This document shows positions 1-46,777 of a DNA stretch of 46,777 nucleotides, in pieces. The stretch covers positions 1 through 46,777 of the forward strand of contig JAJQAD010000192.1 of assembly GCA_021204005.1 (NCBI GenBank), read 5' to 3'. Within the stretch, counting starts at the first letter, position 1. Each line of letters opens with the position of its first letter. Source of the stretch: Clostridiales bacterium. Its GTDB lineage: Bacteria; Bacillota; Clostridia; Lachnospirales; Lachnospiraceae. The notes under the pieces were generated by a model. The model had not been told where the DNA came from. It saw nothing but the letters and a program-made list of their open reading frames with translations, and made no database searches. The translations under genes and the position numbers were made by a program.

Positions 1-68
1 ATCCATCACATTTTCCTCTCTTTCCAATACAATATCTATGAGTATCCGCTTTTATCGCTCTGAGCCGG

Positions 69-1088
69 TTATTCCCAAAGAAGCTCATCACCAAGATTCA
101 TCTTTCCGTTATACTCCGCAGCCCGCTCTTCCAATGTCCTGTGTTTCATCATTATCATATCCTGCCCTAAAAACACATTATGCTCTTGCTCTGACGACAT
201 CTGTATCAGATACCGGTTCAGCTCCGACACAAACCAACCAACGGCCGGATCGGGATTTTCCTTCTTCCACGCAGCGCCGATGCCGCAGGCGGTGCTGCTG
301 CTGTCCAGCGGACTGTACGCCAGCGAAGCTTTTACATAATCCTTGATCTTATACGGCAGTATCGTAATCCCCAGCCCGGACTCGACGGCAAACAGGATTT
401 CCTCCATGGAATCATAGGTATGAACCACACGCGGGATAAAATTCAGATCGCGGCACACCTGGTTAATCTGCCGGCTCATATAAGCCGCTCTATTCGGATC
501 GAACATCAGAAACGGCTCCGTAGCAATCTTGTCATAATCAATCTTAAAATTCTGCAGGCACGGGTGATCCGTGCGGCAGACCAGGCAATAATGATCCTCA
601 TGAATCTTCCGCGTGTTATAATTTTTCCTGTGCGCCAGATCTTCCATCAGAGAAAAATAGATGTCAAACTGATCCTCCTCGATCGCGGACAACACACCGA
701 GCGCATCCAGCCGGTGCAGCGAAATCTCCACCTGCGGATACTCGCGGTGAAACCGGGCGATCACCTCCGGCAGAAAATACTTGCAGGGACTGGCCAGATA
801 GGCGACAGACAGCCGCATCGTCCCGGAAGTATCCAGCGTGCGCAGACGTTCCCGGCTCACAGATTCCATGTCCAGCATCCGCTTGGCATCCTCCAGGAAA
901 AGCTCACCGGCCTTTGTCAGCACCACTCCTCTGGAAGTACGGGAGAAAAGCTTCGCCCCCAGTTCCTTCTCCAGATCGGAGATCTGATGACTGATGGCGG
1001 GCTGCGTCATGTAAAACTCCTTGGCCGCCTCTGAAAAACTCAGGTGCTTCGCCGCCGAGAGGAAATAATTCAGTTGGGCAGTGTTCAT
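69..1088 (-). CDS. LysR-family transcriptional regulator
   Basis: N-terminal LysR HTH (MNTAQLNYFLSAAKHLSFSEAAKEFYMTQPAISHQISDLEKELGAKLFSRT) followed by a substrate-binding domain. Confidence 0.93.
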   Translation of the reverse strand: MNTAQLNYFLSAAKHLSFSEAAKEFYMTQPAISHQISDLEKELGAKLFSRTSRGVVLTKAGELFLEDAKRMLDMESVSRERLRTLDTSGTMRLSVAYLASPCKYFLPEVIARFHREYPQVEISLHRLDALGVLSAIEEDQFDIYFSLMEDLAHRKNYNTRKIHEDHYCLVCRTDHPCLQNFKIDYDKIATEPFLMFDPNRAAYMSRQINQVCRDLNFIPRVVHTYDSMEEILFAVESGLGITILPYKIKDYVKASLAYSPLDSSSTACGIGAAWKKENPDPAVGWFVSELNRYLIQMSSEQEHNVFLGQDMIMMKHRTLEERAAEYNGKMNLGDELLWE

Positions 1089-1378
1089 TGCTTTAACCTC
1101 ATATCAGAAATTACGGTTTTTGCCTCTCTCTGTTGTCCCTGCGCACTATGTTCTCTCGCCACACTTAACCTCTCCAGGATTTCATCTTCAGACATTGCTA
1201 TATACGGATTCACCTCCGCCGGATTTCTTTTAATCTCAAAGGGGAATCCATTATTTGCCACAGCCTGTGTCAAAAAAATTCTGATTGCAGACGTTGTATC
1301 CGTTCCTAATTCCTTAAACAGCCTGTCAGATTTTCTCTTTAAATCATCATCTACTCTGAGTTGAATTGTGCTTGCCAT
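1085..1378 (-). CDS. RelB/DinJ-family antitoxin-like protein (no toxin partner seen)
   Basis: MASTIQLRVDDDLKRKSDRLFKELGTDTTSAIRIFLTQAV... ribbon-helix-helix RelB/DinJ pattern; stop overlaps the LysR start (ATGA). Confidence 0.82.
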   Translation of the reverse strand: MASTIQLRVDDDLKRKSDRLFKELGTDTTSAIRIFLTQAVANNGFPFEIKRNPAEVNPYIAMSEDEILERLSVAREHSAQGQQREAKTVISDMRLKQ

Positions 1379-1614
1379 ATATATGCACCTCCTTTATGCT
1401 AATATAATGCAACATCATTGCAACGTCAATGTATTTTCATTTATTGTCAATAAATTATTATTCCATTTATCTAAAATCAAAACTTATTTTCATCCTGTAA
1501 ACAGCCTCCAGTCTGTCATAAAAAATTTTTATACCTGATGTAAAAATGCATAATTTCTCATTTTTTCCCGTCCGTGTTACAATTTTAAATAACAATTTGA
1601 GGAGGTACGACACT

Positions 1615-3606
1615 ATGAAATTTGAGCATTTACTCAGCCCCATGAAAGTGGGAAACAAAGTCTATCGCAACCGCATCGTCAGCGCGCCCATGGCTTTCGG
1701 CCTGATCGTGCAGAACCCGGACGCCCGCGAATTTTCCTATCGGAAGCTGGAGGGACCGGCTCGCGGCGGTAACGCCTGCGTCATCGTCGGAGAGACGGAC
1801 GTCAACTTTGTCGACGCCGTACGTATCCCGGGATTCCGCCCCTTTGACTTTGCAAAACCGGAAGAGGACATGGAGACCTTCAACGCCGTAGCCGAGTACG
1901 CAAAGCGCATCAAGAGACACGGCGCCATCGCTTTGGCTGAGCTGGTTCACTGCGGCAAGGAAAAAGTGCCGTATCGCCCGGAGGAGGAATGCATCGGTCC
2001 CGTGGAAACCGTGAACATCGCCGGTATCAAGGCCCGCCCGATGACCAAAGACGATATGGACCGCATCGCCAACGATTTTGCCACAGCAGCTATCTACATG
2101 AAAAAAGCCGGTTTTGACGGTGTTTTAATCCACGGCGGACACGGGTTTATCTTCACCCAGTTCCTCTCCCCGCTGATGAACACCAGAACCGATGAATACG
2201 GCGGCTCCCTGGTAAACCGCGGCAGATTCCCGAAACAGATTTTAAAAACCATCCGCGAAGCGGTAGGCGATGATTTCCTGATCGAGCTGCGCATTGACGG
2301 CACCGACCACCAACCCGGCGGCATCACCCCGGAGGAGACCGGTGAATTTGTAAAATCGGTGGAGGAATACATCACTTCCGTCCATGTCACCTGCGGCATC
2401 TATGAGGAATCCGTAAAATCCGGCACCGAGAGCAGCATGTTCCACCCGCACGGACTGAACATCGAACCCGCCTCCATTGTAAAGTCCTACACCAGCCTGC
2501 CGGTCGGCGCTGTGGGCGGCATCAACTCCCCGGAAATGTGCGAGGAAGCCATCGCCAGCGGAAAAATTGATTTTGTCATCCTGGGACGCCAGATGCTGGC
2601 CGACCCGGAGTTTACCAGAAAATGTATGAACGGCGAAGAAGACCGCATCCGCCGGTGCCTGCGCTGCTACAAATGCTTCCCCGGTTCCCCGGAGGAGGGC
2701 TACGACGACCTGCCGTTTACCAGCGAAGAACTGGCGCTCTACGTCGGACACTGCACGATCAACCCGCTCGCGCATCTGCCGTTTGACCCGGATGCACTTC
2801 CGGATCCGAAAAAATCCGCAAATGTGCTGGTGATCGGCGGCGGCGCAGCTGGACTGCAGACCGCTATCACAGCGGCAGACCGCGGCCACAAAGTGACCAT
2901 CGCGGAGAAATCCGACAAGCTTGGCGACCTGCTTTACTTCACAGATGTCGATATCGACAAACCGGATCTTCGGAATTTCAAAAACCTGCTGATCCGCGAG
3001 GTGGAGCGCCGGGATATCACGGTGAAACTGAACACGGAAGTGACGCCGGAATACATTAAGAATACCGCACCCGACGCCGTCATCCTGGCAACCGGAAGCA
3101 CGCCTTCCCGCCCTCCTGTAAAAGGCATCGAAAATGCGCATCAGGCCATGGCCATCTATGACCAGACCATCGACTGCGGCAAGAAAGTCGTGATGATCGG
3201 CGGCGGCCTGGTCGGCTGCGAAGCCGGACTCTACCTGCAGAAGACAGACCATGAAGTGACCGTCGTGGAGATGCTCGACCGCGTGGCAAACGAGTCCTTC
3301 GGTATGTACCGCGAAGCGCTTGTATGGGAGATGGAAAAAACCGGCATGAAATCTATGCCGAAGACGAAATGTCTGGAGATTAAGCCGGACAGCGTCACCG
3401 TAGAAAACGCGGACGGCGTGCAGACGCTGGAAGCGGATACCGTGCTCTACGCGCTGGGCATGCGGACCGTCGACTCCTCCGCACTGGAAGCTGCTGCAAA
3501 GGAAATCGGAGCGGAAGTATTCACTGTAGGCGACGCCATCAAACCGGGCAAGGTAGACCAGGCCACCCGGAGCGGATATCTGGCAGGCGTGGATATTGCG
3601 AAATAA
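1615..3606 (+). CDS. NADH:flavin oxidoreductase / 2,4-dienoyl-CoA reductase / enoate reductase family (OYE TIM barrel + Fe-S + FAD/NAD domain)
   Basis: OYE motifs (HGGHGFIFTQFLSPLMNTRTDEYGGSLVNRGRF), Cys cluster, GGGAAGLQTAITAADRGHKVTIAEK dinucleotide fold; RBS GAGGAGG before ATG at 1615. Confidence 0.92.
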   Translation: MKFEHLLSPMKVGNKVYRNRIVSAPMAFGLIVQNPDAREFSYRKLEGPARGGNACVIVGETDVNFVDAVRIPGFRPFDFAKPEEDMETFNAVAEYAKRIKRHGAIALAELVHCGKEKVPYRPEEECIGPVETVNIAGIKARPMTKDDMDRIANDFATAAIYMKKAGFDGVLIHGGHGFIFTQFLSPLMNTRTDEYGGSLVNRGRFPKQILKTIREAVGDDFLIELRIDGTDHQPGGITPEETGEFVKSVEEYITSVHVTCGIYEESVKSGTESSMFHPHGLNIEPASIVKSYTSLPVGAVGGINSPEMCEEAIASGKIDFVILGRQMLADPEFTRKCMNGEEDRIRRCLRCYKCFPGSPEEGYDDLPFTSEELALYVGHCTINPLAHLPFDPDALPDPKKSANVLVIGGGAAGLQTAITAADRGHKVTIAEKSDKLGDLLYFTDVDIDKPDLRNFKNLLIREVERRDITVKLNTEVTPEYIKNTAPDAVILATGSTPSRPPVKGIENAHQAMAIYDQTIDCGKKVVMIGGGLVGCEAGLYLQKTDHEVTVVEMLDRVANESFGMYREALVWEMEKTGMKSMPKTKCLEIKPDSVTVENADGVQTLEADTVLYALGMRTVDSSALEAAAKEIGAEVFTVGDAIKPGKVDQATRSGYLAGVDIAK

Positions 3607-3701
3607 GAATTACAACAGAGCAAAGCGCCTGCGTATAAAAAGCTGATAACCAATAGCATTTTCATCCACGAAACTGCAAATTACGTTAAATGAGCCGAAA
3701 C

Positions 3702-3734
3702 GAGCCGGCATGTCAAAAAATGACATGCCGGCTC
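3702..3734. terminator. Strong stem-loop, probable (bidirectional) terminator
   Basis: GAGCCGGCATGTCA-AAAAA-TGACATGCCGGCTC, perfect 14-bp stem between convergent genes. Confidence 0.7.
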
Positions 3735-4008
3735 ATTCATTTCATACATCTCTGAAATTCCATTCCTCCGGACATTTTGAAAAGCATCCGCTTAATAAAT
3801 ATCTCACAAGCATCCGTTACTGCCCATTCATATACATCTCATATAGCCATTTCAATACCTTCATAGACTTTTCGCCCTTTTATTGAATAATTATCCTTAC
3901 CCCGTATCGGAACCTGAGTTCATTTAAAAGACTGATTCCCCTAATACTCTGCTGCATTGGCCCTGTCATTTCGCCAGAACAGCGGATGCATTACAGGCAA
4001 TCGTACTT

Positions 4009-4386
4009 TTATCTGACTTCCGCCACAACCTCAATCTCAATCAGACCGCCCTTCGGCAGGTTGGCCACCTCCACGCAGGACCGCGCCGGTACCTCACCGG
4101 TAAAAAACTCGCCGTAAATCTCATTTACCTTTGCAAAATCTGCAATATCCGCAAGGAAAATGGATGTCTTTACCACATGATCCAGATCGGAACCGCATCC
4201 CTCCAATACTGTCTTAATATTTTCCAGGCTCTGCCGGGTCTGGGCCTCGATGCCCTCCGGAAGGCTTCCGTCCGCCGGGATTAATCCAAGTTGCCCGGAG
4301 GTAAACACCAGGTTCCCCGTCTTTACCGCGTGGACATAAGGTCCCACCGCCGCCGGCGCCCCTGTTACATTGATTGATTCTTTCAT
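4009..4386 (-). CDS. ridA: RidA (YjgF/YER057c/UK114) family reactive intermediate deaminase
   Basis: 125 aa; GAPAAVGPYVHAVKTGNLVFTSGQLG ... ARSCVEVANLPKGGLIEIEVVA signature. Confidence 0.93.
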   Translation of the reverse strand: MKESINVTGAPAAVGPYVHAVKTGNLVFTSGQLGLIPADGSLPEGIEAQTRQSLENIKTVLEGCGSDLDHVVKTSIFLADIADFAKVNEIYGEFFTGEVPARSCVEVANLPKGGLIEIEVVAEVR

Positions 4387-4635
4387 GTTTTCATCCTTCT
4401 TTCTATTATTAGTTTCTATAATAAACGGGTATGACTGCTAACGCAGTCATCATTATCTATAAAAGTCGATTGCAACTGTGCATAAGTTCGATCACGGAAG
4501 CCAGAGATTTCCTATCCTATCCGCTCTACGTACTTCGCACACGCTTTCTCTATCCAATAACATTTATACTGTAGCATCCAGTCTCCTTTTAGTCAATTAC
4601 GATTTACTAATTTATGTTTGACTTATTTAAGATCC

Positions 4636-5853
4636 TCAAGGCATTCTCCGCAACAGTTCCACTTCGATAATCTCCCCCGCTCCATGACTTTTCTCACCCA
4701 ACGCAGAGATATACACCGCATCCGCCGTCAGGGCTGCCGCCGAGCCGACAGCTCCGGGACCGCGCAAAGACAGGATATCTGCCAAGTAAGGAGCCGCGCT
4801 GCTTTCCGGCGCTTTCTCCAGGCAGACGGCTGACATAGCAGAGAAAAAGGGCGGCACCTGAAAAGGCCGCTTCAGGATCGCTTTCACGCGCGCCCGCTCC
4901 GGCACCGGAATACCGAGCGCACGGCAAACCAACGGCCTCACTGCCCAATCCATATTATAAAAAGCAGCAAAAGACGGTCCGGCCAGGTTCAAAACCAGTT
5001 TATCACCCACCATAGCTGCGCTGAGCGGGCGTCCCGGAACCGCCGCTACTCCATGAAAAAGAGAACTTCCTTTCTCCGCTAAAATCCCGGCGCAATAATC
5101 TTCGCCGCCCTTTGAAGTGCCCGCGTTCACAAGCAGAATATCACACTCCGGCAGCAATTTATCCATAGCACTGGCGAGAATCACCCTGTCATCCCGCACA
5201 ATGGGATGCAGCACCGGTTCCGCTCCCATATCCCGAAGCATCTGACATACCATCACGCTGTTCGTGTCAAAATTCTGCCCTCGCTCCGGCACCGCCCCCA
5301 TCGGCACTAATTCACTTCCTGTAGGCAAAAAAGCAACACGCGGTTTTTTCACAACCGGCACCGCATCCATTCCTCCCATTGCAATTGCGGCCATTTCTGT
5401 TGCGTGAAGAATCCGCCCTGCGCTGCATAAAAGAGATCCTCTCCTTACATCCGCCCCCTGCGGCTTTACGTTAAATCCCCGGGATGCATTCACTTTTTCC
5501 GGAAGCCTTATACCGCCGTTTTTCAGAAATTCCACATTTTCTATGGCAATGACCGCATCATAATCATCCGGAAAATCATCCCCGGTATCCGCCCTCACAT
5601 AATCCCGCCCGGGCATCCATTGGCTTGTGTCCGGCATACCGTTTGTAAAAGAGGCGGACCGCATCGCAATTCCATCCATCTGTGACGCCCTGACCACGGG
5701 CAGGTTATATTTAGCAAACTGATCCTCAGCCAGTACCCGGCCGTCTGCTTCCTTGAGCGGCACGATTTCCGTCTTCCGCTCCGGTGTCCACGCTGCAAAC
5801 ATCCGTTTTAACGCTTCTTCCTTTGAAATCAAATCTTTTACATCTGAACGCAT
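4636..5853 (-). CDS. Divergent MoeA-like molybdopterin molybdotransferase-family protein
   Basis: MoeA N-terminal pattern (ISKEEALKRMF...LKEADGRVLAEDQFAKYNLPVVRASQMDGIAMRS) and MoCF-binding domain with altered motifs; RBS AGAGGAG before ATG at 5853. Confidence 0.85.
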   Translation of the reverse strand: MRSDVKDLISKEEALKRMFAAWTPERKTEIVPLKEADGRVLAEDQFAKYNLPVVRASQMDGIAMRSASFTNGMPDTSQWMPGRDYVRADTGDDFPDDYDAVIAIENVEFLKNGGIRLPEKVNASRGFNVKPQGADVRRGSLLCSAGRILHATEMAAIAMGGMDAVPVVKKPRVAFLPTGSELVPMGAVPERGQNFDTNSVMVCQMLRDMGAEPVLHPIVRDDRVILASAMDKLLPECDILLVNAGTSKGGEDYCAGILAEKGSSLFHGVAAVPGRPLSAAMVGDKLVLNLAGPSFAAFYNMDWAVRPLVCRALGIPVPERARVKAILKRPFQVPPFFSAMSAVCLEKAPESSAAPYLADILSLRGPGAVGSAAALTADAVYISALGEKSHGAGEIIEVELLRRMP

Positions 5854-5986
5854 TCCAAATCTCCTCTGTTCTTTTTTCACTGACAACCATTAATCCCGAA
5901 CAACCGCGCATATATACTTACTATTATAAACATACCCGCAAATGATCACAACAGATTTCTTACACACAACTGCGCATACAACAGGC

Positions 5987-6012
5987 AAGGGGATGAGAAT
6001 TCCCATCCCCTT
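5987..6012. terminator. Stem-loop downstream of the ABC substrate-binding protein gene
   Basis: AAGGGGATG ... CATCCCCTT inverted repeat in the intergenic gap. Confidence 0.5.
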
Positions 6013-6126
6013 CACTGCGGGCAGCACGCTGTGCTGTCCCGAAAAACTGCTTCTTTTGAAAAGTATTTCCTGCCTCACAGCACAAGAATCCTGTCTCAGA
6101 AACCGATACGCTGTGAGCTGCAACTT

Positions 6127-7347
6127 TTAATCACAGTAAATAGCCGCCAGCTGCTCCTCTGTAAGTTCCACCCCGTACATGTAGCTGAAATATTCAGAAA
6201 CCGTCTCTGTCAGATCATAGTTCACATAATCCGGATATACAATCGATGCACAGTACAGGCATCCCAGCACCCGCAGGCTGTTGGGAGAACGGTCAAACCA
6301 ATTCTGAGGCATCAGCGGAATCTGATACACGTCCCCGTTCTGGACCGCAGTGATGCCGGACCACTCATCAGAGGTGGTGATATCCTGGTAAGCAGGCTGC
6401 ATCCACACAAAGATATACTCCGGATCCCACTGGACAACCTGTTCCAAAGTTACTTCCTCCAGGCCGCCCATGCCGGACATGGAAATATCATCCCCCACGC
6501 AGTTTTCCAGTCCGCAGAATTCAAACACTGCCGCATGCATGGAGCCAACCGCCTCTGTAAACAGTCCGTCTGTCTGCTCTGCATAGTAATAGGTCGGGAC
6601 ATCGGCCGCTGCTACCGCAGCCTCCGCAGCTTCTGTCACCTGGTCCAGCAAACCCTGCAGATAAACGGAGACATCATATCCCCGCTGCGCTGCGCCAAAC
6701 CAGAGGCCGATATTTGCCGCGCATTCCGCGGAATCCGCGATATCACGGCTCAGGCAGATAACCGGAATCCCATACTCCTCCGCTGTCTCATCCGCAGAAG
6801 CCACGGTAGCTGCCAGACCATCCTCTGTACAATCGTATGTATTGATAATGACATCCGGGCTGACGGCCAGGATATTCTCCTCATTCGCGGTGCTATCCCC
6901 GTAATTGCCGCCGATCGTCTCCAGATCACTGACAGACTCCGGGTAATAGGCCAGCGCCTCATCCTCGAACTCTGCTGCCCAGCCGATAATCTGATCGGGC
7001 ACGATCGCGCATAGCCATCCCTCCGCGGTAGGGCTGGAATTCCAGATGGTAGGATTCGCCTTAAAGGTGACCTCGCGACCCGCCATGTCGGTGATGGTGA
7101 TATTGCCGTCCTCATCAGGCTCCAGATCTTCCACAGTAACTGTTTCCTCTGCTTCTTCCACATCAGCTGCCTCTTCAGCCTCCGTTTCACTTTCCGATGT
7201 CTCCTCTGTCTCTGACACGGAGACATCCTCCGCTTCCGCACTTTGTCCGGCAGCACTGTCGTCACTTGCAGAGCCGCAGCCTGCCAGCAGCGTAAGTCCC
7301 AGCGCTGACGCCAGGAAAAGTGAACTGAATCTTTTCATGTTTCTCAT
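6127..7347 (-). CDS. ABC transporter substrate-binding lipoprotein, TroA/FecB-like (candidate molybdate/tungstate or iron-chelate binding)
   Basis: Lipobox signal MKRFSSLFLASALGLTLLAGCGS; periplasmic-binding fold; adjacent to FecE- and FecCD-like genes in a molybdenum locus. Confidence 0.87.
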   Translation of the reverse strand: MRNMKRFSSLFLASALGLTLLAGCGSASDDSAAGQSAEAEDVSVSETEETSESETEAEEAADVEEAEETVTVEDLEPDEDGNITITDMAGREVTFKANPTIWNSSPTAEGWLCAIVPDQIIGWAAEFEDEALAYYPESVSDLETIGGNYGDSTANEENILAVSPDVIINTYDCTEDGLAATVASADETAEEYGIPVICLSRDIADSAECAANIGLWFGAAQRGYDVSVYLQGLLDQVTEAAEAAVAAADVPTYYYAEQTDGLFTEAVGSMHAAVFEFCGLENCVGDDISMSGMGGLEEVTLEQVVQWDPEYIFVWMQPAYQDITTSDEWSGITAVQNGDVYQIPLMPQNWFDRSPNSLRVLGCLYCASIVYPDYVNYDLTETVSEYFSYMYGVELTEEQLAAIYCD

Positions 7348-7403
7348 TTTTTTATCCTTCCTTTTCTATATATTTGTTGCCGTTTCCGGCAGCATAAGCA
7401 AAA

Positions 7404-7549
7404 TTAATCGTAACTGTTCAGCACCTTCACAGTTACGAAGAAAAGTCCATTTGAAATCGCTGCGCGATGGGACTTTTCCCTGTTCAATTTACTTCATCAG
7501 ACGCACTTCGCAGCAAGTGCGAAGTACTGACCAGAATAGTTACGGTTAA
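7404..7549. repeat. MITE-like palindromic element or composite stem-loop
   Basis: Imperfect terminal inverted repeats TTAATCGTAACTGTTC / GAATAGTTACGGTTAA (14/16 complementary) enclosing internal hairpins. Confidence 0.5.
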
Positions 7550-7554
7550 TCTTT

Positions 7555-8340
7555 CTACTGCTCTTTCATCACGGGGACACATCCCCGGATTACCTTTCCC
7601 TCCCACTCTGCGGTTGTGATACACACATCAATACCATAAACCCGGCGCATATTCTCCGGCGTCATCACGGTCTCCGGTGCACCACGTATGATTTCACCGT
7701 TTCGCGCCAGCAAAAGCACATCGGTACCGCAGAGAAACACGTGATCCGGCGTATGTGTCGTCATAATCACAATAATTCCCTGCGAAGCCAGTCTTTTTAC
7801 CGTTTCAAGCACCATGACCTGGTTTGCAAAATCAAGATTTGCCGCCGGCTCGTCCATTAGCAAAATCTTCGGCGACTGCACGAGCGCACGGGCAATCAAT
7901 ACCATCTGCCTTTCTCCTCCGCTGATTTGCGTGTAAACCCTGCTGCCCAGATGGGCAATGCCAACAGAATTCAGAATCTCATCCGCAAACGCATAGTCAC
8001 TTTCTGTGGGTGCGGAAAACATTCCGATACGCGAAACACACCCCATAACCACCACCTGCTGCACCGTATACGGAAACGGCGGCGTATGAGACTGCGGCAC
8101 AAACCCCATCACTCTTGCGCGGCGGCGCGCTCCCCACTTTATCATGGATTCCCCATCCACCTGTATATCGCCGCCGATACCCGGCAGAAGACCCATCAAT
8201 GTCTTAAACAGAGTCGTTTTTCCCACCCCGTTCGGTCCGAGTATGCAGAACACCGCTCCGCTCTCAACTGAGAAACTTAAGTCAGACACAACCGCCTTTC
8301 CCTGATAGCCGCAGCTGACATTGTCCACCGAAAAAATCAT
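7555..8340 (-). CDS. ABC transporter ATP-binding protein, FecE/BtuD type
   Basis: Walker A GPNGVGKTTL, signature ISGGERQMVLIARAL, Walker B ILLMDEP. Confidence 0.94.
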   Translation of the reverse strand: MIFSVDNVSCGYQGKAVVSDLSFSVESGAVFCILGPNGVGKTTLFKTLMGLLPGIGGDIQVDGESMIKWGARRRARVMGFVPQSHTPPFPYTVQQVVVMGCVSRIGMFSAPTESDYAFADEILNSVGIAHLGSRVYTQISGGERQMVLIARALVQSPKILLMDEPAANLDFANQVMVLETVKRLASQGIIVIMTTHTPDHVFLCGTDVLLLARNGEIIRGAPETVMTPENMRRVYGIDVCITTAEWEGKVIRGCVPVMKEQ

Positions 8341-9380
8341 AGCCAGCTGCCCCTCCCTTTCATCAACAGGATCAGGAAAAACGGCGCCCCGATAATAGCG
8401 GTCAGAATGCCGATGGATACCTCCACCGTAAAAAACACGCGGGTAATATTGTCTACCAGCATCAGGAAAATCGCTCCACCCAGTGCGGAAGCCGGCAGCA
8501 GATAACGGTAATCCGGTCCGACGATAAACCGCATCAAATGCGGGACAACCAGGCCAATCCAGCCTACCATTCCGCAGGCAGCGACAGATGCGGAGGTCGC
8601 CAAAGTAGCACAGATAATCGTTGCCAGCCGCACCCTTCGGACATTTACTCCCATCATCACCGCCTCCTCATCGCCAAAAGAAACCACATTTAAACGATAG
8701 GAGAATAAAAGCAGCGGTACCACACTGATCAACACAGGAATGAGCAGAATGGGCAACGACTTCAACTTCAGATTTGCCATGCTCCCCATCAGCCAAAACG
8801 TGATTTCCCCCAGCTGATTGTCCGTATCTGCCAAAAGTTTTGTGATGGACACGCCGGCCGAAAACAGAGAAGACACCACCATTCCTGTCAAAACCAAAGT
8901 CGTCGTGTTATTTGTTTTTCCCGAAACGGTGTAGCTGATAAACAACGTCAGCGCCACTGCAACCATCCCAAAGAAAAATGCGGACGTCTGCTGCACCAGC
9001 AGCGGTGCGGTTGCCAGAATGGATGTGCAGGCTCCAAAAGCCGCCCCGGAGGTGGCTCCCAGCAAATCCGGGGAAACCATTGGGTTGTGAAAAACGCCTT
9101 GATAGGATGCGCCCGAGACAGACAATGCAGCTCCCACGAAAATACAGGCCGTCAGCCGCGGCAGGCGGACATTCATAAGCGCCACATAGCCGTTGTGAGT
9201 ATATTCCAGGTCAAAGCCCAGACCGGCACCCAGAATGTGAAAAATCTCCTGCAACGACAGTGGATAAATCCCCTGTGTCATAGATATCAGAAACACAAAA
9301 ATCATAAAAACCACTAGTCCGGCAAGAATCAGCCGCAGATGCTTTCTCTGTTTTTTATTACCGGATGCAATCACTGACAT
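8337..9380 (-). CDS. FecCD-family ABC transporter permease
   Basis: 347 aa polytopic; RLPRLTACIFVGAALSVSGASYQGVFHNPMVSPDLLGATSGAAFG FecCD signature; overlaps the ATPase start. Confidence 0.95.
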   Translation of the reverse strand: MSVIASGNKKQRKHLRLILAGLVVFMIFVFLISMTQGIYPLSLQEIFHILGAGLGFDLEYTHNGYVALMNVRLPRLTACIFVGAALSVSGASYQGVFHNPMVSPDLLGATSGAAFGACTSILATAPLLVQQTSAFFFGMVAVALTLFISYTVSGKTNNTTTLVLTGMVVSSLFSAGVSITKLLADTDNQLGEITFWLMGSMANLKLKSLPILLIPVLISVVPLLLFSYRLNVVSFGDEEAVMMGVNVRRVRLATIICATLATSASVAACGMVGWIGLVVPHLMRFIVGPDYRYLLPASALGGAIFLMLVDNITRVFFTVEVSIGILTAIIGAPFFLILLMKGRGSWL

Positions 9381-9406
9381 ACATTCCTCCCTGAATTAGA
9401 AACACA

Positions 9407-9429
9407 CGTTATTTTTTTAAAATATAACG
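9407..9429 (-). promoter_or_regulatory. Candidate ModE-type operator of the FecCD-type transporter
   Basis: CGTTAT-N11-ATAACG dyad, 8 nt downstream of the inferred -10 on the minus strand. Confidence 0.5.
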
Positions 9430-9437
9430 CTGTTTAA

Positions 9438-9466
9438 ACCATAGTCTTATATTTTTGGATAGTCAA
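9438..9466 (-). promoter_or_regulatory. Candidate sigma70-type promoter for the FecCD-type transporter
   Basis: Minus strand TTGACT-N17-TATGGT. Confidence 0.5.
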
Positions 9467-9583
9467 ATTCCATATCCGAACTATATCATTCACTGTCGGA
9501 ATGCAGGTACAGAGCCGCGGAAGATCATTCCGGATACAACTTTTTTTATTCTGTACCTGAATCATCAAAATCGGCAACTCTCA

Positions 9584-9612
9584 TTGACACACACGCTTTC
9601 ATATCTTAAAAT
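9584..9612 (+). promoter_or_regulatory. Candidate sigma70-type promoter of modA
   Basis: TTGACA-N17-TAAAAT. Confidence 0.65.
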
Positions 9613-9620
9613 ATAGTTAT

Positions 9621-9644
9621 CGTTATTCGTTCAAAAGAATATCG
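9621..9644 (+). promoter_or_regulatory. Candidate ModE-type operator of modABC
   Basis: CGTTAT-N12-ATATCG, compatible with CGnTAT...ATAnCG; 8 nt downstream of the inferred -10. Confidence 0.55.
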
Positions 9645-9765
9645 GCGACGTAGTTTTTTGTACATTTCTGTGATTGGGGCAACAATAGCATTGTCCAGTC
9701 GGGGAACTCTGCACAGATATGTATGAAGTGATGAAATACCACCAACCATCCAAGGAGGACATGCA

Positions 9766-10731
9766 ATGAAAAAGAAAGTATTAAGTATCCTGCTTGCTGC
9801 CATGCTCGGCACATCCATGCTGGCCGGCTGCGGCAGCACCAGCAGCAGCGACACCGCTGAGGAGACCACAGACGAAACTGTTTCCGCTGAGGCGGAGGAA
9901 ACCACCGATGATTCCGCCGAAGCCGAGGAAGAGGTTTCTGCAGAAGAGGAATCCACAGAACAGTTTGAGGCAACCACCGTTACCATTTATGCGGCAGCCA
10001 GCCTGCAGACCGTGCTGACCGAACTCATCGACGTTTACAATGAGACCCAGCCCAACGTAGAGATCGTGGGAAGCTATGACAGCTCCGGCACTCTGCTGAC
10101 CCAGATCGAGGAAGCAGCCGGCGACGGTATCGACATCTTCTTCTCCGCAGCACAGAAGCAGATGAACACACTGGAAGAGGATGACGGTCTGGTCGTGGAC
10201 GGAACCCGCCACAACGTCGTAAATAACCAGGTGTGTGTCATCACCTACACCGGCAGCGAGACCACCGTAACCGGACTGGAAGACATCGCAAACGCATCCA
10301 GCCTGGCTCTTGCGGACGGTTCTGTTCCGGTTGGTAAATACACCCGTCAGGCACTGGTAAACGCCGGCATGCTGGACGAAGTGGAGGATGTCTCCACGAT
10401 CACCACCGATGAGGTCTCCGCAGCGCTCGGCGGTATCGAAATCAATGAATGCGGCAATGTCAGCAAGGTGCTCCAGGCGGTAGCAGAGCAGTCCAACGAG
10501 GTTGGCACAACCTACTATTCTGATACATACGGATATGAAGATCAGGTTGAAATTCTTGAAGTTGTAAGTTATGATTTAACAGGAGATGTCATCTATCCTG
10601 TAGCGCAGGTTGCAAACGGCAGCGCAGACGAGCTTGAGTCGGCTGCGGCGGCAGATTTTATCGAGTTCCTTATCTCAGATGAAGCAAAAGCGATTTTTGA
10701 GAAGTATTACTTCGACACAGATGTGGAGTAA
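9766..10731 (+). CDS. modA: Molybdate ABC transporter substrate-binding protein
   Basis: Lipobox (LLAAMLGTSMLAGCG); TVTIYAAASLQTVLTELIDVYNETQPNVEIVGSYDSSGTLLTQIEEAAGDGIDIFFSAA ModA pattern; followed by modB and modC. Confidence 0.95.
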   Translation: MKKKVLSILLAAMLGTSMLAGCGSTSSSDTAEETTDETVSAEAEETTDDSAEAEEEVSAEEESTEQFEATTVTIYAAASLQTVLTELIDVYNETQPNVEIVGSYDSSGTLLTQIEEAAGDGIDIFFSAAQKQMNTLEEDDGLVVDGTRHNVVNNQVCVITYTGSETTVTGLEDIANASSLALADGSVPVGKYTRQALVNAGMLDEVEDVSTITTDEVSAALGGIEINECGNVSKVLQAVAEQSNEVGTTYYSDTYGYEDQVEILEVVSYDLTGDVIYPVAQVANGSADELESAAAADFIEFLISDEAKAIFEKYYFDTDVE

Positions 10732-10829
10732 CAGTTCACCCTGTGCAGACGGAATTGCTCACGGAATGCTTTCATACCGAAGTGCAATATGGCGGGACTG
10801 TTCCGGGAGAAGTTGAAATACAGGTAAAG

Positions 10830-10860
10830 AAAAGGCATCTGGCAGATTCAGATGCCTTTT
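10830..10860 (+). terminator. Stem-loop between modA and modB (partial terminator or processing hairpin)
   Basis: AAAAGGCATCT-GGCAGATTC-AGATGCCTTTT, 11-bp stem ending in a T run. Confidence 0.6.
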
Positions 10861-10894
10861 CTGCAATACAGAGAAAAACGATTGAGGGAAATTT

Positions 10895-11599
10895 ATGGAA
10901 ACATTGATCAACATTTTATCAGGATTAGACTGGAGCCCGCTGTTTATCTCATTAAAAACCGGAATCGTGGCGACCGTAATCTGCTTTTTCCTCGGCATCT
11001 TTGCAGCAAGCAAAGTCATTCGCGCCGGGGAACGGGGCAAAGCAATCGCAGACGGCTTCCTCACACTCCCCATGGTACTGCCGCCGACAGTGGCCGGATT
11101 TTTCCTGCTTCTGCTGTTCAGCCTGAAACGGCCGCTGGGTAGTTTCCTGTTTAACCAGTTTGGCATCAAGATCGTACAGACCTGGGCCGGCTGCATCATC
11201 GCGGCTACCATCATCGCCTTTCCGCTGATGTACCGCAACGCGCGGGCAGCATTCGAACAGCTCGACTCCAACCTGGTCTACGCGGGACGGACCCTTGGCA
11301 TGTCCGAGTTCCAGATTTTCTGGAAGATCATCGTCCCCAACTCTGGTCCCGGCATCGTCTCCGGCACCATCCTCACGTTCGCGCGGGCACTGGGCGAATA
11401 CGGCGCCACCTCCATGCTGGCAGGAAATATCCCGCACAAGACATCCACCATCTCGCAGCGCATCGCCATGGTCATCCAGGACGGCGACTATTTAACCGGC
11501 GGCGTCTGGGTGATTATTATCCTGCTCATCGCTTTCGGCGTTATCGTATCGATGAATCTGGTGGCCGGAAAAAATATGAAAAATGTACAGCGGTGGTGA
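10895..11599 (+). CDS. modB: Molybdate ABC transporter permease
   Basis: ModB/CysTW family; LPMVLPPTVAGFFLLLLF, GRTLGMSEFQIFWKIIVPNSGPGIVSG, FARALGEYGATSMLAGNIP. Confidence 0.96.
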   Translation: METLINILSGLDWSPLFISLKTGIVATVICFFLGIFAASKVIRAGERGKAIADGFLTLPMVLPPTVAGFFLLLLFSLKRPLGSFLFNQFGIKIVQTWAGCIIAATIIAFPLMYRNARAAFEQLDSNLVYAGRTLGMSEFQIFWKIIVPNSGPGIVSGTILTFARALGEYGATSMLAGNIPHKTSTISQRIAMVIQDGDYLTGGVWVIIILLIAFGVIVSMNLVAGKNMKNVQRW

Positions 11600-11604
11600 T
11601 TAAT

Positions 11605-12750
11605 ATGTCAATAGACGTAGCAATAAAGAAAAAAATCGGAAATTTTTTCCTCGATACAACCTTCCAGACAGAAGAAAATGAAGTATTCGCCATCCTCGGC
11701 GCTTCCGGCTGCGGCAAAAGTATGACCTTAAAATGCATCGCCGGCATTGAGACGCCCGACGAGGGACATATCATCCTGAACGGAAAGACCCTGTTTGATT
11801 CCGCGAAAAAAATTAACCTGATTCCACAGAAGCGCCGGGTCGGCTATATGTTTCAGGACTACGCGCTCTTTCCGAATATGACAGTGGAAAAGAATATCAT
11901 GGCCGGGATGGGAAAGCATCCGAACCCTGCCATCGTGCAGACCTATATCGAAAGATTTCATCTGGACGGACTGACCAATCATCTGCCGCGGCAGCTTTCC
12001 GGCGGACAGAAGCAGCGGGTAGCGCTGGCACGAATGTTGGCCTCGGAACCGGAAATTCTGCTTCTGGATGAACCGCTTTCCGCGCTGGATACCTATCTAA
12101 AATGGCAGGTGGAGGAGGAACTGGCAGAGCTTTTCACCGGTATCCAGAAAACAATCCTCTTTGTAACGCACAGCAGGGACGAAGTATACCATCTCTGCGA
12201 CCGGGTCTGCGTGCTGAGCAACGGCCATGTGGAAACAATCCAGCCGAAAAAAGACTTTTTCGCAAATCCGGAAACGATCTCTGCTGCACGGCTCTCCGGC
12301 TGCCGGAATTTTTCCCGGGCAGAGCGGATTTCCGCCCACGAAATCTTCGCGCCGGACTGGCAGATGCGCTTTGTGCTGGAACGGGAAGTACCGGAAGATC
12401 TGGCCTATGTCGGCGCCCGCGCCCACTATATTGAAGTCATTTCGGACACCAGCGGCACGGCGATTCCGAAGGTTGGACCGACATCCGTGGAGGACGAAGA
12501 CAATACGCACAATATCGGTTCTGCGCCCGTGAAAACCAGGGGCGATGCCATCCCCGCCAACTGCGCCGTCATGCAGGTAGACCACCTGATGGAGCAGCAG
12601 TTTGAATCCGAGCTGATTTTAAACTGCGGCGATGAGAGCGGGACACAGATGCGGCTGCTGATGGATAAAGGACGGGCACTGGAACTGTCCGGACAGGAAA
12701 AACTGGAAATCAGGATACCGGAAGCAGCCCTCCTGTTGCTAAGGGAATAA
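11605..12750 (+). CDS. modC: Molybdate ABC transporter ATP-binding protein
   Basis: Walker A GASGCGKSMTL, LSGGQKQRVALARMLASEPEILLLDEPLSALD; C-terminal TOBE-like region; overlaps the modB end. Confidence 0.93.
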   Translation: MSIDVAIKKKIGNFFLDTTFQTEENEVFAILGASGCGKSMTLKCIAGIETPDEGHIILNGKTLFDSAKKINLIPQKRRVGYMFQDYALFPNMTVEKNIMAGMGKHPNPAIVQTYIERFHLDGLTNHLPRQLSGGQKQRVALARMLASEPEILLLDEPLSALDTYLKWQVEEELAELFTGIQKTILFVTHSRDEVYHLCDRVCVLSNGHVETIQPKKDFFANPETISAARLSGCRNFSRAERISAHEIFAPDWQMRFVLEREVPEDLAYVGARAHYIEVISDTSGTAIPKVGPTSVEDEDNTHNIGSAPVKTRGDAIPANCAVMQVDHLMEQQFESELILNCGDESGTQMRLLMDKGRALELSGQEKLEIRIPEAALLLLRE

Positions 12751-12819
12751 TCGCATGATATTTTAATAACGCGCACTTCACTATATAACCAGACACATAT
12801 TTCAGGAGGAACGCAGAAA

Positions 12820-13305
12820 ATGAATCAGGACTTTACCCACTTCGATAATCAGGGCAATGCCGTCATGGTCGATGTCTCCGAAAAACCCGTAACCTCCCGC
12901 ACCGCGACAGCAACCGGAAGCATTCTGGTCTGCGGCGAAGTAATGCAGGCCGTTCGGGAAGGCACCTCAAAAAAAGGAGATGTCCTCGGCGTCGCCAGGG
13001 TCGCCGGAATTATGGGAGTAAAGCAGACTTCCTCCCTCATCCCGCTCTGCCACACCCTGCTGATCCAGAAATGCAGCATTGATTTTAAATTAGAACCGGA
13101 AAATCGACGCATCAACGCCACCTGCACCGTACAATGTTCCGGACAGACCGGAGTGGAGATGGAAGCGCTGACTGGAGTGAGCACGGCGCTGCTCACCATC
13201 TACGACATGTGCAAAGCCATCGACAAGACAATGGTCATTTCCGATATCCATCTTGTCGAAAAGGCTGGCGGAAGAAGCGGACATTTTGTTTATAAGGAAA
13301 TATAG
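12820..13305 (+). CDS. moaC: Cyclic pyranopterin monophosphate synthase
   Basis: [83 protein letters not shown]. Confidence 0.98.
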
Positions 13306-13309
13306 AAAT

Positions 13310-14422
13310 ATGAGAGATTCCTTCCACAGAGAAATCAACTACATGAGAATTTCCATCACCGACCGCTGTAATCTCCGCTGTGTCTACTGCATGCCTCACG
13401 GGATTCCGACGATTCCCATGGCGGAAATCCTTACATTTGAGGAAATCGCGCGCGTCTGCAGGCAGGCTGTTTGTTTAGGCATCACCCGTTTTAAGATTAC
13501 CGGCGGCGAACCGCTCGCCCGCCTCGGCTGCCCGGACCTGATTCGCATGATCCGACAGATTCCCGACGTGCAGCAGGTGACCATGACAACCAACGGCGTC
13601 CTCCTGGGGAAATATCTGAGAGAGCTTGCAGAAGCCGGACTGGACGCAGTCAACATCAGCCTGGACACAACCGATCGGAATTTATATGCAAAAATTACCG
13701 GTTCCGACTGCCTGAGTCAGGTGATTTCTTCCCTGGAAGCTGCCCGGCAATACGGTTTGAAAGTGAAAATCAATTCCGTCCTGCAGCAGAACCTCAACGC
13801 TGATGCCTGGAGAGATCTGCTGGCACTGGCAAAACGATACGGAATAGATATTCGTTTTATAGAACTCATGCCGGTCGGTCAGGGAAAATGCGGCGCTCCG
13901 ATCTCCAACACAGACCTGTACCGGCAGATTGAAAATGAATTCGGACAACTCACACCGGATAAAAAACGGCACGGAAACGGACCCGCTGTCTACTATCGCC
14001 TTCCCGGTTTTGACGGCAGTGTCGGCTTCATCAGTCCGATTCACGGAAAGTTCTGCAATACCTGCAACCGCATCCGCATGACTTCCACCGGTGAAATCAA
14101 GCCGTGCCTGGGTTATGAAAGCACTTTCGATGTCAGGGCTGCACTGCGGGGCAACATCGTGTTGTCGCAATGTCAAAAAGATGTTATTCTGCAATCAGAG
14201 CAGAATCCAGATATCACATTACAAAACCAGGATGATGAAACCGTGCGGCGTATTCTGGCGGAGGCCATCTCAGCCAAACCAAAGATGCACTGCTTTGAAA
14301 CACTCACGAAAAACGCCGCGGGACATCTGCAAGAACATCTGCCAGAGCATCTGCCGGAACAGGACTTCGTCGGCAGACCTTTGGCCGCCGAGACAAGAGA
14401 TATGTCAAAAATCGGAGGATAG
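13310..14422 (+). CDS. moaA: GTP 3',8-cyclase (radical SAM)
   Basis: Radical SAM RISITDRCNLRCVYCMP; second cluster FCNTCNRIRMTSTGEIKPCL; C-terminal GG. Confidence 0.97.
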   Translation: MRDSFHREINYMRISITDRCNLRCVYCMPHGIPTIPMAEILTFEEIARVCRQAVCLGITRFKITGGEPLARLGCPDLIRMIRQIPDVQQVTMTTNGVLLGKYLRELAEAGLDAVNISLDTTDRNLYAKITGSDCLSQVISSLEAARQYGLKVKINSVLQQNLNADAWRDLLALAKRYGIDIRFIELMPVGQGKCGAPISNTDLYRQIENEFGQLTPDKKRHGNGPAVYYRLPGFDGSVGFISPIHGKFCNTCNRIRMTSTGEIKPCLGYESTFDVRAALRGNIVLSQCQKDVILQSEQNPDITLQNQDDETVRRILAEAISAKPKMHCFETLTKNAAGHLQEHLPEHLPEQDFVGRPLAAETRDMSKIGG

Positions 14423-14464
14423 CTGCTCCTATTTTGGCGGCATTGATACGAAAGGAGAAATCAG

Positions 14465-15397
14465 ATGGGAAAGATTTTACATATCTGCATCAGTACAAAA
14501 CGGGGCACACTCAAACAGGAGGTAGATTCCGCTCACCTTATTCCCGGATGGGGCATTGAAAACGACGCCCACGCGGGAAAGTGGCACCGGCAGATCAGCC
14601 TCCTCTCCGCTGAAAAAATCCGTGAATTTCAGGCCAGAAGCGCCCAGGTAGAACCGGGAGCATTCGGAGAAAACCTGGTCGTGGAAGGTGTTGACCTGCG
14701 TGCGCTTCCTGTCGGCACCCGTTTTCGCATTGGGGATGCGCTTCTGGAAATGACCCAGATCGGGAAGGAATGTCACACGCACTGTCAGATTTATCAGACC
14801 ATGGGCGACTGCATCATGCCCCGGGAAGGAGTCTTTGCCGAAGTCCTGACCGAAGGTACCATTCAAAAGGGAGATACCATAGAGATGATCGCAGCAAATC
14901 CGGACCGGCCGTTTACCGCGGCGGTGATTACTCTGAGCGACAAGGGAGCCGCCGGAAAGCGTGAAGACAAAAGCGGCCCTGCCATCGTGAATCTTCTTCA
15001 GGCTGACAGCTACAATGTGAAAGAAACCCTGCTGCTCGCAGACGATCGGCCGTCACTGGAAAAGGAACTGATCCGCCTCGCAGACCAACGCCAGATCGAC
15101 GTCATTTTTACCACCGGGGGCACCGGTTTTTCCGAGCGCGATATCACGCCGGAGGCAACGATTGCCGTCTGCGACCGCATGGCAAACGGCATTGCCGAAG
15201 CCATCCGCGCCTATTCCATGACCATCACACCCCGCGCCATGTTAAGCCGCGCTGTCTCCGGCATCCGGAAAAAAACGCTGATCGTAAATCTCCCGGGCAG
15301 CCCAAAGGCCGTGACCGAAGCGCTGGAATTCCTGCTGCCGAGCCTGGGACATGGGCTCGGAATCCTGCGGGGAACCGAAGAAAACTGTGCACGCTAG
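14465..15397 (+). CDS. MOSC domain-MogA/MoaB (molybdopterin adenylyltransferase) fusion
   Basis: N-terminal MOSC (HAGKWHRQISLLSAEKI..GAFGENLVVEGVDLRALPVGTRFRIGDALLEMTQIGKECH); C-terminal MogA (AVITLSDKGAAGKREDKSGPAI..IFTTGGTGFSERDITPEAT). Confidence 0.93.
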   Translation: MGKILHICISTKRGTLKQEVDSAHLIPGWGIENDAHAGKWHRQISLLSAEKIREFQARSAQVEPGAFGENLVVEGVDLRALPVGTRFRIGDALLEMTQIGKECHTHCQIYQTMGDCIMPREGVFAEVLTEGTIQKGDTIEMIAANPDRPFTAAVITLSDKGAAGKREDKSGPAIVNLLQADSYNVKETLLLADDRPSLEKELIRLADQRQIDVIFTTGGTGFSERDITPEATIAVCDRMANGIAEAIRAYSMTITPRAMLSRAVSGIRKKTLIVNLPGSPKAVTEALEFLLPSLGHGLGILRGTEENCAR

Positions 15398-15440
15398 CAA
15401 TGAGCCGTTCATCTTATAAATGAAAGGATTACGACATTAC

Positions 15441-17261
15441 ATGAACACCCAAACTTACCGCGAAGGAATCAACCTCGAAGATGCCGTAGACTGCATCTTA
15501 AACCACACAAAAAGAATTACCCGGACAGAGCGGCTTCCGCTTCTGTCCGCTGCCGGGCGGATTCTCGCCGAAGACATGTTCACAGAGATGGAAAATCCTC
15601 CCTTTGACCGCTCTCCTATCGACGGCTACGCCTGCCGTGCCGCCGACATCCGGGAAGCTTCCGCCGAGCACCCGGCTGTCCTCCGCGTCACAGAGGAAAT
15701 TGACGCGGGACAGTATTCTGACAACACCGTACAGCCAGGTGAAGCGGTCCGCATCATGACAGGCGCCGCAATACCACCGGGATGCGACTGCTGTGTGCGC
15801 CAGGAAAGCACCGACTATGGCGAGACAAGAGTATCCATCTGCGAACCGGTACCGGTACACGGCAACTACTGTGACCACGGCGAGGATTTCCAGAAAGGCA
15901 TCTGCATGCTGCATGCCGGGGATAAGCTCGGATATGTGGAATTAGCAAACCTGGCCGCCATGGGCGCAGAGTCCGTCCTCGTCTACGAAACACCCCGCAT
16001 CGCTCTGTTCACCACCGGCGATGAAGTGATGGAACCGGGACAGCCGCTTCTGCCCGGAAAAATCTATAACAGCAATTTTTACCTTCTCTCTGCAAGGCTG
16101 GCAGAGTTTGGAATCACACCGCTCTGGCAGAAACACATTCCGGACGACGCCAGAGCAGTCGCAGCGGCAATCCGCCGGGCTGCCGAAGAAGGCGCCGATC
16201 TCATCCTGACCACCGGCGGCGTCTCCGTGGGAAAAAAAGATATTCTGCATGAGACCATTCAGCTCCTGGATGCGGAAAAACTGTTCTGGAAAGTCCGCTT
16301 AAAACCCGGATCTCCGACCATCTTTTCCGTTTTTCGGGATGTACCCGTCATCAGCCTGTCCGGAAATCCTTTCGGCGCGCTGGCCAATATGGAACTGCTC
16401 GTCCGTCCTGCCCTGGCAAAAATGACAGAGGACAACAGCTATTCCATGCAGCAGACAAGCGCGATTCTTCAGGGGCAGTTCCGGAAAGCAAGCAAAGGCC
16501 GCCGGTTTATCCGAGCCCGGTATGAAAATGGTGCCGTCTATCTGCCGGACGGTCTCCACTCCTCCGGCGTACTGGCCTCCATGCGCGGCTGCAACTGCCT
16601 GATCGACATTGCCCCCGGCACCCCTGCGCTGAACCAGGGAGACCAGGTCAGGATCCGGCTCTTATATGCACCGGATAATTCGAGTGCAGTTATATCACCG
16701 TCTCCTGATACTGCCGCATCACAAGAAATAAGCAATAATATGCCACAGGACGCCCGGATCTTTGTCATTTCCGGCGTAAAAAACTCCGGCAAGACGACAC
16801 TGATCACCCGGCTGATCCCCATCTTCCGTGAAATGGGCTGGCGGACGGCAACCATCAAGCACGACGGGCACGGCTTTGACCCGGATGTCCCGGGAACGGA
16901 CAGTTATCGTCACCGGGCTGCCGGAGCCTGCGGCACGGCGATCTACTCCGACGATCTCACCATGGTGATCAAACAAAATCCTGCTGTGGTAACAGAAAAA
17001 GATCTGATCCGGGCATTCCCGGAAGCAGATCTGATCCTCCTGGAAGGATTTAAATGGACCGATTACCCGAAAATTGAAATTGTCCGGGAAGACAACTCCT
17101 CCGCTCCGGTCTGTGATCCGGATACACTGATCGGCATTGCCACGGATTGTGCGGACATCGGAGATTTTCCCGCGGATGTCCCTGTGCTGAACCTGAACCG
17201 GCCGGAGGAAATTGCACAGGCAATAAAGAACTATCTGACCGCCGGGAAAAATAAGAGATAA
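15441..17261 (+). CDS. MoeA-MobB fusion
   Basis: MoeA domains (FDRSPIDGYACRAADI..TTGGVSVGKKD..KPGSPTIFSV..SLSGNPFG) followed by MobB P-loop (ISGVKNSGKTTLITRLIP..TIKHDGHGFDPDVPGTDSYRHRAAGA). Confidence 0.94.
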   Translation: MNTQTYREGINLEDAVDCILNHTKRITRTERLPLLSAAGRILAEDMFTEMENPPFDRSPIDGYACRAADIREASAEHPAVLRVTEEIDAGQYSDNTVQPGEAVRIMTGAAIPPGCDCCVRQESTDYGETRVSICEPVPVHGNYCDHGEDFQKGICMLHAGDKLGYVELANLAAMGAESVLVYETPRIALFTTGDEVMEPGQPLLPGKIYNSNFYLLSARLAEFGITPLWQKHIPDDARAVAAAIRRAAEEGADLILTTGGVSVGKKDILHETIQLLDAEKLFWKVRLKPGSPTIFSVFRDVPVISLSGNPFGALANMELLVRPALAKMTEDNSYSMQQTSAILQGQFRKASKGRRFIRARYENGAVYLPDGLHSSGVLASMRGCNCLIDIAPGTPALNQGDQVRIRLLYAPDNSSAVISPSPDTAASQEISNNMPQDARIFVISGVKNSGKTTLITRLIPIFREMGWRTATIKHDGHGFDPDVPGTDSYRHRAAGACGTAIYSDDLTMVIKQNPAVVTEKDLIRAFPEADLILLEGFKWTDYPKIEIVREDNSSAPVCDPDTLIGIATDCADIGDFPADVPVLNLNRPEEIAQAIKNYLTAGKNKR

Positions 17262-17315
17262 ATCCATTACAGTTCCATCCGGCACAGTTGCAGCAATTTT
17301 TGCAGGAGGCGCCCT

Positions 17316-17672
17316 ATGCTCAGACCCAAAACCAAGATAGTAATCGAAAATAAAGACGATTTCTTCGGCCTCGGCGTGGCCGAGCTCTTCCGCCAGATTC
17401 AGGAACACGGCTCCATCAACATGGCGGCGCAGGCCATGCACATGTCCTACAGCAAATGCTGGAAACTGATCAAACGCGCGGAAAAAGTAGTCGGCTTTCC
17501 CATGCTCACACGACAGATTGGCGGAAAAAACGGCGGTTCCTCCGAACTGACCGACGAGGGAAAAGAATTTTTACAGCGATATCACGCGATGCGCCAGGAA
17601 ATACAGACGGCATCGGATGACATATTCCGGAAGTATTTTTCTGACGGATACACAAATACAGAGAAAGGATGA
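17316..17672 (+). CDS. ModE-like HTH regulator without a C-terminal molbindin domain
   Basis: 118 aa; GVAELFRQIQEHGSINMAAQAMHMSYSKCWKLIKRAEKVVGFPMLTRQIGGKNGGSSELTDEGKEFLQRY is typical of the ModE N-terminal domain. Confidence 0.92.
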   Translation: MLRPKTKIVIENKDDFFGLGVAELFRQIQEHGSINMAAQAMHMSYSKCWKLIKRAEKVVGFPMLTRQIGGKNGGSSELTDEGKEFLQRYHAMRQEIQTASDDIFRKYFSDGYTNTEKG

Positions 17673-18712
17673 ATCCTCACATGAAACTGATCAAAACAAC
17701 CGAGGCAGCAGGCCATGTCCTCTGCCACGACATCACACGAATCATTAAGGACGTGGTAAAGGATACCGCGTTCCGCAAAGGGCACATCGTCACCGAGGAG
17801 GACATTCCGGAGCTTCTCAAACTCGGGAAAGACCATCTCTACGTCTGGGAGAAAGGCGAAACCATGCTGCACGAAGATGAGGCCGCTGAAATACTCCGGG
17901 ATATCTGCCTCAATGACCACATGAAAGCGAGCAGCCCCAAAGAAGGTAAAATTGAACTGTCCGCCACCTGCAACGGTCTCTTTCAGATCGATGTGACACG
18001 CCTGGCCGCCGTCAATGAGATTGAGGAAATTATGATTGCCTCCCGCCACACCAACACAGCAGTCAAAACCGGCGACAAGCTTCTGGGAACCCGTATTATT
18101 CCACTCGTCATCGCAAAAGAAAAAATGGAGCGGGTAAAAAACACCGCCGGGAAAGAGCCTCTGGCCCGCATTGTCCCCTACCAGATCAAAAAAGCGGGCA
18201 TCATTACAACCGGAAATGAGGTATTCTATGGCAGAATCCAGGACACATTTACCCCGGTCGTCATGGAAAAACTGAAGAAATTCGGCATCGAAACGGTCGA
18301 ACATATCACGCTGAATGATGACAAAGAAAAAATAGCCGACGCTATCCTCGCATTAAAAGCAAAAGGCGTCGACCTCATCACCGTCACCGGCGGGATGAGC
18401 GTGGATCCGGACGATCAGACCCCCGGCGCCATCAAAATGTCGGGTGCGCATATCGTTACCTACGGCGCACCGGTGCTCCCGGGCGCCATGTTCCTGCTGG
18501 CCTATTTTGACGACGGAACTCCGGTCTGCGGACTTCCCGGATGCGTCATGTACAACAGAACGACCATCTTTGACATTGTCTTGCCGCGGCTGGCCGCCGG
18601 TGTGACCATGAGCAAAAAAGATTTTGCCTGCATGGGAAACGGCGGATTCTGTCTTGGATGTCCCACCTGCACTTTCCCCAACTGCGGATACGGAAAAGGA
18701 ACGCCGATTTAA
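17669..18712 (+). CDS. Molybdopterin-binding (MoCF-fold) protein with Cys-rich C-terminus
   Basis: MoCF-like ITTGNEVFYGRIQDTFTPVV..LITVTGGMSVDPDDQTPGAI..GLPGCVMYN; C-terminal CMGNGGFCLGCPTCTFPNCGYGKG; overlaps the ModE-like stop. Confidence 0.9.
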   Translation: MNPHMKLIKTTEAAGHVLCHDITRIIKDVVKDTAFRKGHIVTEEDIPELLKLGKDHLYVWEKGETMLHEDEAAEILRDICLNDHMKASSPKEGKIELSATCNGLFQIDVTRLAAVNEIEEIMIASRHTNTAVKTGDKLLGTRIIPLVIAKEKMERVKNTAGKEPLARIVPYQIKKAGIITTGNEVFYGRIQDTFTPVVMEKLKKFGIETVEHITLNDDKEKIADAILALKAKGVDLITVTGGMSVDPDDQTPGAIKMSGAHIVTYGAPVLPGAMFLLAYFDDGTPVCGLPGCVMYNRTTIFDIVLPRLAAGVTMSKKDFACMGNGGFCLGCPTCTFPNCGYGKGTPI

Positions 18713-18850
18713 ATTTTATTCGTTCCTACTATAAAGGACGTCCTCAGACGCATGAGAGAGGGCAGTTTGCACAGCCTTTCATCTGGCGAAAAGCAAACGA
18801 CATTCATTTCCTATAATTATAGTCTCCATCCACACACTGAGAGGTACCAT

Positions 18851-19441
18851 ATGGACTCCCTGGCCATCCTCCTCCTGGCTGGCGGCTACAGCCGCCGCAT
18901 GGGACAAAATAAAGCAAATCTGACAATGGAAGGACAGACTTTCGCAGAAAAAATCGCTGCGGAGCTGTCCTCCTGCGGTCCGGTCTATCTGTCCGTCTCG
19001 GCAGACATAGCACCGGATTTCAGTGCAAATACGGAAAAATACCCCCGCATCGTTGATGAAATTCCACACATCGGACCCCTGGGCGGCATCAGTGCCGCCA
19101 TGCACCAGACCGATGCGGACGCTTACTTTGTCTGCGCCTGCGATATGCCCCGGATGAATGCCGCCTTTGTGCGCCATCTCATCCGGATCTGGGAACAGAT
19201 TAACACGGATGCTCTGCTGGTACGAAGCAGGAGCGGCCGCATCTATACCACTGCCGGGATTTATCACCGGAATATCCTGCCGCTGATAGAAAAACAGATC
19301 CTTGAAAAAAATTACCGGCTTCGGGATCTGCTCACAGCAAGCAAAGTATTTTATCTGGAAGAAAGCAGTCTGGGCGAACTGAAAAATTGCCTGACCAACA
19401 TAAATACCATGGAAGAATATCAAAAACTATCTGAATGGTGA
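18851..19441 (+). CDS. mobA: MobA-like molybdenum cofactor nucleotidyltransferase
   Basis: LAILLLAGGYSRRMGQNKANLTMEGQTF..DEIPHIGPLGGISAAMHQTDADAYFVCACDMPRMN; RBS GAGAGG before ATG. Confidence 0.9.
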   Translation: MDSLAILLLAGGYSRRMGQNKANLTMEGQTFAEKIAAELSSCGPVYLSVSADIAPDFSANTEKYPRIVDEIPHIGPLGGISAAMHQTDADAYFVCACDMPRMNAAFVRHLIRIWEQINTDALLVRSRSGRIYTTAGIYHRNILPLIEKQILEKNYRLRDLLTASKVFYLEESSLGELKNCLTNINTMEEYQKLSEW

Positions 19442-19486
19442 TAACAAAAGCTGCTCTTCCGATTCCAAATTAACATCACACGTTAT

Positions 19487-19527
19487 AAAAAGAGAGCAAC
19501 AGCATTTTCCGCCATTGCTCTCTTTTT
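19487..19527. terminator. Bidirectional terminator between mobA and pta
   Basis: AAAAAGAGAGCAA ... TTGCTCTCTTTTT, 13-bp perfect stem between convergent genes. Confidence 0.85.
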
Positions 19528-19595
19528 ATAATATTACAGTTCTCATTACAATCTACGTAAGCACAAAGCGCTTATATCGACATAAAACAACAATC

Positions 19596-20570
19596 TTAGC
19601 TCAATGCCGCCGTGATGATCGCCATCGAGTAAACCTCCATCGCGTTGCATCCTCTGGACAGATCGTTGATCGGTGCGTTCAGGCCGAGAAGAATCGGGCC
19701 GTACGCATCAAAGTTACCGAGACGCTGTGCAATCTTGTAGCCGATATTTCCCGCGTTGATATCCGGGAAGATAAAGGTGTTGGCATGTCCCGCAACCGGT
19801 GAATCCGGAGCTTTCGTCCGTGCAACAGCCGGGGAAACAGCCGCGTCAAACTGCAGCTCGCCGTCGATCGCAAGATCCGGAGCCTGCGCCTTCGCCTTCG
19901 CGCAGGCGTTGCGCATCTTATCAACCGCCTCGCCCTTGCCGGATCCGTGTGTGGAGTAGCTTAAGAACGCTACCTTCGGGTCAATGCCGAAAATCCGTGC
20001 ACAGTTCGCTGTCTCCAGCGCGATCTCCACCAGATCATCCTCAGTAGGGTTGATGTTGATCGCACAGTCACCCATGGCAAGCGCCTCGTTGTTGCCGGTA
20101 GCGGCGGCACGAACCAGAATAAAGCAGGAGGAAACGATCTTGTTGCCGGGCTTCGTCTTGATCAGCTGCAGCGCCGGGCGAACCGTATCTGCGGTGGAGT
20201 ATGTAGCGCCGCCGAGCAGACAATCCGCAATACCCATCTTCACCAGCATGGTGCCAAAGTAGTTGCCCTGCTTCAAAGCCGCACGGCAGTCATCCGCAGT
20301 CATCTTGCCCTTGCGGAGATCCACCATCATCGCCACCATCTCATCCATGCGATCAAAATGCTCCGGATCGATGATGTCAGCGCCGTTGATGTTATAACCG
20401 GCCTCCTCCGCGGCTGCCCGGACCTCATCCACGTTGCCGATGAGAATCGGTTTTAAGAACGTACCTGCAAGCAGCCGGGAGCCGGCCTCAAGAATACGGG
20501 GATCCGTACCCTCGGTAAATACAATCGTCTTGGGATCGTTCTTCAGTTTTTGTATCAATGTCTTGAACAT
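19596..20570 (-). CDS. pta: Phosphate acetyltransferase
   Basis: KTIVFTEGTDPRILEAGSRLLAG..ADCLLGGATYSTADTVRPALQLI..FIFPDINAGNIGYKIAQRLG PTA_PTB family. Confidence 0.95.
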   Translation of the reverse strand: MFKTLIQKLKNDPKTIVFTEGTDPRILEAGSRLLAGTFLKPILIGNVDEVRAAAEEAGYNINGADIIDPEHFDRMDEMVAMMVDLRKGKMTADDCRAALKQGNYFGTMLVKMGIADCLLGGATYSTADTVRPALQLIKTKPGNKIVSSCFILVRAAATGNNEALAMGDCAININPTEDDLVEIALETANCARIFGIDPKVAFLSYSTHGSGKGEAVDKMRNACAKAKAQAPDLAIDGELQFDAAVSPAVARTKAPDSPVAGHANTFIFPDINAGNIGYKIAQRLGNFDAYGPILLGLNAPINDLSRGCNAMEVYSMAIITAALS

Positions 20571-20673
20571 AAACAGGTTACCTCCATGTAAAAATTTTCT
20601 CTCCTGTTTATTGTACCGCTTTTTGGCTAAAATTCAAGGAAAAACAACGTTATTTAATTCACAATATTCCTGC

Positions 20674-21318
20674 TTAATTCTGTTCGCCCCGATCCCCAAA
20701 CACTCTCTTATAGTATTTGTCTGCCTGATACAATGCCGCCACCGTATTGTGTCCAAGTACACGGTCCTTCGCCACCAACGTAGTGACCAGCGCATCGGAA
20801 TACTTATAAAACATACTGTCATGGCCCACACAGAGCCCCACCAGGATATTCAGATCCGTATGCTGCGCATTTAAAATCTTCGCCTGCAGAACAGGGTTGC
20901 ACATGTTAAGACCAACCTTGTCGCAGCGCTCCGGGATGCCGATGCTGGCTTTTCTCTGAGTGCCGCCCTTGCAGGTGGAACCGTACACCTCAAAACCATG
21001 GCTGCGCAGCACTTTCGCCAGCATCCGTGCCTCGGCCAGAAGCCCGACGCAGTTGGCAATGCCGATTTTCTTCGCGCCAATCTTCTTTGCAAATTCCACA
21101 GTCTCCTCCAGGCGGGTCATCTTGCAGTAATTATCCGCCTCCACTTCAGCCGCCGCGATAGCAACTTTACGGATCTCTTCCTTTTCATACTGCGCCATGG
21201 CGTCCGCCAGGACATCCGGATCCATATGGGTGGACAGGCAGAAATCCGGAAATCTGTCGTCCTCCCAGTTACAGTTTCCCACATAACAGTCAATACAGCT
21301 TCTCTCTATCTCACTCAT
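20674..21318 (-). CDS. DUF1847-family Cys-rich protein (putative metal binding)
   Basis: CIDCYVGNCNWEDDRFPDFC..; GIANCVGLLAEARMLAKVLRSHGFEVYGSTCKGG..; matches my recollection of DUF1847. Confidence 0.75.
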   Translation of the reverse strand: MSEIERSCIDCYVGNCNWEDDRFPDFCLSTHMDPDVLADAMAQYEKEEIRKVAIAAAEVEADNYCKMTRLEETVEFAKKIGAKKIGIANCVGLLAEARMLAKVLRSHGFEVYGSTCKGGTQRKASIGIPERCDKVGLNMCNPVLQAKILNAQHTDLNILVGLCVGHDSMFYKYSDALVTTLVAKDRVLGHNTVAALYQADKYYKRVFGDRGEQN

Positions 21319-21429
21319 TGTCTCTTCTCCTCCATCTGCAGATACTCCTCATTTTCCAGACAATGTCCCGCAGACCAGCGACCTGCCTGCGCGTCATTTT
21401 ACCGGTACAGTGTTTGAAACAACCGGCCT

Positions 21430-22341
21430 TTACACCGCCGCATCCGCCTTGCCGGATATAATCCACGGAGCGGGCTCCTGCTCAAAGGAATTTTTCGCGG
21501 TCAGTCTGGATACAGACACCTGGATCGTCTCCGCATCCTTTATGCCATACTTTTCAAAAAGCTTCGGCATGCCGGCTGCCACCGTGAAATCCAGTGTATA
21601 CACTACCACGCTAATCTGCGGGTTGAGCTTCGTCAGACAGGCAATCTCCTGCTCCGTGCTGGCGGAAGCCACCAGAAATACCAGAGACGGTGTCGGATAA
21701 CTCTGCAATGTCTCCTCGTCCACATGGTCAACAACATGAATATTCTGCAAGCCAAAGTGATCAATATTATCCTCCATGGTCGCACGGTCGTCCTTGTTAT
21801 ACTCCACCGCGATGACAGATCCCTCATTGGCAATAATACCCGCCTCGATCGCGATGCTCTCCCCGCTGATGACACAGATATCATCCTGCCGTCCGATCTG
21901 CATCTTATTAAAGATAACTGAACGGATCTCACTGCCCACATAGTGGATCGAACCCCGGCGGAAATTCTGGTTATCCATACCAATCTTGTATGTATTGCAG
22001 GCGTTAGCGTTGATAATCAGCATTCCCGCGGATGCGTTAATGCCGCGGTTGATCATATTGCAGACCTTATCGCACTTCACCTCGCCCACCGGCTCGGATC
22101 CCTCATTATACCAGACATCGCAGTCGCCCAGACCGGCATTCCACATGCGGTAGAAAATGTCCGGATTGCCCGCCTCCGTGAACACCAGCACCGCCTTGTG
22201 CGCCTCCACGGTGGGGATCACATTCTTGTTCTTGCGGGTGATGTCCAGCATCTTCACCTTCTCCAGGTCGATGGGCGTGTTCTTCGCAAAATACTGAAGC
22301 CAGGATAAAATAATCTCGTTTGTAAAAAGCTGCTGTTCCAT
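21430..22341 (-). CDS. CbiT/CobL-like SAM-methyltransferase-fold protein, divergent
   Basis: Central region EIRSVIFNKMQIGRQDDICVISGESIAIEAGIIANEGSVIAVEYNKDDRATMEDNIDHFGLQNIHVVDH resembles the precorrin-6B methylase core; RBS GGAGG before ATG at 22341. Confidence 0.6.
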   Translation of the reverse strand: MEQQLFTNEIILSWLQYFAKNTPIDLEKVKMLDITRKNKNVIPTVEAHKAVLVFTEAGNPDIFYRMWNAGLGDCDVWYNEGSEPVGEVKCDKVCNMINRGINASAGMLIINANACNTYKIGMDNQNFRRGSIHYVGSEIRSVIFNKMQIGRQDDICVISGESIAIEAGIIANEGSVIAVEYNKDDRATMEDNIDHFGLQNIHVVDHVDEETLQSYPTPSLVFLVASASTEQEIACLTKLNPQISVVVYTLDFTVAAGMPKLFEKYGIKDAETIQVSVSRLTAKNSFEQEPAPWIISGKADAAV

Positions 22342-22665
22342 ATTGATACCTCCATAAAAATTGCGTTCGCATTTATCATGCCTGCGCTGTCGTGCAAAGA
22401 TCTGTTTATCCAGAATCAGATCCCCGCTTCCGGCAGACATTTCTCCTGTTTTTTATCATACCACAGAAACAAAATGTTCTCAATCTGACGGAGAAAATTC
22501 TCTGAAAAACATTTTAGCTGTGATTCTGCCTGACTGATATTTCATGGCAGCAGGATAAAAAGTTTTGCTCGAACACAAATTTTTCCCTGTCAAGACTTAA
22601 CTTTCATTTTTTTGTGATAGAATAGAACTCGGTTGGGTTTACGACCGGAAAGAGGGATAAATATC

Positions 22666-22911
22666 ATGGAAAAACAGATTAAGGTCATTGCAAGATACTA
22701 TTACAAGCGCGATTATTTTGTGGAGGTCTCCCACGAAGATTCTTACACCAAAAGCCGTGACTACTGGCTGTGCAAACGCGGCAGCGCCCGGAAGCTGTTC
22801 ATGTTCAGCAGTCCTTTCAAAAATGCACCCACAGAGGAGCGCATGATCTTAAAGAAAATTTCTCCATGCATCGAGCGATATGAAAATACGGTAAGTATCC
22901 GGACTGCATAA
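22666..22911 (+). CDS. Small hypothetical protein (81 aa, basic, Tyr-rich)
   Basis: MEKQIKVIARYYYKRDYFVEVSHEDSYTKSRDYWLCKRG...; purine-rich RBS region (GAAAGAGGG) upstream. Confidence 0.6.
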   Translation: MEKQIKVIARYYYKRDYFVEVSHEDSYTKSRDYWLCKRGSARKLFMFSSPFKNAPTEERMILKKISPCIERYENTVSIRTA

Positions 22912-22979
22912 ATCAAATAGGTAGACTTTCTTTAAACCCGTCTAAAGCAAAAAGGAAATAAATCCGTTTTGTTTTTGGC

Positions 22980-23482
22980 GGGTTATTTATGCTTCTTTCC
23001 TCTCTGGCTACACAAGTTTCGTTGGCTTTCCTGTTTTTCCGGGTTGTTTTCTTTTCTTGCTACACAATTATTACTGCTTTTCACGGTTTCTCAGGTTATT
23101 TTCTTCTCTTGAAACACAATTTTTATCGCTTTTCTTAGATTCTCTGTAACACTCCGGCATGCCTTCCCACACAATAATTGATTTAAATTTTTTGTACGTA
23201 TAAATGAAAGAGAATTACCCACATAACAAAGCACTTTCAAAAACTTGTAGGTAAAATAGAATTAATGTAACCCACAAAAAAACGAAAAACAATAAATCCA
23301 TGGGGCTCCATAAGCAAAATCTACCCACGAAAACAAAATTATTTTTAAATCTGTAGGTTTCCATGATTTAAATCAACCCACAAATACATATTTATTAATA
23401 AATCTATGGGTTCCCATCCATATAATCTACCCACCAAAACAAAACTATTCTTAATTCTATGGGTCATCATATCAAAGAGCAG
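22980..23482. repeat. Degenerate tandem array, period 52-53 bp, about 9 units
   Basis: CCCAC anchors at 23166, 23218, 23271, 23324, 23377, 23430 (spacing 52,53,53,53,53); second anchor RTRGGK at 23247, 23300, 23353, 23406, 23459; earlier (R)CTACACAA/GAAACACAA anchors at 23007, 23059, 23111 (spacing 52). Confidence 0.75.
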
Positions 23483-23624
23483 CCTTGTTTATGCTTGTGA
23501 AAATGTACCGTTATTCCAAAGGAGCAGAACAACCGTAATACTCACTCAAACCTCATAAGACTCATCAACGTCATTCTGGAGATTGTATTCCCATTAAATT
23601 TTACATTTTATAATCAAAAGCCTA

Positions 23625-23653
23625 TTGACAAATCATACTCTTTGCATTATTGT
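23625..23653 (+). promoter_or_regulatory. Promoter of the GntR-ABC operon
   Basis: TTGACA-N17-TATTGT. Confidence 0.6.
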
Positions 23654-23678
23654 ATTAATTAAGTAATACAGTAATACA
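23651..23678 (+). promoter_or_regulatory. Candidate operator for the adjacent GntR/YtrA-type regulator
   Basis: TGTATTA-N6-TAATACA perfect dyad plus a third half-site TAATACA, overlapping the -10. Confidence 0.6.
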
Positions 23679-23704
23679 AACAATCAGAACAGGAGGTACC
23701 CTAC

Positions 23705-24079
23705 ATGCCATGGGATTTTGTAAACGACCGCTCGATCTACATTCAGCTGGTGGAGCAGATTCAGAACCGCATCGCCACCGGGTATTACGCGCCGGGAAGC
23801 CGTCTGGCCTCCGTCCGGGAGCTGGCCGCGGAGGCAGAGGTAAACCCTAACACGATGCAGCGGGCGCTGGCGCAGTTAGAACAGATGGGGCTGGTTCATT
23901 CCCAGCGGACCAGCGGCAGATTTGTGACGGACGATGAGGGGAGGATCGCACAGATGAAACGGGATACAGCGAAAAGCACGATTCGCGCCTTCTTAGACCA
24001 GATGAATCACCTGGGATTTGAAGATGAGGAAATCATTGATCTGATACGGGAGGAACAGGAGGGATTGAAAAATGAGTAG
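23705..24079 (+). CDS. GntR-family (YtrA-subfamily) transcriptional regulator
   Basis: VNDRSIYIQLVEQIQNRIATGYYAPGSRLASVRELAAEAEVNPNTMQRALAQLEQMGLVHSQRTSGRFV. Confidence 0.95.
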   Translation: MPWDFVNDRSIYIQLVEQIQNRIATGYYAPGSRLASVRELAAEAEVNPNTMQRALAQLEQMGLVHSQRTSGRFVTDDEGRIAQMKRDTAKSTIRAFLDQMNHLGFEDEEIIDLIREEQEGLKNE

Positions 24080-24770
24080 TATTTTACAGTGCAGGCACCT
24101 GAGTAAAGATTTCGGACACACTCTGGCGCTGAACAATCTGAATCTGTCGCTGGAGAGCGGGAGGATCGTGGGGCTCCTCGGACCCAACGGCAGCGGCAAG
24201 ACGACGTTATTAAAACTGGCCAACGGGCTTTTGCAGCCCACTTCCGGAGAGATTCTGCTGGACGACCTCGCGCCGGGCGTTGAAACCAAGGCAATTGTAT
24301 CCTATCTGCCGGACGCAAATTACTTGCCGGCGTGGATGCGGGTGGACGGACTGCTGCAGATGTTTCAGGATTTTTACAACGATTTTCAGATGGAAAAGGC
24401 ACGGGAAATGCTGGCACAGCTGGATATCCAGGGCCGCGACCGCTTAAAGACGCTCTCCAAAGGCAATAAGGAAAAAGTACAGCTCATCCTCGCCATGAGC
24501 CGCGATGCCAGGATTTATCTGCTCGACGAACCCATCGGCGGCGTGGACCCGGCAGCCCGGGATTACATTTTAAACACCATCATCCGGAATTATTCGGAGG
24601 ACGCGCTGGTCGTGATCTCCACCCACCTGATCGCGGACATCGAGCGGGTGCTGGACGAAGCCGTCTTCATCAATCAGGGGGACCTGCTCTTCCACCGGAC
24701 CGTGGATGAGATCCGGGAGACCGAGCACAAATCAGTGGATGAATTATTCAGGGAGGTATTCAGATGTTAG
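24072..24770 (+). CDS. ABC transporter ATP-binding protein
   Basis: GPNGSGKTTLLKL, LSKGNKEKVQLILAMS, YLLDEPIGGVDPAARDY. Confidence 0.95.
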   Translation: MSSILQCRHLSKDFGHTLALNNLNLSLESGRIVGLLGPNGSGKTTLLKLANGLLQPTSGEILLDDLAPGVETKAIVSYLPDANYLPAWMRVDGLLQMFQDFYNDFQMEKAREMLAQLDIQGRDRLKTLSKGNKEKVQLILAMSRDARIYLLDEPIGGVDPAARDYILNTIIRNYSEDALVVISTHLIADIERVLDEAVFINQGDLLFHRTVDEIRETEHKSVDELFREVFRC

Positions 24771-25576
24771 GAAAATTATTAAAATATGAATTCAAATCCG
24801 TAACCCGCATGTTGGGACTCATCTATCCAGCCCTGCTGGTGGTGGCGATGGTGCTCGGCTTAATGTGGAGAGCCAACGACAACAGCCTGTTTGGAAACAG
24901 CCAGATTGAAAACGGGCAGAGCACGGCCATCATTATCTTTATCATAATCTACGCACTGCTTATCGTCGGCATTATTGTAATCACCTGCTACTTCATCATT
25001 GAGCGCTTTTACAAAAACATGCTGCTGGGAGAAGGTTATCTGATGCACACGCTGCCGGTTCCCACCTGGATGCATGTGGCGGCAAAGACCATCAGTGCTC
25101 TGGTCTACACCGTACTCTCCGTCTGTGCCCTGCTGCTCTCCGTCTTTCTGATGCTGTCCTGCAGCGGGGAACTGGGAGATTATCTTCTGTACCAGTTCTC
25201 CGAACTCTCGCCGCTCCTGAAAGAAGCCGGCCTTTCCATCATCCTGACACTGATCGGCGCACTGGTACAGGTCCTGCGGATTATCCTGCTGTTCTACGTC
25301 TCCATGACCATCGGCGGGGCGGCAAAGAAAAATAAGATGCTGTACAGCGTGATTGCTTTTTTCGCCATCTGCATTGTGAGCGGGATCATCGGTTCGCTGC
25401 TTCCAACCGACCTGTTCTCCGCATTCTCGGTCACCACCACCTGGGAAACCGAAAGTGTTAACGTATCCTTCGAGAACGGTGCCCTGTGGCGGGAACTCCT
25501 GGTGAACGGCATCTACTGCGTCATCTTTTTTGGAGCGAGCACCTTCTTCCTCGGGAAAAAACTGAATCTAGAATAG
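24764..25576 (+). CDS. ABC transporter permease (6 TM, ABC-2 like)
   Basis: Hydrophobic, overlaps the upstream ATPase gene; GntR-ATPase-permease cassette. Confidence 0.85.
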   Translation: MLGKLLKYEFKSVTRMLGLIYPALLVVAMVLGLMWRANDNSLFGNSQIENGQSTAIIIFIIIYALLIVGIIVITCYFIIERFYKNMLLGEGYLMHTLPVPTWMHVAAKTISALVYTVLSVCALLLSVFLMLSCSGELGDYLLYQFSELSPLLKEAGLSIILTLIGALVQVLRIILLFYVSMTIGGAAKKNKMLYSVIAFFAICIVSGIIGSLLPTDLFSAFSVTTTWETESVNVSFENGALWRELLVNGIYCVIFFGASTFFLGKKLNLE

Positions 25577-25596
25577 CGCTTCAATTCCTCAAGCGC

Positions 25597-25618
25597 TTAG
25601 GAAAGAATTCTTTCCTAA
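25597..25618. repeat. Perfect 22-bp palindrome after the ABC permease
   Basis: TTAGGAAAGAATTCTTTCCTAA. Confidence 0.6.
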
Positions 25619-25642
25619 AAAAATCTTCTCGCTCCATAAAAT

Positions 25643-25677
25643 TTCCCCGGCAAGCACGCCTGTGCAGTGCCGGGGAA
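25643..25677 (+). terminator. Rho-independent terminator-like stem
   Basis: TTCCCCGGCA-N15-TGCCGGGGAA followed by TTTACACTTTCT. Confidence 0.65.
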
Positions 25678-25798
25678 TTTACACTTTCTATAATACAACT
25701 TCATTTATTATCCTGAGATATAACATCCTGCTTGTAAATTTGTCGAATCATAAGTATACTACTCATAAGTATACAACTTTAAGACGGAGGAATAACTC

Positions 25799-26752
25799 AT
25801 GAAACTTGGCATTATGGGAACAGGAAAGATCGTCCAGGAGGTGCTTCCGCTGATTGCCTCGCTGCAACCAGAAAAATGTTATCTGATGGGAAGGGAAAAT
25901 TCCGCAGCACGGACGCGGGAATTATGTCAGAAATACAGCCTGGACGGTTATTTCCTGAATGTGGAAGAACTGCTGGCGGCGGATATCGATACCGTCTACC
26001 TCGCCCTGCCTAACAGCCTTCATTTTTCTTTTGCAAAACAGGCCATCGCCGCCGGAAAACACGTCATCGTTGAAAAGCCTGCCGCCGTGCACAGTCAGGA
26101 ATTGCTGGAGCTGGCGGCAGATGCCGAAGCGCAACAGGTATTTTTACTGGAAGCCATGAGTCTGCATTACACACCGGCCTTCCGCTCTCTGAAAGAACAG
26201 CTGCCCTCCCTCGGCCCGATTCGCCTTGTCAATTTCCAATTCTGCCAGTATTCCTCCCACTACGACGATTTCCGGAAAGGAAAGATTGCCCCGGCCTTTG
26301 ACCCGGCCTGCATGGGCGGGGCACTGATGGACTTAAATGTATATAATCTTCACGCTATCCTCTCCCTCTTCGGAAAGCCGCAGGAAGCACACTATTTCCC
26401 CAACATGCAGCGGGGCGTCGATACCAGCGGCGTGGTGACACTGAATTACGGAACCTTTCAGGCGGTTTCTCTGGCAGCAAAAGACTGTCAGGCACCCGTA
26501 GCCTCCGCCATCCAGGGAGAAAACGCCTGTCTCACGGTTCGCATGCCGATGAACCAGATTGACCGCTATGAGATTTCCGACCATCAGGGAAATGTACAGA
26601 TTTTTGATTTTCATAACGATAAGCACCGTCTGTATCATGAATTTACAGAGCTGGAGCGCATCATCCGCGAAAAAGACACAGAAACAGCGCGGGAACTCCT
26701 GCGTGTCAGCATCGATGCCGTGACATTGTTAGAGCAGCTGCGCCCTTACTGA
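25799..26752 (+). CDS. Gfo/Idh/MocA-family oxidoreductase
   Basis: N-terminal GIMGTGKIVQEVL Rossmann fold; YLALPNSLHFSFAKQAIAAGKHVIVEKPAA motif. Confidence 0.94.
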   Translation: MKLGIMGTGKIVQEVLPLIASLQPEKCYLMGRENSAARTRELCQKYSLDGYFLNVEELLAADIDTVYLALPNSLHFSFAKQAIAAGKHVIVEKPAAVHSQELLELAADAEAQQVFLLEAMSLHYTPAFRSLKEQLPSLGPIRLVNFQFCQYSSHYDDFRKGKIAPAFDPACMGGALMDLNVYNLHAILSLFGKPQEAHYFPNMQRGVDTSGVVTLNYGTFQAVSLAAKDCQAPVASAIQGENACLTVRMPMNQIDRYEISDHQGNVQIFDFHNDKHRLYHEFTELERIIREKDTETARELLRVSIDAVTLLEQLRPY

Positions 26753-26838
26753 TATTATAATTTACCCATTACTATATTTCTATAGACGGCATCCGCAGAT
26801 TTCCGCACACAGAGCGCGATATCCGTACTGTATACAGC

Positions 26839-28425
26839 TTATCTCCTTCGTCTCCTCCTGCGGCGCACCTGTTCCAGAAGCACCCCAAGCGCCAGAATCA
26901 GCGCCAGAAAGAACCCGAGTGCACCCAGCGCCGGGATGCCCAGCAGCTTTGGCTTCATATCCGTGGTGCAAAGGATGCTGGAACCGATGAGCAGACCCGC
27001 GATCAGGAATCCCATGACCACATCGCGCACCAGCCGGTTCAACAGCGCCGACAGATCCTCGGTGGAATGCAGATCCAGGTTAATGCGCACATGCCCGCTC
27101 ATATAACTGCGAAGCAGATCTGATATATAGCCGGGAATTTTGATTCCTTTTCTGACCGCGCGGTAAAGCTCCTTTCCGCCGTCCTCAAGCTCGTGCCTCC
27201 AGTCAAAGTTCTCTTTCATACTGTTCGTCATCCGCGCCGCGGCCACCTGGACGACATTCGTTTCCGGGGCAATCTGCGAGATGACTCCCTCAATGGTAGT
27301 CAGCCCTCTCACCAGCATGGTCAGCGTGGAAGGCATTGTCACTTTGTTTGCCTTCATGATATCCATCAGATCCTGCATCAACGCACCCATGTTCAGATCC
27401 CCGAAACCGGCGGATCCATATTTTGTCAGCCAATCCGAGATATCTGAATACAATAGCTTCTGATCCGGCTTTGACCGGAACTCCACAATAGAGAGCACCG
27501 CCTCCACCACCGTACTGACATCGTGATCAGCAATTCCCCGGATGACCTTGCTGAAAAGTGTCCGGTCGCGCTGATTAAAGCGGCCCATCATCCCCATATC
27601 AATCCAGATGATTTTGCCATCGCGGATACGGAGATTGCCCGGGTGCGGATCCGCGTGGAAAAAACCGTCTTCCACAATCTGCTTGATATAATTATCTGCC
27701 ATCTTGGTGCCAATCTCATCCAGATCATATCCGTTCGCCAGGAGTGTCTCCGCATCGTCCACCTCAAAACCGTCGATATACTCCATCACCAGAACCTGCG
27801 TGGTGGTATATTCCCGGTAAAGAACCGGGCTCCCCACATAAGCCACGGATTCATTCAGACGCGCAAACTCCTCAATATTGGCGGCTTCCGCCAGGAAATT
27901 CATTTCTTCCTGCGCCACCACCCACATCTCATCGAGCACAAGGTTCATATCCACCAGCCCTGTCATATTGATGGGCGGCATCATTTTGACTGCACGGTGG
28001 AGAAATGCAATATCGCTGGACATGGTCTCATAAATGCCCTCGCGCTGCACCTTCACCACCACATCCTCCCCGGTCTGAAGCCTCGCCCGGTGCACCTGCG
28101 CGATGGAGGCCGAACCGATCGGCTTCTCCTCAAACTCCGCGAATACCTCCTCCGGCTCCCTGCCGTAGGATTTCGCGATCACGCTCCTTACTTCTTCATA
28201 TGGCATAGGTGTGACGTCCGAGCGCAGCCGCATCAGCTCGTCGCAGATCTTCTTCGGAAAAATATCAGACCGCATAGACATAATCTGGCCCAGCTTAATG
28301 TAAGTCGGACCAAGATCTTCCAGGATCAGGCGCAGCTTCTCCGGCGTCACGCCCCTGGCAATATTATGTTTGTGAATGACAGCGAGCATCTCCCGCAGTC
28401 TCTTTTCCTTCGGCTCTTTACTCAT
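26839..28425 (-). CDS. ABC1/AarF/UbiB-family atypical kinase
   Basis: LGPTYIKLGQIMSMRSDIFP; KPIGSASIAQVHRARLQTGEDVVVKVQREGI; DGFFHADPHPGNLRI; C-terminal TM pair and poly-Arg tail. Confidence 0.95.
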   Translation of the reverse strand: MSKEPKEKRLREMLAVIHKHNIARGVTPEKLRLILEDLGPTYIKLGQIMSMRSDIFPKKICDELMRLRSDVTPMPYEEVRSVIAKSYGREPEEVFAEFEEKPIGSASIAQVHRARLQTGEDVVVKVQREGIYETMSSDIAFLHRAVKMMPPINMTGLVDMNLVLDEMWVVAQEEMNFLAEAANIEEFARLNESVAYVGSPVLYREYTTTQVLVMEYIDGFEVDDAETLLANGYDLDEIGTKMADNYIKQIVEDGFFHADPHPGNLRIRDGKIIWIDMGMMGRFNQRDRTLFSKVIRGIADHDVSTVVEAVLSIVEFRSKPDQKLLYSDISDWLTKYGSAGFGDLNMGALMQDLMDIMKANKVTMPSTLTMLVRGLTTIEGVISQIAPETNVVQVAAARMTNSMKENFDWRHELEDGGKELYRAVRKGIKIPGYISDLLRSYMSGHVRINLDLHSTEDLSALLNRLVRDVVMGFLIAGLLIGSSILCTTDMKPKLLGIPALGALGFFLALILALGVLLEQVRRRRRRRR

Positions 28426-28512
28426 CGCAGACCTTACTTTTCTGATTTCTCTTTACTGCCCGTCACAATCCTTACTTCTCCGGTTTCGCTTTACTGCCCG
28501 CCGCAAACCTTA
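28416..28512. repeat. 38-bp tandem repeat between the phasin-like and AarF-like genes
   Basis: CCTTACT(T/C)(T/C)TC..CTTTACTGCCCG units; stop-codon anchors (TTA on +) at 28434, 28472, 28510; partial fourth copy over the AarF start. Confidence 0.75.
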
Positions 28513-28812
28513 CTCTTCGGGCTCCGCTTCCTCTTCCGCCTCACTCTCCATAGCTGCCAGCTGCTCCTTCAGCGCTGCCAGCTGCTCCGGCGTCAGACTG
28601 TGAAGCATCTTCGAAACATCCTTCGGCTTCTCCTCGAAAGTCTTTTTCACATTGTGCTTCAGCTCTTCGTTGAGCACTTTACCCTGCTCCACGGTCAGCT
28701 CTCCCTTTTTCGCCAGGTCGTCCAGAACTTCTTTCGACTTCTCCGTGGTGGTCGCCGCCGCTCCGATTCCCGCTAAAATAATTTTTTTCATGGTATCACT
28801 GAGTTTATCCAT
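28510..28812 (-). CDS. Phasin-like small coiled-coil/acidic-tail protein
   Basis: MDKLSDTMKKIILAGIGAAATTTEKSKEVLDDLAKKGELTVEQGKVLNEEL..., length and pattern like phasin-family proteins. Confidence 0.65.
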   Translation of the reverse strand: MDKLSDTMKKIILAGIGAAATTTEKSKEVLDDLAKKGELTVEQGKVLNEELKHNVKKTFEEKPKDVSKMLHSLTPEQLAALKEQLAAMESEAEEEAEPEE

Positions 28813-28986
28813 ATGTCCGCTCCTTTCTCGGGTTCAAGTGCCCGGGTGAAATTACCTGTTCCTGTTATCATATAACATATCCCGCTGTTTTTCAAGTAAG
28901 AAAGCCTGTCAACTCCCAATTCTGCCGCAACATCCAACTTAATCAACTTCGCATTCAGGCTTTTCCGCAAATTCGTCCGGATGTAA

Positions 28987-29014
28987 AAAACGGAGACTTT
29001 TGAGTCTCCGTTTT
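28987..29014. terminator. Intrinsic terminator
   Basis: AAAACGGAGACT-TTTG-AGTCTCCGTTTT. Confidence 0.8.
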
Positions 29015-29113
29015 ATCTTGAAATAGATATTATTTTAAGATTTGCTGCTTGCAATGCTGAACATAACATATAAAACAAGTCGCTGTCAGGATAAAATGAT
29101 AGTAGCTTTTGGT

Positions 29114-29491
29114 TCACTTTATAAATTTTTGTATTGCATCATTCAGCTCAGCAATTTTGTCATAATCCTTATTTTTCACAGCATCTACCATACAATGGTT
29201 AATATGATCTTCCAGAAGAACCTTTCCTGCATTGTTAATGGCGGATCTGACTGCCGCAATCTGGATTAAAATCCGGGTACAATCTTCTCCTCTGTCTACC
29301 ATCCCCTTTACTGACTCCAGATGCCCGATGGCTCTGGCCAGACGATTCGATACTGCCTTTGCATTGGGATGATTGTGATCGTGGGAATGTTTGCTTTCCT
29401 CATGAATATGGGAATGTCCATCTTCGGTATGGAAATGTCGGTTCTCCTGTATGATATGCATCGGTTCTGAATTGTTAATTTCTTTTTGCAA
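29114..29491 (-). CDS. CsoR/RcnR (DUF156) family metal-sensing repressor with His-rich N-terminal extension
   Basis: Core RLARAIGHLESVKGMVDRGEDCTRILIQIAAVRSAINNAGKVLLEDHINHCM (Cys-His-Cys positions); N-terminus MHIIQENRHFHTEDGHSHIHEESKHSHDHNH. Confidence 0.93.
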   Translation of the reverse strand: MQKEINNSEPMHIIQENRHFHTEDGHSHIHEESKHSHDHNHPNAKAVSNRLARAIGHLESVKGMVDRGEDCTRILIQIAAVRSAINNAGKVLLEDHINHCMVDAVKNKDYDKIAELNDAIQKFIK

Positions 29492-29583
29492 CTTTATCCA
29501 CTCCTTACCAATGCGGCATACCTGCCAACGACCTCATAAACGAAACGACGGAGAAAAAATTATTGTCTTATTACCATAGCAGC

Positions 29584-30252
29584 TCATCCGTTCCACTCTA
29601 TCACCTGGCTGCGCAACCAGTCACACCAGGCATCCACGCCCTCGCCGGTTTTAGCGGAGATGGGGAAGATGGCCAGATTGGGATTACGCATGTGGGCATA
29701 CTCCACTACCTTATCCATATCAAAATCGAAGTAAGGCAGCACATCAATCTTATTGATAATAAGAGCATCGCATACAGTGAAGATCAAAGGGTATTTCAGT
29801 GGTTTATCATGGCCCTCCGGCACGGAAAGGATCATCACATTTTTTGCCGCACCGGTATCAAATTCAGCCGGACAAACGAGATTGCCTACATTTTCCAGAA
29901 TGGCCAGATCCAAATCGTCGGTACCAAGTTCTTTTAATCCCTGCTCTGTCATGCCTGCATCCAAATGGCACATGCCACCCGTGTGAAGCTGAATCGTGCG
30001 CACGCCGGTTTCCGCTATGGTATGAGCATCCACGTCGGAGTCAATGTCTGCCTCCATAACGCCGATACGCATCTCGTCCTTCATCCGTTCCAGCGTGCGG
30101 CAGAGAGTGGTAGTCTTGCCGCTGCCGGGAGAAGACATAAGGTTCAACAGAAAGGTCCTGTCTTCCTTCAGTTCAGAACGCACACGGTTAGCTTCCCGGT
30201 CGTTGTCTGCAAAAACACTTTCCTTAATCTCTATAATTCTGATATTATCCAT
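29584..30252 (-). CDS. hypB: Hydrogenase/urease nickel-incorporation GTPase HypB
   Basis: NLMSSPGSGKTTTL; HTGGMCHLDAGM; ENVGNLVCPAEFDTGA; INKIDVLPY. Confidence 0.96.
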   Translation of the reverse strand: MDNIRIIEIKESVFADNDREANRVRSELKEDRTFLLNLMSSPGSGKTTTLCRTLERMKDEMRIGVMEADIDSDVDAHTIAETGVRTIQLHTGGMCHLDAGMTEQGLKELGTDDLDLAILENVGNLVCPAEFDTGAAKNVMILSVPEGHDKPLKYPLIFTVCDALIINKIDVLPYFDFDMDKVVEYAHMRNPNLAIFPISAKTGEGVDAWCDWLRSQVIEWNG

Positions 30253-30273
30253 TATCTTTCCCTCCCATGCGTA

Positions 30274-30615
30274 TTATAAGACCTGAACCTCTTTGACCAT
30301 AACATCTTTGCCGCTGAGGATAATCCGTTGTTCACTGCCACATTCGGGACAGATACCATTATATTTCAGAGCATTATACTGATGATTACACATTCCGCAT
30401 TGAGCAACGCCCTCGATCTCCAGGATTTTAAGTGCCGTTTGCTGCAGGGACGTGCGCTCCACAGCCACAGGCCACAACATCTCGACATAACGGGGCATAA
30501 CGCCGGTTAGTTCCCCAATCTCCAGGACAACGGTCTTTACCTCAGACACGTGGTTTGCAGCGGCAAAATCTTCCACAGTTTTGACGATGCTCAAAACAAT
30601 AGGCATTTCATGCAC
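30274..30615 (-). CDS. hypA: Hydrogenase maturation nickel metallochaperone HypA
   Basis: MHEMPIVLSIVKTV...CGMCNHQYNALKYNGICPECGS zinc site. Confidence 0.95.
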   Translation of the reverse strand: MHEMPIVLSIVKTVEDFAAANHVSEVKTVVLEIGELTGVMPRYVEMLWPVAVERTSLQQTALKILEIEGVAQCGMCNHQYNALKYNGICPECGSEQRIILSGKDVMVKEVQVL

Positions 30616-30621
30616 AGATGG

Positions 30622-33264
30622 TCACCCCCTCTTTGCAGCCAGTCGTTCCCTGCGCTCCATAGCGTACTTTGCGACATCTGCAAGCCGTTCCTCATTGGTC
30701 AGAGGCGGCGTGACGTCCCGATTCTTCCGCAGCTTCATGGCGTCAAATTCACAGTGGGTAGAGCAAATACCGCAGCCAATGCACATATAGGAATCAACAA
30801 CAGCGATACCGCAGCCCAGGCAGCGTTGCGCTTCCTTTCGGACTTGTTCCTCCGTCAGAGGTTTACGCTCATCGTGCCAGCTCTTCTTGGCTGCATCCGG
30901 ATTCACATGGACAGCCTTCTGGCGAGGTACGCTGTCAAAGCCGGCGAAATCCACGCTGTTTTTATCAAATGGACTGTACTCCCTCTCCCTGCGCATCGTC
31001 AGGTTTCTGCCGCGGACAAAGCGATGGATAGAGGTAGCGCCCGACTTGCCCATAGCAATAGCGTCAATCGCAAATTTTGGACCAGAGACAGCGTCGCCGC
31101 CGGCAAACACATCGGGTTCATCCGTCTGATAGGACAGTTCCTTCACCACCAGGGTCTTCCTGGGTGTCAGCTGCATCTTACTGCCTTCCAACAGGCCGCC
31201 CCAATCCATAGCCTGCCCAACAGATAGCAGCACATGATCACAGGGAATCTCAACTGTATCGTTTTCATCGTACTTAGGCGCAAAACGGTGTTCCTCATCG
31301 AACACGGAAATACAGCGCATGAATTCAACACCGGTAACTTTGCCATTTTCCGTGAGAATGCGCCGGGGACCCCACGAATTATTGAGGGTGACACCCTCTT
31401 CTGTAGCCTCCGCCTGTTCCTCTTCCAGTGCAGGCATCTCATCCTTGCTCTCCAGGCAAAAGAGACCCACCTTCTCAGCACCCATTCGGATCGCGGTACG
31501 AGCCACATCAACAGCGACATTACCGCCGCCGATGACAACGGTCTTACCCGGAAGCTCATCCATAGCGTCAAGGGAAACCCTGCGCAGGAAATCTACACCG
31601 CTGACTACGCCCTCCGCCTCGATACCCTCAATACGAAGCATGGAACCCTTCTGTGCGCCGATGGCCAGGAAGAATGCCCTGTATCCTTCCTCGCGAAGCT
31701 GCTGCAGGGATACATCCTTGCCAACTTCTACACCTGTCTTAAAGGTGACGCCCAGCTGACGAAGCACATCGATCTCCGCCTCAATCACATCCTTCTCAAG
31801 ACGGAAGGATGGAATTCCCTTGCGCAGCATCCCGCCTAGTACATCGTCCTTTTCAAATACAGTAACCTGATATCCCTCTACCGCCAGGTAATAGGCGCAG
31901 GAAATACCGGCAGGACCGGCTCCGACCACGGCAATCTTCTCATCATAGTGCTCATAGACCGTAGGAATAAAACGGTTCTCGCTGGCAAGCTCTTTATCTG
32001 CAATAAAGCGCTTGATATCGTCAATCGCAATTGCCTCATCCACCTTACAACGGCTGCATTCCTCTTCACAGTAATGAGGACAGACACGACCGCAGACCGC
32101 AGGCAGCGGATTCTCCCGTTTAATAACTTTCAATGCTTCCTCATATTTGCCCTCAGCAGCCTTTTTAATATAGCCCTGGACAGAAATATGGGCAGGACAT
32201 TTTGTCTTGCAGGGACTGGTGCCATATTCATTCACCATGACACGCTTTTTCCAGTCATAATTCCAGTGTTCAGGACCCCACTCCGTATCACTGGGATGTG
32301 CTTCCAGGACAGGGGTCTGATCTACATCACATAAAGCCGCACCCAGCTTCACGGCATTCAAGTTGCAAATCTCCACGCAGGCACCGCAACCGACGCACTT
32401 ATCCGGGTCTACGTCCGCGACAAAGTTAGAACGGAAGGCATCCGGTGTACGAACCAGGTTGGCCACGCGCAGACCAGAACAGCTGCAGCCGCAGCAACTG
32501 CAGATAAAGGTAGTTTTATTCCGACCCTCGTTATTAAAATACTGATGAACACAACCGGCACGTTCAGCTTTCAGCAGAATCTCCTCAACCTCTTCGCGGG
32601 TTACGCGGCGGGCACGACCGCTGCGGACATAATAATCCGCTTCCGGCCCAATCTGGATACACATTCCCTCGATGGGATGTTCGCAGGCTTCGCCGATCAG
32701 TTTTTTGGAAGTACGGCAGGCACAGTCCGCAACAGAATAATAATCACTCTGGTTGAGGTAGGTCTCGATATCTTCGTGAGTTGCAATCTTCGCCTCTGCT
32801 TTAATCGCCTTACCTACAGGCAGCGTGCGGAATTCAAACTCACCAACAGGAATATCAGCATAACCCGGAGCGCTCATAGCGCCAATATCATCAAAATACT
32901 GAGCAACCATCTTCCGGGTTTCATCCGGCAAATCTTTCGTCAGGATCAAATGCTCAAAAATTCCGGGTGCCCAGGGACAACGCTCAAATTTCAGCTCTCC
33001 GTCAATCTCCGCCTCCAGCAGTGTGTCTTTCATGGCACAGGTGTGCAGATCGTCCAGGATATCTTCCGGCTGTTTTCCTGCCCGAGCCGCGATGGTAGCG
33101 ACATCCTCAAAAGGACGACCAACCATCATCGTGATTTCTGCATCATGGTCATCGATCACAGAAGCAAGCATTTTAATCCAGGGATCCTCAGCCGTTCTTG
33201 TAGTCGGCACAAGATCCCTGGGCTGTCCATCCAGGATATTGGCCAATTGTAATATTTTTTCCAT
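30622..33264 (-). CDS. Large FAD/NAD(P)-dependent oxidoreductase with several [4Fe-4S] motifs (GltD/NfnB-like)
   Basis: 880 aa; ferredoxin CVGCGACVEICN, GltD-like ICGRVCPHYCEEECSR variant (VCGRVCPHYCEEECSRCKVDEA), VVGAGPAGISCAYYLA, VIGGGNVAVDVARTA, C-terminal CLGCG..CIGCGICSTHC. Confidence 0.93.
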   Translation of the reverse strand: MEKILQLANILDGQPRDLVPTTRTAEDPWIKMLASVIDDHDAEITMMVGRPFEDVATIAARAGKQPEDILDDLHTCAMKDTLLEAEIDGELKFERCPWAPGIFEHLILTKDLPDETRKMVAQYFDDIGAMSAPGYADIPVGEFEFRTLPVGKAIKAEAKIATHEDIETYLNQSDYYSVADCACRTSKKLIGEACEHPIEGMCIQIGPEADYYVRSGRARRVTREEVEEILLKAERAGCVHQYFNNEGRNKTTFICSCCGCSCSGLRVANLVRTPDAFRSNFVADVDPDKCVGCGACVEICNLNAVKLGAALCDVDQTPVLEAHPSDTEWGPEHWNYDWKKRVMVNEYGTSPCKTKCPAHISVQGYIKKAAEGKYEEALKVIKRENPLPAVCGRVCPHYCEEECSRCKVDEAIAIDDIKRFIADKELASENRFIPTVYEHYDEKIAVVGAGPAGISCAYYLAVEGYQVTVFEKDDVLGGMLRKGIPSFRLEKDVIEAEIDVLRQLGVTFKTGVEVGKDVSLQQLREEGYRAFFLAIGAQKGSMLRIEGIEAEGVVSGVDFLRRVSLDAMDELPGKTVVIGGGNVAVDVARTAIRMGAEKVGLFCLESKDEMPALEEEQAEATEEGVTLNNSWGPRRILTENGKVTGVEFMRCISVFDEEHRFAPKYDENDTVEIPCDHVLLSVGQAMDWGGLLEGSKMQLTPRKTLVVKELSYQTDEPDVFAGGDAVSGPKFAIDAIAMGKSGATSIHRFVRGRNLTMRREREYSPFDKNSVDFAGFDSVPRQKAVHVNPDAAKKSWHDERKPLTEEQVRKEAQRCLGCGIAVVDSYMCIGCGICSTHCEFDAMKLRKNRDVTPPLTNEERLADVAKYAMERRERLAAKRG

Positions 33265-33381
33265 ACCGCATCCTCTCTTTCATAATTTTTCGAACTCCGG
33301 TTCCACATTTTTCTATATTTATCTCACAACTGCAACTTTTGTTTCGACAAAAATCCGACATTTTCGCCTTTTTCCGCACAA

Positions 33382-33408
33382 AAAAAGCACTCTGGCTGAG
33401 TGCTTTTT
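33382..33408. terminator. Intrinsic terminator
   Basis: AAAAAGCACTC-tggct-GAGTGCTTTTT. Confidence 0.8.
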
Positions 33409-33428
33409 CTCCTGCATATTGTCATATA

Positions 33429-34229
33429 TTACCGCATTGTCTTCTGTATTTCGAGGGACTGTCTCCATAAAATTTTTTTAAATAGTTTTGCAAAATAACC
33501 CTGCGATGAAAATCCGCACAGCTGACATATCTCAATCACCGGATAATCTGTACTTTGCAGCAGACGCGCAGCTGTTTTGAGCCGTTGTTCAGATAGATAC
33601 TGTTTCACCGTGATTCCCTCATTAGATTTAAAAACCCTGCAGAGATAATCAGACGTAATTCCCAGTTGCTTTGCCACTTGAGAAACACTAACCGTCTTTT
33701 CCAGATTTGAGGTTATAATGGCCTTTGCCTTTTTTACATAAATATTTTTAACCGGAGTGACTTTAAGTTCTTTGACCATTTCAACGCAGGTGATCAGTAG
33801 CTCATAACATATGGAATAATATTCGTTTATGCTCACAGCTTTGTCTATTTTCCGCAGAAAAAATTCACGGATTGCCCATGCCGTCCTGGCAGAAACTCCC
33901 CCATTGATGGCAGCATTCGTATAAATAACACATTGCATTACAGCGGCATATTCCACGTGTTTTAAGACACTGTTTGCATAAATTCCCCCCTGCATGATCA
34001 GCTTCGTAAAATCGTTACAGAATGACGCTTTACATTTTTCTACCTCGCCGTTACTGATCCATTCCATGTGTTCTGATTCCAGATTATCACCATATCGTTC
34101 ACTGATGGAGACCGTCTCAGAAAGCGCCTGCATTTTCATTGCGATCATATCAATATCGGGGATATTGGAAATAAAATTCTCATGTGCCTTATCTAAAATC
34201 TGTTTTTCATTCACGATAAAATTGCGCAA
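33429..34229 (-). CDS. AraC-family transcriptional regulator, C-terminus apparently frameshifted
   Basis: YLCRVFKSNEGITVKQYLSEQRLKTAARLLQSTDYPVIEICQLCGFSSQGYFAKLFKK; conserved end FYGDSPSKYRRQ is in another frame after A7. Confidence 0.9.
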   Translation of the reverse strand: MRNFIVNEKQILDKAHENFISNIPDIDMIAMKMQALSETVSISERYGDNLESEHMEWISNGEVEKCKASFCNDFTKLIMQGGIYANSVLKHVEYAAVMQCVIYTNAAINGGVSARTAWAIREFFLRKIDKAVSINEYYSICYELLITCVEMVKELKVTPVKNIYVKKAKAIITSNLEKTVSVSQVAKQLGITSDYLCRVFKSNEGITVKQYLSEQRLKTAARLLQSTDYPVIEICQLCGFSSQGYFAKLFKKILWRQSLEIQKTMR

Positions 34230-34364
34230 GCTCCTCTTCCGTCAACTCCGGGCAGATATCCCCCTTATTACATCGCTACGCTCAATATTCCGCTTAATAA
34301 GGGCGATTTATCTATATTTTAATTTAGGTACTGACATAACTGCCTTCAATGGATCAGGTTTTAT

Positions 34365-35762
34365 TTATAGTAACGGCGTCATGTAAACCGGCAGGAAAAC
34401 AATCCCCTCTTCTTCTTTTATATCACCGGTGTGAATCACATAAGAGATATACGTTTGCTCCGAATATTTCTTTATAAACTTTTTCAACGACGAAATTGTA
34501 TAATTTTTGCCCGATTTCACCTCAATCGGAGAAATATTATGACGATTTGTAATTTTGCTTTTCGCAATCAGAAAATCAATCTCCATCCGGGACTCCCTGT
34601 CTTCCCTGGAGGGGTTGGAATAAAAGTATAATTTATGTCCTGCAGCAGTCAGCATCTGGGCAACAACATTTTCCATAATCATTCCTTTATCCACTTCCAG
34701 TTTGTCAAATAAAAGCTTCTTATAAATTTCCTCACTGACAATCCCATTCTCATCGAATGCATGACTAATCAACAGACCGGTATCTCCCATATAACATTTC
34801 AACGTCAGACGATCCATATTCAGCTTCAGACCCAAATTGGGTGCAGTGGCATTGTAGCATGTATTTGTGATCATTGCATCTTCCAACCAGAACAGGGCAT
34901 CCTCATATTCCCGGAACCTGGCTCCCTTTTTTAAAGAGGACAAGCGGAATTTTTTCTCATGTTTCTGAAGCTGCGCGGGAATCTCATCAAAAATGCTTTC
35001 TACTTTCATCTCATATCCCTGCGCGTGTTTCACGATATCAGCGCGGTAAAGTGCAAGAATATCTCTCTTGATCTGATCTACCTGATCAAAATCCCGCGTC
35101 TTCGTGTACTCTTTCACCGCCTGCGGCATGCCCCCGACAATCAGATACTGACGAAAATAATCCATCGCTTTTCTATGCATCGTCTGCCCCATCGGCGTCT
35201 TTTCATCGTAACATTTTCGAATAATATCCATCAGGATATCGTTTCCCAACGCCCAGAGAAACTCTTCAAAATCCATCGGATACATTCGGATATGCCGCTC
35301 CTCGGATGGGATCAGAATATCACTGACATTCTTTTTTATTGACATCAGAGAACCGGTCTCCACATAATCATATCTGCCATCAGCCACAAGATATTTGATA
35401 GCAGCTCGTGCCTTTGGAAACATCTGAACCTCATCAAAAATAATCAGAGAGTCCCGATTATGCAGTTTTACATTAAAATATCCGGAAAGGTACATGAAAA
35501 GAGTATCCAGATCGTTCAGATAATGTAAAAATAAATTCCTCACATCATCATCAACCCGGTTAAAATCTATCAGAATATAAGATTTATAATTTTGCCTTGC
35601 AAATTCTTCTACTATATAGCTTTTTCCCACACGACGCGCACCGTCAACCAACAGCGCCATCTTTCCTTCCGAAGTCTTTTTCCATTTAACAAGCTCATTG
35701 TAAATCTTTCTTCTCATGACAGACCTGCTTTCCGGCAACACATAATCAAGGTTTTTATACAT
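34365..35762 (-). CDS. AAA+ ATP-binding protein with DUF4143-type C-terminal region
   Basis: ALLVDGARRVGKSYIVEEFARQNY; SLIIFDEVQMFPKARAAIKYLVADGRYDYVETGSL; C-terminal EIDFLIAKS..ISPIEVKSGKNYT. Confidence 0.92.
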   Translation of the reverse strand: MYKNLDYVLPESRSVMRRKIYNELVKWKKTSEGKMALLVDGARRVGKSYIVEEFARQNYKSYILIDFNRVDDDVRNLFLHYLNDLDTLFMYLSGYFNVKLHNRDSLIIFDEVQMFPKARAAIKYLVADGRYDYVETGSLMSIKKNVSDILIPSEERHIRMYPMDFEEFLWALGNDILMDIIRKCYDEKTPMGQTMHRKAMDYFRQYLIVGGMPQAVKEYTKTRDFDQVDQIKRDILALYRADIVKHAQGYEMKVESIFDEIPAQLQKHEKKFRLSSLKKGARFREYEDALFWLEDAMITNTCYNATAPNLGLKLNMDRLTLKCYMGDTGLLISHAFDENGIVSEEIYKKLLFDKLEVDKGMIMENVVAQMLTAAGHKLYFYSNPSREDRESRMEIDFLIAKSKITNRHNISPIEVKSGKNYTISSLKKFIKKYSEQTYISYVIHTGDIKEEEGIVFLPVYMTPLL

Positions 35763-35771
35763 TGATGATAT

Positions 35772-35860
35772 CACCAATTCATGGTTTTTTCAATTCGTTT
35801 TTCGCACCAATTCAAGATTTTTATCTCCGTTTTTTCTCACTAATTCAAGATTTTTAATTG
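35772..35860. repeat. 33-bp tandem repeat upstream of the DUF4143 ATPase
   Basis: CAC(C/T)AATTCA(A/T)G(A/G)TTTTT units at 35772, 35805, 35838. Confidence 0.75.
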
Positions 35861-37044
35861 TAATCATCCAGAAAATGATATTTTTCACCATCCTTAGTAT
35901 ATCCGATAATCGTTTTCAGATTCACATTCTCGACGCTGCGGAAGATATTCATCTCAATGAATTCACTTTTTTGCCGCAACTGCGCGATCAGCTCCTTCAT
36001 CTCCTCCCGCTTGGAACCCTGTGCGCCGCCGCAGCTTGCACAGTTTTCCGTAAACCTGCAGGCACATTGTATAAAGCAGAGATGATTGTAATCCCTCCAC
36101 GCCTTGATATCCTCCTCCCGGATCAGGTACATGGGGCGGATCAGTTCCATCCCCTCAAAGTTCTTACTGTGGAGCTTCGGCATCATGGTTTCCACTTTTC
36201 CGCCGTAAAACATGCCCATGAGAATGGTCTCAATCACATCATCAAAATGGTGTCCCAGCGCAATCTTGTTGCACCCCAGCTCTTTCGCGTGGGAATAGAG
36301 ATACCCCCGCCGCATCCGGGCGCACAAATAGCAGGGATTTTTATCAATCGTGGCCACCGTGTCAAAGATTTCCGTCTCGAAAACCGTCAGCGGGATTCCC
36401 AGAAGCTTTGCATTATCCTGAATCATCCGCCAGTTTTCTTCATTATAGCCCGGATTCATGGTGAGAAATACCAGTTCAAAATTCGCGCGGCCGTGGCGCT
36501 GCAACTCCTGAAACAGCTTCGCCATCAGCATGGAGTCCTTGCCGCCGGAGATGCAGACGGCGATCTTATCCCCATCCTGAATCAGGTCATATTCATTGAT
36601 TCCTTTTGTAAACTTCCGCCAGATCGTTTTGCGGAATTTTTTGATCAGGCTGCGCTCAATCTTTTCGCGTTCCTCCCGCTGCACATTCTCCGCATCCTGT
36701 GCCTCCATCAGTTTCGAAAGCTGATACTTCAGGAATGCACGGTATCCGCCTTTGACATTGACAGCCGCAAACCCGTTCTCCTCCAGTTCATCCACAACAT
36801 CCCTGCTCTGGTCGCCGGTATGGCAAAGGACGTAGATTGTCTCTTTCTCATCCGGATCCGCATCATTTGCCCGGGATTCGCGGCTTTGTTTCAGTTCATT
36901 TATCCACTCCAGAATCTCAGCCAGCGGGATATTGACCGCTCCATCTATTGTGCCGCGGTTATATGTCTCCGACGGGCGAATGTCGATGACAATACGGTCA
37001 GTCGGAGGCATGTTCAGTAATTCTGTGATTTCAATTTCTTTCAT
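35854..37044 (-). CDS. Rhodanese domain-TtcA-like tRNA thiolation PP-loop ATPase fusion
   Basis: Rhodanese VIDIRPSETYNRGTIDGAVNIP..YVLCHTGDQSRDV; PP-loop AVCISGGKDSMLMAKL; CYLCARMRRG. Confidence 0.9.
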   Translation of the reverse strand: MKEIEITELLNMPPTDRIVIDIRPSETYNRGTIDGAVNIPLAEILEWINELKQSRESRANDADPDEKETIYVLCHTGDQSRDVVDELEENGFAAVNVKGGYRAFLKYQLSKLMEAQDAENVQREEREKIERSLIKKFRKTIWRKFTKGINEYDLIQDGDKIAVCISGGKDSMLMAKLFQELQRHGRANFELVFLTMNPGYNEENWRMIQDNAKLLGIPLTVFETEIFDTVATIDKNPCYLCARMRRGYLYSHAKELGCNKIALGHHFDDVIETILMGMFYGGKVETMMPKLHSKNFEGMELIRPMYLIREEDIKAWRDYNHLCFIQCACRFTENCASCGGAQGSKREEMKELIAQLRQKSEFIEMNIFRSVENVNLKTIIGYTKDGEKYHFLDDYN

Positions 37045-37160
37045 ATATGCAAACACCTGTTTATTTCATCTTCCGTTATCCGTTTTTCTGATACGGTGAA
37101 ATATATTCCGCCATTTTCCCTCATGCAAAGTTTCCGGATAACATCTTTCTGCTGTCAGAT

Positions 37161-37913
37161 TCACCCGACAAGATCCCGTACAACCTCCCCGGCCATAATC
37201 AGTCCTGCCACCGCCGGCACAAAGGCATTGCTGCCCGGCACCTGCCGCCGCTGCGTGCATTTTCTCGCAGTACCCGGCGGGCAGATACAATTGCTCTTAC
37301 AGCTGATTGCCATGTCCTCCACCGGCTCCATCGCCGGTTCCCGGGAATAGACCACTTTCAGTTTTTTTATCCCGCGTTTTTTTAATTCCCGCCGCATAAC
37401 CCGGGCCAGCGGGCACACGCTCGTCTCATAGATGTCAGCGACCTCAAACGCCGAGGCGTCCATCTTATTTCCCGCTCCCATGCAGCTGATGATCGGCGTT
37501 CCGCTGCGGTCCGCCTGCATGACCAGCTCCAGCTTTCCGGTCACAGTGTCGATGGCATCTACCACATAGTCATACTGCGAAAAATCAAACTGCCCCGCCG
37601 TATCCGGCATATAAAAGGTCTTATAGGTATGGACGACTGCATCCGGGTTGATTGCGTGAATCCGCTCCGCCGCCACATCCGCCTTATACTTTCCGACCGT
37701 CTCCCGCAAAGCCAGAATCTGCCGGTTCAGATTCGTCAGACAGACCCGGTCGTCGTCGATCAGATCCAGCGTGCCGATTCCGCTCCGTGCCAGCGCTTCC
37801 ACGGTATAGCCGCCAACGCCTCCGATGCCGAACACCGCCACCCGCGCCGCGTGCAGCTTTTCCATGCCATCTTTTCCAAGCAGCAGTTCCGTCCTGGAAA
37901 ACTGATCTAGCAT
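37161..37913 (-). CDS. tcdA: tRNA threonylcarbamoyladenosine dehydratase (TcdA/CsdL-like, E1/ThiF fold)
   Basis: FSRTELLLGKDGMEKLHAARVAVFGIGGVGGYTVEALARSGIGTLDLIDDDRVCLTNLNRQ..ASAFEVADIYETSVCPLARVMRRELKKRG. Confidence 0.92.
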   Translation of the reverse strand: MLDQFSRTELLLGKDGMEKLHAARVAVFGIGGVGGYTVEALARSGIGTLDLIDDDRVCLTNLNRQILALRETVGKYKADVAAERIHAINPDAVVHTYKTFYMPDTAGQFDFSQYDYVVDAIDTVTGKLELVMQADRSGTPIISCMGAGNKMDASAFEVADIYETSVCPLARVMRRELKKRGIKKLKVVYSREPAMEPVEDMAISCKSNCICPPGTARKCTQRRQVPGSNAFVPAVAGLIMAGEVVRDLVG

Positions 37914-38869
37914 ACCGTCCTCCCCATCTTTCGCAGCATCTCCCGGTCCGTCTTTATCGTCGACGCTCCCGATGTCGTCAGCATGTTCCCGGTGATTGTC
38001 GCACTGGCACCGCTCTCAAACGCGGATATCCCCGTTCCCGTAAGCAGCGCCCGTCCTGCCGCCAGGCGGATATTTGCCTCCGGATTAATATAACGGAAAA
38101 AGGCAATCGTCCGCAAAATATCCGCTTCTTCCAGCTGTTGGCGCCCTTCCAATGCTGTACCCGGAATCGGCATCAGCGCATTGATCGGGATAGAGCAGAC
38201 ATGAAACCCGGACAGCGTGACCGCCATATCCAGCCGGTCCTCCCAGGTCTCACCCATTCCGATGATGCCGCCGGAACAGACATACAGCCCCGCCTCCTGC
38301 GCCCGACGGATCGTCTCAAGCTTATCTTCAAACGTATGCGTCGTGCAGATATAGGGGAAAAATCTGCGGGAGGTCTCAATATTCGCGTGATAACTGGTGA
38401 CTCCCGCCTCCCGGAGCCTGCGAAACTGCTCCAGCGTCAATAATCCATGGGATGCGCAGAGCTCCAGCCCGCAACGCTCGCTCATCTCCCGGTAAGCCGC
38501 AAGGGCTTTTTCAAAATCATCACCGCTTAAGGATCTCCCCGCCGTCACGATAGAAAAGCGGTCCACACCTTCCTGCTCATTTGCCAGCGCAGTCTGCACA
38601 ATCTCCTCTTTCGGCAGAAAACCGTAGGTCTCAATCGCTGCGTGGTTGTGGCAGGACTGGGCACAGTATTTGCAATCTTCTCCGCACTGTCCGCTTCTTC
38701 CATTGATAATTGTACAGAGATTCACCTTATCTCCGCAAAAATGAGCGCGGATAAGGTCCGCACCCTGGCACAATTCCTCCAGCGGGCAATCGACCAATCG
38801 GGTCAATTTGTCCTCCCAGGTCAGTCTTCTGCCGTCTATAATCTCATCCGCCAAAACCATAAGATTCAT
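37907..38869 (-). CDS. bioB: Biotin synthase
   Basis: Radical SAM GQCGEDCKYCAQS; VCSGGIIGMGETWEDRLDMA; PINALMPIPGTALEG. Confidence 0.94.
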   Translation of the reverse strand: MNLMVLADEIIDGRRLTWEDKLTRLVDCPLEELCQGADLIRAHFCGDKVNLCTIINGRSGQCGEDCKYCAQSCHNHAAIETYGFLPKEEIVQTALANEQEGVDRFSIVTAGRSLSGDDFEKALAAYREMSERCGLELCASHGLLTLEQFRRLREAGVTSYHANIETSRRFFPYICTTHTFEDKLETIRRAQEAGLYVCSGGIIGMGETWEDRLDMAVTLSGFHVCSIPINALMPIPGTALEGRQQLEEADILRTIAFFRYINPEANIRLAAGRALLTGTGISAFESGASATITGNMLTTSGASTIKTDREMLRKMGRTVC

Positions 38870-39069
38870 CGTTTTTCTCCCTCTTTCTGTTATCTGCTGA
38901 CATACTTCTTTCGGAATCATACCATATTCTTTCCATGAAAACAATTTCTATTTTTCCTATCGGTGCGCTTTGATATGCCGCCCTTCGTTTTTACCTGTCC
39001 GACAATAAACCCCGCTTCGGAGATTGGGCATGTAACATAAAAAACACTGAGCGCATAATTCGAATTCTG

Positions 39070-39098
39070 TTGACAAATATCCGAATTCGGAATATGCT
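39070..39098 (+). promoter_or_regulatory. Promoter with palindromic operator in the spacer, upstream of the ClC gene
   Basis: TTGACA-N17-TATGCT with TCCGAATTCGGA palindrome at 39080-39091. Confidence 0.6.
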
Positions 39099-39170
39099 TG
39101 AAAAATACATCGTGCAATTCAGAAGAGAACTCGAACCGAAGAATACATACCAAGAGGTCACCGAAGAAAA

Positions 39171-40481
39171 ATGAACAGGCAACGCAAATTTCGACCGCTC
39201 GAACTGTGTTTCGCGGCGACAACCGGGGCGCTGATCGCGATTTTTATCTGGCTGTACCTGGAGCTGTCCAACGTCGGGGTCACGATCATCTGGGATCGCA
39301 TCCCTTCCTATATTAATTTCAAACATTATACACTGGCCATGTGCCTGGCCGGCGGCCTGGTCGTAGGCATTTTTCACCATTTTTACGGGCCTTACCCGGA
39401 AAGCATGGCGGATGCCGTCAGACGTGTGAATGAGGACGGTTTTTATCCGTTTAAAAATCTGCATATCACCGTCGTTGCCGCTTTTCTCTCCCTGTTTTTC
39501 GGCGGGTCAGTCGGTCCGGAGTCCGGTCTGGTCTGCCTGCTCCTGGGGCTTTGCTTCTGGACGATGGTGCAGTTTGATCTGGCCAGAGACACCATACAGG
39601 CCTGTCTTGAAAAAAATCCCGGCGCATCCGGAGGATATATATTCCGCCGGATGTTAAGGAATCTTCTTCGCTCCGCAAACCGGCTTCCGGAATTTGAGGT
39701 ATCCACCAAATGGAAGCGCTCGGAACAGATTACGACAGGCATGGCAACCGGTGTGACCGCGCTGCTCATCTATCTGCTGATGAACCGGCTGTTTGGAAGC
39801 GCGTTTACAATCCCTCATCTGAATTCCGGGGAAATTTACATGAAGGACCGCTTTTCGGTGATACTGCTGGCTGCGGCAGGCGTCGGATCCGGTTATCTGT
39901 TTTTATTTTTCCGAAAACTGACGTCATGGTTTTTCGGAAAGCTGCGCACGAAAAAACTGGACATTATCAATGCCATGCTCGGCGGTCTGATTCTCGGGCT
40001 GATCGGGACGGCTCTCCCCATGACCATGTTTTCCGGCGGCAGTGATATTCAGCTGATTCAATATGAATACTATCAGTATACGCCATGGCTGCTGATTCTG
40101 ATCGGCGCGGTAAAGCTGTTTCTGACAAATGTATGCATCGAATCCGGGTGGCGCGGCGGACATTTCTTTCCGGTTATCTTTTCGGGTTTAAGTATCGGAT
40201 ACGGCCTGTCCTCACTCCTCGGAACCAGCCAGCTTTTAAGCGTCATCGTAGTGACGGCCGCTCTGCTGGGAACCATCCTGCAGCAGCCCATCGGTGCATT
40301 TGCCCTGACCCTGATCTTTTTCCCGATTGATAATCTCGGCTGGATGGCTGCCGTCTGCTTTGCAGCAGGATGCATCCCTTTACCGCGCATTCTGCGCGCA
40401 ACCCCGGAAAGCAGGGGATTTATTTACGGACTGGTACATAAAAAAGGACAGAGGAAGCTGACACCTCACAAAGAAGCATAA
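39171..40481 (+). CDS. ClC-family chloride channel/transporter-like membrane protein
   Basis: FFGGSVGPESGLVCLLLGL; about 10 hydrophobic segments; GGHFFPVIFSGLSIGYGL; QQPIGAFALTLIFF. Confidence 0.87.
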   Translation: MNRQRKFRPLELCFAATTGALIAIFIWLYLELSNVGVTIIWDRIPSYINFKHYTLAMCLAGGLVVGIFHHFYGPYPESMADAVRRVNEDGFYPFKNLHITVVAAFLSLFFGGSVGPESGLVCLLLGLCFWTMVQFDLARDTIQACLEKNPGASGGYIFRRMLRNLLRSANRLPEFEVSTKWKRSEQITTGMATGVTALLIYLLMNRLFGSAFTIPHLNSGEIYMKDRFSVILLAAAGVGSGYLFLFFRKLTSWFFGKLRTKKLDIINAMLGGLILGLIGTALPMTMFSGGSDIQLIQYEYYQYTPWLLILIGAVKLFLTNVCIESGWRGGHFFPVIFSGLSIGYGLSSLLGTSQLLSVIVVTAALLGTILQQPIGAFALTLIFFPIDNLGWMAAVCFAAGCIPLPRILRATPESRGFIYGLVHKKGQRKLTPHKEA

Positions 40482-40492
40482 AAAGACATAAA

Positions 40493-40530
40493 GAAGCGGG
40501 AAACACACGAATAAACATGGATCCCGCTTC
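40493..40530. terminator. Stem-loop between convergent ClC and L,D-transpeptidase genes
   Basis: GAAGCGGGA ... TCCCGCTTC. Confidence 0.6.
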
Positions 40531-40563
40531 TCTGCGGATGAATATATCCAATTCCGCATTTTC

Positions 40564-42018
40564 TCATTCTCCCGCATAAGAATATGCGTTGGAAATCTTA
40601 CTGCTGTTGGACGTGAGCTTCACCGTCTCCCGGTAATACGCCACCACCGGCGTCCCCACCTCCAGCAGCCCATATAGCTGCTGCGCCGCGTCGGCGGGCA
40701 CATTGATGCAGCCGTGGGAACCGGAATTGACATAGATACTGCCGCCAAACGAACTGCGCCAGCTCGCATCGTGAATCCCTACATTGTAGGCAAACGGCAT
40801 GAAATAAGTCACATCCGACGCATAATCCTCCCCCACCAGCGTGGCCGGGCTCTGCTTATAGACAATCTTGAAGATCCCATCCGGCGAACCATTTCCGTTG
40901 GAAATTTTTCCGGAAACAATATCACAGTCGAGCACCAGCGACCCGTCCTCATAATAATACAGATGCTGGTTTGTGTAGTCCAGTTCCACGTAAGTGTCTC
41001 CGATATCATCCAGACCGCTGACCTGCGCCGTCTGCTCATACACCGGTTCCCTGGTGACAGGCTCGCCTCCAGCCAGATCTTCCAGAATCTGCGCCGCCTC
41101 ACCGGATTTGTCAATCACCCATCCGTAATCTCCTCCGCCGATCTCAATAGTATCTCCCTGCGTTGTGACAAAGGAACGTACATCGCCATATGTATTATAA
41201 GCGGAGGCCAGAGTCTGTACAAAAGCCGCCACCCTGTCCTCATCGATCGTCACCGCGTAATCCTCTCCGATCACCAGCATCTCCCCGATCTCTTTTGCAG
41301 ACAATGACTCATCCACACCCTCAATCTCATACTGAATCACCGCATTCTGATAAAATTGCAGCTGGTCCAATGCCCGAACGAGCTGTTCATCCTCCGCCGT
41401 AATCTCCGGCGCCACATAGCAGTCGTCTCCCAAAATGCACTCCGTCAGCCCCGCATCCACCGCGGCTGTAACAGCACTTACCACATTCTCCCCGATCGGC
41501 GTATTTCCATAGGTCTCCGGTGTAATTTCGTAGATACCATCCTCCGATATAGTAAGCGCAGCATCCTGCGGAGCTTCATATTCCGTCTGATTCAGAAAAT
41601 CCAGCGCCAGAATCTGCTCCTCCAGTGCGTCCGCATCATAGGACCAGGCCGCCTCCATGGTATAGGCGTGCTCCTTTGCCAGCTCCACCGGCCAGGCAAA
41701 CGCATTCTGCCCCTCCAGCAGCTCTTCCTCCGCTCCGGCATCCACATACGCATAGAAAAAATCTGTTCCGCTCAATGAATATTCATTTCCATCCCGGTCA
41801 TACACGGTAAGAACATACGTGTCTCCGAGCTCTACATTATACTCCTTTAATGTCTCCGCCGTCTTCAGACTGTAAGCCTCCCCATTTATCGTAGTATGAG
41901 GGAAAAAATGACTCTGAAAATAAAAAGCCGCTCCCAGATACAACGCCAGGATGATGGCTGCTATTGTGATAAGCGTGACCCATATGTATATCGTATTTTT
42001 TTCTTTTTTCATGTGCAT
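40564..42018 (-). CDS. L,D-transpeptidase (YkuD) with N-terminal TM anchor and PG-binding-like domain
   Basis: YVELDYTNQHLYYYEDGSLVLDCDIVSG..GIHDASWRSSFGGSIYVNSGSHGCINVP active-site motif. Confidence 0.95.
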   Translation of the reverse strand: MHMKKEKNTIYIWVTLITIAAIILALYLGAAFYFQSHFFPHTTINGEAYSLKTAETLKEYNVELGDTYVLTVYDRDGNEYSLSGTDFFYAYVDAGAEEELLEGQNAFAWPVELAKEHAYTMEAAWSYDADALEEQILALDFLNQTEYEAPQDAALTISEDGIYEITPETYGNTPIGENVVSAVTAAVDAGLTECILGDDCYVAPEITAEDEQLVRALDQLQFYQNAVIQYEIEGVDESLSAKEIGEMLVIGEDYAVTIDEDRVAAFVQTLASAYNTYGDVRSFVTTQGDTIEIGGGDYGWVIDKSGEAAQILEDLAGGEPVTREPVYEQTAQVSGLDDIGDTYVELDYTNQHLYYYEDGSLVLDCDIVSGKISNGNGSPDGIFKIVYKQSPATLVGEDYASDVTYFMPFAYNVGIHDASWRSSFGGSIYVNSGSHGCINVPADAAQQLYGLLEVGTPVVAYYRETVKLTSNSSKISNAYSYAGE

Positions 42019-42145
42019 CTCCTCAAATAATTTATCCCAATCAGCTCTAATCCCCTAAAAATGCTGCTCTCTCATTTGATGAAAAGCGAGATTTATCCAT
42101 AACTGACATTATTTATCCATTATACACACAATGAATCCTTTTTGC

Positions 42146-42246
42146 TATACCTTATCGCACGAAGTGCGCCTGTGCGCCAGCACATGCATTCACGAGTGCT
42201 CGGAGAGTATACCTTATCGCGCGAAGTGCGCCTGTGCGCCAGCACA
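42146..42246. repeat. Near-identical 39-bp direct repeat pair containing a palindrome
   Basis: TATACCTTATCGC(A/G)CGAAGTGCGCCTGTGCGCCAGCACA at 42146-42184 and 42208-42246 (38/39). Confidence 0.85.
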
Positions 42247-42252
42247 CATTTG

Positions 42253-42282
42253 TTGACAGAAACCGCTCCGGCAGGATAAAAT
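42253..42282 (+). promoter_or_regulatory. Candidate promoter of the GH38 gene
   Basis: TTGACA-N18-TAAAAT. Confidence 0.5.
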
Positions 42283-42328
42283 AAAATCAATCTGACTCAG
42301 ATAAAGACAACTTTAACCCACTGGCATG

Positions 42329-42347
42329 ATTCCGGTATAACCGGAAT
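42329..42347. promoter_or_regulatory. Palindromic candidate operator in the GH38 leader
   Basis: ATTCCGGT-ATA-ACCGGAAT, perfect 8-bp arms. Confidence 0.5.
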
Positions 42348-42388
42348 AAGTGTCAGAACATAAAACGATACATAAAAAGGAGAACGGC

Positions 42389-45300
42389 ATGCCCTTACTC
42401 ACATCCGAATGGCGGGAACGCATCGACCACTGGATCCGCACCCTGAAACGAGACTTTTACCACCCCCTGCAGGAACTTTCCTGGGAAGTTTTTTTCACCA
42501 TGGAACATCTGTCGCTCACAGAAGCAAAAGCACAAGCTTTCACGCAAGCCGCAACAGGTCAAAGTTGGGGACATTCCTGGGAATACGGCTGGTTCCGCAC
42601 CCGGGTTACACTGCCGCCGGAAGCCGCCGGACAGCGGATCGTGCTCAATCCGGGCTTCGGCGCAGAAGCAACAATCTTTGTGAACGGCAGCGCTTTCGGC
42701 ACCTACCGGGCTGACTGGGTTGAAGAAGCGCATCATTATATAGAAGATAATGCGTTGACCGCGGACGGCATTCCCGGGGAAGTATTTGACATCTATATGG
42801 AAGTCTATGCCGGTCATTATTTCCCGCGGCGCTACGATGCGGAAAACCACCGTGCTACCGGACCGGTGATGGAGGGAGATTACGAAGATCCCCTTGCGGA
42901 GGGGCAGCGCTGCACCGTCGGCGTCAGCACCGTCGGCATATGGAACGAGGTTGCCTACCAGCTCTATATGGATGTGACGACACTTGATCAGCTGCTTCCC
43001 ATGCTCGACGAGACCAGCCTGCGCGCGGCAAAAATTGCAGAAACTCTGGAACAATTTACGCTGTGTGTGGATTTTGAGCAGGATGCCGACAGGCGAAATG
43101 CAGACTACCGTGCGGCCCGGAAATTGCTGCAGCCGGTTCTGGAAAGTAAAAACGGCGAAACCATGCCAACGTTCTATGCGGTCGGAAACGCGCACATCGA
43201 CCTGGCCTGGCTGTGGCCGATGGAAGAAACCCATCGCAAGACAGCGCGGACATTCGCCGCTCAGCTGCGGCTCCTCGATGAATATCCGGACTACAGATTC
43301 ATCCAGAGTCAGCCCGCCGCCTATGAAATGTGCCGGAACTACTACCCGGAATTATTTGAACAGATTTTACGGGCAATCAAAGACGGTCGCTGGATTGCGG
43401 ACGGCGCCATGTGGGTGGAGCCGGACACCAATATGACCGGCGGGGAATCACTGATCCGCCAGCTGCTGTACGGAAAGCAGTATTATAAGGAAGTTCTGGG
43501 TGTTGACAGTGAGGTACTCTGGCTGCCGGACACGTTCGGCTATACGGCGGCGCTCCCGCAGATTCTGCGGGGCTGCGGTGTCAGGTATCTGGTGACCCAG
43601 AAAATTTTCTGGTCCTACAATGGCGGCGAACAGTTTCCCTATCACTATTTTTCATGGGAAGGCATGGATGGTTCGCAGATTACCACATTCCTTCCGACCA
43701 GCTATACCTACCAGACCACACCGAAGGAAACCAACCGGGTCTGGAAAGATCGCGCCCAGATGCGCGACCTGGAAGCTTTCCTCTTCCCCTTCGGCTATGG
43801 GGACGGAGGCGGCGGTCCGTGCCGCGACCATATAGAGTATGCACAGCGCGGCCGCGATCTGGAGGGCAGTGTAAAAATGAAATCCGCGAGCCCACGCGCG
43901 TTCTTTTCCGATATGGATGCACTTGGCGGACCGAAACACACTTACGTCGGAGAGCTTTACTTTACCGCACATCGCGGCACCTACACGACACAGGCGTCCG
44001 TAAAACGCGGCAATCGGAAAAGCGAACTTCTGATGCGGGAGCTGGAGCTCTGGGCGGCGCTTGCCTCCCTGCGCGGCTATCCGTATCCTGACAAAGAAAT
44101 CGAACAGCTTTGGAAAGTAATCCTGCTGCACCAGTTCCACGATATCCTGCCCGGTTCCTCCATCGCCCGCGTCTATGAGGAGGCAAAACAGGCTTATCAT
44201 GACCTGACTGTACAGGCGGAGGGGCTGCTGTATACGGCGCTCGGGGCTTTGACTTCCACCTCAGTCGATAGTGCTGTGCGGGACAAAGCGGAGAACACTG
44301 CTTCTCAGGAACGCATCCTGTCAGTTGATGTACCGGAGGGAATCACCGTATGGAATTCGCTCAGCTTCGAGCGGAACGCCATCGTCTCACTCCCGGAACA
44401 TTACCGCAACGGCGCTGTCCTAAATAAAAAGCCCATTCCCGTGTATGATGGAATAAACGGATTGCAGGCCGTCGTTACGATTCCGGCCTTCGGAGCAGTC
44501 ACGCTGTTTCCGGCCACCGACTCAGATACTCCATCTGCACCCACAACCATTGCCGCAGCAGCATCTGCTACAGTCGCTCCGCCCGTCACCCTGACGGAGA
44601 CTGACGCGGGCTATGTATTGGAAAACAGCCGGCTCCGCGCCATCGCGGACACACACGGCGAAATCATATCTTTCCGCCTGAAATCAGAGAATGGTTCTCT
44701 GAGCCCCCGGGAGCTTGCCGCCGGAGGCATGAACCGCCTGCGACTGTTCAAATCCGTTCCGCGCCGCTATGACGCCTGGGACATCGACTCAAACTACACA
44801 GAACAGGAGATTGTCCCTGCCGCCAGCCAGATCAGCTGCCGCATCCTGCAGGCTTCAGGAGCGGAGGCTCTGCTCGAAGTGTCCGGTCAGATCGGCAGAT
44901 CCTCCTGCTCGCAGATAATCCGGCTACGGGCCAATGCCCGCAGGCTGGAGTTTGAGACAACAATAGACTGGCACGAGCAGCACCGCCTTTTAAAAGCCGC
45001 CTTCCCTGTCAGTGTCTACGCGGATCATGGCATCAACGAGATGCAGTTCGGCTTCGTCCGGCGCCCGACACACCGGTCGCGAGCCTACGACCGGGACCGC
45101 TTTGAGGTCTGCAATCACCGCTACAGCACACTCTGTGAGGGAAATCACGGCGCAGCCGTTTTAAATGACTGCAAATACGGCATCAGCATGAACGGGAACT
45201 CCCTGGAGCTGACGCTCCTCAGTGCAGCCACCTGTCCTGACCGCCATGCCGATCAGGGCAGACATACCTTTACCTACGCCTTTACCGCGTGGGAGGGAAC

Positions 45301-45667
45301 ATTTTTCGAGAGCGACATCGTCCGCCAGGGTTATGAACTGAATGTACCGCCGGCAGTGACCACGGGAAGCTGTCCGCCGTTCTCCACCTTTGCAGTGGAT
45401 GCGGAAAATATTATTCTGGAAACCGTAAAATGCGCCGCGGACGGCAGCGGCGACCTCATCCTGCGCCTTTATGAGTCAAAAAAAGCCGGGACATTTGCAA
45501 AACTGCAAATCAATCTCGACGCTTTCGGCATACTGCAGGACGGTTATAAGCTATTTGTCTGTGACATGCTGGAAAATAAGGAAGAGCAGATATCGGTTAA
45601 ACAGGGAACAGCAAACCTTTGTTTCCGACCGTTTGAAATCAAGACACTGCGGTTAGTAATCATATAA
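42389..45667 (+). CDS. Glycoside hydrolase family 38 alpha-mannosidase
   Basis: GNAHIDLAWLWPMEETHRKTARTFAAQLRLLDEYPDYRFIQSQP; LWLPDTFGYTAALPQILRG; HQFHDILPGSSI; RBS AAAAAGGAG before ATG at 42389. Confidence 0.95.
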   Translation: MPLLTSEWRERIDHWIRTLKRDFYHPLQELSWEVFFTMEHLSLTEAKAQAFTQAATGQSWGHSWEYGWFRTRVTLPPEAAGQRIVLNPGFGAEATIFVNGSAFGTYRADWVEEAHHYIEDNALTADGIPGEVFDIYMEVYAGHYFPRRYDAENHRATGPVMEGDYEDPLAEGQRCTVGVSTVGIWNEVAYQLYMDVTTLDQLLPMLDETSLRAAKIAETLEQFTLCVDFEQDADRRNADYRAARKLLQPVLESKNGETMPTFYAVGNAHIDLAWLWPMEETHRKTARTFAAQLRLLDEYPDYRFIQSQPAAYEMCRNYYPELFEQILRAIKDGRWIADGAMWVEPDTNMTGGESLIRQLLYGKQYYKEVLGVDSEVLWLPDTFGYTAALPQILRGCGVRYLVTQKIFWSYNGGEQFPYHYFSWEGMDGSQITTFLPTSYTYQTTPKETNRVWKDRAQMRDLEAFLFPFGYGDGGGGPCRDHIEYAQRGRDLEGSVKMKSASPRAFFSDMDALGGPKHTYVGELYFTAHRGTYTTQASVKRGNRKSELLMRELELWAALASLRGYPYPDKEIEQLWKVILLHQFHDILPGSSIARVYEEAKQAYHDLTVQAEGLLYTALGALTSTSVDSAVRDKAENTASQERILSVDVPEGITVWNSLSFERNAIVSLPEHYRNGAVLNKKPIPVYDGINGLQAVVTIPAFGAVTLFPATDSDTPSAPTTIAAAASATVAPPVTLTETDAGYVLENSRLRAIADTHGEIISFRLKSENGSLSPRELAAGGMNRLRLFKSVPRRYDAWDIDSNYTEQEIVPAASQISCRILQASGAEALLEVSGQIGRSSCSQIIRLRANARRLEFETTIDWHEQHRLLKAAFPVSVYADHGINEMQFGFVRRPTHRSRAYDRDRFEVCNHRYSTLCEGNHGAAVLNDCKYGISMNGNSLELTLLSAATCPDRHADQGRHTFTYAFTAWEGTFFESDIVRQGYELNVPPAVTTGSCPPFSTFAVDAENIILETVKCAADGSGDLILRLYESKKAGTFAKLQINLDAFGILQDGYKLFVCDMLENKEEQISVKQGTANLCFRPFEIKTLRLVII

Positions 45668-45763
45668 ACATCTGACCGTTTTGTCAGCGGGGAAAAAATC
45701 AACTGCTTTCTTCGGAATATATGCTGATAACCACAAATTACTACAAATAAAGGCGGCGGGCTA

Positions 45764-46558
45764 TCACAGCCCGACCGCTAGCTTTATAATCATCGCCCCG
45801 CACAAAACCAACAGAATTGTTCCCGTAAAATAACTGGTCTTCACAGCACTCATCCGGTTGGCAAGCCGTGCCGACACCGAAGCGGCTAGCAAAGTAAAAA
45901 TACTGCAGATGATCACCGCCGGGATATAATCCGTCATTTCTCCATAATAAAAATGAGAAACCGCACCGATCAGCGCTGTAAACACCATGACAAACCCGCT
46001 GGTGCCGACCGCCATCTTCAACTCATATCCCAGCACACAGGTCAGACCGAACAGCATCATCATGCCGCCGCCTGCGCCCAGCAGCCCGCACCAGAATCCG
46101 ATATAACACCCCACCAGAATGGACAGGACCACCCGCAGGGAAGCCTTTCCCTCAATAAATTTTTGATTTTTATTGCCGGTGGGACTCAGGACAAAACGCA
46201 GCCCCATGACAAGCGACAGGATAATCGTAATCCATCCCATCTCAGTATTCGGCAGATACTGTGAAAAATAGCTTCCGATAAAAGTAAAAATCAGCACGCA
46301 GGACACCATGAGAGTCCCGCCCTTTAAATCTACATTTTTATTCTTTTTATATACATATGCGGAAGACACCGCGGAAAGCACCTCCGCAGTCAGGCCGATT
46401 CCGACCGCCTCATACCACGGATAGCCCAGACAGGCAATCAATACCGGTGCGATAATCGTCGGCGCCGACACGCCTGCGAACCCAATTTCAACACCCGCCG
46501 CAATCCCGGCCAGCATGCAGACCAGAAACACCTGCATAAAATCCCCTGCCCCGATCAT
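45764..46558 (-). CDS. TauE/SafE (DUF81) family membrane permease
   Basis: ASLRVVLSILVGCYIGFWCGLLGAGGGMMMLFGL; repeated TM blocks. Confidence 0.9.
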   Translation of the reverse strand: MIGAGDFMQVFLVCMLAGIAAGVEIGFAGVSAPTIIAPVLIACLGYPWYEAVGIGLTAEVLSAVSSAYVYKKNKNVDLKGGTLMVSCVLIFTFIGSYFSQYLPNTEMGWITIILSLVMGLRFVLSPTGNKNQKFIEGKASLRVVLSILVGCYIGFWCGLLGAGGGMMMLFGLTCVLGYELKMAVGTSGFVMVFTALIGAVSHFYYGEMTDYIPAVIICSIFTLLAASVSARLANRMSAVKTSYFTGTILLVLCGAMIIKLAVGL

Positions 46559-46777
46559 TCTTTCACCTCAATTTCCATACGTTCACCTTATATTCAGGAT
46601 AAGATTACACACTTTTTGATGCTCTGAAATTTTTTATATCATATAAAATACTGCTATAGACTATCACAGCATTCCGCAATTATCAAGTACAAACCTGCGA
46701 TACGGCAGGATAGGAATAAAGTATTGATTACTTTTCAAAAGCTGGACAACCTGTGAACGCAACACGCTCCGAACGCG

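Follow-up and report, generated by a model that had tools for sequence, protein, structure and literature searches.

Predicted ModE-type operators at two divergent promoters for molybdate uptake in a member of the Lachnospiraceae

The stretch of DNA that was analysed (46,777 bases, hereafter the window) contains an intergenic region that extends from a FecCD-type permease gene (9380-8337, minus strand) to modA (9766-10731, plus strand), with two divergent sigma-A-type promoters inside it. The features of the region and of the genes on both sides are as follows.

4636-5886, minus strand: MoeA-like protein, after the transporter genes (PF03453 and PF00994)
6127-7347, minus strand: substrate-binding protein, Peripla_BP_2, MolA-like (PF01497, 46.4 bits)
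7555-8340, minus strand: ATPase of a type II importer, MolC-like (PF00005)
8337-9380, minus strand: FecCD-type (type II) ABC permease, MolB-like (PF01032, 280.8 bits)
9407-9429, minus strand: predicted ModE-type operator for the FecCD-type transporter genes, CGTTAT-N11-ATAACG, both halves perfect
9438-9466, minus strand: sigma-A-type promoter of the FecCD-type operon, the weaker of the two (9 of 12 positions match the consensus), TTGACT-N17-TATGGT, 8 nt ahead of the operator
9584-9612, plus strand: sigma-A-type promoter of modABC, TTGACA-N17-TAAAAT, 8 nt ahead of the operator
9621-9644, plus strand: predicted ModE-type operator of modABC, CGTTAT-N12-ATATCG, right half altered from ATAACG
9766-10731, plus strand: modA, molybdate-binding protein (TIGR01256, above cut-off)
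10895-11599, plus strand: modB, permease (TIGR02141, above cut-off)
11593-12750, plus strand: modC, ATPase (TIGR02142 best match, below cut-off)
12820-19441, plus strand: moaC, moaA, MOSC/MogA, moeA-mobB, modE, moeA-like and mobA (open reading frames on the same strand as modA)
17316-17672, plus strand: modE, single-domain LysR-type winged helix-turn-helix (HTH) protein of 118 aa (TIGR00637, PF00126)

The plus-strand genes follow each other in the order modA, modB, modC, moaC, moaA, a MOSC/MogA fusion, a moeA-mobB fusion, modE, a moeA-like gene and mobA. The last four were identified by profiles, and moaC, moaA and MOSC by reading the translations. We infer that the run from modA to mobA is probably co-transcribed as a single transcript. 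The modE gene and the moeA-like gene that follows it overlap by 4 bases (17669-17672), so that translational coupling is likely, and the pair is adjacent in several relatives. A profile search did not find a TOBE domain (PF03459) in the modC product. Another LysR-type protein, recognized by inspection, is encoded at 69-1088 of the window.

On the minus strand, profiles identify a FecCD permease, an ATPase and a Peripla_BP_2 binding protein in one operon, which is the composition of MolBCA-type importers. The operon is linked to molybdenum by the MoeA-like gene that follows the transporter genes; it is also divergent from modA, and its homologues lie beside ModE-domain genes, FecCD homologues adjoining such genes in genomes G076, G089 and G136. 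The operon fits a MolBCA-like type II molybdate importer, molybdate being the putative substrate. In Haemophilus influenzae, Mod and Mol importers occur together, and the repression of molB by molybdate is ascribed to an unknown factor (PMC4031551). The type II (FecCD/BtuCD-like) MolBC-A importer of that organism thus coexists with ModABC, as in the window; unlike the H. influenzae mol genes, the window operon carries a specific predicted operator, a ModE-type box, at its promoter.

The initial annotation had located both promoters and both dyads, each dyad 8 nt beyond a -10 hexamer, and direct reading together with a scan gave the same coordinates and the same 8-nt gap at both. The plus-strand dyad, CGTTATTCGTTCAAAAGAATATCG, is an imperfect palindrome with N12 and one base off in its right half, and the minus-strand dyad, CGTTATATTTTAAAAAAATAACG, has N11 and two perfect halves. 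The pattern CGNTAT-N9..14-ATANCG occurs in just two places in the 46,777 bases, namely these dyads. Both sites have the outer half-sites CGnTAT and ATAnCG of the E. coli-type ModE operator; the N12 spacing of that operator is found at 9621-9644, and 9407-9429 has N11. The description of each as a ModE-like dyad therefore stood as far as their presence is concerned, but it had not weighed the difference in spacing, nor had it mentioned that the protein lacks a molbindin domain.

The E. coli ModE consensus is printed as atCGnTATATA-N6-TATATAnCGat (PMC545781). In genome records, the E. coli modA operator is CGTTATATTGTCGCCTACATAACG, that is CGTTAT-N12-ATAACG, 19 bp ahead of the modA start codon, which bears out the proposed compatibility of the dyads with the E. 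coli box. In half-sites and N12 spacing this modABCD operator matches the boxes of the family described below, and it likewise controls a molybdate ABC importer. Since the boxes of the family and of E. coli have N12, the modA dyad of the window has the canonical spacing but one imperfect half, whereas the fec dyad has perfect halves and a non-canonical spacing.

Pattern and promoter searches within this one genome are less telling. The looser pattern CGTTATN{10,13}ATANCG has 8 matches per strand genome-wide, against 2-3 for a reversed control, and the matches outside the window region are mostly intragenic or in hairpins. The promoter scan by itself is weak, with 3 promoter-like sites against 1.4 in shuffles. 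We consider the geometry of the window non-random because it is conserved in relatives.

Three genomes of the same genus (G001, G006 and G017) encode ModE proteins with 93%, 96% and 85% identity, respectively, to that of the window. In all three the modA promoter reads TTGACA-N17-TAAAAT-N8-CGTTAT, with hexamers and spacing identical to those of the window, and the right half-site is ATAACG or ATAGCG, at N12. In a member of another genus (G034), whose 45%-identical ModE is encoded on a different contig, modA is preceded by TTGATC-N17-TAGAAT-N8-CGTTATTTTCAAATGAGAATAACG, which begins with CGTTAT; here the hexamers have diverged and the distances are the same as in the window. The search for CGTTAT dyads in orthologous intergenic regions, proposed in the initial annotation, thus finds them conserved at modA in three same-genus genomes and one of another genus. 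In other genera, FecCD-type operons for a binding protein and a permease are likewise preceded by N12 boxes. At one locus (L168:2932-2955 and 2971-2994) the modA box is present as a tandem duplicate of identical sequence, 39 bp apart.

A survey of 36 genomes of the family with a ModE-type protein found perfect boxes (CGTTAT-N12-ATAACG) upstream of modA (G034, G112 twice, G169), of a binding-protein/FecCD operon (G067), of moeA-like genes (G061, G102, G160, G162), of selD (G162, G179; also G052, same order), of yqeB (G145, G161) and of a gene for a YedE-like protein that matches Sulf_transp (G154); the names selD, yqeB and moeA-like in relatives come from reading the translations. Furthermore, modE, the box and a FecCD operon are found together in G067, G153 and G166, and a FecCD operon with a box also in G031 and G162. 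Upstream of molybdate transport genes the box is thus conserved in company with a ModE. At locus L092 (2634-2657) one box is common to two opposed promoters, for a FecCD permease and for a binding protein, TTGACA-N17-TACGAT lying at 8 nt on one side and TTGACA-N17-TATATT at 9 nt on the other.

Among 35 genomes that lack a stand-alone ModE and served as controls there were 9 perfect matches, 8 of them intragenic and one in a terminator-like hairpin, and none at molybdenum genes; three of these genomes (G005, G012, G014) encode a MocA-ModE fusion, so that the set is a control for stand-alone ModE only. A perfect palindrome followed by a T run, CGTTATAGATAAAATCTATAACG (L038:1833-1855 and L191:1501-1523), is a terminator rather than a ModE box, and is kept in a species without a stand-alone ModE.

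The spacing of the half-sites was analyzed in 611 kb of sequence around modE and FecCD genes, where pairs with at most one mismatch were counted at spacings of 6-18. There were 22 pairs at N12, 6 at N11 and 0-3 at every other spacing, with a slight bias to N11 and N12 because four regions (L157, L158, L168, L169) had been extended after pattern matches were known. Almost every N12 pair immediately precedes a molybdenum or selenium-hydroxylase gene. The selD, yqeB and YedE-like genes have ModE-type boxes ahead of them at L049:12967, L114:1861, L138:1501, L117:1897, L124:2011 and L136:1501. These positions suggest that in this family the ModE regulon includes maturation genes of selenium-dependent molybdenum hydroxylases.

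The promoter offset was compared with 400 shuffles for 23 boxes, modA copies from the same genus counting as one. The distance from the end of the best upstream promoter to the box was exactly 8 nt for 8 of the 23 (shuffled mean 0.16, maximum 2) and 7-9 nt for 10 of the 23 (shuffled mean 0.48, maximum 3), whereas for more than half of the boxes a clear promoter 7-9 nt upstream is missing. Immediately ahead of the selD boxes a clear promoter is lacking, and these boxes may act at internal starts. With this 8-nt gap and its conservation at modA, the earlier judgement that the matching geometry makes chance less likely holds, also outside this genome, though the gap is not shared by all boxes.

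A 24-column matrix was made from 23 boxes of other genomes only and used to scan the window, the genome-wide level being covered by pattern searches. At N12 the site at 9621 ranked first in the window with 22.1 bits, the next best scoring 10.2. For N11 one middle column was left out of the matrix, and the site at 9407 then ranked first with 36.7 bits (next 9.5).

These results bear on the idea that the dyads are RNA hairpins, or A/T-rich palindromes that arose by chance. Two other perfect palindromes of the genome, on contigs C39 and C242, are terminator- or hairpin-like, and were set aside as such. However, the conservation of the dyads, the control genomes and the ranking by a matrix derived from other genomes all speak against this explanation, as does the fact that no terminator was called in 9200-9900; at the sequence level, conservation refutes it, and we give it a negligible probability. 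A terminator or hairpin origin of both dyads was dropped on the same terminator result, and a Moco riboswitch was dropped as a candidate because no Rfam match was found in the window.

The N11 spacing of the fec dyad raises a more serious alternative, in which only the modA dyad works, the fec dyad is decayed or 1 bp too short, and the FecCD-type operon lies outside ModE control. The fec spacing is 1 bp below the family norm, and the site is the only perfect N11 box in the scanned neighbourhoods, the other perfect boxes near molybdenum genes all having N12. The fec promoter is also the weaker of the two, and a close fec orthologue was not found in the same-genus genomes, the best FecCD there having 48% identity, so that the fec site has no orthologous footprint for comparison. 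On the other side, both fec half-sites are perfect and the flanking A/T pattern gives the high score in the N11 matrix, the 8-nt promoter offset is kept, and FecCD-type operons of other genera bear ModE boxes. We regard this alternative as improbable.

The protein itself resembles the DNA-binding part of ModE, as the initial annotation had proposed for the product of 17316. It scores 69.8 bits (E 1.5e-19) against TIGR00637, below the curated cut-off of 98.5, its HTH is matched by PF00126, and it aligns to the ModE structures 1b9m and 1o7l (E about 3e-6) and to the 135-aa single-domain homologue 2ijl (E 1.2e-13). It thus has the N-terminal winged HTH of ModE, though under the curated TIGR00637 threshold. 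A profile search found only the HTH in its 118 aa, and no C-terminal molbindin (TOBE/MOP) domain. PF03459 (TOBE/MOP) had no match across the window genome, which is 93% complete, nor in the ModE-bearing sister genomes G001, G006, G017 and G018, and a molbindin partner protein elsewhere in the window genome was sought and not found. A double-MOP protein of about 150 aa is present in eight same-genus species that lack this stand-alone ModE.

This architecture differs from that of E. coli ModE, which has a C-terminal double molbindin domain made of two TOBE domains (PMC11980592). The gene position differs as well: in E. coli, modE is a gene of its own that lies upstream of modA on the opposite strand, whereas the window modE lies inside the run of molybdenum genes. 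The ModE-like protein of Campylobacter jejuni is not known to have a metal domain, and is, as in the window, a ModE-type DNA-binding protein tied to Mo/W transporters. It is described as regulating separate Mo and W transporters in Taveirne 2009, as cited in PMC4139814. A predicted single-domain ModE of Desulfovibrio, which consists of the DNA-binding domain only (PMC545781), is likewise tied to Mo/W transporters, and a stand-alone ModE that lacks a molbindin domain poses the same sensing question as that protein.

The Desulfovibrio case also favours a reading in which the dyads are bound by another regulator, such as a LysR-type or tungstate regulator, that merely coincides with ModE. The motif assigned to the Desulfovibrio protein, CGGTCACG-N14-CGTGACCG (PMC545781), is quite different and not of the E. 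coli type, whereas the single-domain ModE of the window goes with an E. coli-type box; furthermore, the window genome encodes other LysR-type proteins. However, the boxes lie beside ModE genes or in ModE genomes in many genera and are absent at molybdenum genes where a stand-alone ModE is lacking, and their halves and spacing equal those of the E. coli ModE operator, so that we see only a very slight chance of such a regulator.

Box conservation, the control genomes, the 8-nt gap, the matrix ranking and the match to the E. coli operator together support the reading of the dyads as ModE operators. We consider it highly probable that both are operators of the ModE encoded at 17316-17672, through which it would repress modABC with the cofactor genes and the MolBCA-like importer operon. 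The operator reading of both sites put forward initially is thus upheld by conservation, matrix and controls, repression through binding being its predicted consequence.

The sequence shows the boxes, their geometry, and that they are conserved along with ModE and molybdenum genes; from this we infer binding, start sites, repression, autoregulation and a Mo/W signal along the following lines. A ModE dimer would bind the box, which would start at about +1. Because the -10 hexamer ends 8 nt before the box, the bound dimer would block initiation or escape, and RNA polymerase would be stopped at two divergent promoters, that of modABC and the molybdenum-cofactor genes including modE, and that of the FecCD-type operon, a putative MolBCA-like molybdate/tungstate importer. 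When cell molybdenum is sufficient, both uptake systems would be off and modE would limit its own expression, modE being probably autoregulated since the modABC promoter lies upstream of it on its own strand.

At some boxes ModE might instead be an activator or a dual regulator, and not simply a repressor. In E. coli, ModE can act in either way, and some boxes of the family are otherwise placed, those of yqeB in G145 and G161 lying 14-15 nt after the -10 hexamer. Both window boxes, however, overlap the start expected from their geometry, a position typical of repressors, which makes this very unlikely. Repression by ModE through both boxes remains our preferred reading, and what it describes is a conserved ModE-type regulon, ordinary in kind and an example of a known control system.

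Some relatives hint at how molybdenum is sensed. In about 11 of the 39 loci examined, a protein of about 310 aa combines an N-terminal MobA/MocA-like nucleotidyltransferase domain (NTP_transf_3) with the ModE domain as its C-terminal part. Profiles identify such fusions at L158:7970-8911, L163:3209-4138, L164:2563-3495, L053:7765-8709 (minus strand) and L052:8525-9523 (minus strand), and also at L109, L113, L121 and L128; same-genus species of the window organism have them as well, and a description of the fusion was not found in the literature searched. The same box is present in the genomes G076, G102 and G154, each of which encodes a fusion. In G018 and G052, modE overlaps with a mobA-like gene, and in the window mobA lies two genes downstream of modE. 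This suggests that ModE here may read cofactor status rather than free molybdate. The more specific proposal, that ModE of this lineage reads molybdenum status via the cofactor pathway by contacting a MobA/MocA-like nucleotidyltransferase and not a molbindin, is a tentative one that we hold to be possible though doubtful.

The predicted regulon extends the E. coli-type ModE operator to a bacterial family whose ModE has no metal-sensing domain. FecCD-type importers are often annotated as transporters of iron or B12; the regulon would bring them under the control of molybdenum, and so correct a likely mis-annotation. It also offers a candidate for the kind of factor through which molybdate represses the mol genes of H. 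influenzae (PMC4031551). If sensing does run through the cofactor pathway, molybdenum uptake in these bacteria would be set by the demand for cofactor and not by free molybdate, with the E. coli-type operator kept.
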